DNA of 64,000 nucleotides from Prevotella illustrans. GTDB taxonomy: Bacteria; Bacteroidota; Bacteroidia; Bacteroidales; Bacteroidaceae. Below, piece after piece: positions 1 through 64,000 of this stretch (the stretch's first letter is position 1; every line of letters starts with the position of its first letter). Position numbers and translations under genes: made by a program. The notes under the pieces are model-generated. The model saw only the letters and a program-made list of their open reading frames with translations. It did no database searches and was not told the DNA's origin. The stretch spans positions 62,001-126,000 of the forward strand of contig NZ_JAERMS010000001.1 of the NCBI RefSeq assembly GCF_017426725.1, written 5' to 3'.

Positions 1-213
1 GGTGGTACGGGAGTAAGTGGCCACGGTGAAGACGTGGCGCAGCTTCAGTTCGTAGGGGAAGAAGCGCAACTTCAGTCGTCCGGGACGACCTTCCTTGTTG
101 ATATTGAACAGTGGTGTGGCAAAGCGAGTCAGGGCTTCGGCCTTGCCAACAGCCAGCGCCGAGCCTACGGCGGCCAGCGTGGCCTTCTTCAAAAAATCGC
201 GTCGTGTGGTCAT
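1..213 (-). CDS. Dipeptide epimerase (L-Ala-D/L-Glu epimerase type), N-terminal fragment
   Basis: Only the first 71 codons are inside the window; the gene runs off the left edge. The start ATG is at 213 on the minus strand. The N-terminus MTTRRDFLKKATLAAVGSAL carries a twin-arginine-type export signal. The following segment (LKLRFFPYELKLRHVFTVA) matches the N-terminal capping-domain start of enolase-superfamily dipeptide epimerases. Known members epimerize L-Ala-D-Glu from murein peptides to L-Ala-L-Glu. The gene starts 9 bp after the stop of the NlpC/P60 gene, so the two look like one operon, the same pairing as YkfB/YkfC in muropeptide degradation. The catalytic residues lie outside the window, so the substrate is inferred from this fragment and the neighbour. 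Confidence 0.75.
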   Translation of the reverse strand, partial: MTTRRDFLKKATLAAVGSALAVGKAEALTRFATPLFNINKEGRPGRLKLRFFPYELKLRHVFTVATYSRTT

Positions 214-222
214 GGTTTCTCC

Positions 223-1215
223 TTATTTAAAGTAATCGTTGTTTTCTGTTGTCATGATGTCGCCGCCGTTGTTGACGGCGGGCAGGACACGCGTAGCCCA
301 CAGCAGGCGGTTGAGGTTGTACTCGTCGTACTCCTTGTCGGCGGGATTGAAACTACTGACGTGCACCCGGCCCAGTGAATGGATGAATTTGCGATTGCCG
401 ATGTACAAGCCTACATGCGACACGCGGGCCGGTTGACCGTCCGTGGCCTTGCGTCCGAAGAACACTAAGTCGCCGGGAATGAGGTTGCCGAAGTCGGCCG
501 CTATCCCTAAGTGCTGTCCTACCAACGCCTGCTGCCGGGCATTGCGGGGCAAGATGATATCGTGCGCCAGCAAAACGTTGCTCACGAAGCCGCTGCAGTC
601 GCAACCCTTGGTGCTGTTGGCCCCCCACATATAGGGAATACCGTTGTATTGCATGGCCGTGGCGATGAGGCTGCGTGCGTCGCGCTTCACGCTTTGGCGC
701 CACCGGTGGAGCGGCATGGCGTCGGTCCGGAGCACGTAACCCTGTCGTCCGTCGGGATATTCCACCTTATAATATAGTCCCTTCCGCCCTTTGAGCAGCA
801 GCCGGTTGTTGCGCACGAGGTCGCCCACGGGCAATGACCGGCTGTCGGGACGCTCGCGGACGAAGCCGTATTGCGTAGTGATGACGACCTGGGGCGAACG
901 GTTCCAGCGCGTGAGCTGTTCGCGCGTCATCTTACGAAGCGAATTGCCGAGCACCCAGGCACGGTCGCCGTCGGGCGTCTGTACTTGTATCCACATGCTG
1001 TCTTTCAGTATTCTGACCGGCTCGCCGAGCCATCCTTGTGTCTCCATGCCCGCGTCGTAGTCGCCCGCGACGCGCATGTTGCACACCGAAACATTAACCA
1101 CGGCCCATTTATATGCCTCCGGTTTTTGGGCATGTAAAGTAAGATTGATTGCTAAAAAAGTGGAAAGCGCCAAGAAGAAACGAGCTTTCCTGATCAAAAA
1201 AACATCGTGTTTCAT
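223..1215 (-). CDS. Secreted NlpC/P60 cysteine peptidase with SH3-like domains
   Basis: A 330-residue protein starting at the ATG at 1215. An in-frame start exists at 1272, but a TACTTTTG -7 element at 1239-1246 on the minus strand would place transcription start between the two, and a good signal peptide (MKHDVFLIRKARFFLALSTF...LHAQ) begins at 1215. Residues about 30-190 look like two bacterial SH3 modules (NVSVCNMRV...GWVL-like and FVRERP...GYVLR). The C-terminal NlpC/P60 domain has the catalytic Cys207 in GCDCSGFV, the His in SHVGLYIG, and a downstream HSLGRVHVSS. Family members hydrolyse the gamma-D-Glu-diamino acid bond of stem peptides (YkfC-like). Operon with the downstream epimerase implies periplasmic muropeptide turnover. 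Confidence 0.9.
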   Translation of the reverse strand: MKHDVFLIRKARFFLALSTFLAINLTLHAQKPEAYKWAVVNVSVCNMRVAGDYDAGMETQGWLGEPVRILKDSMWIQVQTPDGDRAWVLGNSLRKMTREQLTRWNRSPQVVITTQYGFVRERPDSRSLPVGDLVRNNRLLLKGRKGLYYKVEYPDGRQGYVLRTDAMPLHRWRQSVKRDARSLIATAMQYNGIPYMWGANSTKGCDCSGFVSNVLLAHDIILPRNARQQALVGQHLGIAADFGNLIPGDLVFFGRKATDGQPARVSHVGLYIGNRKFIHSLGRVHVSSFNPADKEYDEYNLNRLLWATRVLPAVNNGGDIMTTENNDYFK

Positions 1216-1238
1216 CCGTATTGAAAGTATGTCGATTA

Positions 1239-1246
1239 CAAAAGTA
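1239..1246 (-). promoter_or_regulatory. Promoter -7 element for the NlpC/P60 gene
   Basis: The plus strand reads CAAAAGTA, which is TACTTTTG on the minus strand, a full match to the Bacteroidota TAnnTTTG -7 box. It sits 23 bp upstream of the ATG at 1215 and supports that start. A clear -33 box was not seen. Confidence 0.5.
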
Positions 1247-1391
1247 AATAAAATTGCTGAAAAAGATTTCATTTTCTTTATTTTTATTTGCGACAGATGA
1301 AAATACGTGTTGCGACGTGCGATATTCCCTTGTCCATACCTATCTATTGGTATTGTTGGGCGTCGATAGACCCTTTCTCAAAGATAAATCG

Positions 1392-1399
1392 TATCTTTG
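1392..1399 (+). promoter_or_regulatory. Promoter -7 element for the Nramp transporter gene
   Basis: TATCTTTG matches the Bacteroidota -7 consensus TAnnTTTG and lies 20 bp before the ATG at 1420. No obvious metal-regulator operator was recognised. Confidence 0.5.
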
Positions 1400-1419
1400 C
1401 GGCAAATGAATGATCAAGT

Positions 1420-2679
1420 ATGAAAAATATTATTAAGGAATTGAAGCGCAAGGATCATCCGCATGTACTGGGTGCCTTTGACATTTTCAAATATATCGGC
1501 CCGGGCTTGCTCGTCACCGTTGGTTTTATTGATCCGGGCAACTGGGCCAGCAACTTTGCCGCCGGCTCCGAGTTTGGCTATGCTTTGCTGTGGGTGGTGA
1601 CGCTCTCTACGATCATGCTCATCGCCCTGCAGCACAATGTGGCCCACTTAGGTATTGTCACGGGGCTGTGTCTGAGCGAGGCTGCCGTAAAGTTTGCGCC
1701 CCGTTGGCTGGGCCGTCCTATTGTCGTGACAGCCATCTTGGCCAGTATCTCTACGTCGTTGGCCGAGATATTAGGCGGTGCCATCGCGCTGCAGATGCTT
1801 TTCGGAATCCCCATTCCTGCCGGTTCGGTGTTGACGACAGCCGCCGTGCTCATCATGCTCTTCACCAATAGCTATGCGAAAATGGAGCGGGCTATTATCG
1901 GTTTTGTGTCGATGATCGGCTTATCGTTTGTTTACGAGTTATTCTTGGTAGACATCGACTGGCCCGCGGCTATGCGCAGTGCCGTGGTTCCAAGCGTGCC
2001 CGAGGGGTCGTTGCTCATCATCATGAGCGTATTAGGCGCGGTGGTCATGCCTCATAATCTCTTTCTGCATTCCGAGATCGTACAGAGCCGTGAGATTCAT
2101 CTCAAGGGTGACGCGCGCATCCGGTATATGTTGAAATATGAGTTTATCGATACGCTCTTCTCCATGATTGTGGGTTGGGCCATCAATTCGGCCATGATTC
2201 TGCTGGCAGCGAGCGCTTTCTTCACGCACGGTCAGCACGTAGACGAGCTCTCTCAGGCCCAAGCAATGCTCCAACCGCTGCTGGGCGACAACGCCGCCAA
2301 CATCTTTGCCATCGCCCTTTTGCTCGCGGGCATATCGAGCACGATAACGAGTGGCATGGCGGCGGGCAGCATTTTCTCGGGTCTTTTCGGAGAGTCGTAC
2401 AACGCCCGCGACACCCATTCCATCGTGGGAATCGTGCTGTCGTTGGGCATCGCTCTGCTACTCATCTTCTTTATCGGCGATCCGTTCCGGGGATTGATCA
2501 TCTCACAGATGGTACTTTCCGTTCAGCTGCCCCTCACGGTGTTCTTGCAAGTGAGCCTTACGTCGTCGAAGCGCGTCATGGGCAAGTATGCCAACCGCCC
2601 TTGGAACACAGTTTTTCTCTATTCATTGGCCGCCATCGTGACGGCCCTCAACGTGTGGCTGCTCATAGAAAGTTTGTAG
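1420..2679 (+). CDS. mntH: Nramp-family divalent metal (Mn2+/Fe2+) transporter
   Basis: A 419-residue integral membrane protein with about 11 hydrophobic segments. The Nramp hallmark in TM1 is present (DPGN, residues 38-41, in VGFIDPGNWASNFAAG), as is the TM6 metal-site motif (MPHNLFLHSE, Met210-Pro-His212). The family imports Mn2+ or Fe2+ with protons across the inner membrane. Length is normal for a bacterial member. It is transcribed divergently from the NlpC/P60 gene and has its own promoter. No MntR- or Fur-type regulator gene is adjacent, so regulation cannot be read from the context. Whether Mn or Fe is preferred cannot be decided from sequence. Confidence 0.9.
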   Translation: MKNIIKELKRKDHPHVLGAFDIFKYIGPGLLVTVGFIDPGNWASNFAAGSEFGYALLWVVTLSTIMLIALQHNVAHLGIVTGLCLSEAAVKFAPRWLGRPIVVTAILASISTSLAEILGGAIALQMLFGIPIPAGSVLTTAAVLIMLFTNSYAKMERAIIGFVSMIGLSFVYELFLVDIDWPAAMRSAVVPSVPEGSLLIIMSVLGAVVMPHNLFLHSEIVQSREIHLKGDARIRYMLKYEFIDTLFSMIVGWAINSAMILLAASAFFTHGQHVDELSQAQAMLQPLLGDNAANIFAIALLLAGISSTITSGMAAGSIFSGLFGESYNARDTHSIVGIVLSLGIALLLIFFIGDPFRGLIISQMVLSVQLPLTVFLQVSLTSSKRVMGKYANRPWNTVFLYSLAAIVTALNVWLLIESL

Positions 2680-2707
2680 GCAGAGACGAGAAAAACGGTT
2701 ATTTGCA

Positions 2708-2739
2708 TTTGGTGTATTGATGAATAAATCGTAAGTTTG
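2708..2739 (+). promoter_or_regulatory. Promoter for the HEPN/MNT operon
   Basis: TTTG at 2708-2711 and TAAGTTTG at 2732-2739 with a 20-bp spacer fit the Bacteroidota housekeeping promoter. It lies 88 bp before the HEPN gene start at 2827. Confidence 0.5.
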
Positions 2740-2826
2740 CGGAGAAAAGTCTATAACAAGTGTCTTTAGAAATTCGAAAGACAAAGGATAAGATTACGAC
2801 TTTTCATGAAATTAAATTGATAAGTT

Positions 2827-3240
2827 ATGGAGGAAAAGACAGAACGTTGGCGGCAACGTTTGACAATGTTTGGTAAGGCGCTGTCTCGAATGGATGAGGT
2901 TATTTCGTTGAGGCGTAGCCGCAAGTTGTCAAACTTGGAGTGTGACGGGATGATTCAACGGTTTGAGTATACCCAAGAACTGGCATGGAAACTACTCAAA
3001 AACTATATTGAATACCAAGGCGAAGCACAGTTGGGAGGCTCAAGAGATACAATTCGGCAGGCTTTCAGGCTGGGATTAATTGAAAATGTCGAACCTTGGT
3101 TCGATATGTTGGAAAGCCGTAACCTCACCTCTCATGTGTATGACGAGGATACGGAGCTGACAGTGATAGAACGAATTGTCGATACGTATTTTCCGATATT
3201 GAACTCGCTATACGCCAAGATGTTGAAGATAGCGAATTAA
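2827..3240 (+). CDS. HEPN-domain protein, HI0074-type nucleotidyltransferase partner (toxin)
   Basis: A 137-residue helical protein similar to the HI0074 'nucleotidyltransferase substrate-binding' family: an N-terminal MFGKALSRMDEVISL segment, a conserved FEYTQELAWKLLKNYIE core, then DTIRQAFRLGLIE. The HEPN ribonuclease motif R-x4-H is visible as RNLTSH near residue 100. Proteins of this group act with a minimal nucleotidyltransferase (MNT). In characterised HEPN/MNT (type VII toxin-antitoxin) pairs the HEPN protein is the RNase toxin and MNT silences it by nucleotidylation. Here the MNT gene follows after 26 bp on the same strand. Function as a toxin-antitoxin pair is inferred from pair architecture. 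Confidence 0.82.
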   Translation: MEEKTERWRQRLTMFGKALSRMDEVISLRRSRKLSNLECDGMIQRFEYTQELAWKLLKNYIEYQGEAQLGGSRDTIRQAFRLGLIENVEPWFDMLESRNLTSHVYDEDTELTVIERIVDTYFPILNSLYAKMLKIAN

Positions 3241-3266
3241 GAACGTTCTTATTGAGTCTTTTTACT

Positions 3267-3575
3267 ATGCGATTTGGACTTGACGATAAGTATTTTAATG
3301 AACTGACAGCCATCCTTCGCGCTATACCGGAGATTGAAGAGGCTGTGATTTATGGTTCGAGAGCTCGTGGCGACTATCGGAATGTTTCCGATATCGACCT
3401 TTCGTTACGTGGCACAAGGCTTGAAAACAAGCACGTCGTTCGACTGAAGTCATTGCTTTATGAGTCGCGCATCCCTTATTTTTTTGATATCCATATCTTT
3501 CATCAGCTGCGTAATCCACAGTTTATTGCCAACGTTGAGCGTGACGGAATCGTCTGTTATCGGCGCGAAGCGTAG
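3267..3575 (+). CDS. Minimal nucleotidyltransferase (MNT) of a HEPN/MNT pair (antitoxin)
   Basis: A 102-residue protein if started at the ATG at 3267; a TTG at 3252 in the same frame is less likely. The nucleotidyltransferase signature GS-x10-D-x-D is intact (GSRARGDYRNVSDIDLSL), giving the metal-binding Asp pair. The family transfers AMP or other nucleotides to a partner protein. The HEPN gene is immediately upstream, so the pair is probably co-transcribed from the promoter at 2708-2739. In known pairs this subunit modifies a Tyr near the HEPN active site. The downstream 160 bp before the protease gene holds no gene. Confidence 0.82.
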   Translation: MRFGLDDKYFNELTAILRAIPEIEEAVIYGSRARGDYRNVSDIDLSLRGTRLENKHVVRLKSLLYESRIPYFFDIHIFHQLRNPQFIANVERDGIVCYRREA

Positions 3576-3734
3576 AGCCGGCTGAGGGGTGTCGGTTATT
3601 GATAAACCGATCGCAAATTGATCGTATGGTTACAGATTAGCGTATGGACAGCGTAAAGTATCTTTTTATCCTGCTGAAGATACGCTAATTAAGTATCTAA
3701 TCATCTTTACTCTCCTTTCATCCTTGCCGTTTGA

Positions 3735-5408
3735 TTACGGACGCAATATTTTTCGGTAACGGGCGGAGTCATTCAACAGCTTCACGGCTTCGGCAAACGC
3801 CTTGTCATGCTTCAGCCCATACTCGATGGTTCCGGCCTGATAGTAATACGATGGCAGGATTTCCTTGGCCAGAATCTCCTTCAGTTCCTGCTTGTTGCGC
3901 CGCAAGTCTTTGGCCAGATTGTGGCTGAGCTTCTTCTTCAACGCCTCAAACTCAGGCTTCGCTTCGTCATAATAGCCTTCGAAACGGGCCAGCTTTTCCA
4001 GATTTTGCAAATACTTCTCCGAGTCACGCGCGTAGGTATAGCCGCTGTCCACTACCCGTTTGGCAAACGCTTCATACTCCGCGTCTGTCAGTTCAAAGTC
4101 CTTTGGGGCCGCTATCGTCGGGTGTTTGGCGATGTAATCCACCACATAGTTGAGCATGAGCTCACTCGAGTCGCGGGTCATATAGGGACTGGAGTTCAAC
4201 AGACAGATGGTAAGATTGGACAAAGTGTCGGGCTTTACCTCCACGTCGGGCATGATACCGCCCCCATCCTTCACCACCCGACCACCGGCCGTATGGAACA
4301 CTTTGGTCAGCGAATCGGGCATGTGCTCCGTATAACCACCGTTATTGTGTTTGTAGTTGATGGCCTGAATGCAGCGTCCGCTGGGGATATAATACTTATT
4401 GGTGGTCAGTTTCAGGCTTCCGTTGTAGGGCATGGGCATGGTCATCTGTACCAATCCCTTGCCATAAGTGCGTGTTCCCATGATGACCGCACGGTCCAAA
4501 TCCTGCAAACTGCCGCTCGTTATCTCGCTCGAGCTGGCTGTCTCGCCGTTCACCAGCACCACGATCGGCATAACGGTGTCTATCGGCTCCACCGTCGTCC
4601 GGTAGTCATTGTTCACGCGTTTCAGTCGTCCACGGTTCGATACGATCAGCTTTCCCTTGGGCACAAACATGTTGACAAGGCTCACGGCCTCCTGTTCTAT
4701 GCCGCCGCCATTACCGCGCAGGTCGAGCACGAGCTTCTTCATGCCTTTACTTTTCAGGTCGAGAAAGGCTCTTCTGACGATTTTCGAACAGCCTTCCGTG
4801 AACTGATTCAGATTGATATAGCCCACGCTGTCCTGCCACATGCCGTAATAAGGCACCGACGGAAGTTGTATGGCCCGGCGTGTTACCTTCACTTTCATCA
4901 CCTTACCCGTAGCGGGCCGGCGTATCTTGATCACGAAAGTGGTGCCCGCGTCGCCCCGCAAGCGGTCGCTCACGTAACTGTTATCCTTGCCTTCCATCGA
5001 CTGATCGTCTATCGCCAGAATCACGTCACCTTTCTTTAAGCCCGCTTCCACGGCCGGCATGTTGGCATAGGGCTCTTCTATCACCGCGTTTTTCAGGGCG
5101 AAGTTATAGCGTATGAGCGACCCGATACCGGCATATTTGCCCGTCACCATCATCTTGAAATCACCCTTTTTCTCGGCCGGATAGTACTCCGTATAGGGGT
5201 CGAGCGACCTCAGCATGGCGTCGATGCCCGCGCCAATAGCCACTTTGGGATCAAGCGTATCTACATAAAGCAGGTCCAACTGCTTGTAGATGGAATTGAA
5301 AACATCCAAATTTTTCATCACCTCGAAACGATGATCGTCCTTGTCCTGGGCTACCACCGGCAACGCCAACATGAGCAGCACACCTATTATATATTGTTTC
5401 ATCTTCAT
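3735..5408 (-). CDS. S41-family C-terminal processing protease
   Basis: A 557-residue secreted protein with a signal peptide (MKMKQYIIGVLLMLALPVVAQ). Order: N-terminal helical region, PDZ domain (about residues 85-180, GIGSLIRYNF ... GLKKGDVILAID), S41 catalytic core, and a long helical C-terminal tail (about 430-557). By alignment of the family motifs the catalytic serine is Ser292 (in TASSSEI) and the lysine is Lys317 (in TYGKGLVQ), 25 residues apart as in E. coli Prc. Such periplasmic proteases trim or degrade proteins from the C-terminus. An ATG at 5402 is an alternative start. It is monocistronic, facing the HEPN/MNT genes. Confidence 0.92.
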   Translation of the reverse strand: MKMKQYIIGVLLMLALPVVAQDKDDHRFEVMKNLDVFNSIYKQLDLLYVDTLDPKVAIGAGIDAMLRSLDPYTEYYPAEKKGDFKMMVTGKYAGIGSLIRYNFALKNAVIEEPYANMPAVEAGLKKGDVILAIDDQSMEGKDNSYVSDRLRGDAGTTFVIKIRRPATGKVMKVKVTRRAIQLPSVPYYGMWQDSVGYINLNQFTEGCSKIVRRAFLDLKSKGMKKLVLDLRGNGGGIEQEAVSLVNMFVPKGKLIVSNRGRLKRVNNDYRTTVEPIDTVMPIVVLVNGETASSSEITSGSLQDLDRAVIMGTRTYGKGLVQMTMPMPYNGSLKLTTNKYYIPSGRCIQAINYKHNNGGYTEHMPDSLTKVFHTAGGRVVKDGGGIMPDVEVKPDTLSNLTICLLNSSPYMTRDSSELMLNYVVDYIAKHPTIAAPKDFELTDAEYEAFAKRVVDSGYTYARDSEKYLQNLEKLARFEGYYDEAKPEFEALKKKLSHNLAKDLRRNKQELKEILAKEILPSYYYQAGTIEYGLKHDKAFAEAVKLLNDSARYRKILRP

Positions 5409-5431
5409 TGAAAGATTATCTTTTATTCCTG

Positions 5432-5439
5432 CAAAAATA
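5432..5439 (-). promoter_or_regulatory. Promoter -7 element for the S41 protease gene
   Basis: CAAAAATA on the plus strand is TATTTTTG on the minus strand, matching TAnnTTTG, 23 bp upstream of the ATG at 5408. Confidence 0.45.
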
Positions 5440-5531
5440 GCATATTATGTTCTATATTACCGCTTTGAAATGCCAAAAAGCATACGTAATTAAAAAAAAT
5501 TAGCCTATTTGCGAATTTTTACCGCAAAACA

Positions 5532-5563
5532 TTTGGAAGAATCAAAAACTTGCTTTACCTTTG
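5532..5563 (+). promoter_or_regulatory. Promoter for tRNA-Asn
   Basis: TTTG at 5532-5535 and TACCTTTG at 5556-5563 with a 20-bp spacer give a near-perfect Bacteroidota promoter 29 bp before the mature tRNA 5' end. Confidence 0.65.
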
Positions 5564-5592
5564 CAACCGCAAATCAGAATTGATAGCGCTAT

Positions 5593-5669
5593 GCTTCAAT
5601 AGCTCAGTTGGTTAGAGCACCTGACTGTTAATCAGGGGGTCGTTGGTTCAAGCCCATCTTGAAGCGCCA
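5593..5669 (+). tRNA. tRNA-Asn (anticodon GTT), CCA encoded
   Basis: A 7-bp acceptor stem (GCTTCAA with TTGAAGC) closes the cloverleaf. The D arm contains AGCTCAGTTGGTTAGAGC, the anticodon stem-loop is CCTGA-CTGTTAA-TCAGG with anticodon GTT at 5627-5629, and the T arm contains GTTGGTTCAAGCC. The discriminator G is followed by an encoded CCA at 5667-5669. It has a dedicated promoter and terminator, so it is a single-gene unit. Confidence 0.97.
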
Positions 5670-5699
5670 AAGGAATTACTTCGGTAATTCCTTTTTTTT
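5669..5699 (+). terminator. Intrinsic terminator of tRNA-Asn
   Basis: The stem AAAGGAATTAC / GTAATTCCTTT with a TTCG tetraloop is followed by a run of eight T, starting right at the tRNA CCA end. Confidence 0.92.
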
Positions 5700-6387
5700 G
5701 TTTGATGCCGTTACCCGATTCCGTAAAATTTTCGTAGAGACAAACTTCTGTCAAGCCCTGAATTATCTTTACATATACCATTCAAAAAGTGGCGTTATTC
5801 TGAAAAAGAAAAGAGTTGGACGAAAATAACGCGAAATTTCGCTACTTTATTAATCCGTTGAAAACCAGCCATTTAGCGTTTATCGCTTCATATTTTCCAT
5901 GCTCCGGACTTGCCAAAGCTATCCTTTCGCTTTGCAAAAGCAGCCCTTTTAGCGTGTGAAAGGGCAGCTTTGAGGAGGTAAAAGCAGCCCTTTGAGGGCC
6001 AAAAAGGCACAAAAACAACCCAAAAAGGCAGCAAATGGAGAAAGAAAACGTGGAAAAATACGAAGCAATGACAAATTTATCCTACTTTTAACACTTAGAT
6101 GACCCTATTTCAGAGGGCTTGGATTCTATCAAAATATCAGACAAAACAGCCACTTGGCGGCATTCAAAACGCGATCGGAAGGATAGATCTTTACGATTTA
6201 TAAGATTTTTTTCGTCTTTTGATAAAAAAAATAAGAAAACACTTGCGAGTTTCATTTATTTTAATCATATTTGCAGCGTGAAAACACTGTCTGCCTGTTC
6301 CTATATTTATTCCATGAAGACCGACAGACCCTGCTCGCATACTCAGATAGCTAATCTAAACATCGTATAACTCATAATAACACGCTT
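5700..6387. other. Long intergenic region without a credible gene
   Basis: About 690 bp between the tRNA terminator and the SusC start. It holds the 22-bp period palindrome array at 5915-6002 and an inverted repeat GCGTTATT (5792-5799) / AATAACGC (5825-5832). A weak -7-like box CATATTTG (6266-6273) may serve the SusC gene. An open frame at 6119-6370 has poor amino-acid composition and no recognisable features, so I do not call it. Confidence 0.6.
5915..6002. repeat. 22-bp period palindrome array, copy A (4 units)
   Basis: Four consecutive units start at 5915, 5937, 5959 and 5981. Each is a 13-bp near-palindrome (AAAGCTATCCTTT, AAAGCAGCCCTTT, AAAGGGCAGCTTT, AAAGCAGCCCTTT) plus a 9-bp linker. 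A degenerate AAAGGCA pair continues to about 6030. Confidence 0.9.
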
Positions 6388-9300
6388 ATGAAAAGACACG
6401 TAGCGCTAATAGGAGCGCTTTTACTATCGTGTGGCGCAACAGGAAGTTACGCTTTCGCAGCGCCTACCCCGCAGATTGTGACGGACAGTAAGACTACCGT
6501 TACGGTGAAAGGAACGATTGTCGACGAGAATGGCGACCCTATCATTGGAGCCAGCATTGCCGAATTGGGTACAACTCGTGGCACGATCTCGGACGCAACC
6601 GGTAACTTTGAACTGAAAACAGCCGGCAACGCCAAACTCCGCATCTCTTTCCTTGGCTACAAGACCGTTGAGTTGAAGGCCAAAAGCAGCATGCACGTGC
6701 AGATGACGCCTGACAACGCGCTGCTCGACGAGGTGGTTGTCGTGGGCTACGGCCAGCAGAAGAAGGTGAATCTCACCGGCGCCGTGGCCAACGTGGACAT
6801 CGACAAGACGCTCGGGAGCCGACCGGAGCAGGACGTCAGCAAGGCCCTGCAAGGCGCGGTGCCCGGTCTGACGGTACTCAGCAACAACGGCGACCTCAAC
6901 GCCACGCCCTCCCTCTCCATCCGCGGCTTGGGCACGTTGTCCAACAAGCAGAAGTCCTCGCCGCTCATCGTCGTCGACGGCGTGCCCACCGACAACCTCA
7001 CGATGATCAACGGCAACGACATCGCCTCCATCTCCGTGCTGAAAGACGCCGCGTCGTCGGCCGTCTACGGAGCCAGGGCGGCCTTCGGCGTGATTCTCAT
7101 CACCACGAAGCAGGCCAAGAAGGGCGACCGCGTGACGGTGAAGTACAACGGCCAGCTGGCTTGGGACCAGGCCACGGTGCTGCCCGACTTCCCTACGGTG
7201 CCCGAACAGCTTGAGGCCGGACTCATCGGCAAGAAGCGGGCAGGCGAATCCACGCCCGAACTCTTCGGCATGTACTTCGACAAGTTGCTGCCGCTGGCCC
7301 AGGATTGGGAAAAACAATACGGCGGAAAGAAGGGCTACAGCCTGATGAGACCGTGGAAAAGCGACCAGGAAGTGGGCGACTACTCCTTCGAAGGCAGCCC
7401 CATGTACTATGCCAACTACGACATCCGCAAGATATGGTACGACAACGCCGCACCCTCGCAGACGCACGACGTCAGCATCTCGGGCTCGTCGGGCCGCACC
7501 ACGTTCTACACGTCGCTCGGCTATGACTACAAGCAGGACATCATGAAGTTCAACCCGGCCAAGCGCAACCGCCACAACGCCACGGTGAACCTGCAGACCG
7601 ACATCACCGACTGGCTCACGGCAGGCGTTCGGTTCAACTACACGCGCCGCCACTTCAGCAGGGCGGACACCTGGACCGACATCCACCAGTATCTGTGGCG
7701 ATGGGGTTCCTACTTCATTCCGTCGGGAATCTACAAGGACGCCGACGGCACCGAGTACGACTACCGCATGATCGCCATGCAGAAGCAGGCCAGCCGCTAC
7801 GTCATCGCGCACGACGTGCTGCGCATGAACGCCTTCGTGAAGGCCAACATCACCAAGGAGCTGACCCTCAACGCCGACTACACGTATCAGATAGACAACT
7901 TCAACTCGAAGACGGCCGACCACAGCGTACAAGGCATGAACTGGAGCGGCAAGAAGCCGACCTACTTCGTTACGTCGAGCAACACCAGCACCAACCGTTG
8001 GAACCGCAAGAGCAACCGCTGGACGGCCAACGCCTACCTGAACTACGCCCACTCGTTCAACGACGAGCACAACCTCAACGTGATGGCCGGCGTCAACGGC
8101 GAGAGCTTCACGTCCGATTACTTCGGCGCCACCCGCAAACTGCTCTACGATGAGAATTATCCGGAACTGAACCTGGCCTATGGCGAAATGAAGGACGCCA
8201 CCATCGAGTCGGAGACCGCCGACCGCGCCTCGGCCGGCTACTTCGGACGAATCAACTACGACTACAAGGGCATTTACCTGCTCGAACTCAACGGCCGCTA
8301 CGACGGTTCCAGCCGCTTCCGCAGCGGCGACCGCTGGGCCTTCTTCCCCAGCTTCTCATTGGGCTATCGCTTCAGTGAAGAGGCCTACTGGAAGAACTAC
8401 CGCCACATCGTCTCCAACGGTAAGCTGCGCTTCTCCTACGGCGAAATCGGCAACGAGGCCATCGGCGACAACATGTTCCTCTCCACAATGACACCCTATC
8501 AGGTAGAACCCAACAGCAAGTTCATCTGGCTCAACGGCAGCGGCGCCAAGGTCAACGGCTTCACCATGCCCACATGGGTGAACCCATCACTCACCTGGGA
8601 GCGCATCCAGACGAAGAACCTGGGCCTCGACCTCGGCTTCCTCAACGACGAGTTCACGCTGACCGCCGAGGTTTATGAGCGCCTCACCAAGGACATGCTC
8701 GCGCCGGGCAACGCCATTCCGTCGGCCGTCGGTGCCGGAGCACCCTACACCAACGGCGGAGAACTCCAGGCACGAGGCTGGGAATTGTCGGTGGCATGGC
8801 GCAAACAGTTCAGCAAAGACTTCGGCCTCTACGCCAACTTCAGCATTGGCGACTCGAAAATCAAGGTGAAGAAGTGGAACAACGCCAACAAGATCATCGG
8901 CCACACCAACGACGTTTCCTACGCCTACGAAGGTCAGACATGGGGCGACATCTGGGGTTTCGAGACCGACCGCTACTTCACGGAGGACGACTTCGAGAGC
9001 CGCAATGCCGACGGAAGCTGGGTATATAAGAAAGGAATAGCCGACCAGACGGGCATTCAGACAGGCAACTTCGTCTACGGCCCCGGCGACATCAAGTTCA
9101 AAGACCTCAACCACGACGGAAAGATCGACGGCGGAAAGGGCACCTTGGAAGACCACGGCGACCTGAAAGTCATCGGCAACACGCTGCCCCGCTACGAATA
9201 CAGCTTCCACATCGGCGGCACTTTCAAGGGCTTCGACCTCGACCTCTTCTTCCAAGGTGTGGGCAAACGCGACGTCTGGACGATATCGGCATTCAACTTC

Positions 9301-9768
9301 CCGCTCATGAGAAACGCCGACCTGACCCTCTACAAGCACCAGACGAAATACAATGTCTACACGTGGGACGCCGATCCGGATAAGAAAGTGGTGAACATCA
9401 AGCAGAGCAACGACTATCCGTGCCTGTGGCCTGGCAACGAGGCAGCCGGCAACGTTTCAGCTTTGTCGGCATCCAAGGGCAGCCACAACTACTATCCGCA
9501 GAGCAGATACCTCACCCACATGTCCTATTTGCGCCTGAAAAACATCACGTTGGGTTATACCTTGCCGAAAGACCTGACACGCAAGGCCTATATCCAGAAC
9601 CTCAGGGTCTACGTCAGTGCCAACAACCTCTTCTTGCTCCACAAGGGCAACGGCGATTTGCCGGTCGATCCGGAAATCAACGAAGGCCAAGGTATCAAGT
9701 TTGGCGGTTGGGGACGCACGCAACCCATCACCCGCACCTTTGCCGTAGGCGTACAGGTTACACTATAA
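6388..9768 (+). CDS. SusC/RagA-family TonB-dependent outer membrane transporter
   Basis: A 1126-residue protein with a signal peptide (MKRHVALIGALLLSCGATGSYAFA). A carboxypeptidase-like beta-sandwich domain (about residues 38-108, VKGTIVDENGDPIIGASI) is followed by the SusC hallmark LLDEVVVVGYGQQKK. The plug domain (SIRGLGTL, PLIVVDGVP, ISVLKDAASSAVYGARAAFG) and a large barrel ending in a C-terminal beta signal (FAVGVQVTL) complete it. SusC proteins import oligomers captured by the SusD partner, encoded 24 bp downstream. The gene is followed by peptidoglycan-processing genes, which suggests but does not prove a murein-derived substrate. Codons are strongly biased to G/C at third positions. 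Confidence 0.95.
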   Translation: MKRHVALIGALLLSCGATGSYAFAAPTPQIVTDSKTTVTVKGTIVDENGDPIIGASIAELGTTRGTISDATGNFELKTAGNAKLRISFLGYKTVELKAKSSMHVQMTPDNALLDEVVVVGYGQQKKVNLTGAVANVDIDKTLGSRPEQDVSKALQGAVPGLTVLSNNGDLNATPSLSIRGLGTLSNKQKSSPLIVVDGVPTDNLTMINGNDIASISVLKDAASSAVYGARAAFGVILITTKQAKKGDRVTVKYNGQLAWDQATVLPDFPTVPEQLEAGLIGKKRAGESTPELFGMYFDKLLPLAQDWEKQYGGKKGYSLMRPWKSDQEVGDYSFEGSPMYYANYDIRKIWYDNAAPSQTHDVSISGSSGRTTFYTSLGYDYKQDIMKFNPAKRNRHNATVNLQTDITDWLTAGVRFNYTRRHFSRADTWTDIHQYLWRWGSYFIPSGIYKDADGTEYDYRMIAMQKQASRYVIAHDVLRMNAFVKANITKELTLNADYTYQIDNFNSKTADHSVQGMNWSGKKPTYFVTSSNTSTNRWNRKSNRWTANAYLNYAHSFNDEHNLNVMAGVNGESFTSDYFGATRKLLYDENYPELNLAYGEMKDATIESETADRASAGYFGRINYDYKGIYLLELNGRYDGSSRFRSGDRWAFFPSFSLGYRFSEEAYWKNYRHIVSNGKLRFSYGEIGNEAIGDNMFLSTMTPYQVEPNSKFIWLNGSGAKVNGFTMPTWVNPSLTWERIQTKNLGLDLGFLNDEFTLTAEVYERLTKDMLAPGNAIPSAVGAGAPYTNGGELQARGWELSVAWRKQFSKDFGLYANFSIGDSKIKVKKWNNANKIIGHTNDVSYAYEGQTWGDIWGFETDRYFTEDDFESRNADGSWVYKKGIADQTGIQTGNFVYGPGDIKFKDLNHDGKIDGGKGTLEDHGDLKVIGNTLPRYEYSFHIGGTFKGFDLDLFFQGVGKRDVWTISAFNFPLMRNADLTLYKHQTKYNVYTWDADPDKKVVNIKQSNDYPCLWPGNEAAGNVSALSASKGSHNYYPQSRYLTHMSYLRLKNITLGYTLPKDLTRKAYIQNLRVYVSANNLFLLHKGNGDLPVDPEINEGQGIKFGGWGRTQPITRTFAVGVQVTL

Positions 9769-9791
9769 GCGACATCTAAACATCAAGCATC

Positions 9792-11507
9792 ATGAAAAAG
9801 TCAATTCTATATATCCTTGCGACTGCAGCCCTGACACTAACGGGTTGCAACGATTTGCTGGACAAGAATCCGCGCGACACGTTCGTCAACGCTCCGGCGT
9901 TTTGGAGCAATGTCAACGAGGTGGAAAGCTACAGCAACGGTTTCTACTCCTTCTACGGCAGCGCCAGCAGCTTCTATTTCAACACCTTGAACGACGACCA
10001 GGCCAATCCTTCGTTCGCCAACTGGACTTACCGCACGATTCCCAACAAGGCCGCCGCGTGGTCGGGACGCTTCACCAAGATACGCCGGGTCAACTACATG
10101 CTCGACGGAATCAAGACTTCGAGCCTCTCCGACGCGCAGAAGGCCAGGTACGAAGCCATCGGCCGCCTCAACAGGGCATGGGTCTACTACGAGCTGGTGC
10201 AGATGTACGGTGACGTACAATGGGAAGACAAGGTGATAGGCGACCCCAATGAAGAGGCTGTCTATGGCCCGCGCGACGACCGCGACCAAGTGATGGACAA
10301 GGTGTTGGCCGACCTGGACTTTGCTATCGCCAATCTGCCCAGCAACACTTCCGACAAGACGACGTGGGGCAAGGAGATGGCGCTGGCCGCCAAAAGCGAC
10401 ATCTGCCTCTACGAAGGCACCTTCTGCAAGTATCGCACGCTGGCCGACAACGGCAAGGCACCCGACGGCGCCCGCGCCAAGAAATACTTGGAAGAATGCG
10501 TGAAAGCCTCGGAGGCACTGATGGACGGCAAGTTCGTGCTCAACGAGTGGACGCCCGGAGCAGGCGGCAAGATATACACGGTGTACAATTCGCTGAACCT
10601 GTCAAACAACAAAGAGGTCATCTTCTACGACAACTATGAGAAGGATGTCAAGGCACATGGCCTTTGCGACTACACCTCTGGCTCTACAACACAGAGCGGA
10701 CTCACCAAGGACGCCATCGACGCCTTCCTTTTCAAGGACGGAAAGCCGTTGGCGACGACGACACTCGACAAGAACGACGCGGCGGCGGCCAATGCCAAAG
10801 GCGACTACTCCATCAGCCACCTGCTGGCCGTGAAGGACAAACGCCTCAGTTTGCTCGTCGACTCCATCATCTGTTTCAAGAGTCACGGCTGGATCCGCAA
10901 CGAACCGTCGCCCGACGGACCGCTGCCGGCCGAGATGACAGCGGCAACGGGCTACACAATCTACAAGTATGACAACCCGCAGCTGGCGCTTCACTACCGC
11001 ACCAATACGAATACCAACTACACCGACATCCCCTTGTTCTGGTATTCGGTCATCCTGCTGAACGAAGCGGAGGCCAAAGCAGAGTTGGGAACGCTGACCC
11101 AAGCCGACCTCAACAAGACCATCAACCTGTTGCAGAAGCGCGCCGAACTGCCCGACATGACGCTCGAACCGGCCGCCGACCCTGCCAACAACATGGGCGT
11201 GAGCAACCTGTTGTGGGAGATACGCCGCGTGCGCCGCTGCGAACTGATGTGCGACATGGACTACCGCTACTGGGATCTCGTGCGCTGGCATCAGCTCGAC
11301 AAGCTCGACAGCAACAAGTACACCGCCATCAACCGTGGAGCCAACATCGCCAACTTGCCCGACAAGAAGGGACAGAACGTCGACGGCAACTACCTCGTTG
11401 GAACGACGGCCACCCGCAAGTATGAAGCGAAATACTACCTGTACCCCGTTCCGAGCAACGAAATAGACCTGAACGCCGAAAAGGTGAAGCAGAATCCGGG
11501 CTGGTAA
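9792..11507 (+). CDS. SusD/RagB-family surface lipoprotein
   Basis: A 571-residue lipoprotein with a signal peptide and lipobox (LTLTGC, Cys19 or so). Start of the mature protein NDLLDKNPRDTF is typical of SusD. TPR-like helices follow (RAWVYYELVQMYGDV, about residues 115-135), and the family C-terminal motif ELMCDMDYRYWDLVRWHQLD is present near residue 490. SusD proteins cap the paired SusC transporter and bind its glycan or peptide ligand at the cell surface. The gene is directly downstream of the SusC gene in the same operon and is followed by a strong hairpin. Confidence 0.95.
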   Translation: MKKSILYILATAALTLTGCNDLLDKNPRDTFVNAPAFWSNVNEVESYSNGFYSFYGSASSFYFNTLNDDQANPSFANWTYRTIPNKAAAWSGRFTKIRRVNYMLDGIKTSSLSDAQKARYEAIGRLNRAWVYYELVQMYGDVQWEDKVIGDPNEEAVYGPRDDRDQVMDKVLADLDFAIANLPSNTSDKTTWGKEMALAAKSDICLYEGTFCKYRTLADNGKAPDGARAKKYLEECVKASEALMDGKFVLNEWTPGAGGKIYTVYNSLNLSNNKEVIFYDNYEKDVKAHGLCDYTSGSTTQSGLTKDAIDAFLFKDGKPLATTTLDKNDAAAANAKGDYSISHLLAVKDKRLSLLVDSIICFKSHGWIRNEPSPDGPLPAEMTAATGYTIYKYDNPQLALHYRTNTNTNYTDIPLFWYSVILLNEAEAKAELGTLTQADLNKTINLLQKRAELPDMTLEPAADPANNMGVSNLLWEIRRVRRCELMCDMDYRYWDLVRWHQLDKLDSNKYTAINRGANIANLPDKKGQNVDGNYLVGTTATRKYEAKYYLYPVPSNEIDLNAEKVKQNPGW

Positions 11508-11555
11508 CGATTCATGCCCATGCAACGAATAGACATAAATCGCTTGCATCATCCA

Positions 11556-11587
11556 CTACCGGGACCTGTACACGCAGGCCCCGGTAG
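11556..11587 (+). terminator. Hairpin after the SusD gene, possible terminator or processing site
   Basis: CTACCGGG (11556-11563) pairs perfectly with CCCGGTAG (11580-11587), with an inner CCTG/CAGG stem. Only TTT follows, so it may attenuate or stabilise the mRNA end rather than fully terminate. It separates the SusCD pair from the amidase-like gene. Confidence 0.6.
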
Positions 11588-11602
11588 TTTAGTATATTTG
11601 TT

Positions 11603-14600
11603 ATGAAAAGACTTTTTACCTTATCCCTGGGGCTGGGGCTGTCCTTTTGCACGACAGCCCTCGGGCAAGGGACGGACGCCGTCGAACGCGTTCTGAACCA
11701 ATTCACCGCCGGCATCAACACCGGTCGCGTAAGCGTGGACTCCATCAAGGCCGACAGCGGCCGAACCCTCGTCTACGCGAGCACCAACTTCTCATACGTT
11801 TCCTTCAACCGAGCCAAATGCGACGCCATCATCAGCCGCGTTAAGGCCGTCCTGCCCGCCAATAACGCCGACAACGAGGTGCATGTCATCACGGGTGGCG
11901 TAGACATCCGCGACCTGATTCCCCGCTATCTGCGGCCGAAAGCCGACAAACCGGCCGTCTTCACGCAGGACAAGACGGTGCCGTTGGTGCGCAACCTGAG
12001 CCGTCCCTACACCCCGACGCGAGGACTTGAGGGCCGACATATCGCCATGTGGCAGAGCCATGGCCTCTACTTCGAGCCGGGACGGCAACGCTGGCAGTGG
12101 CAACGGGGGCGCATGTTCCAGACCGTCGAGGACAAGTACACGCAACAGTATGTGCTGCCCTACCTCATCCCCATGCTCGAAAAGGCGGGCGCCTACGTGC
12201 TGACACCCCGCGAACGCGACACCAATCCCCATGAAGTAATCGTCGACAACGATGGCCAACTGGCCTCATCGCCCTACACGGAGACCGACGGCGACAAGCC
12301 TTGGACGACCGGCGACGGCCCCGGCTTCGCCTACATGCGGCAGGAATACAAGGAGTTTGAGAATCCTTTCCACGACGGAACCTACCGCATGGCGGAGACG
12401 ACGACCAACAGCGGGCGTGCCGGCGAAATCAAGTGGAGTCCCCGGATAGCCGTCAGCCGCCCCTACGCGGTCTACGTGGCCTATCAGTCGCTGCCCAACA
12501 GCACCACACAGGCACTCTACACCGTGCGTCACAAGGGCGGCAGCACTCGCTTCTCGGTCAACCAGCAGATGGGTGGCGGCACGTGGATCTACCTCGGCAC
12601 CTTCGACTTTGACGCGGGAACGCGGGGCTGTGTCACGCTCACCAACTATTCAAAAGAGAAAGGAACCGTCGTGACGGCCGACGCCGTGCGCTTCGGTGGC
12701 GGCATGGGCAACATCGCCCGACGGGCCGATGGCGACAGTATCGCCTACAACGGAAAGACCGACCGCCAGTCGGGTTACCATCCCCGCAACGCCTGGCAGC
12801 CCCGAATGGACTACCCATACGAGACCAGCGGCTATCCCCGCTACCTGGAAGGAGCACGCTACTACATGCAGTGGGCCGGCATTCCCGACAGCGTTTACTC
12901 GCCTTCACACGGCAAGGACGACTACCGCGACGACTACAAGAACCGCGGGCCATGGGTCAACTACCTATTGGGAGGCACCAAAGCCTGGCCCGAAGGCAAG
13001 GGGCTCCGCATTCCCATCGACCTCTCCTTCGCCTTCCACAGCGACGCCGGCACGGTCTATGGCGATTCCATCATCGGCACCTTGGGCATTTACATGGTCA
13101 ACCGCTACGGCGGCAAGTTCGCAGACGGCACCAGCCGGCAGATCAACCACGACCTTTGCGACCTCGTCCAGTCGCAGATCGTGAACGACATCCGCACACT
13201 CTACGAACCCAAATGGACGCGCCGCGGCATGTGGAACCAGTCTTATTTCGAAGCATGGACGCCCCGTGTGCCGGCCATGTTGCTCGAACTGCTCTCGCAT
13301 GAGAACTTCGCCGACATGCGCTACGGGGCCGACCCGCGCTTCCAGTTCACCGTTTCGCGCGCCATCTACAAGGGCATGCTCCGCTTCCTGTCCGACAACT
13401 ACGGCACCGACTATGTGGTTCAGCCGCTGCCTGTCAAGGATTTTGCGCTCCAACTGGCCAAGGGCGACAAGGTGCTGCTCACGTGGCAACCGGTCGACGA
13501 CCCGCTGGAAGCGACGGCCAAGGCCGAGAAATACATCGTCTACACGCGTCAGGGCGACGGCGATTGGGACAATGGCGTGGTGGTGAAGAAGCCGCAACAC
13601 ACAGTCACGATAGCCCCCGACCAGGTGGTGAGCTTCAAGGTGTGCGCCCTGAACAAGGGCGGCGAGAGCTTCCCGTCCGAAATATTGAGCGCGGGCATAG
13701 CCTCTGCGGCCACGGCCAAGCCCGTCCTGGTGATCAACGGCTTCGACCGCATCAGCGCGCCCGACGACTTCCGCAGTGCCGACGACGAGCAGGCGGGCTT
13801 CCTGGCCGACGACGACAACGGCGTGCCCTATCGGGAAATGATTTCCTACACGGGCAAGATGAAAGAGTTCAGGCGGGCCATCCCCTGGACGGACGATGAC
13901 GCTTCGGGCTACGGCGACAGCCAGAGCAACTACGAACGGATTGTGGTGAAGGGCAATACTTTCGACTACCCTGCGCTCCACGGGCGGTCTCTCCTGAAGG
14001 CAGGCTACAGCTTTGTGTCGGCCGGTCGTGACGCGGCCCTCGCCCTCCGGCTCTTCGACAGCGAACGTTTCTGTGCCGTCGACCTCATCCTGGGCAAGAA
14101 CAAGCAGACCAAGATGGGCCGTATCGGGGCTGTAAAGGGACTCGACTTCAAGACCTTCCCCAAACCGTTGCAGCAAGCCATCACGACCTATTGCCAGGCA
14201 GGAGGCCGCATCTTCGTCTCCGGTTCCTACGTGGCTACCGACCTTTGGCAGAACCCCATCGCCAAGGCCGACAAGGAAGACATCGCCTTCGCACGTAAAA
14301 TACTGAAATACCAGTGGCGCAACGACAAGGCGTCGACCGAGGGTGAGATTACGACCGTGGTGTCGCCGCTGACCGACAAGCGGCTGCGGATGGAATATTT
14401 CAACCGCCCCAACGAGCAATCTTACGTCGTAGAGTCGCCCGACGCCATCGCCCCGGCCGACCCCTGCGCCTACACGGCCTTCCGCTATCCCGAAAACAAC
14501 AAGAGCGCGGGCGTCGTCTTCGGCGGCAACGAGACCGACCGATGGCGCACGGTGGTGCTCGGCTTCCCCTTCGAAGCGGTGAAGGGAGAGGCGCAACGCG

Positions 14601-14647
14601 ATGAGTTGATGAAGATGGTGATGGAGTATTTGAGGAATAAAGAGTAG
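11603..14647 (+). CDS. Secreted amidase-like protein with golvesin-type and fibronectin III domains
   Basis: A 1014-residue secreted protein (signal peptide MKRLFTLSLGLGLSFCTTALG). Residues about 145-205 resemble the start of an Amidase_3 (N-acetylmuramoyl-L-alanine amidase) fold: an SHG with His153, VEDKY with Glu176, then the helix-strand LPYLIPMLEKAGAYVLTPRE. A second motif FAFHSDAG (His479) resembles the second zinc-His strand. A golvesin C-terminal-like module (about residues 275-370) lies between them, and a fibronectin III-like module follows (about 615-700). Database entries of this type are often called golvesin-domain protein or 'xanthan lyase'. The murein salvage genes downstream favour amidase activity; this is my inference. 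Confidence 0.7.
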   Translation: MKRLFTLSLGLGLSFCTTALGQGTDAVERVLNQFTAGINTGRVSVDSIKADSGRTLVYASTNFSYVSFNRAKCDAIISRVKAVLPANNADNEVHVITGGVDIRDLIPRYLRPKADKPAVFTQDKTVPLVRNLSRPYTPTRGLEGRHIAMWQSHGLYFEPGRQRWQWQRGRMFQTVEDKYTQQYVLPYLIPMLEKAGAYVLTPRERDTNPHEVIVDNDGQLASSPYTETDGDKPWTTGDGPGFAYMRQEYKEFENPFHDGTYRMAETTTNSGRAGEIKWSPRIAVSRPYAVYVAYQSLPNSTTQALYTVRHKGGSTRFSVNQQMGGGTWIYLGTFDFDAGTRGCVTLTNYSKEKGTVVTADAVRFGGGMGNIARRADGDSIAYNGKTDRQSGYHPRNAWQPRMDYPYETSGYPRYLEGARYYMQWAGIPDSVYSPSHGKDDYRDDYKNRGPWVNYLLGGTKAWPEGKGLRIPIDLSFAFHSDAGTVYGDSIIGTLGIYMVNRYGGKFADGTSRQINHDLCDLVQSQIVNDIRTLYEPKWTRRGMWNQSYFEAWTPRVPAMLLELLSHENFADMRYGADPRFQFTVSRAIYKGMLRFLSDNYGTDYVVQPLPVKDFALQLAKGDKVLLTWQPVDDPLEATAKAEKYIVYTRQGDGDWDNGVVVKKPQHTVTIAPDQVVSFKVCALNKGGESFPSEILSAGIASAATAKPVLVINGFDRISAPDDFRSADDEQAGFLADDDNGVPYREMISYTGKMKEFRRAIPWTDDDASGYGDSQSNYERIVVKGNTFDYPALHGRSLLKAGYSFVSAGRDAALALRLFDSERFCAVDLILGKNKQTKMGRIGAVKGLDFKTFPKPLQQAITTYCQAGGRIFVSGSYVATDLWQNPIAKADKEDIAFARKILKYQWRNDKASTEGEITTVVSPLTDKRLRMEYFNRPNEQSYVVESPDAIAPADPCAYTAFRYPENNKSAGVVFGGNETDRWRTVVLGFPFEAVKGEAQRDELMKMVMEYLRNKE

Positions 14648-14675
14648 AAAATGCGCACGAATCACGTTATTTTAA

Positions 14676-14683
14676 TATCTTTG
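14676..14683 (+). promoter_or_regulatory. Promoter -7 element before the phosphoesterase gene
   Basis: TATCTTTG matches TAnnTTTG and lies 30 bp before the ATG at 14713. It suggests the salvage operon can be transcribed independently of the SusCD genes. Confidence 0.5.
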
Positions 14684-14712
14684 CATCATGATATAGGAAA
14701 GGTAAAACAAAG

Positions 14713-16605
14713 ATGAAGCATTTCATAACGAAACCTAAACAATGGTATCTACAAGCCGCCATCCTGTGGGCGCTTCTCCGCGTCTGCGTATCGGCACAGG
14801 CCGGTGAACCTTTCCGCTTTGCCCTCCTCACCGACATCCACATCGACATCAATGCTCCGGGGCCCACACAAGACCTCCGCAACTCGGTCGACCAAATCAA
14901 CGCGTCGGACTCCATCGACTTCATCCTCGTCACCGGAGACATCGCCGACAAAGGAGACGGGGCCTCGCTGCGGCTGGCCAAGCAGGAACTCGACCGGCTG
15001 CAACGCCCCTACTACATTGTCCAAGGCAACCACGACCAGAAGTGGAGCGAGAGCGGATGTATGGATTTCAAGCGGATTTTCGGCTATGAACGTTTCAAGT
15101 TCGAGCACCGCGGCTACCTGTTCCTGGGCTTCCCGAGCGGCCCGCTCATGCGCATGGCCCTGGGACACGTGGCTCCCGAAGACATCGAATGGCTGAAAGA
15201 GGAGCTGAGGCACAACGGATTCGACAAGCCCGTGTTCCTTGTGAGCCACATGCCCATGCTCCCTGAAGACGTCGACAATTGTTTTGATGTGACAGATGCT
15301 GTGCGATCCTTTCCCGTTCAGGCCTTTCTGAACGGCCATTACCATCGCAACCGATTTGAGACATACGATGGAATACCGGGCTTTGTCAACATCACCAACC
15401 TCAGACAGAAAGGCCGTACGGCCGGACAATATAACGAATACGACGTAACGGCGGACTCGCTTATCGCTTATACGCATCCCGTTGGTTTGCCCCGTTATCG
15501 CTGGGCCGCTATCGCTCTTGGTCAACGACTTGGCCCGGCTGCAGCAGCCACGTCGCCTTTGCGTCCTGATTTCAGCGTCAACGAAGCCTATCCCATGGTG
15601 AAAGAAACGTGGCAGGTCGCTCTTCGAGCCGGTATCTATTCATCACCGGCTATTGACAAGCAACGAATTGTGGTGGCCGACAACCTCGGACGCATCACTT
15701 GCTTTGGCCATCAAGGCCGGCAACGCTGGCAATATACCACCGGTGCCCGCATCATTGGTACGCCCGCAATCGGCCGTGGTGTCGTGGTGGCTGGTTCGGC
15801 CGATGGTTTTATTTATGGACTTGATGCCCGTCAGGGTACCTTACGATGGAAAGTGCGGACGCAAAGACCCGTTGTGAGTGCCGTAACGATCCGTGGCGGT
15901 ATAGCTTACGTGGGCAGTGGTGACCATATTTTCCGTGCTATCCGCGTCAAAGATGGCACAATCCTTTGGAGCCGACAGGGCATTCGGGGCTACGTAGAAA
16001 CACGACCGCTGGTCAATCGGCGCATGGTTGTCTTCGGCGACTGGGCCAATACTGTATACGCGCTGCGCCGTAAAGACGGAAACCCATTGTGGGAGTGGAC
16101 CACCGGACGACAAAATATGCACTATTCGCCAGCCGGTGTGTGGCCCGTTGAGGCTCATCAGAAAGTGTTCGTGGTCGATCCACGTCGCGTACTGACTGCC
16201 ATCGACGCTCGCGATGGTCACGAAATCTACGCCACCAAGCAGAGTGTGGTGCGCGAATCCATTGGTATTTCAAAAGACCGGAAACGTATTTATGCCAAGA
16301 CCATGCGTGATAGTGTAGTCTGTTATTCTGCTTTGGACAATCATCCACGACAACTATGGGCCTGCCATGTAGGCTTTGGTTACGAACATGCCACCGTCAT
16401 GCTACCCGAAAAAGACGGAGTGGTATTCTCTTCCACCAAGAATGGCTTGATTTTCGCCATCGAAGCGAAGACCGGACGCTTGCTATGGAAGCATAAAGTG
16501 AGCAACACGCTCGTCAACACGGTGGTTCCTTTAAGCCGCAACATTGTGCTCTATACAGACGAAGACGGCTTTTTAGGAAAACTTTCAATCAACAATAATC
16601 ACTAA
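14713..16605 (+). CDS. Calcineurin-like phosphoesterase fused to a PQQ-type beta-propeller
   Basis: A 630-residue exported protein (N-terminal hydrophobic segment [18 protein letters not shown]). Residues about 35-260 form a metallophosphoesterase with the metal-binding motifs DIH (41-43), GDI, GNHD (105-108), SHMP and NGHYH. Residues about 295-625 form repeated PQQ-like blades ([47 protein letters not shown]). The propeller is probably a structural or substrate-binding platform, not a cofactor site. It leads the salvage operon and its stop is 13 bp before the GT2 gene. Substrate is unknown; lipid-linked or nucleotide-linked sugar phosphates are possible. Third-position C/G bias seems to weaken after about 15250, near the domain junction. 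Confidence 0.85.
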
Positions 16606-16618
16606 CAATATAACAATC

Positions 16619-18091
16619 ATGAAGAAAATGGTAGATTGCTTCCTCCCCATGGCGGGCCAGGAAGAGTTAAAAAAAAACCTTGAAGGCCTGAAAGGGCAAG
16701 ATATCGTAAATCGCATCATTATCCTACAGTCCGGTGAACCGGTAGCCGTAGAAGGTGTTGACGGCGTTCTGACCATCGATACGCTGAAGAGCAGCGACAC
16801 GATGTGTAAGGTGGCTGAGGCTGCTGAGGCTCCTTTCACCTTATTATATATGAAGGAGCAATATATGGAAATCGGTCTTTACGCGCTCGAACGTATGACC
16901 GGCATTGCTCAATGCACCCATGCCGGCATGGTATATGCCGACCATTACAAAATATCTGCAGAGGGAATCCGCTCGGAATCACCCGTTATCGACTACCAGA
17001 AAGGTAGTTTGCGCGACGACTTCGACTTCGGTTCGGTACTCTTTTTCCGCACCGACGCTCTCAAGGCAGCAGCCGGTAAGATGACTTCTCACTATCAGGC
17101 AGCCGGCTTCTATGACCTCCGACTGAAGCTATCACAATGCGAAGAGCTTGTTCATATCAACGAAAACCTCTACAGCGAGGTGGAACTCGACAACCGCAAA
17201 ACAGGAGAAAAGCTTTTCGACTACGTGGATCCACGCAACCGCGCCTCACAAATTGAGATGGAACAGGCCTGCACCGAGCATCTGAAGGAAATCGGTGGTT
17301 ACCTCGCTCCTAAGTTTGAGCCCGTTGATTTCAATCAAGAAGCCTTTGAATATGAGGCAACCATCATGATTCCCGTGCGCAATCGCATCCGCACAATCCG
17401 TGATGCCATCGACAGCGCGTTGAGCCAAAAGACTAATTTTAAGTACAATGTATTCGTTGTTGAGAATGGTCCTGAATTCCATTCTACCGACGGTACCACC
17501 GAAGCCATTGAGGAATACAAGAGTGATGAGCGACTGATACACCTCATTCCGACCCGTCGCGACATCGGTGTTGGTGGTGCTTGGAACATGGCTACCCACC
17601 ATCCTAAGTGCGGTCGCTTCATCGTTCAGCTCGACAGCGATGATGTATATTCTGACGAAAACACGCTTCAGAAGTTTGTAGACGCCTTCCATGAGCAGCA
17701 ATGCGCTATGGTTATCGGCTCTTATATGCTGACAGATATTGATAAGAACATGCTTCCGCCGGGCAAAATCGACCACCGCGAGTGGACTCCCGACAACGGT
17801 CGCAACAATGCTTTGCGTATCAACGGACTCGGTGCGCCACGCGGTTTCTTCACACCGGTGATACGGACAGTCAACCTTCCCAATGTAAACTATGGCGAAG
17901 ACTATGCTTTGGGCCTGGCCATTTCACGTCATTACCAGATTGGTCGCATCTATGATGTGCTCTATTGCTGCCGTCGTTGGGACGACAACTCTGATGCCGC
18001 GCTCAGCATTGAGAAGGAAAATCGCAACAATACGTATAAGGATCGTGTCCGTACATGGGAATTGCAGGCCCGCATTGCCATGAATAAATAA
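16619..18091 (+). CDS. Family 2 glycosyltransferase, cytoplasmic
   Basis: A 490-residue protein without a signal peptide or membrane segment. The second half is a GT-A domain: [22 protein letters not shown] (about residue 245), NVFVVENG, and the metal/nucleotide-sugar motif LDSDD (338-342). The first about 220 residues look like a diverged second GT-like or regulatory half ([10 protein letters not shown] ... [10 protein letters not shown]). It lies between the phosphoesterase and the AmpG-like permease with short gaps. Neither acceptor nor donor can be read from the sequence. Its place in a murein salvage cluster is unexpected and may point to re-use of the salvaged amino sugars. Confidence 0.85.
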
Positions 18092-18125
18092 GGATTATTC
18101 GTTGTCAACAATACGCTAAAAATCA

Positions 18126-19454
18126 ATGAAAAGCAACATAAAATCTCCATGGCTGTGGGTGCCCACGCTGTATTTTGCCGAGGGTGTGCCCTATTTTGTC
18201 GTGAATAACATCTCTGTTATGATGTTCACAAAGATGGGTGTACCCAACGGCGATATGGCTTTCTTCACGACACTGCTGTATTTTCCGTGGCTGCTCAAGG
18301 GTATTTGGAGCCCCTTGGTCGACGTAATCAGAACCAAACGCTGGTGGATTGTCTGCATGCAGATGATTATGACCGCGTTCCTTGTTCTGCTGACAGTCAC
18401 GCTGCCTAACCCTTCGCCAGAGCTTATTGACAGCGGACAGACGCCAATCAGCATGTTTACGCTGACCTTAGTACTGTTTATCATCGCCGCTTTCGCCTCG
18501 GCCACGCACGATATTGCGGCCGACGGTTACTACATGCTGGCCCATAATCCAAGCAGTCAGGCCGCTTTCATCGGCATCCGCAGTACTTTCTACCGCATCG
18601 CCTCTGTTTTCGGTCAGGGTGTATTGGTCTTTATCGCCGGCAGTATCGAGAACGATACCGGCAATATACCCTATTCGTGGAAGATTACGCTGGGCGTGAG
18701 CGCGGTCGTTTGCTTCCTTATTACGCTTTATCACACCTTTTTCCTTCCTCATTCGGCCGAAGACAAACCGCGCGTTGCTGATACTGTCGACGACAAGGAA
18801 GCCGCCGACCTAAAGCGAAAGGAACTGATCAACTCGTTTGTCACGTTCCTTAAGAAGCCCCATGTGCTCTGGGCAATTGCCTTTATGTTGCTCTATCGTT
18901 TGCCCGAAGGATTCCTTATCAAGATGTGTCAACCGTTCCTCGTTCACAGCACAGACAGCGGTGGACTGGGCTTAAGCACCGATATGGTCGGTCTCGTCTA
19001 TGGAACCTTTGGCGTGATGGCCTTGTTGGGCGGTGGTATTGTGGGTGGAATCTTCGCCTCACGCGTTGGTTTGAAGCGGTCGTTGTGGATTATGGCAGCC
19101 TGCATGACGCTTCCCTGTATCACTTTCGTTTATCTGGCCATCTACCAACCCGCAGATCTCACCGTCATCAGCGTGGCCGTCTGCATCGAACAGTTCGGTT
19201 ATGGCTTCGGCTTCACAGCCTATATGCTCTATATGATGTACTTCTCCGAAGGCGAATTCAAGACCTCTCACTACGCCATCTGTACTGCTTTCATGGCCTT
19301 GAGCATGATGCTTCCGGGCTTTATAGCAGGTTATATTCAAGAAGCCATTGGTTATGTGAACTTCTTCTGGATGGTAATGCTCTGCTGTGTGGCCACCATT
19401 GGCGTGACGTTTGTCATCCGAAAGCAGATAGACGAGAACTACGGACGCAAATAA
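18126..19454 (+). CDS. AmpG-like MFS permease for muropeptides
   Basis: A 442-residue major facilitator protein with about 12 hydrophobic segments. The N-terminus SPWLWVPTLYFAEGVPYFVVN and LYFPWLLKGIWSPLVD follow the AmpG family pattern. AmpG imports GlcNAc-anhydroMurNAc peptides into the cytoplasm in proteobacteria. In this operon it is followed after 10 bp by NamZ and then MurT/MurK/MurQ, which supports a role in murein fragment import across the inner membrane. The exact ligand (anhydro-muropeptide, disaccharide or peptide) is not certain. Confidence 0.8.
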   Translation: MKSNIKSPWLWVPTLYFAEGVPYFVVNNISVMMFTKMGVPNGDMAFFTTLLYFPWLLKGIWSPLVDVIRTKRWWIVCMQMIMTAFLVLLTVTLPNPSPELIDSGQTPISMFTLTLVLFIIAAFASATHDIAADGYYMLAHNPSSQAAFIGIRSTFYRIASVFGQGVLVFIAGSIENDTGNIPYSWKITLGVSAVVCFLITLYHTFFLPHSAEDKPRVADTVDDKEAADLKRKELINSFVTFLKKPHVLWAIAFMLLYRLPEGFLIKMCQPFLVHSTDSGGLGLSTDMVGLVYGTFGVMALLGGGIVGGIFASRVGLKRSLWIMAACMTLPCITFVYLAIYQPADLTVISVAVCIEQFGYGFGFTAYMLYMMYFSEGEFKTSHYAICTAFMALSMMLPGFIAGYIQEAIGYVNFFWMVMLCCVATIGVTFVIRKQIDENYGRK

Positions 19455-19464
19455 TTTACGAACA

Positions 19465-20691
19465 ATGAAGAGATTACTATTCATCTGTTGTGCCCTGTGG
19501 CTTGCCTTCGGTAGCGCGTCGGCACAGAAAGTGAAGACCGGCATAGGGGTTTTGAAAAAGCAGAACTTCAAAATCCTGGAGGGCTTGCGGGTCGGTCTGG
19601 TCACCAATCCTACGGGAGTAGACAATGACTTGCGGTCGGATGTCGACATTCTGCATGCTGCCAAGAACGTAAAGTTGGTGGCTTTGTTTGGCCCTGAGCA
19701 TGGTGTGCGAGGCAATGTGCATGCCGGTGACGCGGTGGCTAACGACTCCGACCCGGCTACGGGATTGCCCGTTTATTCGCTCTATGGCAAATATCGCACG
19801 CCTTCTGACGAGATGTTGAAGAATATCGACGTACTCGTCTACGACATTCAGGACATCGGTTGCCGCTCGTTCACTTATATCAGCACCTTGGCCAACATCA
19901 TGAAAGCCGCTGCCCGCAACCATATCAAAGTGGTAGTGCTCGACCGTCCCAATCCATTGGGAGGCAAAAAGGTGGAAGGTTGCATCACGGAAGACGACTG
20001 CATTTCGTTTGTCAGCCAGTTCAAAGTGCCATACATTTATGGTCTGACGCCCGGCGAACTCGCCCGATTGCTGAACGACGAAGGCCTGTTGGGCGAGAAA
20101 TGCGACTTGGAAGTAGTGAAAATGAAAGGCTGGAAACGCTCGATGACCTACGGCGACACCGGTCTGAAGTGGGTACTTTCGTCACCCCACATCCCCGAAG
20201 CGTCGTCGGCACCGTTCTATACCGTGTCGGGCATCGTGGGCGAACTTGATAGTATCAACATCGGTGTAGGCTATACGATTCCTTTCCAGACCTTCGCGGC
20301 ACCTTGGATCAAAGCTACCGAGCTGGCCGATCGCATGAACGCGCTGCGACTGCCGGGCTATACCTTCCGCCCCATCTATTACTCGCCCTTCTACAGCAAG
20401 TATAAAGGACGCCAATTGCAGGGCGTTCAGGTGCATTTCACCAATTATCGTAAAGCTCGTCTGTGTGATGTGCAGTTCTACATCTTACAGGAGCTTTACA
20501 AACTCTATCCCAATCACGACATCCTGAAGCAAGCCGGACAGCGTGCCGGCATGTTCGACAAGGTGTGCGGAAGCAAGAAAATACGTGAACTTTTCTTGCG
20601 TCGCCATCGTTGGAAAGACGTAAAAGCCTATTGGGACAAGGATGCCGACAAGTTTAAAAAGCTATCCCGACAGTATTACCTTTACAAATAA
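19465..20691 (+). CDS. namZ: NamZ-type exo-beta-N-acetylmuramidase (DUF1343)
   Basis: A 408-residue exported protein (signal peptide MKRLLFICCALWLAFGSASA). It has the full DUF1343 pattern: GLRVGLVTNPTGVD, LVALFGPEHGVRG, LPVYSLYGKYRTPSDEML, DVLVYDIQDIGCRSFTYIST, VVLDRPNPLGG, and GVGYTIPFQTFAAPWI. The founding member of this family (NamZ, GH171) releases MurNAc from the non-reducing end of peptidoglycan glycans. It would supply free MurNAc to the MurT transporter encoded 5 bp downstream. Length is normal. Confidence 0.9.
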   Translation: MKRLLFICCALWLAFGSASAQKVKTGIGVLKKQNFKILEGLRVGLVTNPTGVDNDLRSDVDILHAAKNVKLVALFGPEHGVRGNVHAGDAVANDSDPATGLPVYSLYGKYRTPSDEMLKNIDVLVYDIQDIGCRSFTYISTLANIMKAAARNHIKVVVLDRPNPLGGKKVEGCITEDDCISFVSQFKVPYIYGLTPGELARLLNDEGLLGEKCDLEVVKMKGWKRSMTYGDTGLKWVLSSPHIPEASSAPFYTVSGIVGELDSINIGVGYTIPFQTFAAPWIKATELADRMNALRLPGYTFRPIYYSPFYSKYKGRQLQGVQVHFTNYRKARLCDVQFYILQELYKLYPNHDILKQAGQRAGMFDKVCGSKKIRELFLRRHRWKDVKAYWDKDADKFKKLSRQYYLYK

Positions 20692-20696
20692 GCATC

Positions 20697-21848
20697 ATGA
20701 CTGAAGTGAAAAGCAGCCGCATTCAGGCCATTGATATCCTGCGTGGCATGACCATTGCCGGCATGATATTGGTCAACAATCCCGGCGGCGAACCCGTTTA
20801 TACGCCTCTGGAGCATGCCGAATGGTTTGGATTGACACCCACCGACCTCGTTTTTCCGTTCTTTATGTTCATCATGGGTATCACGACCTACCTTTCATTG
20901 CGCAAGTTCAACTTTGAATGGTCATGGCTCTGTGCCCGCAAAATCCTGAAAAGAGCCGTCCTGCTCTATTTCATCGGCATTGCCGTCAGTTGGCTCATGA
21001 AGTTTTGTTATGGCATGGTCAGTGCCGATAATGCCTCACTTCCTCTCCTCGAACGGATGCTGGTGTCGGCCAACAGCTTTGCCGAGATTCGATTGGTAGG
21101 CGTCTTTCCGCGCCTCGCAATCTGCTACGGACTGGCCGCTTGCATCGCGCTCAGCCTGAAACATAAGTATATTCCATGGCTCATTGCCTTCATTTTTATT
21201 GGCTATTTCATTATTTTGGAAACAGGCAATGGCTGGGCACACGATGCCACCAACATCCTTGCGGTGTTCGATAGCAGCATTGTCGGGCAGCAACACCTCT
21301 ACAAATGGGACACCCCCGACCCCGAAGGCCTGCTCAGTACGCTGCCCTCGCTGGCTCATGTGCTTATCGGCTTCTGCGTGGGACGCGTTCTCACCAATCT
21401 GAAGAATCTCAACGACAAAATCGAGCGCCTCTTTATCATCGGTGCCTTGCTCACCTTCGCGGGCTTCCTGCTCAGCTATGGCTGCCCCATCAGTAAGAAA
21501 CTATGGACGCCGACCTTTGCCATGGTGACGTGCGGACTGGGTTCCACGCTGCTGGCATTGCTCTCTTGGCTCATCGATAAACGTCGGTATCAAGGCAATT
21601 TTAGCCGTTTCTTCATGACCTTTGGTGTCAATCCGTTAGCACTCTACATTTTAGCCGACCTTGTTCTCATCCCGTTATCCATCATTCCCATAGCCGGACA
21701 AACGTTGCAACGTCGTATGTTCAATGACGTTATGCAGCCCCTCGTCGGCACGCAGGCTGCTTCGTTGGCATGGGCGCTGCTCTTCGTAATCATCGTATGG
21801 GGCTTCGGCTGTTATCTTTATAAGAAAAAAATCTTTATCAAACTATGA
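20697..21848 (+). CDS. murT: MurT-like inner membrane MurNAc transporter (DUF5009 / HGSNAT-like)
   Basis: A 383-residue polytopic protein with about 10-11 hydrophobic segments. The start RIQAIDILRGMTIAGMILVNNPGG and FPFFMFIMGITTYLSL is typical of proteins annotated as heparan-alpha-glucosaminide N-acetyltransferase-like or DUF5009. In Tannerella forsythia a protein of this kind next to murK and murQ was described as the MurNAc transporter MurT. The same order is seen here, and its stop overlaps the MurK start by 4 bp (ATGA). An acyltransferase role cannot be excluded from sequence. Confidence 0.75.
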   Translation: MTEVKSSRIQAIDILRGMTIAGMILVNNPGGEPVYTPLEHAEWFGLTPTDLVFPFFMFIMGITTYLSLRKFNFEWSWLCARKILKRAVLLYFIGIAVSWLMKFCYGMVSADNASLPLLERMLVSANSFAEIRLVGVFPRLAICYGLAACIALSLKHKYIPWLIAFIFIGYFIILETGNGWAHDATNILAVFDSSIVGQQHLYKWDTPDPEGLLSTLPSLAHVLIGFCVGRVLTNLKNLNDKIERLFIIGALLTFAGFLLSYGCPISKKLWTPTFAMVTCGLGSTLLALLSWLIDKRRYQGNFSRFFMTFGVNPLALYILADLVLIPLSIIPIAGQTLQRRMFNDVMQPLVGTQAASLAWALLFVIIVWGFGCYLYKKKIFIKL

Positions 21849-22690
21849 TATTATTAGCAGATAGTGGGTCTACCAAAACCGATTGGTGTGTGGTAGACAA
21901 CGGTCAGGCCGTTCTGACCATCAAGACAAAAGGCACAAATCCCTTCTTCCAGACCGAAGAAGAAATCGCGCAGGAAATCAATAGCGCGCTCGTTCCCGAA
22001 CTTCCATCGACCGACATCGAAGACGTATTCTTCTATGGTGCCGGTTGCACGCCCGAAAAGCTGCCTATTCTGGAGGCCGCACTCCGAAAGCACCTCCACA
22101 TCACGGGTCGGTGCGAGGTAGCCACCGACATGTTGGCGGCAGCCCGCAGCCTTTGTGGCCACCGACCGGGCATTGCCTGCATCCTCGGCACGGGCAGTAA
22201 CTCTTGTGCTTACGACGGAGAGAAGATTATCAAGAACGTTTCTCCGCTCGGATTTATTCTTGGAGACGAAGGCAGTGGTGCTGTTTTGGGCAAGACATTG
22301 GTGGGCGACGTGCTCAAGAACCAGTTGCCGCAAGACATCGTAAAGGCTTTCCACGACGAGTATCAGCTGACCAATGCCGACATCATCGACCGTGTTTACC
22401 GCCAGAAACTGCCCAACCGCTTCCTCGCCGGCTTTGTACCTTTCCTCGCGAAGCATATCGACAACGCGGCTGTTCGCCAGTTGGTGGTCGATGGTTTCCG
22501 CCGTTTCCTCGTGCGCAATGTCAAGCAATACGACCATTGGAATCAGCTACTCATCGGCTTTAACGGCTCCATTGCCTACTACTTCAGGCAACCGCTCGAA
22601 GAAGCGCTCAAGGCTGAAGGCATGACATTGGGCAAAATCATCCAAGCTCCCATGGAAGGGCTCATCGCTTATCACACCAATCAGGAGTAA
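21845..22690 (+). CDS. murK: MurK-type amino sugar kinase (BadF/BadG ATPase fold)
   Basis: A 281-residue ASKHA-fold kinase. The phosphate-1 loop is LLADSGSTKTDW at the N-terminus. The second phosphate loop is ILGTGSNSCAY, and GDEGSGAVLG follows. MurK in T. forsythia phosphorylates MurNAc (and GlcNAc) at O6. It is translationally coupled to MurT by an ATGA overlap and followed by murQ after 3 bp, so MurNAc is very likely the physiological substrate. Confidence 0.87.
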   Translation: MILLADSGSTKTDWCVVDNGQAVLTIKTKGTNPFFQTEEEIAQEINSALVPELPSTDIEDVFFYGAGCTPEKLPILEAALRKHLHITGRCEVATDMLAAARSLCGHRPGIACILGTGSNSCAYDGEKIIKNVSPLGFILGDEGSGAVLGKTLVGDVLKNQLPQDIVKAFHDEYQLTNADIIDRVYRQKLPNRFLAGFVPFLAKHIDNAAVRQLVVDGFRRFLVRNVKQYDHWNQLLIGFNGSIAYYFRQPLEEALKAEGMTLGKIIQAPMEGLIAYHTNQE

Positions 22691-22693
22691 GCT

Positions 22694-23506
22694 ATGGCAT
22701 TCGTCAAAATATCGGAGCAGCCGTCGCTCTACGACGACCTCGAAAAGAAAAGCGTTCACGACCTTCTGGTCGACATCAATCGTGAAGACCAGAAGGTGGC
22801 CCTGGCCGTAGAGCAGGCCATTCCACAGATAGAGAAACTCGTAACGCTACTCGTGCCGCGCATGAAAAAGGGCGGACGCATCTTCTATATGGGTGCCGGC
22901 ACGAGCGGAAGACTGGGCGTTCTCGACGCGTCAGAGATTCCGCCGACCTTCGGAGTGCCCCCAACCCACATCATCGGACTCATCGCCGGCGGCGACACCG
23001 CGCTGCGCAACGCCGTCGAAAACGCTGAAGACGACGAGCAACGGGGCTGGCAGGAACTGCAGGAGCACCACATCAACGAGCACGACGCCGTTATCGGTAT
23101 CGCCGCTTCGGGCACAACGCCCTATGTTATCGGCGCGCTGCGCGAGGCACGGGCCCACGGCATCCTCACCGGTTGCATTACCAGCAACCCCGATAGTCCC
23201 ATGGCTGCCGAAGCCGACGTACCCATCGAGATGATTGTAGGCCCCGAATTTGTTACCGGCAGCAGCCGTATGAAATCGGGAACGGGCCAGAAAATGATTC
23301 TCAACATGATTTCTACATCAGTCATGATACAACTGGGACGCGTCAAAGGCAATCGCATGGTCAACATGCAACTCACCAACAAGAAGCTCATCGACCGAGG
23401 CACACGCATGATTGTAGACGAACTGGGACTCGACTATGAACACGCCAAACGGCTGTTGCTGATGCATGGCTCGGTCAAGAAAGCAATAGAAAACAGTAAA
23501 GGATAA
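22694..23506 (+). CDS. murQ: N-acetylmuramic acid 6-phosphate etherase
   Basis: A 270-residue SIS-domain enzyme. The family signature is complete: MKKGGRIFYMGAGTSGRLGVLDASEIPPTFG, then GGDTALRNAVENAEDD, IGIAASGTTPYVIGA, and EMIVGPEFVTGSSRMKSGTGQKM. MurQ cleaves the lactyl ether of MurNAc-6-P, giving GlcNAc-6-P and D-lactate in the cytoplasm. The protein is slightly short compared with about 300 residues for E. coli MurQ, mostly at the C-terminus. It completes the MurNAc salvage route encoded by the three preceding genes. Confidence 0.96.
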   Translation: MAFVKISEQPSLYDDLEKKSVHDLLVDINREDQKVALAVEQAIPQIEKLVTLLVPRMKKGGRIFYMGAGTSGRLGVLDASEIPPTFGVPPTHIIGLIAGGDTALRNAVENAEDDEQRGWQELQEHHINEHDAVIGIAASGTTPYVIGALREARAHGILTGCITSNPDSPMAAEADVPIEMIVGPEFVTGSSRMKSGTGQKMILNMISTSVMIQLGRVKGNRMVNMQLTNKKLIDRGTRMIVDELGLDYEHAKRLLLMHGSVKKAIENSKG

Positions 23507-23509
23507 TCC

Positions 23510-24712
23510 ATGACAAAGAAAGAACTGCCTGTCTTGCTGCTCACCGGCTATCTCGGAAGCGGCAAGACCACACTACTCAATCGTATTCTCACCAACGAGC
23601 GCGGCATTAAATTTGCCGTCATCGTGAATGATATCGGCGAAGTCAACATCGACGCGGACCTCATCGAGAAGGGCGGCGTTGTGGGACAGAAAGACGAAAG
23701 CCTCGTGGCTTTGCAGAACGGCTGCATCTGTTGCACGCTCAAGATGGATCTCGTAGAACAGATTCACGACATCACGACCATGCAGAAGTTTGACTATATC
23801 GTCATCGAAGCCAGCGGAATATGCGAACCCGCGCCCATCGCGCAAACCATTTCCAGCATTCCGACGCTCGGGCCGAAATACATCAAGGACGGTATTGTGC
23901 GCCTCGACTGCATCACGACCGTTGTAGACGCGCTCCGCATGCGCGATGAATTTGGTAGCGGCGACCAACTCGTGCGCGATCATATCGACGAGGAAGACAT
24001 CGAAAACCTTGTCATTCAGCAAATAGAGTTCTGCAACATCATCCTGTTGAACAAGGCTTCGGAAGTGACGCCCGACGAACTGGCCCGCATCCGACACATC
24101 ATCCGTGCCATCCAGCCCAAGGCCGAAATCATCGAGTGCAACTATGGCGACGTCGAACTGACCAAACTGCTCGACACCCACCTCTTCGACTTCGAGGCTA
24201 CGGCTACTTCAGCCGCCTGGATAGACCACATTGAGCATCACCACGACGAGGAACACCACCACGATGAGCATGATGAAGACGAACATGAGCACCACCATGG
24301 CCACCATCACCACCACCATCATCACGACGAAGGTGAGGCCGAGGAATACGGTATCGGCACGTTCGTCTACTATCGCCGCCGTCCGTTCGACCTGGCGTGG
24401 TTCGACGACTTCGTAGCCCGTAAGTTTCCCAAGAACGTTATCCGCTGTAAGGGTATCTGCTGGTTCAAGGGCGAGCCCGACACCTGCTACGTCTTCGAGC
24501 AAGCCGGCAAACAAATCGGCCTGCGCAATGCCGGCCTGTGGTATGCCACCATGCCCGAAAAGGAACTCGAAGCGCTCAAAACCGTGCAAGCCGGACTGCG
24601 CCGCGACTGGGACGAACAGTATGGCGACCGGATGCAAAAGCTCGTTTTCATCGGACAGAAGCTCGACAAGGAGGCCATCACTGCCGAACTCGACAAATGT
24701 CTGCTCGACTAA
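23510..24712 (+). CDS. CobW/COG0523 metal-binding GTPase with His-rich linker
   Basis: A 400-residue G3E GTPase. The Walker A loop is GYLGSGKTTLL (near residue 12), the CxCC metal motif is NGCICCTLK, and the base-recognition loop is NKAS. A very His/Asp/Glu-rich stretch (about residues 241-276) links the GTPase domain to the CobW C-terminal domain (YYRRRPFDLAWFDDFV). Family members are GTP-dependent zinc (or cobalt) chaperones, often used under zinc limitation. It starts 3 bp after murQ, so it is co-transcribed; a link to a zinc-dependent amidase is possible but unproven. A hairpin terminator follows. Confidence 0.9.
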   Translation: MTKKELPVLLLTGYLGSGKTTLLNRILTNERGIKFAVIVNDIGEVNIDADLIEKGGVVGQKDESLVALQNGCICCTLKMDLVEQIHDITTMQKFDYIVIEASGICEPAPIAQTISSIPTLGPKYIKDGIVRLDCITTVVDALRMRDEFGSGDQLVRDHIDEEDIENLVIQQIEFCNIILLNKASEVTPDELARIRHIIRAIQPKAEIIECNYGDVELTKLLDTHLFDFEATATSAAWIDHIEHHHDEEHHHDEHDEDEHEHHHGHHHHHHHHDEGEAEEYGIGTFVYYRRRPFDLAWFDDFVARKFPKNVIRCKGICWFKGEPDTCYVFEQAGKQIGLRNAGLWYATMPEKELEALKTVQAGLRRDWDEQYGDRMQKLVFIGQKLDKEAITAELDKCLLD

Positions 24713-24726
24713 ACCAAGCTATAATC

Positions 24727-24766
24727 CCATACGGACAGATATCTTGATAGATGTCTGTCCGTATGG
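24727..24766 (+). terminator. Hairpin terminator of the murein salvage operon
   Basis: CCATACGGACAGA (24727-24739) pairs perfectly with TCTGTCCGTATGG (24754-24766). The T-tract is weak, so the hairpin may partly act in both directions. Confidence 0.75.
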
Positions 24767-24779
24767 TTATATACCGGTA

Positions 24780-24812
24780 TAGGAGCGTGATTTATGATGT
24801 TTCGCACGGCGA
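24780..24812 (-). repeat. REP-like element, diverged copy
   Basis: The reverse complement reads GTGCGAAACATCATAAATCACGCTCCT and aligns with the other copies of the element around GCGGAACATGATAAATCATGCCCC. The palindromic core is partly lost. Confidence 0.55.
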
Positions 24813-25008
24813 AACAGGCATGAATTTGCCATGAAAATTTCGTACAAACCGCTCATTTATTTTGCGTCAGGATTTTTTTTGTCGCAAATAAGCCAAGCAT
24901 TTCGGTAGTTCGCGTAAATGCAATAAGTAATTGATAATCAGCGGTTTGGTAAAGTTAATGGCGTTTATGCGCATCGAAAACACCCCAAAACATCGAAAAA
25001 AGCACCTG

Positions 25009-25118
25009 AAAGCATAGCTTTTACCATGCAAAAGCGTCACTATGACCACGCGAAAGCATAGCTTTGAGCAGGCAAAAGGGCTGCTTTGACAACCTAAAAG
25101 CTATGCTTTGACCTCAGA
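25009..25118. repeat. 22-bp period palindrome array, copy B (5 units)
   Basis: Units start at 25009, 25031, 25053, 25075 and 25097, exactly 22 bp apart. Cores are AAAGCATAGCTTT, AAAGCGTCACTAT, AAAGCATAGCTTT, AAAGGGCTGCTTT and AAAGCTATGCTTT, with 9-bp linkers such as TACCATGCA and GACCACGCG. A degenerate unit lies at 24987. Confidence 0.95.
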
Positions 25119-25145
25119 GAAAGCGAAAAACGACCACATAAAAAA

Positions 25146-25177
25146 GTGAAAAACAGCTTTTCAACGCTGTTTTTCAC
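25146..25177. terminator. Bidirectional terminator-like hairpin in the dispersed repeat
   Basis: GTGAAAAACAGC (25146-25157) pairs perfectly with GCTGTTTTTCAC (25166-25177). A and T runs in the stem give U-rich tails on both strands, fitting its place between convergent genes. Confidence 0.6.
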
Positions 25178-25239
25178 TCTATTTGAAGTATTTTCGGAGG
25201 TCGTTTTTGTGACCGTATTTTTACATTTATCGCTCATTG

Positions 25240-25292
25240 TATTGTCTTTATGTATGAGCGGAACATGATAAATCATACCCCTACGGCTGGCG
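25240..25292 (+). repeat. REP-like palindromic element, copy 1
   Basis: A segment of about 50 bp (ATTGTCTTTATGTATGAGCGG, then AACATGATAAATCATACCCC, then TACGGCTGG) is repeated at 25481-25533 with two mismatches. The core ATGAT-AA-ATCAT can form a short hairpin. Confidence 0.8.
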
Positions 25293-25354
25293 CATGGCTA
25301 CTGATTTACATTTACCAAGTTATTCATTTTCGTGTTTAGAAATGTGATGGCGTG

Positions 25355-25400
25355 AGCCGTAGGGGCGTGATTTATCACGTTCCGCATAATCGGAATACAT
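25355..25400 (-). repeat. REP-like palindromic element, inverted copy
   Basis: In reverse complement it reads ATGCGGAACGTGATAAATCACGCCCCTACGG. Compared with the other copies both arms of the core changed together (ATGAT/ATCAT to GTGAT/ATCAC), keeping the pairing. Confidence 0.78.
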
Positions 25401-25480
25401 CTTGTTTAAGGCAATTCGGCGAAAATCCACGTTACAACAAGAAACAAACTTTATATCTGAAGATACTCAATCACGCATGG

Positions 25481-25533
25481 TATTGTCTTGATGTATGAGC
25501 GGAACATGATAAATCATGCCCCTACGGCTGGTG
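25481..25533 (+). repeat. REP-like palindromic element, copy 2
   Basis: Near-identical direct repeat of 25240-25292, with the core CATGATAAATCATG fully paired. It lies just before the 3' end of the leftward lipoprotein gene. Confidence 0.8.
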
Positions 25534-25614
25534 CTCGTGCGATTACCATATTCTGAGCGCACAGCTTTTGCAGAATCCAAAGGGCAACGGCTCAATGGAA
25601 TCTCTCCGTTTTGC

Positions 25615-26118
25615 TTAGTTGATTTTGACCTTCACTTTGATGTCTTTTACGTTTGTCTTGGGATAGAAACCCCAGAAGAACATTCTGCTAAACGTGGGAT
25701 GAACAAAGTTCTGCGGCAGGGTCTCGATATATAGTTGCGCGGACGATGACGAGATGTATAGCTTCTGGCTACCCACATGGTAATATGAATTAGGCATCAT
25801 GTACCATCCTATAATCAATGTGCGCTGACTGAAATCAATCTGGGGTAGTTGCACCGGCGCATAGCAAAGCTTTTCAAGTTCTGCCATCGAATTAACAACA
25901 CAAACGGATAGCGTGTCAGGGTCTTGTTCTTTCCGTTGAAAGAAGCAATCTGATTGGCCGGCACCAGGCAAATGGGTCTCAAAGAAGTCCGTTATCTCCA
26001 CCGAAGTAGGCAATACTTGAACTGTTTTCGAAGAATCTTCATCATTGCTGCAGCTAAAGGCCGTCAGACACCATGCGACAGCCATAAAATAAATAATGCG
26101 TCGAATTAGTTTCATCAT
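25615..26118 (-). CDS. Small lipoprotein of unknown function
   Basis: A 167-residue protein with a signal peptide and lipobox (CLTAFSCSNDED, lipidated Cys near residue 23). I do not recognise the family. The mature part has alternating hydrophobic strands (TLIIGWYMMPNSYY, KLYISSSSAQLYIETL) and a Lys-rich C-terminal strand (DIKVKVKIN), suggesting a small beta-rich domain. A second Met at codon 2 is an alternative start. It is divergent from the TonB-dependent receptor operon with 356 bp between them, so they may share regulation. Confidence 0.75.
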   Translation of the reverse strand: MMKLIRRIIYFMAVAWCLTAFSCSNDEDSSKTVQVLPTSVEITDFFETHLPGAGQSDCFFQRKEQDPDTLSVCVVNSMAELEKLCYAPVQLPQIDFSQRTLIIGWYMMPNSYYHVGSQKLYISSSSAQLYIETLPQNFVHPTFSRMFFWGFYPKTNVKDIKVKVKIN

Positions 26119-26474
26119 TTAATAAATATATAACGATCAAATACTTCATTAAAGATTAAAAAAGCAAAAGCCATCATAGGGTGGGCCGATGCTATGAAAA
26201 ATAATGTATGCAAATAAACAAAAAAAGAGAATACGTGTAAGTTTTGGAGCGTTAAATAACTTAAAATGTGGACGAGGAAGTACATTTTCGCGAGAAAAAG
26301 TAAAGCAGAAGCGGAGCGACAAGTGCTTGCCGGCAGCCTCATATTTGCTAAATACCTATAAAATGGTATTGTTGAGCATTGTTTTTTTAAGTATTTTTGC
26401 AGAAGAAAGGCATGTGCCTTCGCGTTTTTATGCAACGCTAATTATAAATACGAATCAACATTTCTTTTATCCAA
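26119..26474. other. Divergent intergenic region, A/T rich
   Basis: About 356 bp between the lipoprotein gene and the receptor gene. It contains a promoter for the receptor (26369-26399) and an inverted repeat AAGGCA-TG-TGCCTT just after it (about 26407-26420), a possible operator. No credible gene was found. Confidence 0.5.
26369..26399 (+). promoter_or_regulatory. Promoter for the receptor / clan CD peptidase operon
   Basis: TATTTTTG at 26392-26399 matches TAnnTTTG, with TTGT at 26369-26372 as a weak -33 box and a 19-bp spacer. It lies 76 bp before the ATG at 26475. Confidence 0.5.
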
Positions 26475-29297
26475 ATGACAAATTTGAAGCAACTTTTCAG
26501 ACCTTTCCTGTGTCTGTTGTTCATATTGGTAGGCATGAATGGCTATGCCCAGCAAGCGGTAAAAATCAGCGGAGCGGTCTACGAAGCCGGCAAACAACCC
26601 CTGATTGGCGCCACTGTTTCGGTGACCGACTTTAAGTTTGGTGCCGTGACCGACATCAACGGTCGCTACCAACTCAACCATGTGCCACAGGGAAAAGTGA
26701 GGCTTGTCGTCAGATACCTGGGCAAGCAGGAGATTGATACCGTTGTTACGATCACCGGAAGTCGACAACTCGACTTCTACATGAAGGACGAAAACTTTCG
26801 CCTGAACGATGTTGTGGTCGTGGCACAGACCAAGGCCGGCGGCACTTCTACCGCATCCTACGTCAACCGCAACGCCATCGACCACTTGCAGGCCACCAGC
26901 CTGACCGACATCTTAGCTTTGGCACCGGGCGCCATTTCGTCCAACCAAACGCTGAATAAGGCGGGATTAGTGACCATTCGAGGTGTTGATAACAATAGAC
27001 TAAACGAGCTTAACTCTTTCGGCGCGACGCTTATACAGGATGGCGCGCCCCTTTCAAACAACGCCAACTTGAGCGCGCTCAACCCATCTGTCAACGGAAG
27101 CACGGCTGCCATGGCCGGAGGAGCGTCGGCCAATACGGGTGTCGACGCCCGCGGCATATCGGCCGAGAACATAGAGTCGGTCGAAATCGTGCGTGGTATT
27201 CCTTCGGTAGAATACGGCGACCTCACTTCGGGAGCAGTCATTCTGCACACCAAGGCCGGTCGCGAGCCTCTCCGCGTCAGTGCCAAGGCCAATCCCAACA
27301 TCTATCAGGGTAGCGTCGGCACGGGATTCGAGCTGGGACGCAGAGCCGGCGCGCTCAATCTGAGCGGCGACTATGCTTACAGTAATAACAAGGTAACAGC
27401 CTCTTACCTCACTTATCAACGCGTAAACCTTCGGGCCATTTACTCCAATGCGTTCTTCGGAAATCGTCTGCGCACCAACACTTCGCTCTCGCTTAACTAC
27501 GCCAAGAACCATGAGGATGACAATCCCGACCTGCCTCGCGACATCAGTCGCGGCGAAGACACGGGGCTGCGCTTCAATACCAACGGACTATGGCAGTTTG
27601 ATAAAGGCTGGTTGCGCAACATCCGCTACGTCGTTCAGGGCAGTTATACGTCTAAACAGAGCATGACCGAGCGGGATGAAACATCTGCCAACTCCGTGTA
27701 TTCGGGCACGATGACCGATGGAACCACGTTGAGCAATCGCCCGGGTCGCCGTGTTTATGACGCCGATGGCAAGGAACTGACCCACTTCAGCGACGCCGAC
27801 GTTCGCGCAGGTTACTACGCTCACTACCTGCCCAACGCCTATACAAGTCATAACGAGATTGACAGTCGTGAGGTAAACTTCTTCGCTAAACTGACGGCTA
27901 ACTTCTTTCAGTCGTTCGGTAAGTTCAATAACGGATTGCTTTTAGGTAGCGAGGTCAAGCTCGATGGTAACGAAGGCGAGGGCACCAAGTGGAGTATGGC
28001 GAATCCTCCTTTCCGTTCGGTCAGAGATTACGACAGCAGTTACCGCCCACGGAGCTATAAAGACATTCCTTATATCAAGATGTTGAGCTTCTTTGCCGAA
28101 GATAACGCCGAACTGACATTGGGCCGTCACACGCTCAACTTGCAGGCCGGTCTGCGCTACGACCGGGTTTCGGTGGTCGGCGGCACGTTCAGTCCGCGCG
28201 TCAATGTGGCTTTCGACCTGGTTCCCGATGTCCTGACGCTGCGCGGCGGCTATGGTATTACGGCCAAAATGCCGACCCTTACCTATCTCTATCCGCAGAA
28301 AGCGTACTATGAGTACATTCATATCAACGAGTTGCCGCTGGAGAATATTCCCGCCGAAGAGCGAGTGCTGCTCACCACGACACGCGTTGTCGATACGCAG
28401 AACAAAGCGTTGAAGGTGGCCAAGAACTACAAGAGCGAGGTGGGTCTTGATTTGAAGTTGGGTAAAACTCGTTTGAGCGTCACCGCTTTCAACGAGCATC
28501 TGCGCAACGGTTATAGCTTGGGCAGCACGCTGGGTAGCTTCCTGCCTTTCAACTACACCATTTACGGTCGTAACAGCGACAATAAAATCGTGACCAAAGG
28601 CACGTATCCCATCCTTACACCTTATTATACTGCGCTCAACAGTCAGGATATGCGCACCCGCGGACTTGAGTTTGAGTTCTATACGGGTCGTATCGAAGCC
28701 ATCCGCACGGCCTTCCAGCTTAGCGGCGCTTGGATGGAGTCGAAATACGCGTCGCGCAAATACCACTTCTACGATAACTCCAACGGCGCTCCCGCCAGTC
28801 GTACCGACATCGCCATCTATGATCCAAAGGATCAGGACGACTACCAAAAGCAGTTCGTTACAACCCTTCGGGCCACCCATAATATTCCTCGCATCGGCTT
28901 TGTCATTACGTTGACGGCTCAAGCGGTATGGAATGAGAGCGACTGGACAACCTTCCACAACGACTCTATCCCCATCGGCTACCTGTCGTTGAAGGACGGT
29001 AAGCCTCATTATTTCGAGCCCGGACGATTCAAGACCGTGGACGACGTGAAGGCGGCAGGCTACGACTATCTGCTACAAAACGTCAGTCATGCCAAAGCAA
29101 TCAAGGAAACGGTAAGCCCGTATTTCCAATTCAACCTCAACCTAACGAAGGAAATCGGCGACGTGGCTCGCATTTCATTCTTCGCCAATAACTTCTTCCG
29201 TAGCTATCCCATCAAGAAAAGTCACCGCTATCCCGGCACGTTCGATAGGAAAAACAGCGACTTCTTCTTCGGCATGGAGCTCACGCTAAAACTCTAA
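26475..29297 (+). CDS. TonB-dependent outer membrane receptor
   Basis: A 940-residue protein with a signal peptide (FLCLLFILVGMNGYAQQ). A carboxypeptidase-like domain comes first (VKISGAVYEAGKQPLIGATV, about residues 28-100), then the TonB box region FRLNDVVVVAQTK, a plug (LVTIRGVDNNRLNELNS, IESVEIVRGIPSVEYGDLTSGAVIL) and a barrel ending FFFGMELTLKL. It lacks the SusC pattern and has no SusD partner, so it resembles receptors for a small or peptide ligand. The next three genes follow within 15-45 bp on the same strand and look co-transcribed. The ligand is unknown. Confidence 0.92.
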   Translation: MTNLKQLFRPFLCLLFILVGMNGYAQQAVKISGAVYEAGKQPLIGATVSVTDFKFGAVTDINGRYQLNHVPQGKVRLVVRYLGKQEIDTVVTITGSRQLDFYMKDENFRLNDVVVVAQTKAGGTSTASYVNRNAIDHLQATSLTDILALAPGAISSNQTLNKAGLVTIRGVDNNRLNELNSFGATLIQDGAPLSNNANLSALNPSVNGSTAAMAGGASANTGVDARGISAENIESVEIVRGIPSVEYGDLTSGAVILHTKAGREPLRVSAKANPNIYQGSVGTGFELGRRAGALNLSGDYAYSNNKVTASYLTYQRVNLRAIYSNAFFGNRLRTNTSLSLNYAKNHEDDNPDLPRDISRGEDTGLRFNTNGLWQFDKGWLRNIRYVVQGSYTSKQSMTERDETSANSVYSGTMTDGTTLSNRPGRRVYDADGKELTHFSDADVRAGYYAHYLPNAYTSHNEIDSREVNFFAKLTANFFQSFGKFNNGLLLGSEVKLDGNEGEGTKWSMANPPFRSVRDYDSSYRPRSYKDIPYIKMLSFFAEDNAELTLGRHTLNLQAGLRYDRVSVVGGTFSPRVNVAFDLVPDVLTLRGGYGITAKMPTLTYLYPQKAYYEYIHINELPLENIPAEERVLLTTTRVVDTQNKALKVAKNYKSEVGLDLKLGKTRLSVTAFNEHLRNGYSLGSTLGSFLPFNYTIYGRNSDNKIVTKGTYPILTPYYTALNSQDMRTRGLEFEFYTGRIEAIRTAFQLSGAWMESKYASRKYHFYDNSNGAPASRTDIAIYDPKDQDDYQKQFVTTLRATHNIPRIGFVITLTAQAVWNESDWTTFHNDSIPIGYLSLKDGKPHYFEPGRFKTVDDVKAAGYDYLLQNVSHAKAIKETVSPYFQFNLNLTKEIGDVARISFFANNFFRSYPIKKSHRYPGTFDRKNSDFFFGMELTLKL

Positions 29298-29312
29298 AAG
29301 TACGTATTCAAG

Positions 29313-30569
29313 ATGAAAAATATCATTTATGGGCTATTCGTAGCCATCGCTTTGGGCACCGTTTCCTGCACGGGCTTCGACGAAGCAGCCAAGTCGGAAA
29401 AGGTGACACCGCTGCAAGTGAGTGTCAATCTGACCGTTTCTGTAGAAAAATTGGCCTCGGTTAAGAACCTTACACTCAAACTCGACAATTATACCGACGG
29501 CTATCATTATAGTAAGAAGCTCAACGATACCCAAGCCAGTATCGACGGCGTGGTGCCCGGTATCTATACGGTCAGCGTGTCAGGCACGGCCTACGATGCC
29601 GACGGAGCCGAGTTCTACGTAAACGGCAATGCCGTCAATAAGGCGCTTTACGCAGGGGTAGCCTCTGTTCAAATCACAATGAGAGGACTAAAGGTAAGTC
29701 CGCTCGTATTCAAGGAAATCTATTTCGCAGGCAGTAAGCCTCTGAAGGGAACTTCTTATTTCCGCGATCAGTTCTACGAAGTTTACAACAACTCTGCTGA
29801 AGTGCAGTATCTGGATGGCGTTTACTTCGCCCAACTCGCGCCCAACGTCGCCACTCGTAAGCTGCCGGTGTGGGATGGTGGCTTGGACGAAAACGTTTGC
29901 TATGGCGAACGCGTCTGGCGATTCCCCGGAACGGGCACGGAATATCCGCTACAACCCGGCGAGAGCGCTGTCATCGCGCAGTTTGCCGCCAACCACAAAC
30001 AGGAAATATACAATCCTAATTCACCCGTCGATTGTTCGCACGCGGAGTTTGAGTTCTTCCCGTTCAATAATCGCTTGCCCGATATGCCTGCCATCAACAT
30101 GGAACACGTATTTTACGACGGCAAAAGCGCATTCGGAAAGATACCGCAGTTCCTTACCTCGGTCTTTGGAGGAGCATTCGCAATCTTCAAAGTGCCCGCG
30201 GGAGTTGACTGGGATCCTGTTAAAAACACGGCTTTTCAGGCGCATGAGGTGAACAAAAAAGACCTCAAGGCAAAGATACCGCTTCAATATGTGCTCGACG
30301 CCGTGGAGTGTATCAACAACGAAACCTACGCCGACGCCAAGCGTATCCCTGCCGCCATCGACGCCGGCATGACATGGGTGGGCTCAACGTACTGCGGATT
30401 GGGAGTTGTTCGTAAGCTTATGATCGAAAACGGTGACACGCTGAAGCGCGAGAATGGCGCACTGATCTTCCAAGATACCAACAACAGCACCGATGATTTC
30501 GAACGAGGTGTTGTGCCCGTGCTGCATCGCTATCATACCGGAGTGCCTTCATGGAACAAAACCTATTGA
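29313..30569 (+). CDS. DUF4876-like surface lipoprotein
   Basis: A 418-residue lipoprotein (lipobox LGTVSC). An N-terminal Ig-like or prealbumin-like domain (about residues 30-125, LQVSVNLTVSV ... GIYTVSVSGTAYD) is followed by a larger domain (VFKEIYFAGSKPLKG, DQFYEVYNNSAEVQYLDGVYF), similar to lamin-tail-like modules. I place it in DUF4876 from recall of this pattern; the assignment is tentative. The family is found beside TonB-dependent receptors, as here, which suggests a surface accessory or ligand-binding protein for the upstream receptor. Confidence 0.75.
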   Translation: MKNIIYGLFVAIALGTVSCTGFDEAAKSEKVTPLQVSVNLTVSVEKLASVKNLTLKLDNYTDGYHYSKKLNDTQASIDGVVPGIYTVSVSGTAYDADGAEFYVNGNAVNKALYAGVASVQITMRGLKVSPLVFKEIYFAGSKPLKGTSYFRDQFYEVYNNSAEVQYLDGVYFAQLAPNVATRKLPVWDGGLDENVCYGERVWRFPGTGTEYPLQPGESAVIAQFAANHKQEIYNPNSPVDCSHAEFEFFPFNNRLPDMPAINMEHVFYDGKSAFGKIPQFLTSVFGGAFAIFKVPAGVDWDPVKNTAFQAHEVNKKDLKAKIPLQYVLDAVECINNETYADAKRIPAAIDAGMTWVGSTYCGLGVVRKLMIENGDTLKRENGALIFQDTNNSTDDFERGVVPVLHRYHTGVPSWNKTY

Positions 30570-30614
30570 TATCACTTCGTTCAACAGAGTTTTTCATATT
30601 TTAAACAGATTGCA

Positions 30615-32189
30615 ATGAAAAAATCAAACATACGTTTCTATCAATTTATCATGTTGTTTTTAGCCTTCGGCAGCGGTACCGCAACGATGGCACAGACGGC
30701 CGACGAGGGACTCTCCGTGGCCGGACAGTCGCTGCTGAAGGGCCAAAGACTGTGGCTTCAGACAGGCAACGCGGCAGGAACGGCTCATGATAATACTCGA
30801 AACTACTCACGCCTGCAAGTCAACTACGATGTTCAGTCGGGCGACTTCCACCGCGTTTACACGGGAAAAACGGTGCGCGACGCCAATATTTACACTGAAG
30901 GTTTTGTCAATTTGGGCAAAGCTTACGTGTGGGGAGAGTTCAAGTTTACGCACGAGAATGTGGGCAATGCCCGCTTCAATGCCTCTATCAATGACCCATA
31001 TCGTGGACAACCCTACTTCGTTGTTGACTCAGGAGTTCAAAGTAAGTGGCGTAATCAGAACTATCACCTGCGATTCCGGGCTGCGACGCCTGTGCTTTTC
31101 CGTAGCTGGACCTTTGGTTTGGAAGGCACTTATAAGGCCCAGTTGGCAGCCAAACAGCGCGATCCACGCGTTGATGCCCGCTTCTTTATGCTGCAACTCA
31201 TGCCCGGTGTCACCTATTCGCCTACATACAACGACGTGATTGGTGTCAACCTGCGCTATGCCAGCGTCAAAGAAGAGTCGAATATGGAGCTTGAAAACTA
31301 TCAAGTAAAGCCTCATTACTTTGAACTCTACGGCCTTGGAACCGCTCATCGGGGCATTGGCACGGGCCGGGAAACCAACTATTTCGGCAACCGTTGGGGC
31401 TTCGGACTGCAATACGAACACCACATGAAGGGCTGGAAGCTATTGGCCGAACTCACCGCAGATAAGTATGTGGAGAATAATGAGATTAGTTTCACTACCC
31501 CCAAGAAGGATAGTCAGCTTGAAGAAAAGAACCTCGGAGCCAACATTCAGGCCATGCTGTGGGGACGTTCGCTGACCCATCAGGTTCGCATAGGCTTCAA
31601 CCGCCGTGCTGTCAATGGCATTATGTATCTCTCGCAGAATGACAATACGCAGGAAAAGGCGGGTTGGAAAGTGCTTCATCAGGACATCCGCTCCACCTAT
31701 AAGACTACCGATCTGAGCGCAGCTTACACGCTGTTGCGCCCCAGAGATACCGAATACAGCTGGCGAAGCGACCTGAGCGTCGCCTATCAGAAGCTGGATG
31801 ACAAGTATCTGCTGCCGCTTTCGGTTAAGAATAGTGAGAATATCTATCTTCGCCTTAACCTTGAAAGGAACATCATCGTAGGTCGGTCAATGAACCGACG
31901 CTTGCTGCTGGCTGTCGGTGGCATGTGGAAAGATGCCTTGCGGGGCGAATATCGTTATACCGGAGCCAATGCCAACCTCGTCACCGTGCGCGAAATGGAA
32001 CCGCTGGATCAGGCCTATCTGACGGCCGACGCATGGGGAGCGAATGGCGCAATCACTTATTCGCAATTGCTGAAAAGCCAGTCTAAGGTCAATGGTTTTG
32101 CCCAACTGGCCTTCGACTACGCCCATACCAACGCCGCAATGTTCAACCATCGCAGTCGCGTCAACGTGACTTTGGGCGTTAATTTCTAA
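30615..32189 (+). CDS. Outer membrane beta-barrel protein, DUF6850-like
   Basis: A 524-residue protein with a signal peptide (IMLFLAFGSGTATMAQ). The rest is rich in alternating aromatic strands (YVWGEFKFTHENV, WGFGLQYEHHMKGWKLLAELTAD, YSWRSDLSVAYQKL) and ends in NVTLGVNF, a typical C-terminal barrel signal. I assign it to the DUF6850 barrel family with moderate confidence. It has no plug, so it is not itself a TonB receptor. It lies third in the four-gene operon and could act as an export or anchoring pore for a surface partner; the role is not known. Confidence 0.75.
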   Translation: MKKSNIRFYQFIMLFLAFGSGTATMAQTADEGLSVAGQSLLKGQRLWLQTGNAAGTAHDNTRNYSRLQVNYDVQSGDFHRVYTGKTVRDANIYTEGFVNLGKAYVWGEFKFTHENVGNARFNASINDPYRGQPYFVVDSGVQSKWRNQNYHLRFRAATPVLFRSWTFGLEGTYKAQLAAKQRDPRVDARFFMLQLMPGVTYSPTYNDVIGVNLRYASVKEESNMELENYQVKPHYFELYGLGTAHRGIGTGRETNYFGNRWGFGLQYEHHMKGWKLLAELTADKYVENNEISFTTPKKDSQLEEKNLGANIQAMLWGRSLTHQVRIGFNRRAVNGIMYLSQNDNTQEKAGWKVLHQDIRSTYKTTDLSAAYTLLRPRDTEYSWRSDLSVAYQKLDDKYLLPLSVKNSENIYLRLNLERNIIVGRSMNRRLLLAVGGMWKDALRGEYRYTGANANLVTVREMEPLDQAYLTADAWGANGAITYSQLLKSQSKVNGFAQLAFDYAHTNAAMFNHRSRVNVTLGVNF

Positions 32190-32232
32190 CTTCACATAGG
32201 GCGCAAGTCCTATTTTCCAACATACAAAGACT

Positions 32233-34431
32233 ATGAGAAAAGGAGTATTACTTATCCTCGGACTGGTATTATACGTAGCCGCAATGGCCCAAATCATCAT
32301 CCGTCCGAGCGTGAAGACGCCTACCAGCTTTGCCATCATCATCGATCGGCAGAGCTACAATAAAGCAAAGACGGCCGTTGAGGCCTATCGCAATAGTATA
32401 GAAGCTGATCATCTGGGCACTTATATCGCCATCGACGACTGGCAAAAGCCCGAAGATATCCGACAACTGCTGCAAAAATGGCACGCCGACAAGCAGCAAC
32501 CCCTGGAGGGAGCAGTCTTTGTGGGCGATATTCCCATACCGATGATACGTGACGCGCAGTACCTTACCTCCGCGTTTAAGATGAATCAGGGGAACGATTG
32601 GAAAGTTTCAAGCGTACCCAGTGACCGCTTTTACGATGACTTTGGGCTGCGTTTCAGTTTCTTAAAGCAAGATAAGGAGAAGCCTCTTTACTTCTATTAC
32701 AGTCTGACGGCTGACAGTAAACCTTATCTTTCGCCCGATATCTACAGCGGACGCATCAAACCGCTTGAACTGAAAGGCCACGATAAGTACAAAATGCTGG
32801 CCGATTATCTCAACAAGGTTGCCCGACTGAAACGGCAGGAAGCCCACAACGTACTCGACAACCTGACCATGGCCCGTGGTCATTCCTACAATTCAGAGGA
32901 TCCATCGGCCTGGGCCGGCGAGCAGATAGCCTTGCGGGAACAAATGCCCCAGCTCTTCCGACGTGGTCATACCGTGAAGTTTTATGACTTCAACATGATG
33001 TATCCGGTCAAGAATCTGTATCTCAACGAGGTGATGAATCCAGATCTTGACGTGCTCTTGTTTCACCATCATGGTGCCACAGATACGCAATATCTCAATG
33101 GTTATCCCGAAGTGTCGGGGGTGGAGGCCAGCATTGCCAACATCAAACGCTATCTGCACGGCAAGGTTTTAGACCGTTCGAAGAAGACGGGGCGCGACAG
33201 TGCCGTCACTTACTACGCTCAAAGGCTCGACGTTCCTGAACATTGGTGCCGCGAAGCCTTTGATCCGGCGGTGCAAAAGGCCGATTCTCTGGCCGACGCG
33301 GCTCAAGATATCTACACCGTCGACCTGCGACGACTCAAGACCAATGCCCGTTTTGTACTTTTCGACGCATGCTTCAACGGCTCATTCCATGTAGATGACA
33401 ATGTTGCCGGAGCCTATATCTTCAACGATGGCATGACGCAGGCTACCATTGGTGGCACCGTCAACGCCTTGCAAGACAAGTGGCCCGACGAGTTTATCGG
33501 TCTTTTGTCGGCCGGAATGCGTGTGGGGCAGTTCAATCGCTTCGGCGGTTACTTGGAAAGTCATGTCGTTGGCGACCCCACGCTGCGCTTTCAAGACAAT
33601 AGCAACTTAGGTTTCGATATCAATCAGGGGCTTACTCGCCACTACTGCGACGCCAAATTCTGGCGCAAAATACTCCGTTCTCCTGTTCCTGATGCCCAAG
33701 CCATGGCTCTGCGCCAGCTGCATTTAGCCGGTGAAAAGGATATGCCTGCGTTGCTGAAACATACTTATGAAACGTCAGATAACTTCGTTGTGCGCATGGA
33801 AGCCGTGAAACTGCTCAGTCTTTATTATCCTGACGCCGGCGTCGAGGTGCTGAAAGAGTCGCTCAATGATAGTTACGAGCTCGTTCGGCGCTTGTCCGCG
33901 ATTTACGCCGAGCGCAACGGTTCGCCCCAACTGATACCCGCCATCGTCGCTACCTTCTTGAAACGGGGGCACGAACCCCGTTTAAGTTTCCAGTTGTTAA
34001 ATAACATTGAGGCTTTCGACAGCCCAACCATGCTGCACGAACTCGACCAACAACAGAGTCGTTACACGCTTTATAGCGACGCCATCGTGAATAAGTTGCG
34101 CACGGCTTTGCGCCAAGAACCTTTGCGTTACAAGGAAATCATGGACGAAATCAACGACTTTGGCAGTAAGCCTACACGTCGAAAGAACACCATTTTGCGC
34201 TTCCGCAACATGCCACGGGCCAAGATGATTGAGACGATTCTCCAATCAGCGGCCAACGAAAAGGAAGATATGGACGTCAGAATCGCGGCCATTCACACGC
34301 TCGGATGGTATGATACCCACTACCAGCGTGACATGATTGCACGCCGGTTGCGGCAAATCGAAAGCGATAATCCTGCCTTGAAAGCGGAGATTGAACGCTC
34401 GGTGAATCGACTGACGTGCCACGCACGATAA
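32233..34431 (+). CDS. Gingipain-like (clan CD, C25-type) cysteine peptidase with HEAT-like tail
   Basis: A 732-residue secreted protein (signal peptide MRKGVLLILGLVLYVAAMAQ). Residues about 35-450 resemble the caspase-like fold of gingipains: GAVFVGDIPIP, DVLLFHHHGATD with the candidate catalytic His280, and FVLFDACFNGSF with the candidate nucleophile Cys380, followed by GGTVNALQDK and the YLESHVVGDPTLRF motif seen at the end of C25 domains. Residues about 480-725 are helical repeats (MRQLHLAGEKD-like, VVRMEAVKLLSLYYPD, VRIAAIHTLGWYD), consistent with HEAT repeats. No type IX sorting domain is evident. It is the last gene of the receptor operon. Confidence 0.75.
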   Translation: MRKGVLLILGLVLYVAAMAQIIIRPSVKTPTSFAIIIDRQSYNKAKTAVEAYRNSIEADHLGTYIAIDDWQKPEDIRQLLQKWHADKQQPLEGAVFVGDIPIPMIRDAQYLTSAFKMNQGNDWKVSSVPSDRFYDDFGLRFSFLKQDKEKPLYFYYSLTADSKPYLSPDIYSGRIKPLELKGHDKYKMLADYLNKVARLKRQEAHNVLDNLTMARGHSYNSEDPSAWAGEQIALREQMPQLFRRGHTVKFYDFNMMYPVKNLYLNEVMNPDLDVLLFHHHGATDTQYLNGYPEVSGVEASIANIKRYLHGKVLDRSKKTGRDSAVTYYAQRLDVPEHWCREAFDPAVQKADSLADAAQDIYTVDLRRLKTNARFVLFDACFNGSFHVDDNVAGAYIFNDGMTQATIGGTVNALQDKWPDEFIGLLSAGMRVGQFNRFGGYLESHVVGDPTLRFQDNSNLGFDINQGLTRHYCDAKFWRKILRSPVPDAQAMALRQLHLAGEKDMPALLKHTYETSDNFVVRMEAVKLLSLYYPDAGVEVLKESLNDSYELVRRLSAIYAERNGSPQLIPAIVATFLKRGHEPRLSFQLLNNIEAFDSPTMLHELDQQQSRYTLYSDAIVNKLRTALRQEPLRYKEIMDEINDFGSKPTRRKNTILRFRNMPRAKMIETILQSAANEKEDMDVRIAAIHTLGWYDTHYQRDMIARRLRQIESDNPALKAEIERSVNRLTCHAR

Positions 34432-34483
34432 CCCATACGCCCCATGGAAAAGCGATTCCACGGGCTTATTTAATATGATCTAT

Positions 34484-36658
34484 ATGGAAAAGAACGAACA
34501 ACTCCGCCAAGCCTGGGACTTCGTGGAGCATACCGGAAAGAGCATTTTCCTGACGGGAAAGGCCGGAACAGGTAAAACTACCTTCCTCAAAGCCGTCTGC
34601 CGCCACAGCACCAAACGCATGGTGATTGTGGCACCGACAGGCGTTGCTGCCATCAACGCGGGCGGAGTCACCATTCATAGCTTCTTTCAACTGCCGCTTT
34701 CGCCCTTCGTTCCGGGCGTGAAGATGGAGAGTCGATACGACTTCAGCGAAGAGAAGCGCAAGATTATCCGCACGCTCGACCTACTGATTATCGACGAAAT
34801 CAGTATGGTACGTAGCGACTTGCTCGACGCTATCGACTCGGTGCTGCGCCGCTATCGCGATCATAACCGGCCGTTTGGTGGTGTGCAGTTGCTCATGATT
34901 GGCGACTTGCAACAGCTGACGCCCGTGGTGACGGCCGAAGACGAACGTCTGCTGGCCGATTATTACGCTACTCCCTACTTCTTTGGCTCCAAAGCGCTGG
35001 CCATGACCGACTATGTGACCATTGAACTGCGCCACGTTTACCGCCAGCAAGATGAAACTTTCATCCGCCTGCTCAACCATATCCGCGACAATCAGGTGAG
35101 CGATGATGATCTGGCGTTGCTCAATCAGCGCCATATTCCCGACTTTCACCCACAGGCAGAGGAAGGTTACATCCGGCTGACGACCCACAATGCCATGGCC
35201 AATCGCTACAATACGCAGGAGCTGAAGCGCTTGGAGAGCCGGTCACATACCTATTTGGCCGATGTGGAAGGCGACTTTCCCGAATCTACTTATCCCACCG
35301 ACGATCGGCTGGAGCTGAAAGTGGGCGCGCAGGTGATGTTCGTTCGCAACGATCCTTCACCCGAACACCTTTATTATAATGGCCGTATTGGCCACGTGGT
35401 CTACCTCGACGATGAGCGGGTGCAGGTGCTTTGTCCGGGTGACGACAAAGAAATCGACGTTGAACCGGCCCAATGGGAGAACACGAAATATAAAATCAAC
35501 ACCAAGACAAAGTCCATCGACGCCGTCGTAGAAGGCACTTTCCGTCAGCTGCCACTGCGACTGGCGTGGGCCATTACCATCCATAAGAGCCAGGGATTGA
35601 CCTTTGAACACGCCATTATCGACGCCCAGTTGTCGTTTGCCGCAGGGCAGGTGTATGTGGCATTGAGCCGTTGCAAGACGCTCGAAGGGCTGGTTCTCTC
35701 GTCGCCCATCGGTCAACATGCCATCATCGGCGACCATCGGGTGGACGATTACATCAACCATCAGGCCGAGGCAGCACGCCAAAGCATAGCCCAACTGCCA
35801 TCGCTGAAGGATGAATACTACCGGGAACTGCTCCTCGATGCCTTTAATTTCAACGACTTAGCTACGCTTGAGAGTCAGCTTTTCCGTGTGTTGCAGGAGT
35901 ATTGCTATAAGTTTCCGAAGGTACAGCAACTCCATCGTGTGCTCATGAAGAAGCTCGACACCGAGATCGTGTTGGTAAGCCGCAAGTGGATGGGCCTTAT
36001 CGCGAGCATGACCATAGACGAACTGCACGGCGAAACGTTTCTCGACCGCGTCAACAATAGCGCTTCGTACTTTGCCAAACAGCTCTCCGCCATCTTCGAT
36101 CCGCTCATTACGGCCACCGAAGGCGTGTCGAGCGACAACAAGACGGGTGCCAAACGACTGGAACAGCTCTTCTCCGACCTGCGGATGGGCTACAAGGCGC
36201 GCCGCTATCTGCTGGAAGACCTGACCGACGAGCCATTCACGACCACCACCTACCTCACCCACAAGCAGGAAGCCTACCTGGCGGCGATGGACAAGAAGGC
36301 CCGACGGAGCAAGCCCAAAGCCAAGAAGGAGAAGAAGGAGGCGAAGCCCGACACGCGCCGGGTGACGCTGGCCATGTACCGTCAGGGCCTGAAGCCCGAC
36401 CTGATCGCTCGCGAACGCAAGTTGACCGAGACCACCGTGATGAACCATCTCATTTATTTCATCGCCCGTGGCGTTCTAAAACCGGACGAATTGATGGATC
36501 TTAGCAAGCTGCCGGTTATCTATGACGTGATACATAAAATGCCTCCCATGTCGCCAAAGGCTGACATCAAGGCCGCCTGTCCGCCCGAGATTACCTACAA
36601 CGATATCGCCGTCGCCCTCGCGCTGCTGGCCGCCAAGAAGCTGGCCGGACAGCGATAG
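34484..36658 (+). CDS. Pif1-like DNA helicase with C-terminal helix-turn-helix region
   Basis: About 724 residues from the ATG at 34484; an ATG 9 bp upstream (34475) is equally possible. Walker A is FLTGKAGTGKTTFL, Walker B is LLIIDEISMV, and motifs QLLMIGDLQQLTP and AITIHKSQGLTFEHAIID (UvrD_C_2-like) place it in the Pif1/RecD SF1B group. Residues about 450-600 are helical. A basic linker (KKARRSKPKAKKEKKEAK) precedes a C-terminal domain with TRRVTLAMYRQGLKPDLIARERKLTETTVMNHL, an HTH similar to the RecQ/helicase helicase-associated domain. It probably acts in DNA repair or replication. Context with the peptidase operon seems fortuitous. Confidence 0.9.
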   Translation: MEKNEQLRQAWDFVEHTGKSIFLTGKAGTGKTTFLKAVCRHSTKRMVIVAPTGVAAINAGGVTIHSFFQLPLSPFVPGVKMESRYDFSEEKRKIIRTLDLLIIDEISMVRSDLLDAIDSVLRRYRDHNRPFGGVQLLMIGDLQQLTPVVTAEDERLLADYYATPYFFGSKALAMTDYVTIELRHVYRQQDETFIRLLNHIRDNQVSDDDLALLNQRHIPDFHPQAEEGYIRLTTHNAMANRYNTQELKRLESRSHTYLADVEGDFPESTYPTDDRLELKVGAQVMFVRNDPSPEHLYYNGRIGHVVYLDDERVQVLCPGDDKEIDVEPAQWENTKYKINTKTKSIDAVVEGTFRQLPLRLAWAITIHKSQGLTFEHAIIDAQLSFAAGQVYVALSRCKTLEGLVLSSPIGQHAIIGDHRVDDYINHQAEAARQSIAQLPSLKDEYYRELLLDAFNFNDLATLESQLFRVLQEYCYKFPKVQQLHRVLMKKLDTEIVLVSRKWMGLIASMTIDELHGETFLDRVNNSASYFAKQLSAIFDPLITATEGVSSDNKTGAKRLEQLFSDLRMGYKARRYLLEDLTDEPFTTTTYLTHKQEAYLAAMDKKARRSKPKAKKEKKEAKPDTRRVTLAMYRQGLKPDLIARERKLTETTVMNHLIYFIARGVLKPDELMDLSKLPVIYDVIHKMPPMSPKADIKAACPPEITYNDIAVALALLAAKKLAGQR

Positions 36659-36709
36659 TTCGGCTGCCGTCGGCCCCTTCATTCTCCACCCTTCACCCTT
36701 TGCTTTCCC

Positions 36710-36819
36710 AAAGCAGCCCTTTCAGCCTGCAACCGCTGTGCCCTTGCGTTGCAACCGCTGCCCTTTCGCACGGCAACCGCTGTGCTTTCAGCGGCCGAAA
36801 GGGCAGCTTTTGGAAAGCG
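36710..36819. repeat. 22-bp period palindrome array, copy D (5 units, GC-rich variant)
   Basis: Units start at 36710, 36732, 36754, 36776 and 36798. Outer cores are AAAGCAGCCCTTT and AAAGGGCAGCTTT; the three inner ones start ACCGCTG (ACCGCTGTGCCCT, ACCGCTGCCCTTT, ACCGCTGTGCTTT). Linkers are 9 bp, for example CAGCCTGCA and CGCACGGCA. Confidence 0.88.
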
Positions 36820-36876
36820 GTTGCCGTGCGCGTGTTTTTTTGCGGCGTTCTTTCGACAGATTCATATTATTTTGTT

Positions 36877-36884
36877 TACCTTTG
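36877..36884 (+). promoter_or_regulatory. Promoter -7 element for the beta-galactosidase gene
   Basis: TACCTTTG matches TAnnTTTG and lies 89 bp before the ATG at 36973, just after repeat array D. Confidence 0.5.
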
Positions 36885-36942
36885 CAGCGACCGGCCGCTT
36901 CGGCGTGTCCGCGGCCCATTTTCCAAACAAAAACATAACTGA

Positions 36943-40230
<3,288 letters not shown>

Positions 40231-40260
40231 AAAGTCGAGTCAAGACTTTTATCATCAGGG

Positions 40261-40298
40261 AGCATGCCGGCAAATGGGCCGGCATGCTGCTTTTTTTT
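40261..40298 (+). terminator. Intrinsic terminator of the beta-galactosidase gene
   Basis: An 11-bp stem AGCATGCCGGC / GCCGGCATGCT with a 6-nt loop is followed, after GC, by eight T. Confidence 0.93.
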
Positions 40299-40327
40299 CT
40301 CAAAACTAACTCCATCAACTTTTTCAA

Positions 40328-42667
40328 ATGAAAAAACTAACGTGGATTCTTTCTGTACTTTGCCTCACATTGTCGGCAAACGCGGCCAAGAAAAAAGTAC
40401 TTCCATACCAAGATAGGAATCTTCCCGTGGAGCAACGTGTCAGCGACCTGCTTTCCCGCATGACCCTTGAAGAGAAAATCGGACAACTACGCTGTACGCT
40501 GGCGTGGAACTATTATGACATACGGGATAAGAACGTGATACCGACCGACCTATTCAAACAGGACATTAAGGACGGTAACATCGGCATGTTGTGGGCCACC
40601 TACCGTGCCGACCCATGGACCCGGAAGTCGCTTACCAATGGTCTGAATCCAGAACTGGCCGCCAAATGCGGCAACGCCTTGCAAAAGTACGTGAAGGAAA
40701 ATACCCGTCTGGGTATTCCACTCTTCCTCGCCGAGGAGGCACCGCACGGGCACATGGCCATCGGAACAACCGTTTTCCCCACAGGGTTGGGTATGGCGGC
40801 CACGTGGAATCCCACTCTGATTGAGCAGGCAGGACGCGTCATTGCCAAGGAAATACGCCTTCAAGGAGGGCATATCAGCTACGGGCCCGTGTTGGATGTC
40901 AGTCGTGACCCACGATGGAGCCGCGTGGAGGAATCGTATGGCGAAGACCCCACGCTCACGAGTTACATGGGCGAGGCCATGGTGCGTGGACTGGGTGCGG
41001 GCAAGCTAAGCGATCCTTACGCCACACTGGCCACTCTGAAGCATTTCATCGGCTACGGCACCACCGAAAGCGGCCAAAACGGCAACCCAACATTCCTCGG
41101 CATGCGCGAGATACACGAGAACTTTCTGCCCCCTTTCAAACGGGCCATCGATGCCGGAGCCCTTTCAGTCATGACATCGTACAACTCACTCGACGGCATT
41201 CCTTGTACGGCCAACAGCTATTTCCTGACCGATATATTGCATAAAGAGTGGAATTTCCACGGTTTCGTGGTATCCGACCTCTATAGTATCGATGGAATCT
41301 GGCAAACACATCACGTTGCCGCCACCCGACAGCAGGCCGGCGTGATGGCACTCCATGCGGGAGTAGACGTCGATTTGGGCGCACTGGCCTACGAAGGACT
41401 GGTCGAGGCTGTGAAGAAAGGGGAAGCTATCGAGGCCAGAATCGACACGGCTTGCGCACGAATCCTGCGTATGAAGTTCGAGATGGGCCTCTTCGAGCAT
41501 CCATACGTTAACCCGAAGGCAGCCCGCGACGTGCGTAATGCCGACAATATCGCGGTGGCCCACCAGACGGCTTTGGAGCTGATTACGCTGTTAGAGAACA
41601 AAAACCACACGCTACCGCTGCGCAAGGACATGCGAGTAGCGGTCATCGGCCCCAACGCCGACAATGTCTACAACCTTCTTGGCGACTATACCGCGCCACA
41701 ACCGGAGGGTAATGTAAAAACCATTTTGGCCGGCGTAAAGACCAAACTGCCGACTGCTAATATAGAATATGTGAAAGGCTGCGCCGTCAGAGACACCAAC
41801 GACTGCAACATTGATGAAGCCGTGGCAGCAGCCCGACGAGCCGACGCCATTATTGTAGCAGTGGGCGGATCGAGCGCCCGCGACTTCAAGACGAGTTATA
41901 AGGAAACCGGTGCCGCCGTGAGCGATAGCAAAAGTCTGGGCGATATGGACTGCGGCGAAGGTTTCGATCGTGCTACGCTCACGCTGTTGGGTCGCCAGCA
42001 GGAACTGCTCGAGGCCTTAAAACAGACCGGCAAGCCCTTAGTGGTGGTCTATATCGAAGGTCGACCGCTCGAAAAGACATGGGCCGCAGAGCATGCCGAC
42101 GCCCTCCTGACAGCCTACTACCCCGGACAGCAGGGCGGGCAGGCCATTGCCGACGTGCTCTTCGGCGACTACAACCCCGCCGGACGCCTGCCCGTGAGCG
42201 TGGCCCGCCACATCGGACAGTTGCCGGTGTACTACAACAAGAAGGCTCCTGCCGCCCACAACTACGTTGAAATGAGCGCCAAACCGCTCTATAGCTTCGG
42301 TTACGGACTGAGTTATACGACCTTCGCATACACCAATCTACAGATAACGAAGAAAGATAAATACACGCTCGATGTCAGTTTCGACGTAACCAACACAGGT
42401 AACTGTGACGGCGATGAGGTGGCCCAGCTTTACCTCCGCGATGAACTGGCCTCAACCGTACAGCCCCTCTTACAGTTGAAACACTTTGAAAGGGCAATGA
42501 TCAAACGTGGCGAAACCCATCACTTCACCTTCACGCTGACAGCCGATGACCTGTCCATAGTCAATGCCGAGATGAAACGCGTGGTGGAACCGGGAGATTT
42601 CACCATCATGGTGGGAGCAAGCTCAGACCAAATCAAACTCAACGGCAAGCTGACAGTAGAGAAATAA
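40328..42667 (+). CDS. GH3 beta-glycosidase (beta-glucosidase/xylosidase type)
   Basis: A 779-residue exported enzyme (signal peptide MKKLTWILSVLCLTLSANA). The N-terminal GH3 barrel contains RMTLEEKIGQL, FPTGLGMAATWNP, SYGEDPTL, ATLKHFIGYG (the usual KH-F/Y site) and the nucleophile Asp317 in FVVSDLYSIDG. The alpha/beta sandwich C-domain follows (VAVIGPNADN, AVGGSSARD, GRLPVSVA) and a C-terminal fibronectin-like domain (GDEVAQLYLRD). The SDL in place of the common SDW is seen in several Bacteroidota GH3 enzymes. It likely cleaves terminal beta-linked glucose or xylose. Exact specificity cannot be told. Confidence 0.93.
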   Translation: MKKLTWILSVLCLTLSANAAKKKVLPYQDRNLPVEQRVSDLLSRMTLEEKIGQLRCTLAWNYYDIRDKNVIPTDLFKQDIKDGNIGMLWATYRADPWTRKSLTNGLNPELAAKCGNALQKYVKENTRLGIPLFLAEEAPHGHMAIGTTVFPTGLGMAATWNPTLIEQAGRVIAKEIRLQGGHISYGPVLDVSRDPRWSRVEESYGEDPTLTSYMGEAMVRGLGAGKLSDPYATLATLKHFIGYGTTESGQNGNPTFLGMREIHENFLPPFKRAIDAGALSVMTSYNSLDGIPCTANSYFLTDILHKEWNFHGFVVSDLYSIDGIWQTHHVAATRQQAGVMALHAGVDVDLGALAYEGLVEAVKKGEAIEARIDTACARILRMKFEMGLFEHPYVNPKAARDVRNADNIAVAHQTALELITLLENKNHTLPLRKDMRVAVIGPNADNVYNLLGDYTAPQPEGNVKTILAGVKTKLPTANIEYVKGCAVRDTNDCNIDEAVAAARRADAIIVAVGGSSARDFKTSYKETGAAVSDSKSLGDMDCGEGFDRATLTLLGRQQELLEALKQTGKPLVVVYIEGRPLEKTWAAEHADALLTAYYPGQQGGQAIADVLFGDYNPAGRLPVSVARHIGQLPVYYNKKAPAAHNYVEMSAKPLYSFGYGLSYTTFAYTNLQITKKDKYTLDVSFDVTNTGNCDGDEVAQLYLRDELASTVQPLLQLKHFERAMIKRGETHHFTFTLTADDLSIVNAEMKRVVEPGDFTIMVGASSDQIKLNGKLTVEK

Positions 42668-42837
42668 CTCGTAATTTTTCTTAGGTCTCTGTCTAATTTC
42701 CCTATGAAAAATCTATACAAACCGCTCGTTTATTTTGCGTTAAGAAAAAAGTTTTCGCAAATAAGCCAAGCATTTGGGTAGTTGGCAGAAAAACAATAAG
42801 CTGTTGATAATCAGTGATTTGTTAGAAATGGCAGCTC

Positions 42838-42991
42838 AAAAGTTGAGTAAAAGCGGCCCAAAACATCAATAAAAACGGCTCAAAGCAGCCCTTTTACCTT
42901 GTCAAAGTATCACTATGACCATGCGAAAGCATAGCTTTTAGCGTGTAAAAGGGCTGCTTTTACCATGCAAAAGCTATGCTTTGACCCCGAA
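42838..42991. repeat. 22-bp period palindrome array, copy C (7 units)
   Basis: Units start at 42838, 42860, 42882, 42904, 42926, 42948 and 42970. The first two are degenerate (AAAAGTTGAGTAA, AAAACATCAATAA). The other five cores are AAAGCAGCCCTTT, AAAGTATCACTAT, AAAGCATAGCTTT, AAAGGGCTGCTTT and AAAGCTATGCTTT, in the same order of types as copy B. Confidence 0.95.
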
Positions 42992-42994
42992 AAA

Positions 42995-43051
42995 AGCGAA
43001 AAACGACAGCATGAAAGGATAAAAAACGGCTTTTCATCCTTGTTTTTCGCT
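42995..43051. terminator. Bidirectional terminator-like hairpin in dispersed repeat copy 2
   Basis: AGCGAAAAAC (42995-43004) pairs with GTTTTTCGCT (43042-43051), with an inner AAGGAT/ATCCTT pair. It is at the position matching the hairpin in copy 1. Confidence 0.55.
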
Positions 43052-43127
43052 CTAATTGAAGCATTTTTAGAGGCCGTTTTTGTGATAGGATTTTTACATT
43101 TTCTACGCCTTTCGTTCTCGGAAACGA

Positions 43128-43604
43128 TTATCCTTTGACCAACTGCCACAGCCGAATGGCCAAGTCGCGCGCGTATTCGTTGTCGTAACCCACAGGCAAA
43201 CGCAGCGTCTCCTGTTTGGTGAAAATCAGCAATTGATACTCGCCGATGGTGTAAGGTGTGGCACTATTGACGAAACTAATGTCAAGAATCGTGTCGAAAG
43301 GGTAGATGCGGCCTTGCACGATCAGCCGCCGGGCGTCGGTATAGACGAGGATGACACCGGTAAGTTCGTTGCCCAGCGCGGCATTGAGCGTTATCGTATC
43401 GTTGGGTTCTCCCATGTCCTCTACGACTTCCGCTAACGAATGATAGACCGTTTGTATCGTCAAATTCTTGCCTTTGCGCTTCTCCTTCCAGCGCAAAGCT
43501 ATGTAAGCCAGTGGGAAAATCAGCACTAAAAGGGCCACAAAACCGAGAAATTGCACTAATAAAAAGGCAGCAACGGCTGCCAGAAGCCAACGAGATTTGC
43601 CCAT
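43128..43604 (-). CDS. Small membrane protein of unknown function
   Basis: A 158-residue protein started at the ATG at 43604. The frame is open to 43688, but a TATATTTG -7 box at 43634-43641 on this strand fits the shorter form. Two adjacent hydrophobic segments (LLAAVAAFLLVQFLGFVALLVLIFPLAYIAL, about residues 6-36) precede a basic stretch (RWKEKRKGKN). The rest is a soluble domain with strands such as ITLNAALGNELTGVILVYTD and EYQLLIFTKQETLRLPVGYD. I do not recognise the family. The C-terminal domain would face the cytoplasm by the positive-inside rule. Confidence 0.75.
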   Translation of the reverse strand: MGKSRWLLAAVAAFLLVQFLGFVALLVLIFPLAYIALRWKEKRKGKNLTIQTVYHSLAEVVEDMGEPNDTITLNAALGNELTGVILVYTDARRLIVQGRIYPFDTILDISFVNSATPYTIGEYQLLIFTKQETLRLPVGYDNEYARDLAIRLWQLVKG

Positions 43605-43633
43605 ACTTATTTGTTTTTGGTTATGTCCTGCTA

Positions 43634-43641
43634 CAAATATA
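43634..43641 (-). promoter_or_regulatory. Promoter -7 element for the small membrane protein
   Basis: CAAATATA on the plus strand is TATATTTG on the minus strand, 29 bp upstream of the chosen ATG at 43604. Confidence 0.45.
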
Positions 43642-43707
43642 CATCTTTTTATATAGAAAAGCCGCGTTAAAAAAATGGATATTGACATGGTGTATTGATA
43701 TTTTCAC

Positions 43708-43715
43708 TATATTTG
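43708..43715 (+). promoter_or_regulatory. Promoter -7 element for the second SusC gene
   Basis: TATATTTG matches TAnnTTTG and lies 56 bp before the ATG at 43772, supporting that start over the in-frame one at 43511. Confidence 0.5.
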
Positions 43716-43771
43716 CGATAATTAATCATTTGCCTCACAATCAGTTATTATCCTTTTTTACCTACACCGCC

Positions 43772-46450
43772 ATGCCAAAAAACAATCTTCTCCTCGTGTT
43801 ACTTTTGGGCACAGCCCTTCCGCTACAAGCCCAAACCATCGTCAAAAAGGATTCTACGGCCTTGAAAATAGGCTACACCAAGGGTATATCGGGGCTCATT
43901 ACGGGTTCGGTAGACCAAGTGACGGAACAGCAACTGAATAAAGGTCTGAACATCAACGCGCTGAGTGCGCTGAACGGTCAATCCGCGGGTGTGAGCGTAT
44001 CGACAGGCCCTAATCAGGAAGCCATGCTCAATGCGGTGCGCGTGCGCGTGCGTGGTACAACGTCGCTCACGGGAGGCAACGATCCGCTTGTCATTATCGA
44101 CGGCGTGTCGTCCGACTTGGCCACCTTGAGCACCATCTATCCCGCTGATATTGAGCGTTTCACCATCCTGAAAGACGCTTCTGAAACGGCGCAATACGGT
44201 TCGCGCGGCGCTTCGGGCGTTATTGAGGTGACCACCAAGAAGGGAAAGGGCGAACGATTCCACATCAGTTACGACGGTAACGTAGGGTGGGAGGCCGTCT
44301 ACAAACGCGTCGGAATGCTTTCGGGCAGCGAGTTTCGCCAAGCGGCGGCCAATCTGGGCATGACGATCGCGGACCATGGTGGCGATACCGACTTCAGGCG
44401 ATCCATCGAACGCACGGGATGGGTGCAGAATCACCACGTCGCCTTTGGCGGAGGAAGCGACCAAAGCAACTATCGGGCGTCTGTCGGCGTGATGGAGCAT
44501 CGGATGGTCGTGAAGGAAAACGCCTATCGCAACTACATCGCCAAGCTCGACATCACGCAAAAAGCCTTCGACGAACGGCTCTCCGTCGACCTTGGTATCT
44601 TCGGAAGCATTCAGAAGAGCAAGCCGATTCCGTTTCCAGGGAGACTTTTCTACTCGGCTGCCGCGTTCAATCCGACGTTCAGCAATGGGCTCAACGCCGC
44701 CGGCGGATGGGATCAGGTGCCTGAAGCGTCGTGGATTACCAACCCCAACTCGCTGCTCAAGATGGAGAACGATAAGGATGACGGCCACTTCAATGCCCAT
44801 CTGCGAATGAGCATGGACTTAGGACGAGGGCTCAGCGTGACCGCTTTCGGTTCTTATTCCTACAACACGGGCAACCTCTCACACTACTATCCCACCTTTG
44901 TATGGTCGCACGGCGAGGCTTATCGGGGCGATGACAAGAGCGAAGATATGCTTGCCAACCTGTCGATTAACTACCGAACCAGCCGAGGAGCGCACCAGTT
45001 GGAGCTGTTGGGACTGGCGGAAGTGCAGCACAGCGTAGGAAAGGGTTTCCATACGCAGGTGAGCAACTTCACGACCGACGCTTTTGGCTATCACAATCTG
45101 GCTGCCGGAGCCGTCCGTCTGTGGGAAGGCACGGGGTCGTATTACCAAGACTCTCACATGGAATCGTTTCTGGCACACGCCCAGTACGTGTTGGCCAATC
45201 GTTATATCTTGTCGCTCAACGCGCGTGCCGATGGTTCTTCCAAGGTGGGACGCAACAATCGGTGGGGCTTCTTCCCTTCGGTGTCGGGCGCATGGGTCAT
45301 CGACAAGGAGCCATGGATGCAGCCGCTGCGACAGATCAGCAAGCTGAAGCTGCGCATGGGCTATGGTGTGTCGGGTAATCTGGGCGGTATCGATGCCTAT
45401 ATCTCACAACAGTCGGTCATGCCCAACGGCGTAGTGTCGGTGGGCGGCACACTAACGACGACGTTGGGAATCATCCGCAACGCCAACCCCGACCTGAAAT
45501 GGGAAATCAAACGCACGTTTAACGTCGGACTCGATATGGGTTTTTGGAACAACCGCGTGGTGCTGACAGCCGACTACTACACGTCGCACACCTCCAATAT
45601 GCTCTATCTTTACGACGCCAGTGTGCCGCCGTTTATCTACGATAAGGTGCTGGCCAACCTCGGTTCGATGCGCAACAGCGGACTTGAAATCGGTTTCGGA
45701 ATCACGCCCTTGCGCACGAAAGACATGGAACTGAGTGTCAATATGAATATGGCTTTTGTGCGCGACAAACTCGTTTCGCTCAACGGCTACTTCAACGGAG
45801 AGTACCTCACAACGCCCGATATCAAAGGAATCGCGGCCCTCGGTGGCGCCGGCTTCCACGGAGCGAGCGACGCCGTGTTCCAGATGGTGGGCCAACCGCT
45901 GGGCGTTTTCTATCTTCCCCACTGCAAAGGCCTCATCCGCAATGACGACGGAAGCTATCGCTACGACGTGACCAAGGAGAAATACATCTGCGGCCAGGCC
46001 ACGCCCAAGGCCACACTCGGCTCGAACATCGCCTTCAGATACAAGGCTTTCGACGTGACCATGCAGACCAACGGAGCCTTCGGTCACAAGATTTACAACG
46101 GAACGGCCCTCTCTTACATGAACATGTTGTCGCTGCCCAACTACAATGTTATGAAAGGCGCGCCACAGAAGAATATCCAAGACCAGACGATCAGCGACTA
46201 CTGGCTCGAACGCGGCGACTATCTCAACATCGATTATCTGACTTTGGGCTGGACTGTACCGGTGAAAACGACCTACATCCGCAGCCTCCGACTCTCGCTG
46301 TCGGTCAACAATCTGGCCACCATCACGGGTTACAGCGGCCTCACTCCGATGATCAACTCTTCGGTTATCGACGGCACGCTGGGCCTCGATGACAAGCGCA
46401 ACTATCCCGTCTATCGCTCTTATGCCTTCGGATTAAGCATTAAATTCTAA
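43772..46450 (+). CDS. SusC-family TonB-dependent transporter lacking the N-terminal domain
   Basis: An 892-residue protein starting at the ATG at 43772 (signal peptide MPKNNLLLVLLLGTALPLQA). The open frame extends upstream to 43511, but that part overlaps the divergent gene and lies before the promoter. After the signal peptide the SusC linker comes almost at once (ALKIGYTKGISGLITGSV), then plug motifs (RVRGTTSLTGGNDPLVIIDGV, FTILKDASETAQYGSRGASG) and a barrel ending YAFGLSIKF. The usual carboxypeptidase-like domain of about 80 residues is missing. A SusD gene follows after 14 bp. The nearby GH2, GH3 and GH109 genes suggest a glycan substrate. Confidence 0.92.
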   Translation: MPKNNLLLVLLLGTALPLQAQTIVKKDSTALKIGYTKGISGLITGSVDQVTEQQLNKGLNINALSALNGQSAGVSVSTGPNQEAMLNAVRVRVRGTTSLTGGNDPLVIIDGVSSDLATLSTIYPADIERFTILKDASETAQYGSRGASGVIEVTTKKGKGERFHISYDGNVGWEAVYKRVGMLSGSEFRQAAANLGMTIADHGGDTDFRRSIERTGWVQNHHVAFGGGSDQSNYRASVGVMEHRMVVKENAYRNYIAKLDITQKAFDERLSVDLGIFGSIQKSKPIPFPGRLFYSAAAFNPTFSNGLNAAGGWDQVPEASWITNPNSLLKMENDKDDGHFNAHLRMSMDLGRGLSVTAFGSYSYNTGNLSHYYPTFVWSHGEAYRGDDKSEDMLANLSINYRTSRGAHQLELLGLAEVQHSVGKGFHTQVSNFTTDAFGYHNLAAGAVRLWEGTGSYYQDSHMESFLAHAQYVLANRYILSLNARADGSSKVGRNNRWGFFPSVSGAWVIDKEPWMQPLRQISKLKLRMGYGVSGNLGGIDAYISQQSVMPNGVVSVGGTLTTTLGIIRNANPDLKWEIKRTFNVGLDMGFWNNRVVLTADYYTSHTSNMLYLYDASVPPFIYDKVLANLGSMRNSGLEIGFGITPLRTKDMELSVNMNMAFVRDKLVSLNGYFNGEYLTTPDIKGIAALGGAGFHGASDAVFQMVGQPLGVFYLPHCKGLIRNDDGSYRYDVTKEKYICGQATPKATLGSNIAFRYKAFDVTMQTNGAFGHKIYNGTALSYMNMLSLPNYNVMKGAPQKNIQDQTISDYWLERGDYLNIDYLTLGWTVPVKTTYIRSLRLSLSVNNLATITGYSGLTPMINSSVIDGTLGLDDKRNYPVYRSYAFGLSIKF

Positions 46451-46464
46451 ACCATCGCTCGCCC

Positions 46465-48072
46465 ATGAAACGTTTTCTTTTTCCTTCCTTACTGGTGATA
46501 TTGCTGGTTTCGTGTTCGCTCAATGAGCATCCGAAAGACCAGATTCCCGAAGAACAAGCCTACACCACGGCCCGACAATTATATCAGAACACCGTGGCGA
46601 CACTCTATAATTATATAGGTGGCGACGCCGACGGTCAGGGACTGCAGGGTACTTGCCGTGGAGTCTACGACCTGAATACCTTTGGTAGCGACGAGGCCAT
46701 GCTGCCCACGCGTGGCGGCGACTGGTATGATGGCGGCCTCTGGCAAGCTATGTACAAACATTCGTGGGCTCCCGGCCACGACCTTTGCAAGAACGCGTGG
46801 CTCTATCTCTACAAGGTCATCACGCTCTGCAACCGTTCGCTCGAAACATTGCAGGCCCACGGCAACCTTGTCGACGCGGCCACGCTACGCGGTTATCAGG
46901 CAGAGGTGCGTGCCTGTCGTGCGATGTACTACTGGTATCTGATGGATCTCTTCGGCAACGTGCCGCTTATCACGTCATCAGACGTGTCGATGAGTCAGGT
47001 GACGCAGGAAAAACGCAGTATTACCTTTGCCTTCATCGTCAAGGAATTGCAGACCGTACTGCCCGATTTGGCCGACGAGAACAGCGTGAAATCGGGCTAT
47101 TACTATGGTCGGGTGACGCGTCCTGTGGCCTGTTTTATACTGGCTAAGCTCATGCTTAATGCCGAAGTGTACGGCGATGATGACTGGACCGACGGGCAAC
47201 GACCCGACGGCAGCCGGATGAAGTTCAGCGTCGACGGACAAACGATGAACGCCTGGCAGGCAACCGTGTACTATTGCGACAAGCTCGATGCCTCCTTCGC
47301 GCTCATGCCTAATTATCGTGACAATTTCTTGGTGCACAACGAGACGTCAACGGAAAACATCTTCGTCATTCCCATGGACAAAAACTTCTATCGTCAGCAA
47401 CAACAGAACCTCTTCCGATCGTACCATTATCGCCACGCGGCAGCCTATGGCTTCACCGGCGAGAACGGATCGTGCGCCACGCGCAAGGCTTTGGAGGTGT
47501 TTGGATATGCCACTAAGGCAGAGGATCCACGCTTCGGGGAAAACTATTTTGCCGGTCCGGTGGTCGATCTCAATGGCAATGCCGTGGCGGATCGTGGCGG
47601 AAAGCAGCTCGTTTACTATCCCACAGCCGTCGAAATGAATCTGAGCGGCAGCCCGTATGTAGAAACGGCAGGGGCCAGAATGCGTAAGTATGAGGTTGAC
47701 AAGAATGCTCTGAAGGACGGAAAACTGATGGACAACGACATCGTTTTGTTCCGTCTGGCCGACGCTTTGCTCATGCGGGCTGAGGCAAAAGTAAGGATGG
47801 GGCAGTCGGGGCAGTCGGATTTCGACCGTGTGCGCAGCCGTTCCACCGGCGCCCATCGTGAGGCAACGCTGTTGAATATCCTTGACGAGCGACTGTTGGA
47901 GCTGGCTTGGGAGGGCTGGCGCCGTCAGGATCTCATCCGGTTTGGTCTCTTCCGTTCGTTGTATGATGGCAACGATCGAGTGAAAGAGGACGACGGACAC
48001 ACCACCGTCTATCCCATACCGGCCGATGTCAGGGCGATGAATGTCAAACTCGTACAAAACAAGGGCTATTAA
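46465..48072 (+). CDS. SusD/RagB-family surface lipoprotein
   Basis: A 535-residue lipoprotein (lipobox LLVSC, Cys17 or so). SusD features: CSLNEHPKDQIPEEQAYTTARQLYQNTV at the start, YQAEVRACRAMYYWYLMDLFGNVPLI in the TPR region, and ADALLMRAEAKVRMG plus ERLLELAWEGWRRQDLIRFG near the C-terminus. It forms the outer lid of the upstream SusC transporter. The pair is followed by a promoter for the next gene. Confidence 0.95.
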   Translation: MKRFLFPSLLVILLVSCSLNEHPKDQIPEEQAYTTARQLYQNTVATLYNYIGGDADGQGLQGTCRGVYDLNTFGSDEAMLPTRGGDWYDGGLWQAMYKHSWAPGHDLCKNAWLYLYKVITLCNRSLETLQAHGNLVDAATLRGYQAEVRACRAMYYWYLMDLFGNVPLITSSDVSMSQVTQEKRSITFAFIVKELQTVLPDLADENSVKSGYYYGRVTRPVACFILAKLMLNAEVYGDDDWTDGQRPDGSRMKFSVDGQTMNAWQATVYYCDKLDASFALMPNYRDNFLVHNETSTENIFVIPMDKNFYRQQQQNLFRSYHYRHAAAYGFTGENGSCATRKALEVFGYATKAEDPRFGENYFAGPVVDLNGNAVADRGGKQLVYYPTAVEMNLSGSPYVETAGARMRKYEVDKNALKDGKLMDNDIVLFRLADALLMRAEAKVRMGQSGQSDFDRVRSRSTGAHREATLLNILDERLLELAWEGWRRQDLIRFGLFRSLYDGNDRVKEDDGHTTVYPIPADVRAMNVKLVQNKGY

Positions 48073-48123
48073 GCCTTCCTAAGTTTTTTGCATAATGCTG
48101 TTCTCGTTTCCAAATATATTACG

Positions 48124-48131
48124 TATCTTTG
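48124..48131 (+). promoter_or_regulatory. Promoter -7 element for the thioredoxin-fold lipoprotein
   Basis: TATCTTTG matches TAnnTTTG and lies 37 bp before the ATG at 48169, suggesting transcription separate from the SusCD genes. Confidence 0.5.
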
Positions 48132-48168
48132 CAGCATTACTGCAAAATTGAAATACATACGATAAACA

Positions 48169-49350
48169 ATGAAGATAAACAAAGCCTTTTATGGGGGCGC
48201 CATTCTCCTGATGGCGCTCTGCGCTACCTCCTGTAACAACAAGAATTTCCAAGTAAACGGAACGATTTCCGAAGCTAAGGACTCCATCCTTTATCTTGAA
48301 AACATGTCGCTGAATGGCCCTCAAGTGGTGGACTCCGTGAAGTTGGGCGAAGACGGTTCGTTTGCTTTCAGCGAGAAAAGCATTGCCGATAACCCTGAGT
48401 TTTATCGACTGAGAATCGCCAATCAGATTATTAACGTGAGCATCGATTCGACAGAAACCGTCACCTTTAAGGCTGCTTATCCTACGATGGCTATGAATTA
48501 TGAGGTGTCGGGATCGGACAACTGCGCCAAGATAAAGGAACTAACACTCTTGCAACAAGGCCTTCAGGCCAGGCTGAACGCCATTGCCAAGGATATCAAT
48601 CTGGGCGTTGACGCAGTAGAAAATAGCATAAATCAGGAACTGACAGCCTACAAGGACAACGTGAAACGTAACTATATCTTCAAGGAACCCATGAAGGCGT
48701 ATAGTTACTTTGCCCTGTTCCAGACCGTTGCTTTGGGCATGCAGCAGGCTCTTATCTTCAATCCGCGCAGCAATGAAGCCGACATCAAGGTCTACGCGGC
48801 AGTGGCAACGAGTTGGGATACCTATTATCCGAACGCCGAACGCGGTAAGAATCTCCACAACATTGCTATCGAAGGAATGAAGGATATGCGCATCGTGAAA
48901 GCACGTCAGCAGGAGCGATACATTGACGCCGAGAAGGTACAATCGGCCGGTATCATCGATATAGCCTTGCCCGACAATAAAGGTAACGTGCGCAAATTGT
49001 CGTCGCTGCGTGGTAAGGTGGTGTTGCTCGACTTCCATCTCTTCGCCGCCAATCATAGTATGGAACGTATTATGATGTTGCGCGACCTCTATAATAAGTA
49101 TCACGCGCAGGGATTGGAAATCTATCAGGTGTCGGTCGACCCCAATGAGCACTTCTGGAAGACACAGACTGCAGCCCTTCCATGGGTGAACGTGCGTGAC
49201 GAAAACGGTAGCGACAGCCAACTGATGCGCACATACAACATCCTTCAGATTCCTACTTATTTCCTGATAGACCGCAACAATACGCTTGTGAAGCGCGACG
49301 CGCAGGTGAAGGATATCGATGCCGACATCAAAGCGCTGTTGGCCCGATAA
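48169..49350 (+). CDS. DUF4369 / thioredoxin-fold lipoprotein without CxxC
   Basis: A 393-residue lipoprotein (lipobox CATSC, then NNKNFQVNGTI). Residues about 25-130 match the DUF4369 beta domain (SILYLENMSLNGPQVVDSVKL). A helical middle is followed by a thioredoxin/AhpC-like domain (about 265-393: GKVVLLDFHLFAANHSMERI ... GLEIYQVSVDPNE ... YNILQIPTYFLIDRNNTLV). The usual CxxC after the first strand is replaced by AANHS, so thiol oxidoreductase activity is unlikely. The cis-Pro strand (IPTYFL) is kept. It may be a binding or scaffold protein at the membrane. A terminator follows. Confidence 0.85.
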   Translation: MKINKAFYGGAILLMALCATSCNNKNFQVNGTISEAKDSILYLENMSLNGPQVVDSVKLGEDGSFAFSEKSIADNPEFYRLRIANQIINVSIDSTETVTFKAAYPTMAMNYEVSGSDNCAKIKELTLLQQGLQARLNAIAKDINLGVDAVENSINQELTAYKDNVKRNYIFKEPMKAYSYFALFQTVALGMQQALIFNPRSNEADIKVYAAVATSWDTYYPNAERGKNLHNIAIEGMKDMRIVKARQQERYIDAEKVQSAGIIDIALPDNKGNVRKLSSLRGKVVLLDFHLFAANHSMERIMMLRDLYNKYHAQGLEIYQVSVDPNEHFWKTQTAALPWVNVRDENGSDSQLMRTYNILQIPTYFLIDRNNTLVKRDAQVKDIDADIKALLAR

Positions 49351-49372
49351 GCAACGGCAGCCGAAAAGTATA

Positions 49373-49410
49373 ACCATGTATCGCCCGGAAGAGTGCGATG
49401 CATGGTTTTT
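49373..49410 (+). terminator. Intrinsic terminator after the thioredoxin-fold gene
   Basis: ACCATGTATCGC (49373-49384) pairs with GCGATGCATGGT (49395-49406), one G-U wobble, and runs into TTTTT. Confidence 0.88.
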
Positions 49411-49488
49411 CACATGAAAATTCAACCTTGTTTCCCCCTTCGGGAACAATCATTATCAATCCGCAATTATTACAATCCTAACTTAATC

Positions 49489-51018
49489 ATGAAGAAATTC
49501 TTTGTTTACATGGGCTTGTTCTTCAGCACAATCCTGCCCGTTATGGGCCAGGAGGTTGCGTTCAACTGGCCTTATCAAGTAAAAGACGGTACAATCGTTA
49601 CCGAAGTTCCTCAACGGCCGGCCGGCCAACAGTCTGCTTTGGGCCTCACGGCACCGAAGATGAAGACCGTAAGAGTGGCCTTTGTCGGCCTTGGCATGCG
49701 TGGCCCGGGTGCCGTTTTCCGCTGGACACACATCAATGGTACCGAAATTAAGGCTCTCTGCGACTACGAACGCGAGCGCGCCGAAGCCTGCAACAAATAC
49801 CTTCGCGACGCCAGCATGCCGGCAGCTGACATCTACAGCGGGGAAGAAGGCTACAAAAAGCTCTGCGAACGCAAGGATATCGACCTCGTTTACATTGCTA
49901 CCGACTGGCTCCACCATTTTGTTGTGGCCAAATATGCCTTAGAACAGGGCAAGCACGTGGCTATCGAAGTACCTTCGGCCATGAGTATGACCGAGATTTG
50001 GACACTCATCAACCTCTCCGAAAGCAAGCGTCTGCACTGCATGATGCTTGAAAACTGCTGCTACGACTTCTTTGAGCTCAACTCGCTCAACATGGCACAG
50101 CACGGCGTTTTCGGCGAAGTAATCTACGCTGCGGGTGCCTATCGTCACGACCTTTCTCCATTCTGGAAAGCCTATTGGAAAAAAGACGCCAGCGATAAGT
50201 TAGGCTGGCGCCTCGACTATAACCAGAAATTCCGTGGCGATGTGTACGCTACACACGGCCTCGGCCCCATCGCGCAGGCACTGGATATTCACCGTGGCGA
50301 CCGCATGACTACGCTTGTGGCCATGGATACCAAGTCGGTGAACGGCAAAAAGTGGGTTGAGCAGATGTCGGGTAAGCCATGCAAGGACTTTGCTAACGGC
50401 GATCACACCGTTACGATGATACGCACTGAGGAAGGTAAAATGATGGAAATCCACCACAATACGATGACTCCACAGCCTTATAGCCGTATGTATCAGTTGG
50501 TGGGAACAACGGGGTTTGCCAATAAATATCCTATAGAAGGCTATGCCTTGTCGGGCGAAGACATGAAGAAAGCCGGTGTGAAGCCGTCTGCCGACGACCT
50601 TTCTGGTCACAGCTTTATGAAGAATGTTGACCGCAAGGCGCTGGAAGCAAAGTATGAAAGCCCCATCATCAAGCGCTATGAGGCCAAAGCCAAAGAGGTA
50701 GGTGGCCACGGTGGTATGGACTTCATCATGGACAGCCGCCTGGTTTATTGTCTCCAGCATGGTCTTCCCCTTGACATGGACGTCTACGACCTGGCCGAAT
50801 GGTGCTGCTTGGCCGAACTCGGCAGTCTCTCCATGGACCACGGCTGCATGCCGGTGGCCGTGCCCGACTTCACCCGCGGCCAGTGGAACACCGTGAAAGG
50901 CTATCGCCACGCTTTCGCCACACCCGAAGAGGAGGCTGAAGTAGACAAGGCCAGTGCCGAATTCACCGCCAAACTGAAAGAGAAAGGCGCCAAATATTGG
51001 AAGAAAGTAAAGAAATAA
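49489..51018 (+). CDS. GH109-type Gfo/Idh/MocA glycosidase (alpha-N-acetylgalactosaminidase-like)
   Basis: A 509-residue exported protein. The ATG at 49489 starts a signal peptide (MKKFFVYMGLFFSTILPVMG); the longer frame from 49393 crosses the terminator and is rejected. The Rossmann NAD motif is VAFVGLGMRGPGAV. Then come LCERKDIDLVYIATDWLHH, HVAIEVPSAMS and CMMLENCCYDFFELNSLNMAQ, which closely follow GH109 enzymes of Bacteroides. Those cleave alpha-GalNAc using NAD as a catalytic cofactor. With the GH2 and GH3 genes it fits degradation of host or plant glycans. Some family relatives act on other sugars, so substrate is not certain. Confidence 0.85.
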   Translation: MKKFFVYMGLFFSTILPVMGQEVAFNWPYQVKDGTIVTEVPQRPAGQQSALGLTAPKMKTVRVAFVGLGMRGPGAVFRWTHINGTEIKALCDYERERAEACNKYLRDASMPAADIYSGEEGYKKLCERKDIDLVYIATDWLHHFVVAKYALEQGKHVAIEVPSAMSMTEIWTLINLSESKRLHCMMLENCCYDFFELNSLNMAQHGVFGEVIYAAGAYRHDLSPFWKAYWKKDASDKLGWRLDYNQKFRGDVYATHGLGPIAQALDIHRGDRMTTLVAMDTKSVNGKKWVEQMSGKPCKDFANGDHTVTMIRTEEGKMMEIHHNTMTPQPYSRMYQLVGTTGFANKYPIEGYALSGEDMKKAGVKPSADDLSGHSFMKNVDRKALEAKYESPIIKRYEAKAKEVGGHGGMDFIMDSRLVYCLQHGLPLDMDVYDLAEWCCLAELGSLSMDHGCMPVAVPDFTRGQWNTVKGYRHAFATPEEEAEVDKASAEFTAKLKEKGAKYWKKVKK

Positions 51019-51111
51019 GCGAATTGACGGGCTGACAAACAGACGAGTTGACAAGCTGTCGGCCCGACTCTCTTTCTTATTCATTTTCAAGCACATAGCC
51101 ATTGTATTTTA

Positions 51112-51177
51112 AAAGGGTAACTTTGATATCGCGAAAGCTATGCTTTTACACGATAAAAGCAGCCCTTTTACCTTGCA
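51112..51177. repeat. 22-bp period palindrome array, copy E (3 units)
   Basis: Units start at 51112, 51134 and 51156 with cores AAAGGGTAACTTT, AAAGCTATGCTTT and AAAGCAGCCCTTT, and 9-bp linkers GATATCGCG, TACACGATA and TACCTTGCA. Confidence 0.88.
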
Positions 51178-51297
51178 AGATATTTATTAAAGTGTATCTA
51201 ATTGAAAATAAAGAAGTTACCTTACTGATACAACTAAACTGGTAACGATTTAGAAACGAGCGAACTACTTGGCTCCGCTGTTTTCTGCCTAACAAAG

Positions 51298-51352
51298 AAC
51301 GCTTGTTATTCTGTTTGCAAAGATAATACTTTGCTGGCGAATAACAAGCGTT
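51298..51352. terminator. Compound hairpin at the element's left side
   Basis: AACGCTTGTTATTC (51298-51311) pairs perfectly with GAATAACAAGCGTT (51339-51352). Between them GCAAAG/CTTTGC forms a second hairpin. T-rich and A-rich flanks would allow termination of the leftward relaxase operon and of rightward read-through. Confidence 0.65.
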
Positions 51353-51412
51353 TTTAATGAGAAATTCTTCATTCTGCATTTTTGTAATGCTGTTTTTGTC
51401 ACTGTAATGGGA

Positions 51413-52426
51413 TTATAATCCTCGTCCTCGCTTCTTCTTTCTGTTGGCTTGGTTTCTGAGTTTACGCTGCCATGCTGCTTCGGTATAGTCATCGCCATGT
51501 GTGGATGGTGTAATCAAATCGCCCAATCCTTCCACCACTTCATCGGCTGCGCCAACAATGGCGTCTGCCACTGCACCAATGGGATTCTGTACTCGTGGAG
51601 TGTCATTGTCTCGTGAGATAGAGGAATGGCTTGGAGGAACAAGTTGATAGCCTGCAGCATGTAGTTCTTTCTTTTCGGTTGGTTCAAAGTTCTTCTGCAA
51701 GGAACGGTAGCCGAACTCCCTGCCTATCTCGGAAGCTTTGAAGGATTGTCCTGCGTATGAGAATTTCAAGCCATAGACATTACCTTGCTTGTTCTTCATG
51801 CGCTCTATGGCGATGCCGTTCTTATTCAGCTCATAGAGGAACATGGAGTGTCCCGTGATACCTGTACCTTTGTATTTTTCAAGCAAGGCATAGCAAATCT
51901 TCTGCACCTGCTGCTTCGTCTGCTCTCTCGTTGGACTGGCTTTTGTCTTTTGATATTTCTTCTCCGCCTTGACCTCCTTTGCGATGGTCAAGCCTTTCTC
52001 TCTGCTTATTTCCTCCGCCACCCTTGCAGCCCTGTTGCTTGCAAAAGTGGTATCATAAACCTCACCGTACAGACTGATGCGGTTGGCAATGATGTGAATA
52101 TGTCTGTTGTCGGTGTCCTTGTGCGTTACCGCCACCCATTGATGGTTGTCAAGTCCCATTTGCTTGGCAAACAGATGGGCTATCCTCATCAATTCGGAAA
52201 CAGGCAGCTTTTTCTCGTCCTGCGGTGCGATGCCTATTTCAATGCGGAGAAACTTGTTCCTGCAACGGCTGTTATGGTCGCTGACCACTTTCATTTCTTC
52301 ATAAATCGTCTTTGCCTCCCTGCTGCAAAGATTGTGAAAAGCAAGCCGATAACCGAGTTTGCCCTCTCTGAAAATATAGTCCAAAGCCGTGCTGCCGTGT
52401 GCTATCGCCTTACATTTTCCTATCAT
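51413..52426 (-). CDS. Relaxase / mobilization nuclease (MobA/VirD2-like, MOBP type)
   Basis: A 337-residue protein with the relaxase features in order: an N-terminal MIGKCKAIAHGSTALDYIF segment, and the metal-binding histidine motif HKDTDNRHIHIIANR (about residues 100-115, preceded by HQWVAVTH). A basic C-terminal tail (QRKLRNQANRKKKRGRGL) follows. It nicks one DNA strand at oriT and stays attached to its 5' end. The start overlaps the MobC stop by 17 bp, which fits translational coupling. The N-terminal catalytic residue is not certain from sequence; no Tyr occurs in the first ten residues, but Tyr17 is present (DYIF). Confidence 0.9.
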   Translation of the reverse strand: MIGKCKAIAHGSTALDYIFREGKLGYRLAFHNLCSREAKTIYEEMKVVSDHNSRCRNKFLRIEIGIAPQDEKKLPVSELMRIAHLFAKQMGLDNHQWVAVTHKDTDNRHIHIIANRISLYGEVYDTTFASNRAARVAEEISREKGLTIAKEVKAEKKYQKTKASPTREQTKQQVQKICYALLEKYKGTGITGHSMFLYELNKNGIAIERMKNKQGNVYGLKFSYAGQSFKASEIGREFGYRSLQKNFEPTEKKELHAAGYQLVPPSHSSISRDNDTPRVQNPIGAVADAIVGAADEVVEGLGDLITPSTHGDDYTEAAWQRKLRNQANRKKKRGRGL

Positions 52427-52841
52427 CTCTTGTCAGATTTAAGACCTTATATACCTCATCGTCCACACGAAAATGAGGGTCGTAAAATCGCTTAAATGCT
52501 TCCTTTGCACATAGGGAAAGGTTCTTTGTGATATGTAGCCAATCCTCGTCCTTGACCTTGATGAGGTTGGAAACCTGCCCGTAGAACCTTCCTGTATGCT
52601 GGAGTATGGCAATGGCTTCCCTCTCATTGTCGGTCATTTTTGGAACGGCTGTAACTTCTCCGTTAAGGAGTATCTCACGGCAGTAGTCGGAGAACTTCCG
52701 CCCCGTGATTTCCGCCCTTGATTTGATACGCTGCTTTTCCTCTAAAGTGCATCTTACCTTGATGAACTCCGTCTTGTTCATCTGCTGCTCTTCCTTATTC
52801 TGTTGCTGCCATCGGGCAGTCTTTCCTTTGTTTTTGTTCAT
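52410..52841 (-). CDS. mobC: MobC-type relaxosome accessory protein
   Basis: A 143-residue basic protein. The central KVRCTLEEKQRIKSRAEITGRKFSDYCREILL is a ribbon-helix-helix-like DNA-binding pattern of the MobC family, followed by AIAILQHTGRFYGQVSNLIK. MobC helps the relaxase melt and recognise oriT. The relaxase gene overlaps it downstream, and the candidate oriT lies immediately upstream (52842-53200). Confidence 0.88.
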   Translation of the reverse strand: MNKNKGKTARWQQQNKEEQQMNKTEFIKVRCTLEEKQRIKSRAEITGRKFSDYCREILLNGEVTAVPKMTDNEREAIAILQHTGRFYGQVSNLIKVKDEDWLHITKNLSLCAKEAFKRFYDPHFRVDDEVYKVLNLTRDDRKM

Positions 52842-53200
52842 ATAAGTTTCCTTGAAAGTTAATCATTATAGATGATTTGTTGTTGCTTAATTTCTGGACA
52901 CTGACCGATGAGAACAGAGTGATTACTGTCTAATCTCCCCGGTAACAGAATGAGGGGAGCAAGCGCAGTTTGTGGGTACAAACTGACGTCTTGCAATGCT
53001 ACCTAACAGACCGTTTACGCATAAAGCGTTTTGCCGTCCAAAAACGAATGCCGTGCATTCAGTATCTAACTGCGTTCGTGGTATTCCCACCGTTCAATGT
53101 ATTCAGCAAAAAACTGTTATCGGTACTATCCTAAAAACGGTCGAGGATTTTGAGTGAAAGAGAAGCTTTTTCTGAAAGCCTTCGACCTTTTTCTTGAGGT
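52842..53200. other. Candidate origin of transfer (oriT) region
   Basis: A gene-free 359 bp upstream of mobC. Two inverted repeats stand close together: CTCCCC (52935-52940) / GGGGAG (52954-52959), and a perfect 8-bp hairpin CAGTTTGT (52966-52973) - GGGT - ACAAACTG (52978-52985). Such structures beside mobC are typical of oriT. The nick site is not identified. Confidence 0.6.
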
Positions 53201-53662
53201 TCACAGTTTTCTCCATTTCTCTATATCCTCACCGTATTCCTCCAAATGGATGCGCACAAGGTTTTCGATAAAGCTTGACACGTTGGAACCCTTGTCACCC
53301 AACCTACGGACAATGAAGTCCGCACGTTCCTGTGTCTCCCTGCTCAGATAGACCGCCTTTCTCTCGCTTAGCTTTGTTGGAACAAGGAACGCCTGCTTGT
53401 ATGCTTCGAGTGTCTCTTTTCTCATCTTAGCACTGATGCGTCTTTGAACGGTTGCGTTCTCTGTATGCTGTGCAGACTCGGCTGGCGTGGCATGCTCTAT
53501 GGCATGCTCTGTTTCTTGTTGTTTTTGCTCTTGAATATTTTTCATTCCCCTTGCCCGAAATTCAGCGGCGGTTTGTTCATTTGAACTTTTAGCCGGGCTT
53601 ACGCCAAAAGTTTCTCCTATGAAACGATCTATTTCTTCTATGTTTCTTCTTTCCTTTTTCAT
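53201..53662 (-). CDS. DUF3408 protein of Bacteroidales mobile elements
   Basis: A 153-residue protein. The ATG at 53662 is preferred over a GTG one codon upstream. The N-terminal half is polar and low in order (Gln/Glu/Ala/His-rich). The C-terminal part has the DUF3408 pattern (AVYLSRETQERADFIVRRLGDKGSNVSSFIENLVRIHL), which resembles ribbon-helix-helix or ParB-associated proteins. The family is confined to conjugative and mobilizable elements of Bacteroidota. Its start is 4 bp after the toprim gene stop. Function is unknown, probably DNA binding. Confidence 0.85.
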   Translation of the reverse strand: MKKERRNIEEIDRFIGETFGVSPAKSSNEQTAAEFRARGMKNIQEQKQQETEHAIEHATPAESAQHTENATVQRRISAKMRKETLEAYKQAFLVPTKLSERKAVYLSRETQERADFIVRRLGDKGSNVSSFIENLVRIHLEEYGEDIEKWRKL

Positions 53663-53666
53663 CACT

Positions 53667-54635
53667 CTATCTTATTTTAAGTTTGACTTGTTTTATTTTG
53701 TTACTTGTATTTGGAGTTTTCTCCAACTTTTTCTGTGGCTCACGGACACGGCTGACGTGATAATCGTTAAGGTCTTTGAAGACCCTATAATACACAGCCA
53801 TATCTTCGACCTTAAAACCTGCGTTTACAAATTCCTGTACTGCTCTCTGCCCTGCATAGTCATTATCAAGAAAAGCACGAACAGAGGTTATATTCCTCTC
53901 GTTCAGGTAGTGAATACTTCTGGCCACATTGCTCACGGAGTTCATCACGAGGCATTGGTTGGAGATCTCCCCTTTCATTGAAAGAAAAGAGAGAAAGTCC
54001 ATAAAGCCCTCGAACAAACAGACAGGTTGTGCCTTGTCCTCAAATATCGGAGTGATGTCTTTCGGGGCAATCGTTCCTTTGAATATTTTGTTGTCCCGAA
54101 GTTCATAGCCTCCCGAAGAATTGGCAAAGCCGATGGCTTCATATCTTCTTCCCCTTACCTCGTAACTGATACATTTAAGAAAGGGTGTTGCCTTTTCCAA
54201 ATCAATGCAGCGTTCCTTTTTGAGGTACTCCTGCAAATGCGGTGGCAAGGTGTCTGATATGCTTGTCAGTCTCCTTGCTCCGCTTGCTGTTACATCCTTT
54301 CTTTGATTTGGACTGATAGATATTTCTCTCTTTGAAGAACTGTAGCTGTGCGCTGTATGCTCTAAAGCGTTCTGTCCCAAACGGCAGATGGCTTCCGAGA
54401 GCGTGCAGCCTTCCAAACACATATAAAGGTCGATGATGCTTCCACCCCTACCTTCGGCATAGTCTATCCAAAGGTTCTTTTCCCTGTCCACCTTGAAACT
54501 CGGATGAGTTTCCTCCCTGAACGGTGAGCGGTACATGGCATAGGCTGGTGTCCTGAGGACAGGCCTGATACCCTTCCTTTCGAGATAGTCCACGATGGAA
54601 TATCGCTTGATAGCTGATAAATCTTCTTCTTTCAT
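53667..54635 (-). CDS. Toprim / primase-like protein of a mobile element
   Basis: A 322-residue protein from the ATG at 54635; the frame is open to 54734, but the extra 33 residues are Lys/Ile-rich and unlikely to be coding. Residues about 1-85 match the CHC2 zinc-finger primase domain in shape (RYSIVDYLERKG, YAMYRSPFREETHPSFKV, EGRGGSIIDLYM), but the zinc Cys/His set is absent, as is common in these element proteins. The toprim domain follows: CLFEGFMDFLSFL with the acidic Glu, and VRAFLDNDYAGQRAVQEF with the Asp-x-Asp. It probably primes replication of the transferred strand. Confidence 0.88.
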   Translation of the reverse strand: MKEEDLSAIKRYSIVDYLERKGIRPVLRTPAYAMYRSPFREETHPSFKVDREKNLWIDYAEGRGGSIIDLYMCLEGCTLSEAICRLGQNALEHTAHSYSSSKREISISPNQRKDVTASGARRLTSISDTLPPHLQEYLKKERCIDLEKATPFLKCISYEVRGRRYEAIGFANSSGGYELRDNKIFKGTIAPKDITPIFEDKAQPVCLFEGFMDFLSFLSMKGEISNQCLVMNSVSNVARSIHYLNERNITSVRAFLDNDYAGQRAVQEFVNAGFKVEDMAVYYRVFKDLNDYHVSRVREPQKKLEKTPNTSNKIKQVKLKIR

Positions 54636-54818
54636 TGTGATATGTTTTAATTGAATTGATTGAATCTTTTTTATTTGAATGGTATTTGAAAGAATTGTCC
54701 TTTTCCAAAGTTTTTCCTTTCTAAACTTTTTCATCTTTCTTCTTACTACATACTATTTTGTGATAAGTGATTGATTATCAGTAATGCTTGATAGTGTAGG
54801 ACGATACTACACATTCTA

Positions 54819-56124
54819 CTACATTTGGCTACTACAACTATTGAGCAAAGGACATGGGAGTATTTTCCTTACCTTATACACATAGATAGGGCTGCCGCCC
54901 TCCCGTCGCTTACTTATTTTTTCAAAGCCTGCCTTTCTTAGAGCCTCACCCATGTGCTTCAAGGATAAGGGATAGTGCGTATAAAGTCCCAAGTAGGTGA
55001 TTATCTCGGTAGTGGTCATATAAGAGCTACGAGGATTATCCTCCGTTGGTTTCTCAAAGCAACGCAACAAAAGCTCCATTTCTGCAATCTGTACTTGAAA
55101 GTCTTCACTCTCCCTATATAGCTCGGCTATCTCATCATCGTCAAACCAATAACGAAAACCTGACTTTAACAGGGCTTTGGCTTCAACATAGACATTATCC
55201 ATTGAAATACGCTTGGCTTTCTCTGTGTCTATGGAAAGTACTTCAAAAGGGCAGGAACCTTCTGCTGCCTGTCGGGTCTGTAAGAAAGTCATTGCCGTTC
55301 ACTGATGCCACGAAGCTTGCCAAGTGGGGATGCTCCTCCACGTACTTGTCATACGGCATACGGTACTTGACCATCGGACAGGTGATGAGGTTTTTCAGCT
55401 CATTCTCATCTCGCTTATTGAGGGCTTTGAGCTGGTCATCTATATTTACGATAAGGTTCTGACCGATATAAGTGAGTGTGTCTTTCTCCTGCGGATATAT
55501 CTTGCCCGTGTAGCTGTAACCATGCAGTGCTGGCGGACAGAGCAGGTCAAGGAACGTGGTCTTGAACTTTCCCTGCTCGCCTGTCAACACGAGGCAGGTA
55601 TGGTTGCGACACTCGCGGTCGTCCATCGTATTAGCGACCACCGCCACAAGCCATTTGGTAAGATACGGCAACCATTTGTTAGAATTACGGACAACCACGC
55701 AGCTGGCCAAATCGGAAATTGCTTTCAGTGAAAAAGAAGATACATTACTATTCCTGCAACCAGCATCATCACAGCTACTGCTATCACCTATATCTATCAA
55801 TGGCAATGCCTTGAAATACTCCTGCACAGGATTGATACGGGGAGAAAAGCTGCTTTCAATGATGGAATAAAGGTTCTCGGAAGAAGTTGCTATGTTTTTA
55901 TCGCAATCAAGTTCCCTGCGAAGTGTGTTGATTTCATAACGACCAACCTTTACAAAACGATTATTACCCTTACTGCAATATTCGGTTCTGCCCAGTACAG
56001 TATTGTATCTGAACTCGTAATGTGTGGAGAGGTAGGTTTCTATCTCTGCGTTCTTGGAGGAACTCCTCATTCGATGAGGATTTCTCCTGCTGCCTGTATT
56101 GCCTGCATCTGCGTTCTTTTTCAT
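54819..56124 (-). pseudogene. VapE/VirE-family ATPase split by a frameshift
   Basis: Two overlapping frames make one protein. The upstream frame (56124-55243, 293 residues) has a Walker A-type loop LTGEQGKFKTTFLDLL and ends NGNDFLTDPTGSRRFLPF followed by a stop. The second frame continues with PFEVLSIDTEKAKRISM down to 54819. A single extra base in the AAAA run at 55245-55248 (TTTT on the coding strand) explains the break. The protein belongs to the virulence-associated E family, helicase-like ATPases of phage and mobile elements. The frameshift could be a real mutation, a phase-variable site, ribosomal slippage, or a sequencing error. Confidence 0.8.
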
Positions 56125-56737
56125 TATTCCCTTGAATTAGTTTCCAAGAGTGAAGTTAGGGTGAGAATGCGTAACTTCCAAGCATTCAGAGCCCTCTTGC
56201 ATAATGTTGCGCTCATCCGCTTTAAAATTCTTAGGAGAACAGGCTGTCAAGAAGGGCATTTATAGCCTCATTAAGCAAAAAACGGATGACAGGAATGAAA
56301 GGTTAACAGAAATACGGATTGTCGTTGTTTGCTTTCAGATGCGGTCTTTTGCTTTGATTACCTTATTAACCTCATTTGTGCAGTGGCAAGAACATCAATC
56401 TGTCTCTTTTGTCCCCATCATAGCGCCACAAGCTGCCACTTGAATGAAAAGTGATGGAATAAGAAATGCCCGATATTAATTTTGCATAAGACAAGCTGCG
56501 CTCGGCAAAGGATAAGTGAACTTTCCTCTGCACTCGCTTGCATTGTCTTTGCAATGAAAGAAAAAAGACGGGGCAGGAAAACGCAAATGCGAACCGATGA
56601 TGCGGATTGCCCTTTTCCTTATTCTTCCCGGCATTTCCCTGCTGTTCACCACGGCTTTGAGAGGTGTACGCACGCCATTATCTTTGCCGATGGAAACTGG
56701 AAAGACCTGAAACAACAAACAATAACAATATAAAATT
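56125..56737. other. Divergent control region of the mobile element
   Basis: About 613 bp between the leftward VapE operon and the rightward HTH genes. It includes a stretch at 56479-56560 with AAGCTGCGCTCGGC and CTCTGCACTCGCTTGCA words that I have the impression recur in Bacteroidota intergenic DNA. Open frames here (such as 56482-56733) look non-coding. Promoters for both directions should be here, but I see no confident TAnnTTTG box. Confidence 0.4.
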
Positions 56738-57028
56738 ATGAACTATTACATCATTACAGAAACTAATTGGGCAAAGCTTCGAGATGAAATCTTGAGCCTT
56801 GCAGAATGTTGTCACAAAGCATTCGGAGAGAAAAGCAAGCATACGGACTGGCTGCACAATGGTGATGTGTGCCGGCTGCTGAACATCAGCAAGCGCACCC
56901 TGCAGCATTATCGTGATACGGGCGTGCTGCCGTTTACGCAAATCGGACACAAGTGCTATTACAAGCGTGAGGATGTGGAAACACTGCTTCTTACGAAGTC
57001 GAACAAACCTAAAAACAGACAGATATGA
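56738..57028 (+). CDS. Helix-turn-helix (excisionase/MerR-like) protein 1
   Basis: A 96-residue protein. The N-terminal half is helical (WAKLRDEILSLAECCHKAF). The C-terminal half is an HTH_17-like domain (NGDVCRLLNISKRTLQHYRDTGVLPFTQIGHKCYYKREDVETLL), the fold used by excisionases and element control proteins. Its stop overlaps the next gene's start (ATGA, 57025-57028), so the two are coupled. Likely regulates excision or transfer genes of the element. Confidence 0.85.
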   Translation: MNYYIITETNWAKLRDEILSLAECCHKAFGEKSKHTDWLHNGDVCRLLNISKRTLQHYRDTGVLPFTQIGHKCYYKREDVETLLLTKSNKPKNRQI

Positions 57029-57315
57029 TGGAAACAGCAAGAGACTTGAACATGGAGACGGACGAGATGCAGTTGGTCGTCTCGGCATTGAGAGGTGTGG
57101 GGAAACGGATTGTGGAAGTGGCGGATACACACAAGCCACTCTTTGCAGGAGAACTTTTCCTCACGGGTAAGGAAGTGTGCGAGCGGCTGTATATCAGTCC
57201 CCGTACCTTGCAGGACTATCGCGATAGGAAGATTATACCCTACACGCAGTTTGCAGGCAAGATACTCTACAAGGCTTCTGACTTGGAGAGAATGTTGGAG
57301 GAGAATTACAAGTGA
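57025..57315 (+). CDS. Helix-turn-helix (excisionase/MerR-like) protein 2
   Basis: A 96-residue paralogue of the preceding protein, with the same layout. The HTH part is LTGKEVCERLYISPRTLQDYRDRKIIPYTQFAGKILYKASDLERML. Translationally coupled by an ATGA overlap. Pairs of such genes next to VapE/toprim genes are typical of Bacteroidales mobile elements and usually lie near the integrase, which is not found here. Confidence 0.85.
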   Translation: MMETARDLNMETDEMQLVVSALRGVGKRIVEVADTHKPLFAGELFLTGKEVCERLYISPRTLQDYRDRKIIPYTQFAGKILYKASDLERMLEENYK

Positions 57316-57406
57316 GGGGATTGATTTTGTATAACTGAAACTCTTCATATTCTATTCCACAATATGTTGTTTGACTTATAAAATAAATTTAGATATTCAC
57401 ACACAT

Positions 57407-57434
57407 AAGTATTTATTGCAAAATACTTATTTTT
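57407..57434 (+). terminator. A/T-rich hairpin after the HTH genes
   Basis: AAGTATTT (57407-57414) and AAATACTT (57421-57428) pair perfectly around a 6-nt loop, followed by ATTTTT. The stem is weak (A/T only). Confidence 0.45.
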
Positions 57435-57470
57435 GGGTATTGCGGTGTTTTTATATCTTTGCTACTTTTG
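57432..57470 (+). promoter_or_regulatory. Promoter region of the TetR/efflux operon
   Basis: TTTG at 57432-57435 and TATCTTTG at 57454-57461 (18-bp spacer) form one promoter; a second -7 box, TACTTTTG, is at 57463-57470. Both lie upstream of the leader ORF and terminator. Confidence 0.6.
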
Positions 57471-57489
57471 CAAAATAAACATTGCAACT

Positions 57490-57639
57490 ATGCGAATACA
57501 CAATATTTATATAGTAAGAGCGCAAATGGGCTCGTTCAATCTATCGCACCGTTCGATTACGAAACGGTGCGATTTTTTTATGAACAAAACAGAACTTAGT
57601 TCATTATTTAAAGTTTTCATGGGCGTATGCAGAAACTGA
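57490..57639 (+). CDS. Putative regulatory leader peptide
   Basis: A 49-codon frame starting MRIHNIYIVRAQMGSF directly after the promoter. It runs through the terminator hairpin at 57543-57579, and its stop (57637-57639) overlaps the TetR start by 13 bp in another frame. The position suggests a leader whose translation decides whether the terminator forms, as in attenuation of antibiotic-resistance genes. No family is recognised and translation is unproven. The frame could be shorter in function, as only the first codons would matter. Confidence 0.4.
   Translation: MRIHNIYIVRAQMGSFNLSHRSITKRCDFFMNKTELSSLFKVFMGVCRN
57543..57579 (+). terminator. Intrinsic terminator / attenuator in front of the TetR gene
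   Basis: A perfect 11-bp stem ATCGCACCGTT / AACGGTGCGAT with a 9-nt loop is followed by seven T. It lies between the promoter and the first gene of the efflux operon, so it must be bypassed for expression. Confidence 0.88.
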
Positions 57640-58241
57640 AAGACGACATTCGGCAGCGTATCGTTGCCGTGGCGCGCGAGGAATTCATCGCTCACGGCGC
57701 ACGCAGCACGTCTATCCGCACGGTGGCGCGGCGTGCAGGCATTGCTGCTGGCAACGTGTACAACTACTTCCGCAGCAAGGACGAGCTGTTCTGTGAGGTG
57801 TTGCGGCCGCTGCTCAACGAGCTGAACTGCTACATTCTGTCGCACAACGAGGAGCGGCACCTCTGCATCGAGGTGTTCGACGCACTCGATTTTCAGAACG
57901 AATACATCGGCACAATGAAGAAAATGGTGAAGCTTTACCGCCCCGAACTGCGCCTGCTGTTGTTCAATGCCGAAGGCACATCGCTTGCTGGGTACAAGGA
58001 AAGGATAGTTAAGCACCAAATGAAAGTTGGTTCGGAATACCTGCGACTGATGAAAGCGCGCTATCCGCACATCAACATTGACATCTCGCCCTTCTTCCTG
58101 CACATTGCGAGTTCTATGTGGGTGAACATCTTCTGCGAGATCGTGGAGCATGAGGACTACGACGAAAGCGAGGTGAACCGTGCGCTTCGGCAGTATACTG
58201 CCTACAGCATGGCAGGGTGGAAGGAACTAATGAAACCCTAA
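57627..58241 (+). CDS. TetR/AcrR-family transcriptional regulator
   Basis: A 204-residue protein. The N-terminal HTH is typical: RQRIVAVAREEFIAHGARSTSIRTVARRAGIAAGNVYNYFRSKDEL. The C-terminal ligand-binding half has no recognised specificity. It is the first gene of the operon with two ABC half-transporters and an MMPL protein, so it probably represses that operon in response to a transported compound. The start ATG lies within the putative leader ORF. Confidence 0.93.
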   Translation: MQKLKDDIRQRIVAVAREEFIAHGARSTSIRTVARRAGIAAGNVYNYFRSKDELFCEVLRPLLNELNCYILSHNEERHLCIEVFDALDFQNEYIGTMKKMVKLYRPELRLLLFNAEGTSLAGYKERIVKHQMKVGSEYLRLMKARYPHINIDISPFFLHIASSMWVNIFCEIVEHEDYDESEVNRALRQYTAYSMAGWKELMKP

Positions 58242-58340
58242 GAACCGCTACTATCGTTGCCCCTCTGCTGCTGTTTTCGACCGCTACAGGGCACACCGAA
58301 AACCGTAAGAACAATAACTTTTCAATACATATAAATAGCT

Positions 58341-60095
58341 ATGATAAAAATACTGAAACGCTTAGGACGTTACATGGGAGGGCGCAAGCCGTTGCTGCCC
58401 TGCTCGGTTGTGCTGTCGGCAGTGAACGGACTGCTGTCGCTCGTACCCTTTATTTTCCTGTGGTTGGTGGTGCGCACGCTGCTCACTGCCGACGGAAACC
58501 TTGCCGATACGCCCGTATGGGACTATGCCATTGCGGCTTTCGTGGTGTCGGTGGCGAATGTTCTGCTCTATTTTGCCGCCCTCATGCTCTCGCATCTTTC
58601 CGCTTTCCGCATCGAAACCAATATGCGGCGCACTGCCATGGAACGGCTGATGCGTGTTCCATTGGGCTTTTTCGACACGCAGAACACGGGACGCATGCGC
58701 AAGATAATAGACGAGGATTCGAGTCAGACCCACACTTTCGTGGCACACATACTGCCCGATGTGGCAGGCAGCGTGGTGGCTCCGATAGGCATCATAGTAC
58801 TTCTGCTTGCCGTAGATTGGCAGTTGGGCATTGCCGCAATGGTACCGATAGTGTGCGCCTTCGGTATCATGGGCTACATGATGAACCCTAAGAACAACGA
58901 TTTTCAGCGTATGTACCTCGACGCACAGGAGAAAATGAGTGCCGAAGCCGTGGAATACGTACGCGGAATACCCGTCGTGAAGGTCTTCCAACAGACGGTA
59001 TTCTCGTTCAAACGCTTTCACGACAGCATCATCAACTACCGCGACCTCGTCATCAGGTACACCCTTCTGTGGCGCACGCCCATGTCTGCCTACACCATAG
59101 CCATCAATGCTTTCGCCTTTCTGCTTGTACCTACGGGCATCATACTGATAGGGCACGGCGGCGAGACTGCCATCATCGTTTCCGATATGGTGCTGTATGT
59201 GCTCATCGCCCCCATCATTGCAGCCAACGTAATGAAAGCCATGCACCTCAGTCAGAACCTCTTTCTGGCAAACGAAGCGGTAGACCGATTGGAGAAACTC
59301 ACCGCCACGCCGCCGCTTCCAGAGAGTTCCGAGCCCGAGAAAGCGGCAGCCTTCGACGTCAGCCTGCGCAATGTGTCGTTCCGATACGAAGCGGCGGAGC
59401 ACGATGCCGTAAGCCACATCGACCTCGACATACCGCAAGGCAAGACCGTTGCGCTGGTGGGAGCGTCCGGAAGCGGCAAGACAACCATCGCAAGGCTCAT
59501 TCCACGCTTCTGGGACGTGCGCGAAGGCAGTTTGAAAATAGGTGGTGTGGACGTTCGGCACATGGATAAGGCAACGCTGATGCGCAACGTGTCGTTCGTG
59601 TTTCAGAACACCCGACTGTTCAAGACCTCCATTTTGGAGAACATTCGCTACGGCAATCCCGATGCGACCATCGAGCAGGTGAACCGTGCCGTAGACCTCT
59701 CGCAGAGTCGGGAAATCATCGAGCGGCTGCCACAGGGGCTGAACACCGTGATAGGAGCGGAGGGAACATACCTCTCCGGCGGCGAACAGCAGCGCATAGT
59801 GCTTGCCCGTGCCATTCTGAAAGATGCGCCCATCGTGGTGCTCGACGAAGCTACTGCCTTTGCCGACCCTGAAAACGAGCACCTTATCAGACAGGCCTTT
59901 GCCCACCTGACTCGCGGAAAAACCGTGCTTATGATAGCCCACCGACTGACCACCGTGCAAGATGCCGACAACATTGTCGTGGTGGACGACGGCAGAATAG
60001 CCGAACAGGGCACCCACCAACAACTCATGGAGCAAGGCGCATTATATTATAAGATGTGGAACGAATACCAGAAGTCGGTGGAATGGAAACTATAA
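58341..60095 (+). CDS. ABC transporter half-subunit, fused permease/ATPase (1)
   Basis: A 584-residue protein with six hydrophobic segments (about residues 18-310) followed by an ATPase domain. Walker A is GASGSGKTTIA (near residue 374), the signature is LSGGEQQR, Walker B is IVVLDEATAFAD, and the H-loop is IAHRLTTVQ. It probably forms a heterodimeric exporter with the next gene product. Compared with the second subunit, the D-loop here is FADPENE in place of the consensus SLDxxNE-type, which is a hint of an asymmetric pair. Drug or lipid export is inferred from the operon. Confidence 0.93.
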   Translation: MIKILKRLGRYMGGRKPLLPCSVVLSAVNGLLSLVPFIFLWLVVRTLLTADGNLADTPVWDYAIAAFVVSVANVLLYFAALMLSHLSAFRIETNMRRTAMERLMRVPLGFFDTQNTGRMRKIIDEDSSQTHTFVAHILPDVAGSVVAPIGIIVLLLAVDWQLGIAAMVPIVCAFGIMGYMMNPKNNDFQRMYLDAQEKMSAEAVEYVRGIPVVKVFQQTVFSFKRFHDSIINYRDLVIRYTLLWRTPMSAYTIAINAFAFLLVPTGIILIGHGGETAIIVSDMVLYVLIAPIIAANVMKAMHLSQNLFLANEAVDRLEKLTATPPLPESSEPEKAAAFDVSLRNVSFRYEAAEHDAVSHIDLDIPQGKTVALVGASGSGKTTIARLIPRFWDVREGSLKIGGVDVRHMDKATLMRNVSFVFQNTRLFKTSILENIRYGNPDATIEQVNRAVDLSQSREIIERLPQGLNTVIGAEGTYLSGGEQQRIVLARAILKDAPIVVLDEATAFADPENEHLIRQAFAHLTRGKTVLMIAHRLTTVQDADNIVVVDDGRIAEQGTHQQLMEQGALYYKMWNEYQKSVEWKL

Positions 60096-60120
60096 ACCTA
60101 AACAGAAAGGATTCAAGACT

Positions 60121-61848
60121 ATGATAAAATATCTTCAACAACGGTTCGCCCTCACCGAAAAAGGAGCGAAAGACTTGCGGAAAGGCATCACCTTCTCTAC
60201 ATTGATGAACCTCGCATTGATGCTGCCGCCCACCTATTTGTTCTTCTTCCTCATGGAGTACATCGACTCCGAGACTCCCTCCGAGCCGCACACGCTGTGG
60301 TTCTATGTGCTTGTGGCTTTGCTCTTGGCAGTGCTTATGTTCTTCATAGCCCTCCGACAGTACGACAGCACCTACACCACCGTCTACAACGAGAGTGCGC
60401 AACGCCGCATCGGAGTGGCAGAAAAACTGCGCCGACTGCCCCTCGCTTTCTTCGGCGAACGCAACCTTTCCGACCTCACCTCTACCGTGATGGAAGACTG
60501 CACGATGCTCGAGCAAACCTTCTCGCACGCTGTTCCCCAACTGTTTGCGTCGGCTCTGAGCGTCGTCATCATCGCCATTGGCATGTTCTCCTACAATTGG
60601 CAATTGGCTTTAGCCCTCTTTTGGGTCGTTCCGCTCGCCGTAACCACCCTGCTGCTGTCGCGCCGTCAGTTCCACAAAGCCTTCGTTCAGCACTATAAAG
60701 TGAAGCGCGGCGTAACCGAACAGATACAGGAAGGTCTGGAATGTATGCAGGAAATAAGGTCGTACAGTGGCGAACAGGCATACTGCCGCAGCTTCGACAA
60801 GCGGCTGAAGGGCTACGAGCGCGCACTTGTGCGCAACGAACTCATGGCAGGAGTATTACTCAACATCGCCGGAATGCTGCTCAAACTCGGCATGCCCACC
60901 GTTATATTGGTGGGTGCATGGATGTTGCAGAAGGGCGAAGTGTCGGTATTCACCTACTTGGCTTACCTCTTGGCATCGGCAATGGTCTATAATCCCATTA
61001 TCGAAGTGTGCAACTACCTTGCCCTGCTCTCCTTCCTCGACGTGCGCATCAACCGTATGAAGGAAATAGAAAGCATGCCCACGCAGGAGGGAAGTGCAGC
61101 CGTACAACTCGAAAACTACGACATCGAGTTCCGCAACGTAAGTTTTGCCTACGAAACCGAGAAGCAAGTGCTGCACAATGTCTCGTTCACGGCACGCCAA
61201 GGCACCGTTACCGCCCTCGTAGGGCCGTCGGGTGGAGGCAAAAGCACTACTGCCAAACTTGCCGCACGCTTTTGGGACATCGATGACGGACAAATTCTTG
61301 TGGGTGGAAACGACATCTCGAAGATTGACCCTGAAACGCTACTGAAACACTATTCCATCGTCTTTCAGGACGTATTGCTGTTCAATGCCTCTATTGCCGA
61401 CAATATCCGCATCGGCAAGCGCGACGCTACCGACGAGGAAGTGCGCCACGTTGCCCGACTGGCGCAGTGCGACGACTTCATCAGCCGAATGCCGCAAGGT
61501 TACGATACCGTTATCGGCGAAAACGGCGAAACCCTTTCGGGTGGCGAGCGACAGCGCATTTCCATTGCCCGTGCCCTGCTGAAGAATGCCCCAATCATAC
61601 TTCTCGACGAAGCCACCGCAAGCCTTGATGCCGAGAACGAGACGAAAATACAAGCGGGTATTTCAGAACTGGTGCGCAACAAGACCGTTATCATCATCGC
61701 ACACCGTATGCGCACCGTCCGCAATGCCGACCACATCGTGGTGCTTAGTGGTGGTACGGTGAGCGAACAGGGAACGCCCGACGAACTGCTGACCCGCAAC
61801 GGCGAGTTCGCCCGAATGGTTCGTCTGCAACAGGAAAAACGGCAATAA
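60121..61848 (+). CDS. ABC transporter half-subunit, fused permease/ATPase (2)
   Basis: A 575-residue protein with the same layout: six hydrophobic segments (about residues 25-310), then an ATPase with Walker A GPSGGGKSTTA (near residue 368), signature LSGGERQR, Walker B IILLDEATASLDAENE and H-loop IAHRMRTVR. Starts 25 bp after the first ABC gene. The consensus signature and SLD D-loop suggest that it carries the canonical elements of a heterodimeric exporter of the SmdAB/MsbA-like group. The substrate is not known. Confidence 0.93.
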   Translation: MIKYLQQRFALTEKGAKDLRKGITFSTLMNLALMLPPTYLFFFLMEYIDSETPSEPHTLWFYVLVALLLAVLMFFIALRQYDSTYTTVYNESAQRRIGVAEKLRRLPLAFFGERNLSDLTSTVMEDCTMLEQTFSHAVPQLFASALSVVIIAIGMFSYNWQLALALFWVVPLAVTTLLLSRRQFHKAFVQHYKVKRGVTEQIQEGLECMQEIRSYSGEQAYCRSFDKRLKGYERALVRNELMAGVLLNIAGMLLKLGMPTVILVGAWMLQKGEVSVFTYLAYLLASAMVYNPIIEVCNYLALLSFLDVRINRMKEIESMPTQEGSAAVQLENYDIEFRNVSFAYETEKQVLHNVSFTARQGTVTALVGPSGGGKSTTAKLAARFWDIDDGQILVGGNDISKIDPETLLKHYSIVFQDVLLFNASIADNIRIGKRDATDEEVRHVARLAQCDDFISRMPQGYDTVIGENGETLSGGERQRISIARALLKNAPIILLDEATASLDAENETKIQAGISELVRNKTVIIIAHRMRTVRNADHIVVLSGGTVSEQGTPDELLTRNGEFARMVRLQQEKRQ

Positions 61849-61932
61849 TACCTCTACACCAATCGCTCGCAAAGGATTATGGAAAACAGCAACAGTATAT
61901 GGCTTACGGAGTGCATGGTGACCGTACGGTCT

Positions 61933-62020
61933 GGACACGTTTGTCCAATAAGTTGGACAGACGAGTCCAATGAGCTGGACAAATTAGTCTAATTAGTTGG
62001 ACAAATTGGTTCAATTACAT
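61933..62020. repeat. Tandem array, four 22-bp units (GGACA type)
   Basis: Units start at 61933, 61955, 61977 and 61999, each beginning GGACA and keeping a TC(C/T)AAT or TCAAT word. The first two contain inverted halves (GGACACGTTTGTCC, GGACAGACGAGTCC), which decay in the later units. Confidence 0.88.
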
Positions 62021-62040
62021 AAGTATTAAAGGTTTTTGGC

Positions 62041-62132
62041 GATCGTTCAGAGATAGTAATAATGATCGTTCTGAGGTAGTAATAACGACCGATCAGAGAT
62101 AATACAGACAACCGTCCAGAGATAGTAATAAC
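62041..62132. repeat. Tandem array, four 23-bp units
   Basis: Units start at 62041, 62064, 62087 and 62110: GATCGTTCAGAGATAGTAAT-type, GATCGTTCTGAGGTAGTAAT-type, GACCGATCAGAGATAATACA-type and AACCGTCCAGAGATAGTAAT-type. The shared core is CAGAGATAGTAATAA. The array ends 18 bp before the MMPL start codon, so it covers its leader. Confidence 0.9.
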
Positions 62133-62150
62133 AACAAAGATAAAACAACA

Positions 62151-64000
62151 ATGAAAATCGTAAAAATCAACAGTAAGTTCAAGCAGTTGGCAGACTGGAT
62201 ACTCTGCCACCGTCTTGTGGTCGGTGCGTTGTTCGCAGTCATCGTCGCCTTCTCGTTTGTGGGAGCGAAGCGCATCGTGATGAAAACTTCGTTCGACGAC
62301 TATTTCGTGAGCGACGACCCGATGCTGCTCAAGACCAATGAATTCAAGTCTATCTTCGGCAACGACTACTATGTGGCGGTGCTGGTGAAAAACAAGGACA
62401 TCTTCTCCCAACGCAGCCTGACGCTCATTCGCGAACTGAGCAACGAACTGAAAGACAGCCTGTCGTATGCCGACAAGGTAACGTCGCTTACCGATATTGA
62501 GTTTGCCGTAGGTACGGAGGAGGGTATGACCATCGAGCAGATTGTCCCCGACGAAATACCGTCTGATGCCGCTTCACTGAATGCAATCCGGCAGAAAGCA
62601 TACAGCAAACCGTATTTGGCAAAGAAGATGGTGTCAAACGACGGTACGATGACGTGGATTATGGTGAAACTGCGTCCGTTCCCCGAAGACAGCGTGTGGA
62701 AAAAGACGAGCGACATTGCGCCCGATATGATTACGGGCAAAGAAGCGGGACACATCATCGGCAAGGCGAAATACGCCGAACTGTCGCCCAACGCCGCGGG
62801 AATGCCCTATCTGGGCTACGAGAAATTCGTTTATCTCAAAAGCGAACTGGGGCGGCTGTTCCTCTTTGCCTTCATCATCTCCATCGTTGTGATGCTCATC
62901 GTAACCCGTTCGCTGCGCGGCGTTGTTGCACCACTGCTCACGTCCGTGTTCGGACTGCTCATCAGTTTCGGCATCATCGGCTGGACGGGCATCTACATCG
63001 ACATGACCACGACAATGATTGCCGTGATACTGACTTTTGCCTGCTCCATCGCCTACAACATTCACCTGTACAATTTCTTCAAAACGCAGTTCGTAGAAAC
63101 AGGCAAGCGCAGGGAATCAATCAAGGAAGCCGTAGGCGAAACCGGTTGGGGTGTGTTGCTGTCGGGGCTTACCACCGTGGCTGCCATGATGACGTTCCTG
63201 TCAATGAAGATAGTACCGATGCGAGCCATCGGCATCAACACCTCGCTCTGTCTGCTTACCGTGCTGCTCACCTGCCTGCTGCTCACCCCCATTCTGTTGT
63301 CGTTCGGCAAGGACCGCAAGCCTGCCGCCGATATGTCGAAGAGTTTTGAAGGATATATCGGCAAACGATTCGAACTGTTCGGCAGTTTCGTGATGCGCAA
63401 CCATCGTTCTATTGTCGTTTCGTCGGTTGTGCTGACCATCTTCTGCGGTATCGGACTCTTCTTCATCGAGCCTGCGTTCGACATCGAAAAGACGATGGGG
63501 CGGAAGATTCCCTACGTAAAGAAATTCCTCGACCTCTGCGAAACCGATCTCGGTTCGATTTATTCCTACGATCTTATGATTACCTTGCCGCACGACAACG
63601 ACGCCAAGAAGCCGGAGAATTTGCAGAAACTAGACCGATTGGCGGAGATTGCGGGTGGCTACAAGCTGACGAAACGCCACAATTCCATCACCGACATCGT
63701 GAAGGATATGAACTGTACGCTCAACGGCAACAAGCAGCAGTTCTATCGTATTCCCGATAATGCCGATATGGTGGCGCAGTTGCTGTTGCTCTATGAGAAT
63801 GCGGGCGGTACGGAGTCGGAATACTGGATGGATTACGACTACAAGCGGCTGCGGTTGCAATTGGAGATGAAAGACTACAACTCCAATGAGGCGGAAAAGG
63901 AAATGAACGACTTGCAGGCGGAGGCGCGCAAGCTCTTTCCCGGCGCACACGTCTCGGTGGTAGGTAGTATACCGCAATTCACCGTGATGCAGCAGTATGT
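62151..64000 (+). CDS. MMPL/RND-family transporter, N-terminal part (runs off the window)
   Basis: The frame is open from the ATG at 62151 to the end of the window (616 codons), no stop reached. An N-terminal hydrophobic segment (WILCHRLVVGALFAVIVAFSF) is followed by a periplasmic region (TSFDDYFVSDDPMLLKTNEF), then a cluster of membrane segments (LFLFAFIISIVVMLIV, APLLTSVFGLLISFGIIGW, TTTMIAVILTFACSIAYNIHL, LTVLLTCLLLTPILLSF), and a second periplasmic region begins near residue 440. This is the RND superfamily MMPL layout. It likely exports lipids or hydrophobic compounds together with the two ABC proteins. The start follows a 23-bp tandem array. Confidence 0.9.
   Translation, partial: MKIVKINSKFKQLADWILCHRLVVGALFAVIVAFSFVGAKRIVMKTSFDDYFVSDDPMLLKTNEFKSIFGNDYYVAVLVKNKDIFSQRSLTLIRELSNELKDSLSYADKVTSLTDIEFAVGTEEGMTIEQIVPDEIPSDAASLNAIRQKAYSKPYLAKKMVSNDGTMTWIMVKLRPFPEDSVWKKTSDIAPDMITGKEAGHIIGKAKYAELSPNAAGMPYLGYEKFVYLKSELGRLFLFAFIISIVVMLIVTRSLRGVVAPLLTSVFGLLISFGIIGWTGIYIDMTTTMIAVILTFACSIAYNIHLYNFFKTQFVETGKRRESIKEAVGETGWGVLLSGLTTVAAMMTFLSMKIVPMRAIGINTSLCLLTVLLTCLLLTPILLSFGKDRKPAADMSKSFEGYIGKRFELFGSFVMRNHRSIVVSSVVLTIFCGIGLFFIEPAFDIEKTMGRKIPYVKKFLDLCETDLGSIYSYDLMITLPHDNDAKKPENLQKLDRLAEIAGGYKLTKRHNSITDIVKDMNCTLNGNKQQFYRIPDNADMVAQLLLLYENAGGTESEYWMDYDYKRLRLQLEMKDYNSNEAEKEMNDLQAEARKLFPGAHVSVVGSIPQFTVMQQY

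Follow-up and report, generated by a model that had tools for sequence, protein, structure and literature searches.

Five arrays of one design in the window

The window, that is, the whole 64,000-nucleotide stretch of the Prevotella illustrans genome analyzed here, contains five arrays of a 13-bp near-palindrome, AAAG-N5-CTTT, repeated on a 22-bp grid. Array 1 (5915..5993) comprises four full 13-bp units with the cores CTATC, CAGCC, GGCAG, and CAGCC; to its left lies a cap-like motif, TTGAAAACCAGCC (5858..5870), which by eye is a variant of the cap palindrome found at arrays 2 and 4 and is unmatched by our cap pattern. Array 2 (25009..25109) consists of five units, CATAG, CGTCA (arm CTAT), CATAG, GGCTG, and CTATG, and array 4 (42882..42982) also of five, CAGCC, TATCA (arm CTAT), CATAG, GGCTG, and CTATG, with one unit in each array matching 7 of 8 arm letters. 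Both are embedded in forward-strand copies of a larger element, subfamily B (24823..25228 and 42695..43101, with approximate borders that correspond to the span of the match), and both have the cap palindrome TTGATAATCAG in their leader (24931..24948 and 42804..42821, respectively). Array 3 (36710..36810) is degenerate, with full-arm units at 36710 and 36798 only (2 of 5), and its middle is formed by three ACCG-start units that match 4, 6, and 6 of the 8 arm letters. Array 5 (51112..51168) has three units, GGTAA, CTATG, and CAGCC. Arrays and cap motifs are given without strand.

An earlier note on this DNA had described five arrays sharing one design, namely a 13-bp near-palindrome starting AAAG and mostly ending CTTT followed by a 9-bp linker, and this holds: 17 of the 20 exact AAAG-N5-CTTT sites in the window fall inside the five arrays, and the reverse-complement core pairs claimed for them are present. 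All five are intergenic in the sense claimed, lying between long ORFs, with an 80-codon TTG-start ORF (36700-36942) overlapping array 3. The coordinates of the arrays required some revision, since array 4 starts at 42882 and not at 42838 (the rows at 42838 and 42860, previously taken as units, match only 4 of 8 arm letters) and array 3 is degenerate. The pattern is not reproduced by shuffled sequence: across 100 Markov-1 shuffles of the window, exact sites averaged 1.09 with a maximum of 4, compared to the 20 observed. The window has 11 exact sites followed at precisely 22 bp by a partner with 7 or 8 of the 8 arm letters, and none of the 100 shuffles contained such a site.

Other features were seen alongside the arrays. 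A palindromic repeat around GGAACATGATAAATCATGCCCCTAC occurs in three copies, one of them inverted (25260-25276, 25362-25379, and 25501-25517), and a similar sequence, GTAGGGACATAATTTATTATGTCC, stands in L329 where a related species has an array. Two adjoining tandem repeats of different sequence, with periods of 22 and 23, precede a possible start codon (61932-62132), and a MobA/VirD2-type relaxase gene (PF03432; 51413-52426) adjoins array 5.

A strict 22-bp period with conserved arms and species-specific cores

To describe spacing, we counted pairs from exact sites to partners matching 7 or 8 of the 8 arm letters. Across 441,586 bp of P. illustrans, window included, partners were found at 22 (41), 44 (34), 66 (11), and 88 bp (8), and none at 18-21 or 23-26 bp. 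The same period dominates in P. bivia (33 pairs at 22 bp, one at 23, and no others within 18-26) and in named contigs (331 at 22 bp, one at 21, five at 23, and one each at 25 and 26), although the latter were selected by the pattern itself, so that their spacing and arm counts are biased towards it. Overall, the 22-bp spacing was confirmed in six genome sets. The claim of repetition with no slippage is thus accurate for the P. illustrans genome, where 21 and 23 bp are both empty, but not elsewhere, where rare slips occur.

Conservation within the unit was assessed on 273 middle units, chosen only for having two exact outer neighbours and regardless of their own arms. All eight arm letters were kept in 237 of these, and the arms carry 1.66-1.97 bits per position across species, compared to 0.03-0.14 bits for core positions and 0.34-0.55 bits for the outermost three linker positions at either end. 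The linker is itself weakly dyad-symmetric, and the unit can be summarized as a 13-bp near-palindrome, AAAG-N5-CTTT, plus a 9-bp linker.

Within one genome, the pattern is different: cores form a small lexicon and linkers are diverse. Core 5-mer entropy was lower than that of the linker-centre 5-mer in all nine genomes with at least 8 usable units (2.25 vs. 3.59 bits in P. illustrans, 2.48 vs. 4.45 in P. bivia, and a small gap of 3.20 vs. 3.46 in the related genome G316), a comparison that set aside G101 (n = 2, equal entropies) and G088 (n = 4, core lower). These lexicons are species-specific, with CATAG and CAGCC in P. illustrans, ATGAC and GTAAC in P. bivia, ATGCC in P. histicola, and TGCCA, GGGAA, and TTCAA in G374. 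Since copying of whole units would fix core and linker alike, a low-entropy core beside a diverse linker counts for a model in which the core is a recognized site. We also considered an operator centred on the linker, CTTTTRC-N3-GYAAAAG, as suggested by the outer linker letters conserved across species, yet the core is the low-entropy part within a genome, and we therefore rejected this candidate and retained a core-centred view with an extended half-site.

Broad but patchy distribution across Prevotella

Prevotella are major members of the human and ruminant microbiota, and many of their genomes carry up to hundreds of these short, mostly intergenic arrays, built on a common frame with species-specific inner letters. 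The earlier note had named absence from the rest of the genome as a point against its family; the two-unit pattern AAAG-N5-CTTT-N9-AAAG in fact matches 250 times on the forward and 246 times on the reverse strand of the 3.09-Mb P. illustrans genome, with no match for a reversed control. Related genomes, which the same note had proposed to scan, have it too: two-unit matches were detected in 112 of 398 sampled genomes of the GTDB genus (P. illustrans included), 31 of which had at least 30 matches, including 526 in P. histicola JCM 15637 and 73 in P. bivia DSM 20514. The reversed control matched in 27 of the 398 genomes, mostly 1-6 times (largest counts 143, 17, and 14), and is not a pure null, as it partly catches real 22-bp arrays: its matches correspond to the same AAAG arrays in another register in G367 and G384, whereas in G017, G117, G333, and G386 they are repeats of TTTC-N5-GAAA that likewise have a 22-bp period (those in G354 and G362 are unlisted).

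Among the matches listed in a scan of named genomes, most came from relatives of Prevotella and some from records of Bacteroides, Mediterranea, Leyella, and Xylanibacter. A stricter three-unit pattern was found in 3 of 393 sampled genomes of the order, namely P. illustrans, one other member of the genus, and G580, the only one to have it among the 390 sampled genomes from outside the genus. This last genome, from another family of the order, has six three-unit matches with words of its own (TTAGA and TCCAA), which suggests either horizontal spread or an older origin of the family. A link to phages at large was discarded, as the three-unit pattern occurred in only three stretches from two viral records.

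As to gene context, which was derived from a crude ORF caller, 80 of 96 arrays were extragenic (four of these at stretch edges) and 16 lay inside ORFs, mostly of ~100-160 codons and in three cases of >300. These 16 were unevenly distributed (0 of 41 in P. illustrans, 0 of 18 in P. bivia, 9 of 16 in G316, 4 of 7 in G374, and 3 of 14 in the G088 clade); in a second array set, 9 of 92 arrays were inside ORFs. Neither the 76 placed arrays nor the second set displayed a clear preference for gene orientation, and arrays roughly follow intergenic space: ++, --, +-, and -+ gene pairs held 23, 22, 17, and 14 of the 76, for intergenic-space shares of 0.29, 0.30, 0.20, and 0.21, respectively. Median distances were 225 bp to neighbouring 3-prime gene ends and 267 bp to 5-prime ends.

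Cap palindromes and larger elements surround some arrays

Several features go beyond the earlier note: the species lexicons described above, a cap palindrome, elements of 200-500 bp that enclose some of the arrays, and array turnover from one related genome to another. The TTGATAATCAG-type palindrome occurs near arrays well above expectation in P. illustrans (14 observed vs. 0.7 expected), P. bivia (5 vs. 0.41), and named contigs (22 vs. 2.38), and was rare or absent in other groups (0 at 21 G155-group arrays, 1 at 10 from G374, G101, and G341, and 1 at 7 from G107 and G016). In named contigs, the distance from the core centre to the cap is a multiple of 11, to within 1 bp, in 20 of 22 cases, whereas the P. 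illustrans caps, at -58, -79/-80, and -102 relative to the first strict core, are ~22 apart without falling on multiples of 11.

Several arrays are the central module of a longer repeat, with a leader and a tail around the tandem units. In P. illustrans, this is the case for subfamily A, of which 9 copies were aligned, and for subfamily B, which includes window arrays 2 and 4 plus two others. The four-copy alignment of subfamily B revealed a length difference of exactly one 22-bp unit, and the array 2 and array 4 elements are 76.8% identical over 413 columns. A repeat of ~425 bp similarly surrounds arrays in G155, G169, and G371, and P. histicola has a fixed frame near its arrays. Many other arrays have only the array in common, with no shared flanking element, and little is shared beyond the array itself in P. 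bivia, two metagenome bins, and P. illustrans as a whole.

A further element was observed in G374, a single contig of 2.73 Mb. Matches to four units plus AAAG number 80 in this genome and are distributed over the contig. In the 20 copies read, chosen from these 80 by place (264-1445 kb) and not at random, A/T-rich palindromic boxes mark the edges of an element of ~214 bp; a length of 214 bp was obtained for 7 of the 10 copies printed, in which the pattern recognized a box at either end, whereas in the remaining 3 it missed the outer right box. The left box was matched in 15 of the 20 copies, always at -80, and the cap centre stands at -27 in 15 copies and -28 in one. Between box and cap, the spacer is only 39% identical (across 27 copies) compared to 27-29% outside the element, and no length change is visible. 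No target-site duplication was seen by eye at the printed ends of 10 copies. The edge palindromes, at offsets -80, +98, and +120 (L396-L415), read for example TGTATATTTATGCA and, in one copy, TGAATATTTATTCA; their resemblance to ArgR operators is putative.

Arrays turn over between related genomes

G316, a relative of P. illustrans, is 94% identical to it over 16 kb of the window. Flanks of 10 P. illustrans arrays had matches in this genome, and eight places were read by eye, i.e., seven plus array 3 (the array at 51112, L061:18504, and L062:13061 were not among them). Array 3 is kept, with unchanged arms and changes in core and linker only. At the places of array 1 and of three further arrays, the G316 units are different ones, but CTTT/CTTC sites follow a 22-bp grid; two of these four places have left arms that are degenerate for the most part, and one also has steps of 23 bp. 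The remaining three places, those of array 2, array 4, and a copy of subfamily A, lack any 22-bp pair: no AAAG-N5-CTTT-type site is present at the array 2 place, and a single 7-of-8 site at that of array 4. The G316 place of the array 4 element (L369 11430-12300) has two short reading frames resembling a toxin-antitoxin pair (putative).

Array presence also varies in a second clade, where only two of the four species carry an array in a given intergenic region, and at another place, beside a gene-order break, an array common to two species has different cores. When scored in two orthologous pairs, the lexicon difference between P. illustrans and G316 was clear at only one of four arrays.

Phased protein sites as the favoured explanation

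The earlier note had offered both protein sites and strings of short RNA hairpins as explanations, and the protein-site option fits our data better. Hairpins of RNA or single-strand DNA, acting on transcripts or as structure signals, are attractive because AAAG can pair with CTTT in each unit, and predicted folding of array sequences is stronger than that of their dinucleotide-shuffled counterparts (mean z of -4.0 to -8.2 across five genome sets and both strands), though a palindromic unit yields a low z by itself. Adjacent cores in G107 are frequently the reverse complement of one another, which would allow long stems. However, among middle units with at least 5 of 8 arm letters, arm deviations were one-sided in 33 of 34 and compensated in 0 of 34. 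Across three genome groups, 306 pairs of neighbouring cores were almost equally often the same (57) and reverse complements (49), and most arrays mix core orientations (28 of 35 in P. illustrans, 12 of 17 in P. bivia, and 9 of 13 in P. histicola). Taken together, these three observations favour independent half-sites on DNA over base-paired stems. Core covariation, which the earlier note had proposed to measure, gave a divided answer in these groups. In pooled named-contig cores, complementary inner pairs exceeded shuffled values (0.512 vs. 0.302 and 0.458 vs. 0.275), an excess that pooling species of differing lexicons can inflate and that was milder when each distinct word was counted once (0.40 vs. 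0.27 and 0.37 vs. 0.26). They were instead below shuffled values at inner pair 2/4 in P. illustrans (7% of 71 unique units vs. 38%) and at inner pair 1/5 in P. bivia (25% vs. 47%). At the gathering score, Rfam matched only a tRNA in the window and nothing at the arrays. Overall, we consider a hairpin explanation improbable.

Two further explanations were considered. In the first, the arrays would be selfish, non-autonomous mobile elements, similar to MITEs or BIMEs but with an internal minisatellite; a transposase or recombination would spread the copies, arrays would gain and lose units in 22-bp steps, and the host would derive no benefit. The larger repeated elements around many arrays, the exact 22-bp unit difference between copies, the presence/absence at orthologous sites, the patchy distribution, and a described parallel in the same order (BrickBuilt, see below) all point in this direction. 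They have to be set against the lack of visible target-site duplications in the printed G374 copies, of a RAYT association, and of IS5-type ends, against the constant length of G374 elements despite a strongly diverged spacer, and against low-entropy cores beside diverse linkers, so that we regard a purely selfish origin as unlikely, if a serious contender. Ordinary cis-signals of neighbouring genes, i.e., terminators, promoters, or operators of one regulon, would be in keeping with mostly intergenic arrays at the median distances given above, but gene-pair orientations roughly track intergenic-space shares, copies run up to hundreds per genome, and arrays are lost or rewritten between related genomes; this is the explanation to which we give the least credence.

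What we observe is a unit with a defined anatomy, exact spacing, conserved arms, and a species lexicon, subject to turnover in both presence and units between related genomes. As a tentative explanation, with a likelihood just short of even, we favour dispersed repeats carrying phased sites for a putative dimeric, oligomerizing DNA-binding protein with a role in chromosome architecture. Arrays would then be the central module of a dispersed, mostly intergenic repeat family, and the protein, which we infer along with its dimeric state, would read the AAAG half-sites and the two inner letters beside them. A distance of 22 bp between sites would place all dimers on nearly the same face of the DNA, and phased A/T runs may bend it, so that a short array could form a compact nucleoprotein body; such a site would more probably serve chromosome architecture than switch a single gene. 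Consistent with this, a wedge model with assumed parameters predicted stronger curvature for arrays than for their shuffled versions in 62 of 63 cases (30/30, 13/13, 13/13, and 6/7). Drift or co-evolution of the protein that reads them may account for inner words that differ by species.

We count in favour of the phased-site model the combination of exact spacing, conserved arms, predicted curvature, and uncompensated arm changes, as well as the four G316 places with an array-like grid of other units, the fixed box and cap offsets around a diverged spacer in G374, and the lack of a clear gene-orientation preference. Against it, we count whole elements missing at orthologous places, the sameness in G374 and in G155, G169, and G371, much of which is plain copying of a larger element, the arrays inside ORFs, the rare 21- and 23-bp steps, the pooled complementary inner pairs, and a lexicon difference between P. 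illustrans and G316 clear at one of four arrays. A patchy presence (112 of 398 genomes in the genus and, for the stricter three-unit pattern, 1 of 390 outside) would also be odd for a general architectural protein. A more specific version, in which recognition by the putative protein drifts by species while arms, spacing, and many positions persist and inner words are rewritten, appears rather doubtful to us; under such drift, the arms too have perhaps been rewritten in some genomes, as in the TTTC-N5-GAAA arrays of the same period. If a protein binds the arrays, species words on a fixed frame would represent a natural series for studying how a protein and its site change together. If none does, they would still be a sizeable family of repeats, seemingly without a description in the open-access literature searched and relevant to intergenic annotation and assembly.

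Comparison with known repeat systems

The earlier note had known of no described family that matches, and similarly we recognized no description of the AAAG-N5-CTTT 22-bp family in the open-access literature searched, a scope outside which subscription papers and preprints fall. Its exclusion of CRISPR is upheld: CRISPR arrays combine identical repeats with unique spacers of similar length, whereas the units here differ and linkers are only 9 bp. Iteron arrays of plasmid origins consist of ~22-bp direct repeats bound by a protein, and thus resemble the Prevotella arrays in period, but the latter occur at up to hundreds of loci per genome and have symmetric units.

REP/BIME elements, and REPINs with their RAYT, are high-copy extragenic palindromes in composite, regularly spaced repeats (PMC2817692, PMC3116915, PMC3733652). 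Prevotella arrays are likewise high-copy palindromes in arrays, and mostly extragenic (80 of 96), but their unit is short (22 bp), its outer letters being conserved and its inner ones free, and the 306 neighbouring pairs do not follow the alternating orientation of REP/BIME. An association with RAYT was rejected, as Y1_Tnp (PF01797) was found in 9 of 21 array-rich vs. 12 of 21 array-free genomes, with no such gene in P. illustrans, G374, or P. histicola.

The closest parallels come from Porphyromonas gingivalis, a member of the same order. Tandem direct repeats of 22 nt were described earlier in strain W83 and are named in PMC4596501; we liken them to the Prevotella arrays by period alone. The same source describes the BrickBuilt MITE, with a 23-nt unit, AGAYCATARTATCCTCTCRTRTG, IS5-type ends, e.g., GAGACCTTTGCA, and 19 copies per genome. 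IS5-type ends at the Prevotella arrays are at chance level: ends similar to GAGACCTTTGCA (up to 2 mismatches) were found 3 times within 600 bp of 41 P. illustrans arrays vs. 2.9 expected, and 3 times in the window vs. 4.96 expected. BrickBuilt is the nearest described element that we met. Both consist of short units in tandem without spacers, within a larger intergenic repeat with leader and tail (in Prevotella, for subfamilies A and B and the G155-type and G374 elements), and they differ in unit sequence, period, and ends, with 22-bp AAAG-N5-CTTT-N9 units and mixed cores in Prevotella compared to the 23-nt brick in P. gingivalis.
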